Shown piece after piece: positions 1 through 29,152 of a DNA stretch of 29,152 bases. The first letter of the stretch is position 1; each line of letters opens with the position of its first letter. The notes beneath the pieces were generated by a model. The model was not told the origin of the DNA. It ran no database searches and saw only the letters and a list, made by a program, of their open reading frames with translations. The stretch lies in the NCBI GenBank assembly GCA_943704525.1, contig CALSCQ010001263.1, positions 1 through 29,152 on the forward strand, written 5' to 3'. The stretch comes from Pigoraptor vietnamica. Taxonomy: Eukaryota > Opisthokonta > Filasterea. Made by a program: the position numbers and the translations under genes.

Positions 1-54
1 GGGGGGTCATGAGGGAAGCCATGACGTGCTTACGCTGCACATTTTTGTGCGCAG

Positions 55-1338
<1,284 letters not shown>

Positions 1339-1673
1339 CCCGCGCGGTGACTGTAATATACGGGCGATGTTGACATGTCGGATGAGTTGTTGTTGGGTTG
1401 CGCACTTGGGGAGTAGTGATGTGCGTGATATGCACACGCGCGCTGATTGCGATTCGCACGTCACTCTTCGAGATTGTCTCTTTGTTATTGCCGTCGGCTC
1501 GGGGCGCATTTTCACTGTACACAAGGCAACGCACCCCCTGCGACCAACACAACGGGGTCCCCGCCCCCGCTGGCAGAGGGTTGCTGCTTCAATGCACGCA
1601 TAACGGCGCATTGCGAGCACTAGGCCGTAGGTTGCTGCCGCTACAAGGCACGCATAACGGCTCTTTGCGAGCT
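1339..1673. other. Convergent 3' intergenic gap
   Basis: This gap separates two convergent stop codons. No coding exon is supported. It holds most of a roughly 51-base tandem duplication that runs into the neighbouring gene's last exon. Confidence 0.6.
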
Positions 1674-1683
1674 CTAGGCCGTC
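1579..1683. repeat. Two-copy tandem repeat of about 51-54 bases
   Basis: Copy 1 (1579-1629) and copy 2 (1630-1683) both begin GGTTGCTGC, share CACGCATAACGGC and end in CTAGGCCGT. They differ at several sites and by about three bases. The second copy overlaps the stop codon of the minus-strand glycosyltransferase gene (1674-1676), so the duplication covers that gene's 3' end. Confidence 0.8.
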
Positions 1684-4600
1684 GTGCGCTCCCAGAGACC
1701 CTGCTTGCCGCTGAAGAAGTGGCGGAAGTTCGGAATGCGAAAGCGGTCAACCTGCGGGAGGCAAAGGTCAAGGTCACGTGAGCCGAACGAATGCCACTGC
1801 TGGACGTGACCGAGCCATGCAGTCAACACACACACACACACACACACATACACACACACGCACAAACACACACCTCGAAGCCCTTGGCGACGATGCGGTC
1901 GAGCAGGTCAATGTCCTCGCCCCCGCGCACGTCCGAGTACTCGTCCGTGTTCATGCCACCGACCGTCTCGAAGTCCCTCAGGTACAGCGCCATGAGTCCG
2001 AACCCGGCCAACTCCCAATAGCCCTGCGGGACGTTCTCGGGCGCCGTCGTGTGTCCCGCCGAATTGAGAGGGCGCGTGTTGTTGAATCCCTTCGCGATGC
2101 TGTACGGCGGCGTGCGCGTATCACCGCTGCCGCCGACCAGGCACTCGCCGCATTCCATCCGCGACACCACCGGCGCAAACACGAGCCGACCGGCCACCGT
2201 GTGCATGCGAATCGAGTCGAGAAGCTCGGGGGTGAAAAGCAGGTGGAGATCGCACAGGAAGAGTATGCGCTCGGCGTCGTTGAGACCCGTCGTGCGGTCG
2301 TTGCGCAACGTCTCGTACGCCGCCTGCAAGCCACCCGCGCGCTTGAACGTCCCCGACAGCTGGACGAGACGGTACTTGATGTTGAGCCGGCTGTTGCGCA
2401 GGGCAGCCTCGACGTCAATGTCCGAGCTGCCAAAGTCCGCTATCGTGAGATCGAACCGCGTGTCGCCGGTGAGCGACTGGATGTCCTCGAGGTCCCCGAG
2501 CAGGTGCTGCAGCCACTGGCCCTGGTTCTTCAGCGGCACCAGAATGTGCACAAACGCGCGCGGGTTCGGCTCGTGGTTCGCGGGACGGCACACACCGCAC
2601 ATCGCACCCGAGTTGGCGACGGCGTTCGGATTCGGTCTCCGCGACACAGAGTTGAACATGCCCATCTCGTTCGGGGGCTTCGCGCGCTCGAGCATCCACA
2701 TCCGCGCGGCCGAGACCGTGCCGAGGTCCAGCACGACCACATCGTGCACGCGGCGCTTCTCCTTGGTCTCGAGATGGTGCACGGCCACGTCGGCGTCGCA
2801 CCGCATGTTCCCGCGCTGGGGATCGTATTTGCAGTGGACGCGGACGACCTCGTCGAGCGCCCACGGGCGTGCCGCAGCCATGTCGCCGAGCGTCTTCTCA
2901 ATCGCCGGTGGTTCGGAAGCGACGCCGGGCTGCTGGAACGACGCCGCCATGCACGATGGCCGCTGCCCGCGCGCAATGTTGAGGCCATCCACGACCCGCT
3001 GAGCGACAAGGAGGGCGAGGTCCTCGGGGATTACCGCAGAGCCCGGGTCCGGACGCTTGGAGTTCGCCATCGCGGTCATGTCCGGCGGGAACACGGCGCT
3101 GGTGGATATCAGCATGGGGCTCGTGTACTTCTTGACCTCCCGCTGGCTGACGAACGACGGGTCGTAGATGCAGGTGGGAAGCGCGCCCCCGGTAATGACG
3201 TCGGTGCGGAGGTGGAACACGGTGTACGCGCGCTGGACCTGCAGCAGCCGGGCACACGATCGAATTGAGTGCCGGGTATGGGTGTGTCAGGAGTGCAGCG
3301 CATGTCCGTAATTCAAGTTTCGCCGCGTCGCCGGAACACTTTACAGTCGCAATGCAAACAGACCAAGCACAGCACGCGACGGCCGGCGTGCAGCGAGGAC
3401 CATGGGCAGCAGCCACACGTACCTCTCTGTATGGATAGCGCAGGCGGCCGCCGGGTACATAAGCGGGTCCGGACAGAGCGCGGATGTTCCAATTCTCAAA
3501 GTAGCGCTGGTTGAGGTCGTCGACGAGCTCCTCTGCAGGCGAGAGGCGAATCAGACACTGAAACACGAGACGATCCATATCCCCACACGCACATTTCCCT
3601 TCAACAGCAGGACGGACACTGACGGGAACACCAAACGGCACACATGGGTCTTACCTTCGCCCTTACACAGTGCGCGCACATACAGCGGCACATGCGCATG
3701 CTCCACGCACGCAACACGTGACACGCACCTTCTGCAAGGTGGACCAGCCAACCGGGGGGCACTTCTCTGAAGGAATCGTCCCCACGCGCTGTCCGGACGA
3801 GCACCCCGACACTGTCCGACGACGCGACGCCCTTGTGGACCACGTCGATCGCATAGTACTTGCCGGGCTCAAGGTGTATCGGGTGCGAGGCCTCGCGCAC
3901 ACCCGCGGCCATATCGGGCGGGTACCGCACAATCCGGTCCGAATTTACGCGTGCGAAGAGCGAGGCGCGCCGTGTGGCGTACGACACGTCACTCACAATC
4001 GCCACAGGAAGGGCTCCCATGGGCTCGAGGAAGAGCTCGCACTCGCCGCCGCACGCCAGGGTGAAGACGTACTCGCCTGGAATAGAACACGGGGGTATCA
4101 ATTGGGGAGCGACTCACATGGCAGAGGGACACGCAGCGACTAACACACGAGCGACTCCTGAGGACAGATAACACACACACGCCCGACTTATCGGCCAATT
4201 TCGCGCACCTGCAGCCGGCACCAATAGGAACCCAAAGATTCGCTGGAACGCCTGCGCCTCGTCCAACAAAGCGCTGAGCTTGGGCACCCTGTCCAGACGC
4301 GCCGGGCGTCCGTACACCTTCGGGTGCCGCCGCGTCTTCTCGATGGACGTCCCGCACAGCTCCGTGTGCAAGTGGCGAATGACACCGACGTCGAATCCGC
4401 TGGCTGGCCGCGGCGCAAACGAGTCCGCCGGGTTGCCCGGTTTGGCAACCGCAGCCGGCGCAGGCACCACAACGACCACGTGCTGGCCTGATCCGGGTGC
4501 CTCGACCGCGCCCGATTCGGGCACAGCGGCAGCGGGAGGCGCCACATTTGGCGCGGGAAGGCCCATTTGAAACGGGGGCGGCGCCTGTTGCTCGTTCCTA

Positions 4601-5681
4601 GGCAGCTGCGCGATGCCGCTGTCCGGCTCTTCCACACCTTGCGGCGACTGCGGGGGCGCGCCGTACTGGACGGGGCCCAGGAGTGCGGGCGCCTGCGCGA
4701 CTGCAGGGAGTGGCGGGGCGGCCGGAGGGACCAGCGCGGACGGTACCCTGTCAGCAATCGGGGCGGGCTTCGCCGGCATGAGATCTTTGAACCTTTGGGC
4801 GAGGCGGAGTCGCTGTGCGCGCATGAGTTCGTTCCTCGCCGCCGCCGCACGCTCGATTGCAATGCCCTTTTTGGAACCGGCCGCACCGAAGGCGTCCAGA
4901 CGCTCGTCGGCATCGTCCGGGAGAAGAATACCGCCCGCGCCGCCGTCTGCGGACAGCGTGAGTTCGATGGGGACTTGCTGCCCGTTGTACACTGCGTGGA
5001 CGGGGAGAAGGGCACGAGCACGTGAGTGAGCCCACGATCGGTACATGCCGGCTCTCACTACTCCACGTGTAGCACACGATTTTCAGGCACTCGGCGATGC
5101 AAGGCGGCGCAGATAACACTTACGGCCGGTGGTCAGGTGAGTGCCATAAACAGCGCCGTCGGACGCACGGAACTGCGTGAAGGTCTCCACGACATAGCGG
5201 CCGCTCGGAAGCACGAGGGTGTGGAGCGCAAATTCAAACACGATGACAAGGCCTGTGCAGCGGACATGGAAGAGGGGATCAACGGCGGACGAAGGAAAAA
5301 ACTCGACATTAAATGCCACAACAACAGTCGTCAATGCCTTCTAAATACAGGGCGGTTGGTGACTGAGCGGTCGACGGCCAACACTCGGCTGAACCGTTCG
5401 ACTCACGCATAGAACAAAGAAGAAAAAAACAGCACGCCGTTGGTACAGTCGAACACGTGTCACACTCACGCATGCGTCGCCCACAGCACCAAGGAAAAAG
5501 GCGCAACGGCCAATGTAAACCCACTCAGTATCCCGATGAACGCAAATAGGCGACGCCCGCGGTGTGGCACGGGGAGGCATGGCAGCGGGGATTCCGCGCG
5601 CGGGACAGCCAACGGTACCCCGACAGCGACGGTCACGTGCTCTCTGCCCGAATTCGGGGCGCTGTTCAGCTTCGACGCCAT
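1674..5681 (-). CDS. B4GALNT3/4-like beta-1,4-N-acetylgalactosaminyltransferase with PA14 domain
   Basis: Exons on the minus strand are 5681-5490, 5340-5124, 4991-4209, 4076-3729, 3532-3423, 3238-1874 and 1751-1674, giving about 1030 residues (human B4GALNT3 is about 1000). Residues 1-64 form a type II N-terminus: a short cytosolic tail, then a signal anchor around FAFIGILSGFTLAVAPFSL, as in Golgi enzymes. A split PA14-like domain follows; the join RIFGFLLVPAA-GEYVFTL restores its core strand pair. A proline/alanine-rich stretch (about residues 220-340) sits before that core. The C-terminal GT7/CHGN catalytic domain has FVHILVPLKNQ (about 779), CDLHLLF (about 879, the DxD-type metal site), GYWELAGFGLM (about 956) and GGEDIDLLDR (about 989). 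B4GALNT3/4 add GalNAc to GlcNAc to make LacdiNAc on glycoproteins. The substrate here is inferred; chondroitin-type transfer is possible. The exon 1/2 join is weak: only donor TTG|GTGCTG keeps frame, although a better-looking GTGAGT lies 20 bases on. Confidence 0.85.
1823..1873. repeat. (CA)n tract at an intron donor
   Basis: In the sense of the glycosyltransferase gene this reads GTGTGTG and starts directly at the donor of its last intron (1873-1752), so the TG repeat merges with the splice site. Confidence 0.85.
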
Positions 5682-6289
5682 TGCTTGCGCGCACGCCGAC
5701 TGTTCCTTAGCCCTGCCGGTGTTTTAGTTGGGAGTTCGTGTCAACCGCACGGCCGAGTCAGATGCCTTGGCGATAAGAGTTACCCACCGTTACTCCATCA
5801 CGCCCCCAAAGCATGAATACACGTGTTTTCAGTCTCTGCTGCTGCGCCGGCGTATTACTGGTCGCAGTGGAACACTTGATGTCGGAACCGCCTCGACTGC
5901 CCCTCAGTCTGAAACTGAGTGTTCAGCGCCCGCAATGAGTTCCGCCGCACGGCGACGAATCTCACTCAGAGAATGGGGAGTCCGCCCTGTGGACGCTCAC
6001 GGAAAAGTCTTTGTGTGTTGCGAACAATGCACTCGTGGTGTGTGTGTAAGTGTGCGCGTGCCGTGCGGAGGACTCGCATAGTGGTTGCCGCAGGGCGAGT
6101 GTCACACATTCAAACGCCAAAGAATGTGCCGAGAAAGCCATATATGGGTATCGAAAGCCCGAAGAAGGTGCCGAGAAAGCCACATTTGGGTTTCTCGTGA
6201 AGAGAACGCCACATTTGGATGGCTTCGAGCGCTTCTTGAGAATCCATATTTGGTAATCCCATCGTTCGGTTTGAGCTTGAATTAGTTAC
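5682..6289. other. Upstream region of the glycosyltransferase gene
   Basis: No coding exon is supported here. The stretch is the 5' flank of the minus-strand glycosyltransferase gene and contains a short direct repeat and a CArG-box-like cluster (separate entry). Confidence 0.5.
6126..6253. promoter_or_regulatory. Cluster of four CArG-like boxes within a degenerate direct repeat
   Basis: CCATATATGG (6138-6147) and CCATATTTGG (6244-6253) are perfect CC(A/T)6GG boxes. CCACATTTGG occurs twice more (6180-6189, 6209-6218) with one mismatch. The first two sit in a repeated GTGCCGAGAAAGCCA context (6126, 6168). CArG boxes bind SRF-type MADS factors. The cluster is about 460-570 bases upstream of the glycosyltransferase start and 2.3 kb upstream of the amidoligase gene. 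Regulatory use is inferred. Confidence 0.45.
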
Positions 6290-7727
6290 AGTTTGCCGAG
6301 AATTTCTCGTTATGATTTTCCCGCACGCGAATTGCTATGGAAAACGTATGGGACAAAAAATTATTTGAAAATTTATTAGCGGGCCAAGCCCCTCGACCTC
6401 CTTGATATCAACAAAGGGTGGGACTTTCAAATTTAAGTGATGGTGAGGGTTGTAGCACATCGCGCCGGTGACATACCACTGATGTCATGCCGTGTACCGA
6501 ATGCCAGTGCCGCAGTCGCGCGCTCGGCTAACCAGCCATGGAAAGGCAACTCGAATGCCAACCACTGTACTGACGGTCAGGGTCCACTGCCAGTCGCCGG
6601 CTGCCGGACGGCGTGACCGCACTGCTGAGTCAGTAGTCAGTACGGCCGCGGCGGCCCGACGGCACTGCCGCCGCCCGGCCGGCCACGCCGGCGCAGACCG
6701 TGCCGGCTTGTGAGTGCCCACCTCAGCTGAATGCAGCTTCCATGCCATTGATGGCCGGCAATACCCGTCTAGCTACGCGAGTCGTGCTCAGCCGCCATGC
6801 TGCACAGTGAACCTGCAGCCTGCCCGGCCGGCCGTCCGCCGGCCGGCCCCGGGGCCGCGCTGCAATTACCCCAGGCCGCAATCCGGGCCACCGCCCGTCA
6901 CTTCAGTACAGCGGTGCATCGGGAGAACGGCGCCCACGGTTGTCATCGCTACCGGATGAGCCGTAGCTGATCCGGCCATAGTCACCAGTGGCCTGTGGTA
7001 CGCGGCCGTCCGCTACGCACAACAGTTCAAACACGGAAATCCGAACTGATTTTGCTGGTCACGTGAACAGCCCCGGCGGCAGAACCGAGAGGATATGCGA
7101 TTGCATTAAAGCAATGGTGGCCGTGAAACTGCCGGCTGTTTCGTCTCGTCCAATAAGTTCAGTCCGGGCTCCATGTGGCCTGACCTGCAGTTCGGAAAAA
7201 TCGGTGCGACCCATTGCGAGGCAGATTACTTGAAAACTCAGTGTTTAGAGGAGACAGCCGGGAACTATGCCGGCGTACTGGCAACTAAAAACATCGAAGA
7301 ATTAAAACCGCTGCACTGCAGATGAGCCTGCCCACAACCACCGAGCCCGCGTCTGGTGAGCGGCAAGTCAATCAGTGTCCGATTTACTCACGGTATGTGC
7401 GACGACCGCGCACTGCAACATCAGCCGCTGCAGCCGAACTTATATAGGTGACAACTGACCGTGGGAGTCCGGCGCAGCGAATAACCCGAACTCGGCTTGA
7501 GCAAGAGGACGACTTTGAGGGACCGTTACTAGACCCACGTGAGGCGCCGTAACGTCGCCTGCATTTGGCAATCGCTCATTACGAGCTGTCAGCGCATGTC
7601 AACCCCGCCCATTCCACCTTCCATGTATGGTAATCTAGTGGCAGTCCGGGGCGGTGGTGGTTCATGGGAAGGGAGGGTCCACTCCACTTTGTGCAATTTA
7701 GTAGGGATTGTGCGCTCTATGAATATT

Positions 7728-7765
7728 GAATCAAAATTCTTGTTCCCACAAGATTTGATTTTGAT
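7728..7765. repeat. Hairpin-forming inverted repeat
   Basis: ATCAAAAT-TCTTGT pairs with ACAAGA-(4-base bulge)-ATTTTGAT around a short TCCC loop. It lies in AT-rich DNA unlike the neighbouring genes. Confidence 0.6.
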
Positions 7766-7769
7766 GGAC

Positions 7770-7845
7770 TTGAAAAGAGATACTAACGCAATTCATAAGG
7801 ACGATAAATCTTCAATAAGCACATAAATTTTTCATCTCTTTTCAA
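7770..7845. repeat. Perfect 12-base inverted repeat
   Basis: TTGAAAAGAGAT (7770-7781) and its exact complement ATCTCTTTTCAA (7834-7845) are separated by 52 bases, directly after another hairpin. The pair could be the end structure of a small foldback element or a structured transcript end. Confidence 0.65.
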
Positions 7846-7860
7846 TTTAGCACCCACAAG

Positions 7861-8549
7861 ACTATCTATCAAATTTTCCATGCAGCCGCGGCCCCACACC
7901 CACTTTCTTCACTACCCTATTCGCACTCATTTCCATACAATCCCATTCCGATCCAACATCCGCCAGAAGCACCACACCCTCTCTGCCAGCGAGTAAATGG
8001 CACTCTCTGCCAGCCACACAAGGCCCTCCGCATACACACACCATGTGCGCCCCCTCCCCCTCAGTCTCCCTTTCCTCTCTAACGACCCATTCCGCGCAAT
8101 GAACCGGCACATGCACCCATGCGCGTGACTGGCCACACACACCCATAGTTTGGCCTCGCACTCGTACTGTGCGGTTGGCATTCCTCGGCGATTCAGACTC
8201 CCGCTGGCTCTCCCTCGATTCGCCGAGTCAGGCGCCGTTGTGCGCTTCAAACCACAGCCGTAATCCTCAGCGAACGCGCCAGCTCCTTCAGACAGTCCTC
8301 CATTAAGGGAGGCGTAGTTTTCAGAGCGCATTTTTCTCGCTACAGAGTCGGCTGGCGTCTCTCGCAGCCGATCGCCATTCGTGCGTGTGTTTCTGTCTTT
8401 AGTTTGGGCGAAGTGAGGGGGCGCGGGCGAGTCGGTTTACACTCTCGTGGGCCGTGCATCGCCGTTCTCTCACCCGGCAGTTGGGCCCTTGTGCCCGTGG
8501 GTCTCTGGCGCTGGCCGGGCTGCGGCAGTCGCAGTGGGTCGGAATTGCG
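7861..8549. other. 5' flank of the amidoligase gene
   Basis: No exon is supported. A minus-strand ORF (7927-8331) lacks recognisable motifs or splice context and is not called. GC content rises toward 8400, as expected near a promoter, but no TATA box or clear initiator stands out. Confidence 0.45.
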
Positions 8550-11222
8550 ATGTCGCCGGCGCTGTCGGGACGAAGGGCGGGTGCGCTCGTGGCGTGCCTC
8601 GCCCTTCTGCTATGCAGCGCGTCGGTCGCACGCGCGTATGTCTGCGGTGAGTGCGATTCTTCCTTAATTTCTCTCCCAATGTTTCGATGTCGAGGGTTGG
8701 GGATTATCCCTCCCGCTATCTGTTGGTCGCCCCGCGTGCTTAATTTGTGCGAGAATGGCATCGTGGTTAGGTCTCGGCAGTTGGAGGCACTCCATCCCTC
8801 TGGGGAAGGGCCGATCACGAGCTCGACTGTGCATTGGCCCACGCACAACCCCACTCCCGCCAGTTTATTTTTCATTTGTCACCCATGCGCGATTGCCTCA
8901 AATTCAAATTGCGCGGTTTACCATTCAAACCCCTCTCGCTTTTTTTGAAAATAATCCACGGACGACTGATCCCGCCCCACCTCTCACCTTCAGAGGACGA
9001 CATGTCGTTCGGTCTCGAGCTCGAGTACGCGGGCAGCGGCGACATGAAGGTCCTGCACATCAACCAGATGCCCGCGTCAAACTACGAGCGCCTCATGGGG
9101 GTCATCGCGTCGACCTTCGGCGTCACAGAACCCAAAATGGAGCACGTCGTCGACTTCGTGCCCCACCCGACGATGCCGGAGAAGTACGAGCCCCGTCGCG
9201 TGCGCACCGTGTACTGGGTCGATCCCTTCGAGCGCCGGTGGAAGATCACCGCCGAGTACGTCGCCAAGGGCGGTGTGTACGACGGCTACGAAGTCGTCTC
9301 GCCTCCCATGCGCAATCCCGACGAGGTCGAGGGCGTCGTCCGCGCGCTCGTGTCGTCGGGCTTCGTGGAGGAGGGCCTCAAGTCCGGCAGCCACGTGCAC
9401 ATCAACGCGAGCTGCCTCATCCATCCCGACGGGGAGGCGCGCGGCCTCGTGAACCTCTTCCTCCTCTACGAATCGAACGACCCGCTCATTCGCCGCATCT
9501 TCGGCACGCAGCATCTCGGCGGTTCGCAGAACGTCTTCTCCCAGGCCATGTACGAGAGCGTCCCCGAGGTCGTCGCGAGCATAGCGGCCCTCGCGCCCGA
9601 GAACAGGACGGTCGCCGGTCTCACCGAAATTTTCGACCGCTTCCGCCCCAAGGAAATCGAGCACTTGGGCCTCGCCGGGCGCGAGACCATCTCCCTTGCC
9701 AATCTCAAGAAGATCTGGAAGTACCATTCCGTGAACCTCGTCAACTCGCTGCCCATCAACTCGGTGCTTCCCGCCAAGAAGCGCACCGTCGAGTTCCGCG
9801 CCTTCGATCTCATGGACCCCCGCTCCCACCGCCTCGCGATCGAGCTCGTCCGCGCGATGGTCAAGAAGGCGGCCGCCCTTGCCGCCGCGGGCATCGACAT
9901 CCGTCTGGACAAGCCCCTCCAGCGGTCGCCCATGTTCACCGAGTCGTCCATCTCGCTGCTCCCCGCCGACCCGCACGAGGTCCGCGCGATGGCACACGAT
10001 TTCATCGCGTCGCTTGGGCTCGACACGGCCATGTTCGAGCACCGCTTCCGCCTGATCGTCGAGGGTGGCAACAAGCGCATTCCGCTGGATGCGCCCGTCT
10101 ACACCCCGCGCAAGGGCAAGAAGGGAGACGCCGACGAGTTCAAGTCGGGCTCGGTGCAAGACCTCTTGAACGACGACGACGACGAGTATGAGAGCGCCGA
10201 CTTCGCCGTTGGTACGGCGGAGGCGGGCGTCGATGACGAGGCGCTCGGCGAGAACATCCTCGGGTCGACGCATGCGCGCCGCCGCAACGCGCCCAAGGCC
10301 AAGACCAAGCGCGGCGCCAAGAAGGAGAAGCGCGACGAGGGCGACAAGGTGGCGTCGCTCGTGGGCCTCGAGGACGGCGTCGCCGAGAACGAGGACGACG
10401 ACACGCTGACGTTTGGCGCGTGGCAGCAGCAGAAGGCGCGCGTGCTCGAGCAGCAGGCGAACGAGCAGCGCATGCGCCGGATGGCCGAAGCGGCCCTTCG
10501 CCTCGTCGGCTCGTGCGACCCCAACCCCTGCCAGAACGGCGGCACGTGCGTGGAAGAAGACAAGGACGTCCACTGCGAGTGTCCCGACGACTTCGGCGGC
10601 GAATTTTGCGAGATCGACAAGCGCAAGACGTGCGCGGACAAGCCCTGCCACGCGCACGCGGACTGCTCCGACGTTCCCAGCGGCGAAAACCGCTACACGT
10701 GCACGTGCCAGACCGGGTACGAGGGCGACGGTGTGCACACTTGCGACGAGATCGACGGGTGCCTTACGACCACTTGCGCCGAGTTCGCGACCTGCAACCG
10801 CACGGGCCCCGGGACCGCCGAGTGCAACTGCGACGAAGGCTACGAGGGTGACGCCTACGTCGCCGGGTGCACGGAGATCGACGCGTGCTTGGCGAACCCT
10901 TGCCTCACGGACGCGACCTGCGAGAAGACGGGGCCGAACAAGTTCAAGTGCCACTGCCCCGCGGACTTCGTCGGCGACGGCATCACGGACTGCCAGTGTG
11001 GGTGCCACGTGCACACTTGTTGTTGGCTGCGGCATGCGTGCGGTGTTCGCAGGGTTTGGGTTTGGCCGTTATTTGTGTTTAAGGGTGCGGGCGCGACAGC
11101 CTCTGTGGTTGTGTGCGTGTGTGCGTGTGTGCGTGTGTGTGTGTGCGTGCGTGTCTGTGCGTGTGTGTGCGTGCGTGTGTGTGTGTGTCTGTGTCTGTGT
11201 CTGTGTGTGTGTGTGTGTGCGC

Positions 11223-11253
<31 letters not shown>

Positions 11254-13530
11254 TGTGTGTTTGTGTTTGTGTGTGTGTGGCGGGCATGGGTCAACCACGT
11301 GTGTCATCAGTGTCTGTCACTCACCTTCCTTTCCCCGCCCCGCGCAGTCGTTCCCCAATCGGACACGGTCAACTTCGGCCCCACGGGCTCCTTCATCCTC
11401 CACTCGAACCACCTCTTCGACCAGGCGGCAAACGTCTCGCTCAAGTTCCGCTTCAAGTCGCAGCGCTCGGGCACCCTGTTCGCGGGTCAGTCGGGCCCAT
11501 CCAGCTTCGTGTTCCTCCGTCTCGACGCTCTTGGTGCGCAGCTCATCCTCAATCTCGGCGGCGGTGCCGTGCTGGCCTCGAAGGCCGGACAGTTCCTCGA
11601 CGGCCGCTGGCACTCGCTCGAGGTCGACATTCGCACGCCGTTCGTGACGCTCTCCGTTGATGGGCTCTCGTCCACTCTCATCGCGCCGGCGTCGTCGACG
11701 GGCCTCGATCTCCCCGACCAGTTCCAAATTGGCAACTTTGGTGGCTGTATTACCGTTCTTGGCATCCAGGGTCGCAACCTTACCGGCGGGCTCTTCCGTC
11801 CCGTCAAGATTAGCGACTACTACTGGGGCTGCCCGCTCCCCGACATCGAGTTCACGATCGGTCTCGTGCCGACGGGCTTCTTCAGCATCCCCAAGAATCG
11901 GCTCAACCAGCAGAAGGACGTTTGGGTCAAGATGGACTTCCGCACGGCCGTGCGCAACGGCGACGCGCTCCTCTTCCTCGCCGGTTCGACGACGCTCAAC
12001 ACCGAATTCCGCGTGTCGGCGTCGGAGGCTGGCGTCACTCTCAAGGTGAACTTTGGTTCGGCGCCCCGCTACGTCTTCGTTCCGGGCGAGTTCGCCGACG
12101 GCTTCTGGCACACGTTCGTCGCCACCATCAACGCCGGCAAGCTCATCCTCACGGTGGACGACGTCACCCGCAACGGCGTGGGACTCTACCCGGCGAACGT
12201 CAAGGCGATGCGCACGAACGGTGCCATGACGCTGGGCGGCGGGTTCACCGGCTGCTTGCGCAACCTCATCATCAACGACGAGACTATCAGCTTCCGCGAG
12301 ACCAACGCGGCGGGCCTCGGTTTCCAGTACGGCTGCCCCGCGAACTCGGACGCGTGCTCGCTGACCCCGTGCGTCAACGCGGGCAAATGCTCCAACACGG
12401 TCGCGGGTAACTACTCGTGCGCGTGCGTCCCCGGCGTGTACGGCACGTACTGCCAGCAGTCCCGCACCAACACCATCTCGTTCACTGGCGACGGCTACCT
12501 CTCGCTCAACGGGAACCCCTTCACGATCATCCGCCTCAACACGATCACGTTCTCGTTCAAGACGTCGTCGGGCGCCGGCCTGCTCTTCTACACGGGGCAC
12601 CGCGGCGACGACCAAATCTACATGAAGACAACCGACGCCGGCGGCCTCGTGATCGGGTACGAGCTCGGCAGCGGCATTGGCGAGGTCGCCGCCCCCGGCC
12701 CGTACAACGACAACCGATGGCACTACGTCGTCGTGACGCGTGTGGGCAAGAAGTCGACGATCATTGTCGATGGAAATCTCGCCGTCGTCGGTGAGATTGC
12801 CGGGTGGGCGCAGGCCTTGAACATCGACCCCTCCGCCTCGCTCAACATCGGAGGCCTTCCCCCTGGCGACACGTCCGTCGCCGTGCCGCGCTTCAACGGG
12901 TGCCTGCGCGAGCTTCGCGTGGACGACAAGATGGTGGACTTCAACGGCGTCGGCCTCGTGCAGCGCAACCGCCGGTTCGGCTGCGCGTCAGGGGCGATCG
13001 CCGAGGTTGGCTTCGCGAACGGCTACATGTCGTTTGCGCCGTTCAACCCGCGCGGCGAGAGCACCATCTCGCTGTATTTCCGTACGAGCAAGGCCAACGG
13101 GACGATCGTGTACGGCGGACAGGCGCCGACGTCGACGGACTTCGATTACATCACGCTGTACATGCGCAACGGGCAGGTCTTCTTCGAGTTCTTCGCCGGT
13201 TACGACAACGTCGTGGCGTTCACCAAGCAGCGTTACGACGACGGCGCCTGGCACCAGGTCACCGCCACGCGCGTGGGCGGCAACAGCATCCTCTACGTCG
13301 ACACGGAGCGCGTGCGTGCGTTCAGCGCGGACAAGGAGGGTCGCGTCAAGTCGGTCGATCTCACGGGACCGCTCTTCATCGGCCGTGCTGACAACGGGCG
13401 CGCCAACTGGCCGTTCTTCACGGGCTGCGTGCGCGAGGTTCTCCTATCCTCCGTCGGCGTGGGAACGGTCAACCTCGACCTCCACAACCCGCTGACGAAG
13501 AGCAACGTGTTGGACTCGTGCGCGCCGTGA
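8550..13530 (+). CDS. Secreted amidoligase / EGF / laminin-G fusion protein
   Basis: Exons 8550-8646, 8994-10997 and 11348-13530 join in phase (1, 1) to 1427 residues. Residues 1-28 are a signal peptide ([17 protein letters not shown], then YVC). About 36-330 match the Amidoligase_2 family, GS-fold COOH-NH2 ligases that use ATP to form amide bonds: FGLELEY (38-44), YWVDP then [15 protein letters not shown] with H166/H168, and VEFRAF with E299/R301. An acidic (NDDDDEYE) and Lys/Arg-rich linker follows. Next come four EGF modules (about 540-700), laminin-G 1 (706-861) and 2 (865-1032), an EGF module (1035-1070), laminin-G 3 (1078-1247) and 4 (1253-1427). No C-terminal membrane anchor or GPI signal is visible, so it should be secreted. 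EGF and laminin-G modules normally bind glycans and matrix proteins. The substrate is unknown. Internal M36 is a possible alternative start that would drop the signal. Confidence 0.85.
11109..11280. repeat. (TG)n microsatellite in intron
   Basis: This TG/CG-interrupted tract lies in the 10998-11347 intron between the EGF and laminin-G halves of the amidoligase gene. The ORF that reads through it is not coding. Confidence 0.95.
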
Positions 13531-14282
13531 GCAAGCCGCGCGGCTTCGTCGAGCGAGTAGTCGTTATGTGTTGTTGTCTGAAGGGTGTCGCCGCGGCGAG
13601 CCTTGCTGGCGTGCCATGTGCAGCCCTTGCGTGCGTGTGTCGCTTGAACGTGCGGGGCGTCTCCTGTGTTGCGCGTAGCTTTCTTTCCTCGTTGTTTCTC
13701 CTTTCCGTTTGTTTATCGCGCGTTGTGTTTTTGTTGTCCGTCCAACCTTAGTTCTCAGCGCCTGCGCTCCAGCGCAACTTCGGCGTCCACTTTCATCAGG
13801 CGACGAGGCCGGGCTAGAGCTGCCCGTGCCCCTCGCGTCCGTTGCGCGTGTTCCTGCATCGCGTAGAAACAAATATACGCCAATTCTTTGCCGTACAAAC
13901 GTCTAACAGTTGCGGCGCTCGCGTCGTTTTGCGAGGGAACGGCCATGTCACCCTGCGATCACGTGATAGTTGGCTAATTACATCCGGGGTGGCTTGGTGA
14001 CTTTTTGTGTTGTGCTGCCGGCTCGTTATCGCGGCTTTGCGACTTGCATTTACTTTCGCTCTCGCTCTGTCCCTTCTTTCCGGCGACTGTATTGTGCGTG
14101 GCACTCTAGGCATATTCCCTCCACCCGCCCTCCGCACCCCTCTCCTCTCCGACAAAACTCCACTCACATACAGCCGCAAATTGCGGGCACGCAACGGCGA
14201 ATTGCGCACAAATGGCTGCCGACCGACGCGTTGTCTGAGGAATCTTTCGTGCGAACCGCCCCTCGAAACGGGCGCGCATACA
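13531..14282. other. Intergenic region between two plus-strand genes
   Basis: This holds the 3' flank of the amidoligase gene and the promoter side of the next gene. A TCACGTGA palindrome lies at 13959-13966. I see no supported exon. Confidence 0.5.
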
Positions 14283-15607
14283 ATGGGGCCGTCTGCGCGC
14301 GCGAGAATGCGGCCGTTTCTGTCGCCCGTGCCGTGCCTGTCGCTCGTGCTTGTGTGTGCATGGCTGTCGGCATCGCCGTCCTCGGCGGAACTCGCGTGCA
14401 CAAACGGCGCCAACGTGAAGGACACCCACCACTACTACAACTTCCTCGTGCGACGCGGGGCAGGCGACGACGGCGATCACGATGCGCTGAATAGCGGCAC
14501 GGCGGGTGTTGGCGTGGGAGACGTGCTCGAGGACCTTCGGCTGCCGACGACCCTCAGCGCGGTCGGCTCTTACACTTCGTCCGACTTCAGCTTCATCTAC
14601 TCCGTGGTGCCTCTCGCAAACGCAACGGTCGTCGCGGGCTTGAAGACGAGGGCCTCCAATGACACTGAGTACGCGTTTGGCGTGCTCGGAATGGTCGGGG
14701 CGTCCGGACAGGCCGTCCCCCTCCTCAAGTCGCCGTCGTTCGCGCGCAACTCGTCGCGTGTCGGCGCTGCCATTGCGCCGGCGTATGACGCGGGCACAGT
14801 GGGCAAGGCGTATCCCTCGTCGTTCTTCGTGGCCATTGAGCGACCGACTGCACAGTCGCCGGTCGTGTCGACCCTCTCCGTGGGTCTGTACGACGCTCAG
14901 AGGGACGCGATCGCCCTCGAACTCGCGTGGCCGGACGGCCCCCTGCGGGAGCCCGTCTTCTTTTCCAACGGCACGCTGGCGCGCTTCAACGAACTCAACG
15001 CGTCGTACGTTTTGTCGGCTGCGAACGGCGACGTGGAAGAGCCGTACAACATTTTCACGAGCCCTGTGGACGGCTCCGTTTACGTCGTCGTCCGCCACGC
15101 GCACTCGCGCGGCGTGCACGTGTTCTGCTACGACGCACCCGGCGATGCCAGCGCCGCGCCCTCGTTCCGTTGGCGGACGCTGCTGTTTCCGGATGTGGAC
15201 GCTCCGTCACTCCTGACGTCCTCCATAATGGCGTCGCTCGACTTCGACGCAGACACCGGCGACCTCTTTGCGGTCGTCAAATTTCCCGACCTCTTTGCGC
15301 CGTCGGCGATTGTGTACGAGTTTCTGCAGTACGCTGCGCCGGGCCTGTCGATGGCCAACATGACGTCCATGGCGCCCCATCTCGTGTTCCGTTTGGACCG
15401 CCCAACAGGGACGGTGAGGTCCGTTGCGTGGAATGTGCGCGCGGACGGCGAAGTTGTGGCGGTCGCGGGCGCCTCTGTCGGGGGCGGCGAGTTTGTGCTG
15501 CTTTCGTCGATGCTCACCGAGCGAGGAGAGAATGCGCTTCTTTTGCGGCGCATCTCCATGCCCGCATCCGCGGTCGCGCTCGCGGTGACTGGTGAGTGCG
15601 CGGATTG

Positions 15608-15678
<71 letters not shown>

Positions 15679-15689
15679 TGTGTGTGTGT

Positions 15690-15725
<36 letters not shown>

Positions 15726-15749
15726 GATTGTGTGTGCGTGTGTGTGTGT

Positions 15750-15792
<43 letters not shown>

Positions 15793-16928
15793 GCCTGTGT
15801 CTGTGTATATGTGTCTGTGGGTGTGCGTGGGGAGTGTCTGGTCGCCTTTGTCTATCTCTGTTCGTCTCTGTCACTCGCTAATCCGCATTCCCTCGCACAG
15901 GTGCGTGCCCGGCCGTTGTCGTCGACTCGTGCCAGCTCAACATCATCACGCACAGCACACAGGTCACGTGCAACTTTGCGTCGTCGTACACATCCGGTTG
16001 GGCGTTGGCGAAGATTGCGCCCGGCACGAGCGGTCCCCTCGCCGGCAAGCTCGTCATTGGCGGCACCGTCGGCTTTCTTTCCGCGTTTGCGACGACGGCG
16101 GATGTGCAGGGCGGTTACGCTTTCATCGCGTACGTCGACGTCGGGGCGATATCGTATTCGTCCGCGGGAGGGCCCAAAGTGGTGCGCGTGCAGGCGTACG
16201 GCGTCGCTGGGACGAGCAACTCGGTCGACATGCTCGCGGTGTATCGCGATCCTCCCACTGGCGCGGCGATGGTGTATGCGGCGACGACGATAGCGAAGCA
16301 GCGGACGACGGGAACGGACGCGTGGTCGCAGCACTCGCTGGTCGTGGCGTCGGCGTTTGCGCCGGGCACGTGGATTCCCTGCGGTGCGTGTGCGTGAAGT
16401 GTGTGCGTGCGTGTGCGTGAAGTGTGTGCGTGCGTGTGCGGCCGTTTTCTTCTACCCAAGCCAGCGCCTTCGCAATGTGCATGTCTCTCCCTTTGTCTCT
16501 CCGTGTCTTTAGCCTCTCACCTTCGGCTGTTCTAGCGCTGACTGACCATCGCATGTTCCTCGCTCCCTAATGCTCCCCGCTCGCCCGCAGACGCCGCCTC
16601 CTTCCCCTACGGCGCGGATGGATGGGCCAACTGCTTCATTCCGCCGATACCCTATTCCCCGGGCTCTTGCCTCGAGTACTGCGTCAACGCAGTGTGCGGC
16701 GCAGAGACGGTGCGTCTGGACAACGGCATTCGCACGTCGACCATTCTAGGCGTTGCGCTCGGCGTGTCCCTCGGCGTCGTCGTCGTCGGTGCTGCATTGC
16801 TGGTCACGTGGCGGCGACGAAGGCGGCGGCTCGCTCAGGAAAACGCGCTGTCGATTGTGCCCGAAGTGCGCGTCAGCGAGACGCTTGCCACCGTGCGCGA
16901 GGACGACACGGAGCCCTTGCTCGGATGA
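14283..16928 (+). CDS. Type I membrane glycoprotein with acidic dileucine tail, family unknown
   Basis: Exons 14283-15591, 15901-16383 and 16591-16928 join in phase 1 to 709 residues. The N-terminus is a signal peptide (LSLVLVCAWLSASPSSA). The lumenal part has at least six N-glycosylation sequons (NAT, NDT, NSS, NGT, NAS, NMT) and recurring strand-like segments. Membrane-proximal cysteines follow (SCLEYCVNAVCG). One transmembrane segment spans about 648-670 (ILGVALGVSLGVVVVGAALL), then an Arg-rich stop-transfer stretch and a 39-residue tail ending DDTEPLLG. DTEPLL fits the [DE]xxxL[LI] signal that AP adaptors read for endosome/lysosome sorting, so an endolysosomal or surface-recycling protein is inferred. 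I recognise no enzyme motif; a beta-propeller-like ectodomain is only a guess. The first intron carries a long TG repeat right after its donor. Confidence 0.8.
15604..15795. repeat. (TG)n microsatellite starting at an intron donor
   Basis: A TG tract with a repeated GTGCGGATTGTG interruption begins just inside donor GTGAGTGCG of the 15592-15900 intron and fills about two thirds of it. Confidence 0.95.
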
Positions 16929-17350
16929 GGAAGTGGTGGGCGCCGCGTTTCCAAATATGTGCCGGTTGGCGCTGGCCGCTGCACTAATTTGGACAGAGGG
17001 ACTCATAGCATAGCCCAGTTTGGCTCGGTCGTCTGTCGTGCGGCCCATGTCTTTGAAGCGCACATCCGGCGGGTGTTGCATTTTATTGCCTTCGCTCTGC
17101 CCCAAGTTGTTCGCTTTTGTACCGCTTATTCTCTGCGCCGCGTGCGGCGTTGCGGGCGTCTGCGCGTGCGCCAATGTATATTCTGCGTGTGCGTGCTTTT
17201 GCGCGGGTGAATCTTGTCATTTCATAAATTCCCTTCCGGCTGTGACCACGCCCAGCATCGTTGCGCGAGTGATCGGGAGGTCGCCGACGTGTTGTCGCTA
17301 GGGCGTGTGCGCTGCTTAACGTCGCTCTCTCTCTCTGCCCTCCGAGGAGC
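16929..17350. other. Intergenic region
   Basis: 3' flank of the membrane glycoprotein gene. I see no supported coding or RNA feature. Confidence 0.45.
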
Positions 17351-17800
17351 GTGCGCACGCTCTCGTTGAGCTATTCCAGCACAATCCGGGACGTTTCCGC
17401 GCTCGACCACGTGCACCCTCACTCTCGATATGTGTGCGGGTGTCGTCGATGTCTCCGCGCTCGCGCATGTGCACATGCTCACTCTGAGCTACTGCGCGGG
17501 TGTGCGGGACGTCACGTCACGTGTCGCGTGCGCACGCTCACTCTCATCTCGTGTGACGGCATCCCGGACGTAATCGTCCTCGGCTCCGTCCACACGCTCA
17601 CGCTATCTCGTCGTGCGTGGTGTAACAGACGTCAGCGCCCTTGAGCCGTTCACACCCGACACGGCCGGACGTCTCTGAGGTCGGCAGCGTTCACACGCTC
17701 ACTCTGTCGCACTGTCCGGCTGTTGTGGGCGTTGAGTGCCTTCACGGCAAGGTCCACGCGCTCACTCTGCGGAATGTGCGTCCATCCGTGCGTGCGACTC
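17351..17800 (+). pseudogene. Decayed 20-residue leucine-rich repeat array
   Basis: The core G[TC][GTC]CACxCTCACTCT recurs at 17351, 17411, 17469, 17528, 17588, 17648, 17689 and 17752, mostly 58-63 bases apart. Translated piecewise, the units fit VxTLTLxxCxGVxDVSALxH, a 20-residue leucine-rich repeat. They fall in different frames and are interrupted by stops, and no start codon, signal or flanking domain is visible. This is best read as a fragment of a tandem-repeat gene that has lost its frame. Frame errors in a real gene are the alternative, but the several small length changes make that less likely. Confidence 0.6.
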
Positions 17801-18069
17801 CCAGACTAGCATTCATTAGTAACGGCCGGTGTTGATACGGAGTGCAAGGGTCGTGCACACCGGTCGTGCGCACTCCGCCGACTGTCCAGTTTCAGGCCGT
17901 CTCCCACGGAAGCCAATCGCATGAGCTCGGCATTCATTTCGTCACACACGCTTCAGTGGCAGCCCTTCAACACCCCCCGTTACTGCCGGTTCGTTGCCTC
18001 TACAACTAAAAGCATCTGTCAGTTCGTTACTACGAGCGTCGTAGTCGCCCATCTTACCGTCACTGACCT
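17801..18069. other. Intergenic region downstream of the coiled-coil gene
   Basis: No gene is supported; it holds the 3' flank of the minus-strand coiled-coil gene. Confidence 0.4.
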
Positions 18070-18947
18070 TCAGTTCGCACGCCAGTGCTCCCATCGCTGC
18101 GTGATCGACGCGCTCGACTTCAGCACGACCCAGTCCACCTTGTACCGGTCGCACATGTGCTTCAAGAGGTACTCGTATTCGCGCGACAAGCCGAAGATGG
18201 GCACAGCCAGCTCCAAATCCGCCGTGTTTTTCGCCTGCTCCGCGATGTCCTTGTTGGAGATGGAGGCCATTAGCGACCCCAGGTTCTCCAGTCGCGACTT
18301 CTGCGCGTCGGCCGAGAGGTGCGAGTGCAAGTCGCATACGGTGCCCGCAATCGACTCGATTATTGCCTTGACGCGAACCGTGTCGCCGTTACGAAACGCA
18401 ACGACGAGCTCATCACTCTTGTTAACGCACCGGCCGCAAACTGCTTGAGCATGCCGGCACCGCATTCTTCGCCGTACAACTGCCCGCGCCCGTCCATGTT
18501 GAGCACCTCCATCCACAGCTCCCTTCGGCCCACACGCACGAGGCAGTGGCGCTTGTATTCAAACTCGTCAACCACGCCGCGACAGTGCAGCATGTGGACG
18601 CTACGGAGGATTTGTCCCTTGACGAACTTCAGCGACGTTTCCAGCCGTGCGACATTCGAGTCAATGTCCTTCCGAACTGCCGCAAGCACGCTGTCCACAC
18701 GCACGAGCTCCTCCTCCACACTCGCGAGCTCATTATTGAGCGCGACAAACGGCGGATGCACGACGGACAGCACTGCGCTCAGTAGCTCTGGTTTGCCTCT
18801 GAGAACGAACCTCAGGGCGAGTGTGAAGTCCTTCGGCGCCTCTACGTTGGGCAGATTCGCGGACTGTCGGACAAAGGTTGCGGCACTCACGCGGGCGCGC
18901 ACAAGGGCGACGTGAGCTACGATGCGCCTGCACACAGTGTTAAACAT
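18070..18947 (-). CDS. Coiled-coil protein, possible mitochondrial presequence, internal frame change
   Basis: The first part (ATG 18947, open to 18360) starts MFNTVCRRIVAHVALVRARV, an Arg-rich, acid-free amphipathic stretch typical of mitochondrial presequences. A heptad-like helix around NNELASVEEELVRVDSVL follows. The second part, in another frame (18516-18070), continues with NKSDELVVAFRNGDTV and ends EHWRAN. The two look like one protein of about 280 residues, with the change of frame between about 18470 and 18415. No ordinary intron fits: a 20-base interval bounded by GTG and CAG would restore frame but is far shorter than any other intron here. A sequencing error, a real frameshift or a very small intron are all possible. 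No family is recognised. Confidence 0.5.
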
Positions 18948-19285
18948 TTTCCGAAAGCGCCTATGGCCGCGGTGACGAGGGAGGCGCGGACGGCGCCGTG
19001 TTAGCGGGACACTCGAGCCTTCTTCTTCAGCTCGATGTAGGGAAGCGAACGAGCGGACGCGCGCCTCTTGTAACGCCCGTCCTAGCGTAACAAAGCTAAC
19101 ACCCCGGATGCAAGAGAATGTTACACACTACTGAATTCAAAAAAGTGCCGCGGCGTGCGCTGGGCAGCCTCTTGTCTCAGGCACATCCCGCGAGTTCTGC
19201 CTGCGCCGAACCAACCTTTCGTCGCATCCATCGTGGTACTTGTAGTGACTGCGTGTCAGCCTCCCACTGCTGCATAGCTGTTGGG
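18948..19285. promoter_or_regulatory. Divergent promoter region
   Basis: This 338-base gap lies between divergent start codons (minus-strand coiled-coil gene, plus-strand EFCAB11 gene), so it should hold both promoters. No TATA box or known element is clear. Confidence 0.4.
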
Positions 19286-19720
19286 ATGGCGTCTGCAGGA
19301 AGAGTCCCGGCGGGTTTCCATGGGACGGCAAGAATGCGCTTATTACCGGATGCGTGTCTCGAGTACTTGGGCTTTGCACGAGCACTCCCGCGAAGAGAGA
19401 TTACGGACGAGTTGCGAAGGGACGTCCAGGAGGTTTGTGTGTGTGTGTGTGAATAAGTGTATGCGTGCATGCGTGTAAGGGTGTGCTTGTGCGTGAGTGC
19501 ATGTATGTGTGCGTGTGTGCATGTATGTGTGCGTGTGTGCGTGCGTGCATGTGAGCGAGTTTTCTAAAGTGCTCACGCGCCTCGCAGACTTTTGACTATG
19601 TGGATGAAGGTTCAAAAGGGTGGCTATTGCGATCCGAACTGAAGCGAGCAATGCTCGTGCTGTATGGACACCCGCCTGCGAAAGTGGGTCCCCCCACACA
19701 CACCCTCGCGCACACAAAGG

Positions 19721-19782
<62 letters not shown>

Positions 19783-20794
19783 CGCACACAAACACCACAC
19801 ACACACACACGCACTCGCACACACACACACACACGCACACACGGAACACAGACACTCACATACACACTTACGCACTCATACACACTCACACACACACACA
19901 CCCACACCCACTCAACACACACACACACACACACTCACACACACACACAAACACGTATATACGCCAAAGCACTGACATATGCAGGCGCTAAACATACAGA
20001 GAACTGACACTGGAAACGGCTTCTCACTCGCAGTACGAAGTGGACGCCTTAATTCCACGTGGCGCGGGGGTGCCAACAAGTGCGTTCTGTGTACGCGTGC
20101 ACACCTTGTCACAGACGCACACGCACTCCGTTTTATCTCACCTGCGTGCGACTGATTATTGTCGCGTTTTGATTTCGACTGACACCGGGCACTCGCGTTT
20201 GGCGCTGCGCACTCAAGGCCTGTATCTTTTTTTTAACCGACACACACCTGCGTGCACATACGCACACCCACACACCGATTCACTCACATTCACGCACACC
20301 TGCGTGCACATACGCACACCCACACACCGATTCACTCACATTCACGCTCACGTACGCCTGCCCAGGTATGACGCGCGATCGATTCGTTTCCCTCTTGTGT
20401 GAGAAGTTGTCGGTAGTGTCGGACGACGAAGACATCCGCCACACGTTTCTTGCATTCGATACTGAATGTGAGTGGGACGTGCGCACGTACAATGCACGCA
20501 CACACACAAACACGCGCGCACACTTTCCCACGCCCATACTCGCAGACCCTCAAGAACACACACACACACACGCGCACACGATCGCGCGAAGGCACTCCCA
20601 CTAAAGCACACCTGCTTTGCGCTGCAGGCAAGGGATTCATTTCGTTTTCGAACGTGCGCGACGCATTTCGGCTCGTCGCTCCGCACATCTCCGAGGAAAT
20701 TGTCGCCGGTGCCTTCGCTGAAGCAGACGGCGACTGCGACGGGCGCGTGGGCTACCGCGAATTCCGACGGCTGATGAAGGGGACATTGTACTGA
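19286..20794 (+). CDS. EFCAB11: EF-hand calcium-binding domain-containing protein 11
   Basis: Five exons (19286-19432, 19588-19683, 20034-20079, 20366-20467, 20628-20794) join in phases 0, 0, 1, 1 to 185 residues; human EFCAB11 has 163. The chain follows the family pattern: VDEGSKGWLLRSELKRAM and LYGHPPAK resemble the human first EF-hand, then YEVDALIP, then DIRHTFLAFDTECKGFISF, RDAFRLVAPHISEEIV and the last EF-hand loop EADGDCDGRVGYREF. That final loop keeps acidic residues at Ca2+-coordinating positions; the first loop is degenerate. The protein is a small calmodulin-like Ca2+ binder whose cellular role is poorly known. The third exon's donor (ACAA|GTGCGT) was chosen by phase; two nearer GT sites either break frame or are poor. 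All four introns carry TG or CA repeats. Confidence 0.85.
19433..19550. repeat. (TG)n-rich tract at an intron donor
   Basis: The tract begins at the donor of EFCAB11 intron 1 and includes a repeated GTGCATGTATGTGTGCGTGT unit. Confidence 0.85.
19697..19952. repeat. (CA)n microsatellite in intron
   Basis: A CA tract with many interruptions fills most of EFCAB11 intron 2 (19684-20033). Confidence 0.95.
20245..20346. repeat. Two-copy 52-base tandem repeat in intron
   Basis: Two nearly identical copies (from 20245 and 20297), each starting CACCTGCGTGCACATACGCA and containing CACACCGATTCACTCACATT, lie just upstream of the acceptor at 20365. Near-identity suggests a recent duplication. Confidence 0.9.
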
Positions 20795-21550
20795 AGTTAA
20801 TGCATAGTTTCTGTTAAGTTATTATGTTATACATGCTTTGCTTCGACAGCGAGATCCGGAAAGCGGCACACTCTTGAGGCTGTCGTAATGCATAGTGTTT
20901 CGGACCAATCTGAAGCGGAATACACGCTGAGCGACGACTAGTGTGTGAGTGAGTGTGTGAGCTCGTGTGGAACCGGTCTGTGCTCGTGAGGTACGGAGCA
21001 AGGGGAGCCATCCACACGAGTCACAGTGCTCAGTTCTGCCACGTGAGAACACGAGGTTTTATTCAAAGTGTTCGCCAGACATCGGCGCGCCCTTCATACA
21101 ACCACGAGTGGGGCCACACGGTGCGCAGCCGACACTTCCCAGCCCCTCTCCCGCTGTCAAAGCGCCGCGTGTGCGTGGCAAGCGCAGCCGACCCAAGCGG
21201 TCAAAACGTCGCGCACCCGACGCACTCGTCCATTACTTGGCTCGACGATGATCCTATCGACTGGCGCCCGTCGGATTCATCTCCATTCAAGCCGCCGAGT
21301 ACCGCAATCGCATGATTGTTCGTGCCGTGTGGACGAAGCATCTCGCAGCAACCGCCAGCACTAGTTGACGGGGTGAGAGGCATATTCGCGGAGCCACGCA
21401 CGGAATGTACCGTCACACAAACAAGTTCCACGTAGCGTCGACTAAGAAGACACCAGGCAAGCACCCGAGAGCTATCGATGCGCAGTCGCACTGCGCACAA
21501 CGAACTACGACTCCGTTCGAACCCGGGGACAACCCCCGAGGGGGTGCTGC
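20795..21550. other. Convergent intergenic region
   Basis: This lies between the stops of the EFCAB11 and Myb-repeat genes. ORFs on both strands here have no recognisable motifs. The Myb gene's C-terminus may extend into it if a short intron exists near 21600-21655. Confidence 0.45.
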
Positions 21551-22906
21551 TCACCGAGGGAGAACCCTCCGCACAAACGGCCGTATCGCCGGGTGTTCGG
21601 CGACGGCGCGTATCGGAAACTGCCGACCCGTGCACAACGGGCGCGGCCACGACCACGCCGGCACCCACACGCACGTCGCCCCCTCCTTCCACTCCTCCGC
21701 CGTCAGACGCGGCACGAGTTCCCTCTCCACCGCGTCCATCGCCGCGCCCCTCTCCGCCCCGCTCGCCCTGTTCAGCGCATCCCAGTCCACCTGCGACGCG
21801 ACGTCCATTCCAAGGAACAACGCCACCCAGTGCGCCGCAACGTCGGGATCGGCGAAGGGTACCGTGACGTCACCGTCCCCGCGTATCGCCCTAACGACGG
21901 CACGGACATCCTCCAGGCCCAGTCGCGTGCGCATCCACGCCGGCAAGAGGTCGTTGTAACGCGCGCGTAACGAGGCCTGCGTCCGGTTTGGCATTTCTAC
22001 CGCAATGTCCTTCCATCGCCGCGCGTGCTTTTCCACCAGCACCATCAGCCTCTCCAGCTCTTCACGACGGTACGGCGCCCGCGCCACTCGCCGCCCAGAT
22101 ACCACCGATTCAAACGTTCGCCGGCACATCGCGGGCGTCCGTGACCCACCGACATGCCTCGCCACCGACACCCAGTCGCGCTTGTGCGCCGTAACGCCCT
22201 CAAGCAGCCGCTTGCGTTCCTCGTCCGACCACGCGCGATCCACGCCCGACTTGAGCGACTCGTACCGCGCCTTCAGAGCCTGCCTCGACCTCGAGTACCC
22301 AAACGACCACACCAGCTCCTTCCAATCGATGCGGTCGTGCGCGGCCGCATACGCAAGAATGGCGGCGTCCTCTTCTCGTGTGAAAGTGCCTTCGCGTCGT
22401 CGCGGGTCCAGCACACTACGAAAACGCAGCTTGATGGCATCGGAGTCCATCCCAAGCGCTTTGCCGACGTCCGACCACGATGCGCCCTCCTTCAGCATCG
22501 TGAGTATGCGGGCGTCGTCCTCGCGCGAGAATAACTTCGAGCGCCGGTAACTGCGCAAGGGCGCGCTTGGGTCGAGCGACGCGCGCAGCTCATCGGTCAG
22601 GTATGGCCGCCTGACGTGTGCGGTCGCAGGGGCCTCACGTGCCTCCCGTGCCTCTCCGCGCGCCACTTGGTCACGCCGACCTCGCGAAGGGGCTTCGTAG
22701 TATGCTTTCTTGGCGCGTTCGTACAACGGAGTGGCCACGAGATTGGCCCAAGAGGGTGCTGGAGGGCGCCACTCGGGACCGCTCCACTTCGCAAAGTCGG
22801 CATCCGCAAGGGGCTTCAGGCGTGCGTACGCGCGCGTGGGAAGGCGAACAGAATTGACGACAGCGACGCAAAGACGACGGAGAGGGAGTGCGCGTGGCAG
22901 TGACAT
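21551..22906 (-). CDS. Myb/SANT-repeat protein, possible mitochondrial presequence
   Basis: A single open frame from ATG 22906 gives 451 residues. The N-terminus MSLPRALPLRRLCVAVVNSV is basic and acid-free, as in mitochondrial presequences. Four Myb-like tri-helical units follow, marked by SWSDVGKALGM..LRFRSVLD, DWKELVWSFGYS..LKARYESL, DWVSVARHVGGS..CRRTFESV and RWKDIAVEMPNR..LRARYNDL. Each has the spaced aromatic residues and the basic third helix of SANT/Myb domains that bind DNA. The C-terminal 120 residues are unassigned. The last 45 codons look less natural, and a GTGCGTGTGG...GTCGGCAG pair near 21655-21600 could be a small intron, so the C-terminus is uncertain. A nucleic-acid-binding role is inferred; mitochondrial location is a guess from the N-terminus. 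The gene is divergent from the receptor kinase. Confidence 0.7.
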   Translation of the reverse strand: MSLPRALPLRRLCVAVVNSVRLPTRAYARLKPLADADFAKWSGPEWRPPAPSWANLVATPLYERAKKAYYEAPSRGRRDQVARGEAREAREAPATAHVRRPYLTDELRASLDPSAPLRSYRRSKLFSREDDARILTMLKEGASWSDVGKALGMDSDAIKLRFRSVLDPRRREGTFTREEDAAILAYAAAHDRIDWKELVWSFGYSRSRQALKARYESLKSGVDRAWSDEERKRLLEGVTAHKRDWVSVARHVGGSRTPAMCRRTFESVVSGRRVARAPYRREELERLMVLVEKHARRWKDIAVEMPNRTQASLRARYNDLLPAWMRTRLGLEDVRAVVRAIRGDGDVTVPFADPDVAAHWVALFLGMDVASQVDWDALNRASGAERGAAMDAVERELVPRLTAEEWKEGATCVWVPAWSWPRPLCTGRQFPIRAVAEHPAIRPFVRRVLPR

Positions 22907-23163
22907 AGTGTGCGCACGCACAGTCGAAAGGCATCCCTCAGAGGAAAAAGAAAGGGCACCGACAGTTCACGAGTAGTGACGCCGTGCCTCATCCGGGGTG
23001 GTGGTAGTAACTTCACACTGCCACCACAGTGGCTATTTTTTTTTGTTTTTGGAAACGGGACTCTGAGGGGCGACATCTCAAAGGCTGGACTTAGCCGGTC
23101 TCTGCGGGTCCGCAAGGAGCAACGGCCCTTACGGCGTGCAGCGCCTCGTCGGCAGCCGCAACA
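22907..23163. promoter_or_regulatory. Divergent promoter region
   Basis: This 257-base gap separates the Myb-repeat gene start from the earliest supported exon of the receptor kinase. It includes a T-rich run near 23036-23050. No specific element is recognised, and an undetected 5' exon of the kinase could overlap it. Confidence 0.35.
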
Positions 23164-23278
23164 ATGGGGGACCGTCTCTACCGCGTTGGGATGGTCACAG
23201 GTGCGCGGCAGTACAGCGAGTCAGATGTCAACACTAAACTGTGCGGCGTCAGTGTTTATGTGAGTGAGTGTGCTCTGT

Positions 23279-23315
<37 letters not shown>

Positions 23316-23950
23316 CGTGAGTGTATGCTTGTGCGTGTGCGTGTGCGTGTGCATGTGTGCGTGTTGAGAGTATTCGCCTTCTGTGCTCATTGGCGTCCTG
23401 CCGTGGTTCTCGCAGGGCGGCGGCTTGGCGGGGAAGGACTTGGTGGGTGCATTTATCGGGATGCGTGACACATGCACGACTCACGCACGCACACACGCAA
23501 GCTTGCGCAATACCGCTATCTCTCTCTCTCTCTCTCTCGTCAGTGCGTTCAACCTCTACGGGTGCCACGAACTGAGCTCCCTCTCCACTGTGCATACCCA
23601 CTGACCTCGCGTGCCCCAGCTGGACGCCATTGTCGGGCCGGCGTGCTCTTCGGAAGCAACCGCGCTGATGCCCATTGCGGGCGTGTACGGCCTTCCCGTC
23701 GTGTCGTACGGCGCAGCCGCTTCGGAGCTCTCCAACAAAGGTGCTCGCGGCGTCAACTCACGGCGATTGTTTCGCTGTGTTTCTTCGCGTGTGCGAGATG
23801 TCTCCCATTGCTCTGGCGTTGAATTTGACATGGACTCTCTCTGAACCCCTCTTCTCTGACGCACTACAGGGGTATACACTTTGTCTGCATCCCTGCCGTT
23901 ACACTTCCCTTGCCGTTACCCCCCTTTCGTTACACCGCGCCGTTAACCCT

Positions 23951-23984
<34 letters not shown>

Positions 23985-25250
23985 TTCGCACTACGCAGCC
24001 GTGTACCCGTTCTTCATGAGGACACACCCCACGCAAGAGTACGAAACCGCAGCGCCACTCGCCCTCGCCAAGCACTTTGGGTGGACCGAAATGGTGAGCT
24101 GCGCGCGTGACTGCCGTTGCGCTGCCTCGAGGCTCCCCGTTTGCATGTCGTTCTACCCAATTGCATGGCACGTGGCGCCTCTCATCTCTGACGCGATGGT
24201 GCTGGCCTTGCGCCGTGGACGTCGCAATCTTCTGCTGCTGTCTCCAGTCCGCGCATCGAGCCCGCTGTTGTCTGGCACGCACGCTGACACACGCGCGCGC
24301 ACGAACACGCACACGCACGCAGGCGATTATCTCGATGGACACCTTTCCGTTCCCAAGCAGCCTGCGTCACGTGGCAAGCGTGCTGGGCATCACAATCACC
24401 GCGGACGTTGTTGTGGCGGATCGCCCGGACGGCAGTGGAAACTACAGCGACCCGCTCGATCTTGTTCGCGACACGGGCACGCGCGTCATCTTCAGCTATG
24501 CGTACTTCGGTGAGTGCGGCTGTGCGTGTATCTACATGCGCGCATGCGTTTGTGCGTGTGAGTGAGTGCATGCGTATATTCGTGTGTGCGCGCTCGTGTA
24601 TGGGCGCGTGTGGCGAGCGTGTGTGCGAGCGTGTGCGGTTATTGTAAGTGATGTATGAAGTCTATGCTTGTATGTCAAATGGGCCGTTGGGGGGCTCTAA
24701 AGAGGTCGTCGGTGTGCGGGTGAGTGCGTACCTTGAGCTGATCACGTGACGCTCCCAGCAACGGGGTTGGCCGTGCTGCGTCAGGCGGTGGCGAAGGGCC
24801 TCGTGGGCTCAGGTTACCAGTGGTGGGTGCGAATGGTCGTTCGCTTTAACGTGCCGTGTGTGCAAGCGCACACGCACAACGGCCGCGATCGCCCGCAAGT
24901 CGCACGCGTTATCTGAAGCAAATATCTCCCTTGCACAATGTTCTCTCTCCGGTGTGAGCGCGGCAGAGCCGGACCTTCCGCGCAGGCCTGGTACCTTGCG
25001 TGAGCGTGTGCGCATGCTGACCCGCGCCGCCCGTTGGGCTCGCAGGATCCTTGGGTTTGCGATGTACGACAGCACGCTATGGCCGATGCGCAATACCCTC
25101 TTCAACGCCACGCACCGGTGGGCACGTGACAGTTGTCGCGCGCCGTTGTCACAATATCTGCGCTGTGTTACGTTCGCCACTCGCAATGCAATGGCGGCCG
25201 TGGACCCAAGATTCACACGCGCACCATGTAATTCCCACGCCTCATTTCCA

Positions 25251-25288
<38 letters not shown>

Positions 25289-28200
25289 CACTCACACACA
25301 CACACCCCGTCCCCATTCACTAATACGGAGCTCTCTACGTCCTGTGCGATGTGCAGCTGGATGGACCTGTTTGCAGGCACCTTAGGCACGCGCGTTACCA
25401 CTGTCGGTGGCAATGCAACGCTCCTCCAGCGCGTTATCCAGGTGCGTGTGCATGCGCGCCGCAATGAGACCATCGACCACTGCGGCGTCGAGGCTTGTCA
25501 GGGGCCGTTATGGCTGCGTGCCGTCCGTTTCGTCCCCCTTTTCCCTGTTGCTGACCCAGCAAAACTCACCGCTGTTGTGCAGAGATGGAACAGCCTCAAT
25601 CTGACGTCTTTCGCGCCCGAGAATCCGACGGCAGTGCCTACGGCGGGGGTTGCGGCGAACGGAGAGCCGACGGGAGGGCTCGCGCTCACGGGATCGCTCG
25701 CTTTCGATGCGGTAGGTTGCCGGCCGAGTCCGTGCGTGCTTGTGTGCGCGTATATGGGCGTACTTGTGCGTGTGTGTGCGTGCGTGCACGTACATGCGTG
25801 AGTGTGTGTGCGTGAGAGTGGAGTGCTCGACCCCTGACGCGCGGGCTGTCGGCTGCAGGTGACCGTGATCGCACGCGCCTTCCACCGCCTGCTGTACGAT
25901 CTCCACGGTGAGAAGAACCACGCGGACGCCTACGCCCTTATGCTCGCGCAGACATTTCTCGGCGTCGGAGGGAACGTTTCGTTTGATACGAACGGGGATA
26001 TCATTGCGATACGAAAAGCGGTGCAGCTGCGCGTGGACGTCAGCGTGGTAGGCGCCTGTCATTTTCAGTCACTGTTGGCTCGGTGGATAACACACACACA
26101 CGCACACACACACAGACAATTGCATACGCACAATCACACACGCACGCGCGCATGCACACACACACACACTCACTCAATTACATACACACACGCGCACACA
26201 CACACGCATTGCACAACACACATACGCGCTCAGCGCACTCAAGCACACATCGAGAGTGCCTTGTCGTTCACAGTCTGGGTTACTTGCACCGCAGGCGCCT
26301 GGTTCTCCCCTCCGTTTCTACAAGCACGACTGGGGCAGCATTGCCTTTGCTCCGGGCTTTGTGCCGTCACTTGCTGACATGTCGTCACAGCCTGACGCGC
26401 GCGGATGGGTTGGGATGCAGTGGCACGGGCCCAACAACAACACCGTCCCCGTCGCATGTGAGTGATAGCTGCGGTCACGTGCTGGGTGCTCTGTAGCTTT
26501 CTGCAGTGACCTGCAAGCAAACATGCGCGTGCTTCTGCGTCACTTATTGCGGCGAATGGGTCGATCCACGTTGTTCCAAACTAGCGCTCCCCATAGTCAC
26601 TCACCTCCGCGGCGCAGTCACGTGCTCACCGGCGTGCGGCACTGGTGGCACGTGCGTCTCGCACAACAAGTGCGCGTGCTCCGCTGGCTTCACGGGGGTG
26701 TACTGCGATAAGAGTGAGCATCAGCGCACGTGCGCTCATGTATGTGTGTCCATACACTCTTTCTGCATGTGTTTGTGTGCCTACACCGACCGTGGTATAT
26801 CAGGACGTGTGTTTGTGCGCCCGTACACCTGTCCTGCATGGGTGTGAGCGTTGAGTCCTTCTTTTCGGCTTGAATGCCTCATGGTGCTGCAACGCGCGCG
26901 AGTGTGACGCGTGCATCAGACGAGTGTTGACGTGTCACTCCTTCGTATGTTCTCACCTTTCCACACGCCCCGCCCTCCCATAGTGCTCGCGGTGTTCACG
27001 ACGTCCTCCACCAAGACAACAAACACACTGGCCATTGCACTCCCCATCGCCCTCTGCGCCGGTCTCGTCGCGGTCGCCGTCGTCCTTATCCGCCATTACA
27101 CCACGCGCCGCTCGCGCCAGTTGATGAACGACCGGCGTTACTACGTCCATCCCGCCGAAGTAACCCTCGGCGACATGATCGCGGAGGGCTCGTTTGGGGT
27201 CGTCTACAGGTGGGCGTGGGGTTGGGGTTAGAGCAAGGCTGCAAGCAACAGCGCTGTTGCTGTCTGGCAATTGGTGGCGCTCTCTGTTACTGCTCAGCCC
27301 TCCAGTTACCCGCATGCGTTAGTGCTCGCGCCACCACTCTCTCTGTTTGCCACCCCGACACATGCGAAGAATCCCGCGCGCAACGACATGCGCGGGCTGG
27401 CGAATTCACTGCAACCCCTCCCGCCCCACGGATCGCACGCAGAGCTTCGTTTCGCGGCACCACCGTGGCTGCGAAAGTGCTCAAGGTGAAGGACAGCGCC
27501 GCCGCAAACGGCGACAAGAACGCGTCTTCGCGCTTCGACCAGTCGCTGTTTGCGACGGAGGCGCGGAGGCCGTCCCGCACCCTCGTGCGCAACGCGATCG
27601 GTGCGGGCTTCATGTCCACCCTCGGCACCCGGACGCAGTGAGTGTCTGGACGGGGTTGTGTGCGTTCCGTTTGATCCGAAGTCTTGTCGTTACGCAATGT
27701 GTAGTATGTCTCTCTGCCCAATTGTCAATCAGTTCAATATCTCTATCTCTCTGTGCGCAGTCACTGTCTGCATTGTGGCTGTTGTTCCTACATTTGTGTG
27801 TGTTTAATGTGTGGTGTTGATGTGTGTGTGTTTGTGTCTGTGTAAACTTGTTTGTGTGTGTGCGTGTGTGCTCTAATATATATATGTGGTGTTGATGTGC
27901 GTGTGTGTGTCTGTGTAAACTTGTTTGTGTGTGTGCGTGTGTGCTCTAATATGTGGTGTTGATGTGTGTGTGTGTGTCTGTGTAAAGTTGTTTGCGTGTG
28001 TGCGTGTGTGCCTTGCTGGCTCGCATGCTTCACGTGAGGCATTACCCCGCATTCGCGTTCATGCCTCTGTGCCTTGATGTCGTCACTCTGACGCTGTCTC
28101 GGCTGCGTTGTGCAGGAACAATCGCAACGAAGAGAAGGCGTTTGAGAGCGCAAAGGCGGACTTCTTCAACGAGGTCGACTTGCTGTCGGGGTTCAGGTGC

Positions 28201-29083
28201 GTAACACAACGGTGTGGTGGTAACGGCAGCGACTGCTTTCAGCCGACCGTCAGTTCGATTTGCACTCCCTACGCTTGTTGGCATCGTCTTCTTTTCCTTC
28301 GCTTGCGAATATGGTGGGCGCTCCCACGCACACTACCGTGCACACGCACGCACAACGCCACGCCACGCCCTAATGTCCCCGCGCACCCCGTAGGCACCCG
28401 CACATCGTACTTTACATGGGCTTCACGTGCTTGGTGAGTCGCGTGCTGGATGGGTTAACGTGCAAGGTGTTGACGCGCCTTGCCGAATCACGTGAGCGCC
28501 CGTCGTGCTCATCCTGCCTCTGTGCGCTTGTGTGCGTTGCACTGAGCACGTCTGTGTTCAACTGCGCAGCCGCCGCTGTCTCGGGGCAATTGGCCGCGCT
28601 TCTGCATCATTCAGGAGGTGTGTGTTTGTGACCATGCCCTCAAATCCCTCGTATGCATGCACAGCCATGCCCTCCGATAGAGTACACCCCTCCTGCGTAC
28701 GCGCTGTGCTAGCACATCGATGCGCACGCATGCACGATACCGCACACACTCACGCGTACGACCGTTTGTACCGCTATGAAGAGTGCATGTTCTTGTGTGT
28801 GGTGGCCGCTTACCCCCCCCCCCCCCCCCGCTCCGCAGTACTTGGGCGGCGGCAATCTCCAGACCTACCTCCGGGACCACAGGGGTGACATAGCCTGGCT
28901 CACCAAGCTGCGGATGGCGCGGTGAGTGCGCGTCACCCTCACCTTTGCAAACTCGGTGTCTGGCGCAGGCTGTCCACTTGCGTCCACTGACACCCTTTGG
29001 TGTGTCGGCTCGCGTGCGCGGCGCAGGGATGCGGCTGCCGGCATCGAGTACCTGCACCGCTGCAATCCGCCGGCCATTCACAG
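23164..29083 (+). CDS. Receptor kinase: ANF-receptor ectodomain, EGF, transmembrane, TKL-type kinase (3' partial)
   Basis: In-phase exons: 23620-23740, 23999-24093, 24323-24509, 24759-24822, 25046-25117, 25357-25441, 25583-25711, 25859-26047, 26295-26457, 26618-26713, 26984-27209, 27443-27637, 28116-28196, 28394-28433, 28570-28617, 28839-28921 and 29027-29083, running off the end. Two weaker 5' exons are 23164-23259 (YRVGMVTG) and one from 23416 (GGGLAGKDLV). The ectodomain is a periplasmic-binding-like ANF receptor fold: LDAIVGPACSSEATALMPIA, VVSYGAAASELSNK, FFMRTHPT, LAKHFGWTEM, SGYQWILGF, FAGTLGTRV, FLGVGGNVSFDTNGD. Then come an EGF module (CSPACGTGGTCV..CACSAGFTGVYC), a membrane segment (TLAIALPIALCAGLVAVAVV) and a kinase with GSFGVVY loop, VAAKVL lysine, FFNEVDLL helix-C Glu, HPHIVLYMGFT, YLGGGNLQTYL and EYLHRCNPPAIHR at the catalytic loop. 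Such receptors sense small ligands and phosphorylate Ser/Thr or Tyr. About 40 residues near the N-terminus and the signal peptide are not located. Confidence 0.8.
23260..23362. repeat. (TG)n tract at an intron donor
   Basis: The tract starts with donor GTGAGTGAG at 23260 and runs on as a TG repeat, inside the receptor kinase gene. Confidence 0.85.
23952..23984. repeat. Poly-C tract of 33 bases upstream of an acceptor
   Basis: A run of 33 C lies 15 bases before exon 23999-24093 and serves as its polypyrimidine tract. The length is prone to assembly error. Confidence 0.95.
24283..24322. repeat. CA-rich tract ending at an acceptor
   Basis: CA/CG repeat leads straight into the acceptor CACGCAG before exon 24323-24509. 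Confidence 0.75.
25253..25305. repeat. (CA)n microsatellite in intron
   Basis: CA tract inside the 25118-25356 intron of the receptor kinase gene. Confidence 0.9.
26090..26245. repeat. (CA)n microsatellite in intron
   Basis: An interrupted CA tract fills the 26048-26294 intron of the receptor kinase gene and leads toward its acceptor. Confidence 0.9.
27805..28012. repeat. Three-copy minisatellite of 67-73 bases in intron
   Basis: The landmark TGTAAA[CG]TTGTTTG recurs at 27841, 27914 and 27981, each followed by TGTGTGTGCGTGTGTG; the first two copies then have CTCTAATAT and TGGTGTTGATGTG. A TATATATA expansion explains the longer first unit. It lies in the long 27638-28115 intron within the kinase domain. 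Confidence 0.9.
28813..28829. repeat. Poly-C tract upstream of an acceptor
   Basis: A 17-base C run lies shortly before the acceptor of exon 28839-28921. Confidence 0.95.
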
Positions 29084-29152
29084 GTGGGAGCACGCGGCGC
29101 GAAGGAGCCCGCTACCCTGTCCCCTGTTGCGACACGGAGTTATTCCCCCCCC

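Follow-up and report, generated by a model that had tools for sequence, protein, structure and literature searches.

An amidoligase domain, EGF modules and LamG modules are encoded by one gene

The window, a 29,152-nt stretch of the assembly of Pigoraptor vietnamica, a single-celled member of the Filasterea to whose genome an EukProt Opistho-1 protein maps, carries on its forward strand a three-exon gene (Table 1) whose exons of 97, 2004 and 2183 nt encode a protein of 1427 residues. This protein is composed, in order, of a signal peptide, an Amidoligase_2 domain, an acidic linker, four EGF modules and a LamG-LamG-EGF-LamG-LamG tail. Both introns have GT-AG borders (GTGAGT..CAG and GTGGGT..CAG), and the coordinates, frames and introns are those that the first-pass annotation had given. 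The intron that follows the signal exon is in phase 1 in the paralogous C1171 copy as well.

Table 1. Features of the amidoligase-EGF-LamG gene, in positions of the window.
Feature	Position	Strand	Basis or remark
Exon 1: start codon and signal peptide (residues 1-29), then phase-1 intron	8550..8646	+	junction seen in P. chileana P0012
Exon 2: amidoligase domain, acidic linker, EGF1-4	8994..10997	+	2004 nt, symmetric phase 1-1
Amidoligase_2 domain as modelled, 361 aa	9002..10084	+	Pfam, pLDDT 91.2, pTM 0.91, fold match
PF12224 match	9008..9856	+	residues 3-285 of exon-2 frame
FGxExE motif (FGLELEY)	9008..9028	+	motif comparison
DGYEVVSPP motif	9281..9307	+	motif comparison
HVHIN motif	9392..9406	+	motif comparison
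EFRAFD motif	9791..9808	+	motif comparison
Charged linker	10097..10510	+	poorly conserved, residues 401-538
EGF modules 1-4	10514..10987	+	PF00008, four stretches, E 2.7e-18
Exon 3: LamG1, LamG2, EGF5, LamG3, LamG4, stop	11348..13530	+	
LamG1	11371..11829	+	one of four Pfam stretches, borders by eye
LamG2	11842..12345	+	one of four Pfam stretches, borders by eye
EGF5	12355..12444	+	16.3 bits, below Pfam cut-off 21.5
LamG3	12460..12939	+	one of four Pfam stretches, borders by eye
LamG4	13078..13446	+	best Pfam stretch, residues 577-699 of exon-3 frame

The coupling of an amidoligase to EGF and LamG modules in one gene, as first proposed from the letters alone, is borne out by proteins predicted for Pigoraptor chileana, which are probably transcript-derived: the junctions of both introns and the amidoligase-EGF-LamG order recur in them. 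Beyond the window's genome, this domain order is conserved in P. chileana and one further sequence; the Logan protein has the architecture of the window protein, and P0005 shows the order with an amidoligase match of 21.9 bits, just below the cut-off of 22. That the fusion is false, through misassembly, contamination or wrong splicing, is a conceivable concern, as PMC9492541 describes the assembly as obtained from cultures in which the eukaryote Parabodo caudatus was also present. However, this explanation is contradicted and highly improbable: the amidoligase and EGF1-4 share one open exon, a single P. chileana protein (P0009) unites the end of the amidoligase, EGF and LamG, and all three parts have much the same third-position GC content (GC3; 0.91, 0.915 and 0.891), compared with 0.739 in the neighbouring Myb frame. 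In addition, the orthologues differ by 16-39% in their folded parts and are therefore not a shared contaminant. Prey contamination and misassembly were rejected on these grounds.

Residues 1-29 resemble a signal peptide by hydropathy and by their ARA/YV end, with cleavage after ARA placed by eye, in line with the topology claimed initially. No second hydrophobic span passes the hydropathy cut in the 1427-residue protein, and the exon 3 product in particular has neither a membrane span nor a hydrophobic tail by the same measure. Judged from the sequence, these features support a secreted protein that lacks a membrane anchor. While the four EGF and four LamG modules of the first-pass annotation were recovered by Pfam (Laminin_G_2 in exon 3, E 2.9e-64), the further EGF that it placed between LamG2 and LamG3 fell under the Pfam cut-off (Table 1); 23 of the 30 residues of this module are the same in P. 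chileana. The nearest solved chain to the exon 3 tail is neurexin-1-alpha (E 8.9e-58).

The first domain has a predicted glutamine synthetase-like fold

The assignment of the first domain to Amidoligase_2 rests on a PF12224 profile match of the exon-2 frame (28.2 bits, with the cut-off at 22; E 2.2e-6), on the presence of all four motifs (FGLELEY, EVVSPP, HVH and EFR) and on an agreeing predicted fold. The ExE, DGYE, H131 and EFR residues are common to the window copy and three other P. vietnamica copies, and are also found in P. chileana P0004, in the Logan protein, whose sequence begins inside the first motif, and in three bacterial sequences, all of which lack the second His of HVHIN. Among relatives, P0008 (28.7 bits), P0003 (27.2), the L018 protein (32.3) and the C395 frame (22.2) score above the profile cut-off and P0006 (21.2), P0004 (18.0) and P0007 (16.3) join P0005 below it. 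The main frames of the three C103 copies have no PF12224 match; the first exon of the domain is absent from those frames.

The domain model is confident (Table 1), and a Foldseek search of the PDB returned 1tt4 as the best solved fold (E 3e-6, probability 1.0), with a TM-score of 0.43 and 12% identity. The PDB title of this entry is predicted glutathione synthase, and we take it to be a YbdK-type carboxylate-amine ligase. Of the BFVD entries matching the model with E < 0.001, 11 of 23 are named amidoligases (best E 2.3e-10), the best phage amidoligase having modest TM-scores of 0.51/0.54. Structure prediction thus recovers the fold of glutamine synthetase-like carboxylate-amine ligases, and the first domain is predicted to be of the glutamine synthetase/YbdK type. 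A sequence-level link to solved ligases, YbdK and GCS2 included, was rejected, since the domain profile gave three chance-level matches up to E 10 among PDB sequences, none of them a ligase.

The YbdK-like nearest fold would suit a ligase of small molecules, similar to YbdK or glutamate-cysteine ligase, that works extracellularly or in the lumen of the secretory pathway and uses its EGF/LamG tail for localisation only; Iyer et al. reportedly predicted in 2009 that other amidoligases make metabolites. We consider this improbable, as the long linker and the EGF/LamG tail would be better suited to macromolecular partners and the profile finds no solved ligase at the level of sequence.

Intact and degenerate copies of the domain

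The amidoligase domain is present in at least six copies in the P. vietnamica genome. Three further copies are likewise joined to EGF, one of them in a protein (P0003) with a Ser/Thr-rich stalk, one EGF and a membrane span. Every named motif residue is retained in the window copy, C1171, C395 and C103a. Conversely, two tandem paralogues are degenerate: both have lost the EFR glutamate, and one also lacks the first His of HVH, yet they keep 52 and 46 of the 61 columns invariant across seven reference sequences. The loss of this glutamate in two of six copies indicates that the fold can persist without such motif residues.

These copies bring in a serious rival explanation, in which the domain of the window protein is a pseudoenzyme, a non-catalytic binding or receptor ectodomain, and the protein serves in adhesion or recognition, as other EGF/LamG proteins do. 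The degenerate but otherwise conserved copies, the copy on a stalked membrane protein and the scarcity of free ATP outside cells are all consistent with it. On the other hand, four copies have intact motifs, and the amidoligase part covered in the comparison of the two Pigoraptor species (186 of 295 residues) is 84% identical, better conserved than any EGF or LamG part (EGF1-4 61%, LamG 65-78%, EGF5 77%; linker 38%). We regard the pseudoenzyme as less likely than an active ligase for the window protein.

Bacterial relatives point to lateral transfer

The sole close relatives found outside Pigoraptor-type proteins are large planctomycete-type bacterial proteins (L015-L021 and P0006-P0008), with about 40% identity across the whole domain and a leader-like start judged by eye. 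Such a distribution suggests lateral transfer between planctomycete-type bacteria and Pigoraptor; the tree, which has no outgroup, gives it no direction. The gene probably arose by uptake of a planctomycete-type amidoligase and its joining to extracellular modules via phase-1 introns. Given the leader-like starts in Planctomycetota, the protist may not be alone in secreting this amidoligase subfamily.

EGF and LamG are absent from the four bacterial relatives scanned with Pfam (P0006-P0008 and the L018 protein). The bacterial proteins carry a second stretch after the domain, and L018 and P0007 have helix-hairpin-helix repeats. A model of the second stretch (pLDDT 72.8) matched PafA with probability 0.89 and glutamine synthetase with 0.95, no match having E < 0.001 and HMG-CoA reductases being among the top structural matches, which is only suggestive of a glutamine synthetase-like fold. 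A viral origin was rejected: in two scans of viral_contigs, none of 37 and 12 pattern stretches was confirmed as a relative. The search for domain relatives gave one match in phage records (E 0.3) and none in plasmids.

A putative extracellular carboxylate-amine ligase

The reading that we tentatively prefer, at somewhat below an even chance, is that the window protein is a secreted ATP-dependent carboxylate-amine ligase held on the surface or matrix by its EGF/LamG modules. The domain would use Mg-ATP, probably in the lumen of the ER or Golgi, where secretory-pathway kinases use ATP, or else ATP outside the cell; a carboxyl group would be activated by conversion to an acyl phosphate, and an amine would then be joined to it. 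The tail, built like those of neurexin and agrin, may tether the enzyme to glycans or to proteins, either on the cell surface or in the pericellular matrix; for the membrane-bound copy, the equivalent work would take place at the plasma membrane. As a guess, it is likely to act on acidic side chains in surface proteins, with isopeptide links or amine tags as the products, or on the uronic acids in a surface polysaccharide. No partner gene was identified.

Intact motifs, the profile match, the confident model, the conservation of the domain, the signal peptide and the neurexin-like tail speak for a ligase; the modest TM-scores to 1tt4 and the best phage amidoligase, the lost EFR glutamates and the missing second His of the bacterial relatives speak against one. 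An alternative target would be prey or bacteria, the protein being released to bind and modify the surfaces of other cells. It is secreted and unanchored by hydropathy, its domain is akin to bacterial proteins, and PMC7147346 describes Pigoraptor as a predator that feeds on eukaryotes. However, the protein of at least one other copy, P0003, has a membrane span and the window holds no sign of delivery, and we consider this use quite improbable.

In its widest form, the proposal is that Pigoraptor and its kin perform ATP-driven amide-ligase chemistry outside the cytosol with a laterally acquired planctomycete-type amidoligase, in six copies of matrix and membrane-receptor architectures, forming isopeptide links or amidated uronic acids on the surface coat; taken as a whole, this is doubtful. 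If this holds, an enzyme in a close relative of animals would build matrix through covalent bonds, independently of both transglutaminases and lysyl oxidases. ATP-driven amide-bond enzymes are regarded as cytosolic, and a conserved one borne on matrix modules would give the early extracellular matrix a further chemistry of covalent modification. It would also clearly exemplify the shuffling of a bacterial-type enzyme into an animal-type extracellular architecture.

Comparison with known systems

In agreement with the initial impression that no family of this kind has been described, the literature searched gave no published description of an amidoligase joined to EGF/LamG modules. Amidoligase_2 members, phage amidoligases included, share with the window protein the PF12224 profile, the FGxExE, E..PP, HxH and EFR motifs and a glutamine synthetase-like predicted fold. 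To our knowledge, the described members are cytosolic and belong to peptide-modification or metabolite gene sets, unlike the window protein, which is predicted to be secreted and is fused to EGF and LamG modules. The YbdK-type ligase 1tt4, of a cytosolic enzyme type, is the best solved match in fold but differs in its low identity and TM-score and in having no profile match at the sequence level. Neurexin, agrin and laminin-alpha share the LamG-EGF-LamG tail; we know of no amidoligase domain in them, and neurexin has a membrane span after its LamG modules, whereas the window protein has none by hydropathy. The large planctomycete-type proteins, while differing in their extra, putatively glutamine synthetase-like stretch and, in those compared, in having neither EGF/LamG modules nor the second His of HVH, have in common with the window protein the similar domain and the leader-like start.

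The window gene and its P. chileana orthologues

The three-exon gene model has a predicted product of 1427 residues, in which Pfam matched, in the order claimed by the first-pass annotation, an Amidoligase_2 domain (28.2 bits vs a cut-off of 22), four EGF and four LamG stretches. The EGF that had been placed among the LamG domains is sub-threshold, and the proposed signal peptide stands as an exon-1 leader by hydropathy only. This peptide is the sole hydrophobic stretch, and the protein would therefore be secreted and unanchored.

Its orthologues are two P. chileana proteins, P0012 and P0009, EukProt entries that we take to be transcript-derived (Opistho-2 presumably being P. chileana). P0012 has its own leader, and an 18-letter peptide spans the first junction at the position of its window counterpart; at the second junction P0009 has GITKCKFFPPSDTV vs GITDCQFVPQSDTV in the window. 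P0009 begins within the amidoligase domain (window residue 306) and continues through EGF and LamG, and P0012 is apparently frameshifted beyond about residue 196, leaving residues 197-305 uncovered in this comparison. Identity is 84% for the amidoligase domain (over 186 of 295 residues), 31% for the signal peptide, 38% for the linker, 61% for EGF1-4, 77% for EGF5 (23/30), and 71, 65, 78 and 77% for LamG1-4, respectively.

Coordinates of gene parts and of other features observed in the window and related contigs
Sequence	Feature	Position	Strand	Remarks
Window	Amidoligase-EGF-LamG gene, exon 1	8550-8646	+	GT-AG intron after
Window	Exon 2	8994-10997	+	Amidoligase_2, four EGF (Pfam); GT-AG intron after
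Window	Exon 3	11348-13530	+	Four LamG (Pfam), sub-threshold EGF
Window	Sequon, HVHINAS (N170-S172)	9404-9412		Alignment, by eye
Window	Glycosyltransferase-like frame	1823-3286	-	CHGN E 2.8e-18, Glyco_transf_7C 2.2e-9 (Pfam)
Window	Perhaps receptor kinase	26497-27820	+	EGF-like exon below Pfam cut-offs
L012 (C103)	Tandem pair, candidate pseudoenzymes	4570-7409	-	Lost motif residues
L028 (C103)	EGF-repeat frame	1080-3908	-	Adjoins tandem copies
L013 (C1381)	P0003-like part	3285-3761		
L014 (C1346)	P0003-like part	1277-2587		

Predicted fold and possible activity

An AlphaFold2 model of the amidoligase domain, built on 17 sequences, had a pLDDT of 91.2 and a pTM of 0.91. Two PDB chains reached E 0.001: 1tt4, which we take to be a YbdK-type ligase (E 3e-6, probability 1.0, TM 0.43), and an S-adenosylmethionine decarboxylase (8.4e-4, TM 0.22/0.30, partial alignment). 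A viral structure library returned 23 rows below 0.001, comprising 11 named amidoligases, among them the best row (E 2.3e-10, TM 0.51/0.54), nine nameless and two uncharacterised proteins, and one protein named for a glutamine amidotransferase domain. The matches to 1tt4 and viral amidoligases bear out the structural comparison suggested earlier, and the motif residues claimed (FGLELEY, EVVSPP, HVH, EFR) are intact in the alignment.

Architecture, predicted fold, intact motif residues and leader are what is established so far for this protein. From these, it would form amide bonds at the expense of ATP, either within the secretory lumen or outside the cell, with the EGF/LamG tail tethering it to surface glycans or proteins. 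We hold this reading as an active tethered ligase tentatively, with slightly less than even confidence. The main rival, in which the amidoligase fold is used non-catalytically, is plausible because two P. vietnamica copies are degenerate.

Amidoligase copies in P. vietnamica

The assembly (32.5 Mb, 1395 contigs) came from cultures also containing Parabodo caudatus (PMC9492541). It holds at least six amidoligase domain copies: one each on C516 (the window), C1171 and C395, plus three in tandem on C103 (C103a-c). Two short weak matches, one of 27 residues on C1304 and one of 50 residues with stops on C777, are possible fragments. Of 61 columns invariant among seven references (window, C1171, P0004 from P. 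chileana, P0005 from a Logan contig, and bacterial P0006, P0007 and P0008; P0005 being left out of the first columns, where it has no sequence), 57 are kept by C395, 55 by C103a, 52 by C103b and 46 by C103c. The Glu of EFR is lost in C103b and C103c, and the first His of HVH also in C103b; no EGF was found in the main frames of this tandem pair.

EGF also lies 3' of the domain in C1171, C395 and C103a; in the C1171 protein, a stalk rich in Ser/Thr and then a membrane span come after it. The C1171 leader falls below the hydropathy cut used; that of P0004 passes. EukProt Opistho-1_new@56791 (P0003; Opistho-1 is presumably P. vietnamica, Filasterea) maps to C1171 (residues 1-46, 46-119 and 118-774, at 99.8-100%) and extends beyond the contig end. 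The assembly contains nothing fully identical to its remainder, the best match being 83% over 93 residues, so P0003 probably comes from a separate source, e.g. a transcriptome.

Several side observations concern these copies. The HVH motif overlaps a glycosylation sequon in the window copy, C1171, C395, C103a, P0004 and P0005; neither the degenerate pair nor the bacterial proteins have it (alignment, by eye). The ends of C1171 and C395 (L010, L011) encode the same peptide, SSQPRSTTALSASAKKNAIKVTFANLDQQTFQTQYE, their amidoligase domains being 64% alike, which would mean either that their 3' parts were recently homogenised or that a repeat common to both broke the assembly. Parts resembling the P0003 stalk and membrane-proximal part occur elsewhere in the genome (L013, L014).

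Other frames

An open frame lying some 5 kb away from the amidoligase-EGF-LamG gene matches chondroitin N-acetylgalactosaminyltransferase, a putative glycosaminoglycan-type glycosyltransferase in a filasterean. Downstream, the EGF-like exon leads into a run of hydrophobic residues and then GSFGVVYR, a motif like those of kinases, both seen by eye; the two later frames gave no Pfam match. The L028 frame, with its numerous EGF-like repeats, its membrane span and its tail rich in YAQP/YEPP-type tyrosine repeats, resembles Draper/MEGF10 engulfment receptors by eye.

Relatives and origin of the fusion

Among the matches listed, the open-licence literature described no amidoligase-EGF/LamG protein, and amidoligase and EGF did not co-occur in it as whole words. 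Open-licence Pigoraptor literature (extracellular matrix, genome assembly, EukProt, laminin) yielded none, nor did passages of PMC10945688, PMC7147346, PMC9492541, PMC12716839, PMC12419801 and PMC12239564.

Protein searches, in which scores were computed for the approximately 8000 length-bounded candidates with most words in common, gave 1, 7 and 5 matches with E no higher than 0.01. These matches come from P. vietnamica, P. chileana, a single Logan contig and Planctomycetota-type proteins. The domain order recurs in other sequences: P0005 (48% identity) has amidoligase, EGF and LamG, and P0009 follows it from within the amidoligase domain onward. P0006 and P0008 are Planctomycetota MAG proteins, with which P0007, P0010, P0011, P0013 and P0014 align. 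A GTDB contig scan confirmed seven loci (L015-L021) in four genomes from 97 pattern stretches, six labelled Planctomycetota and one uncultured bacterium; a Planctomycetota survey found the family in 6/392 genomes, four being those of the scan, hence in 2/388 others.

The bacterial proteins are large (P0006 1381, P0007 1950, L018 2455 residues) with leader-like starts by eye; on the hydropathy cut, P0007 passes and P0006 and L018 fail. L015-L021 have a probable second GS-like domain beyond the amidoligase domain, with GFExEG, HLH(M/L)RDN and EIRG motifs in 6/7 loci (degenerate in L021 and also P0006) and a weak fold prediction. Such a protein may be a tandem ligase. Helix-hairpin-helix repeats are present in L018 and P0007; Pfam found none in P0006 or partial P0008.

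In a 20-row tree, filasterean-type sequences form one side (support 100/100), and P0005 branches outside Pigoraptor (88/86, an unstarred branch, midpoint root). If that root holds, this position suggests that the EGF-LamG arrangement may be older and the stalked membrane type derived. Lateral transfer between bacteria and the filasterean-type lineage, in either direction, is favoured by the patchiness of the family, its 40% identity between domains of life and the failure to find a nearer relative. Both introns of the window gene are phase 1, as is the C1171 intron after the signal exon; exon 2 is therefore symmetric 1-1, and it is classically as exons of this 1-1 type that animal extracellular modules have been shuffled.
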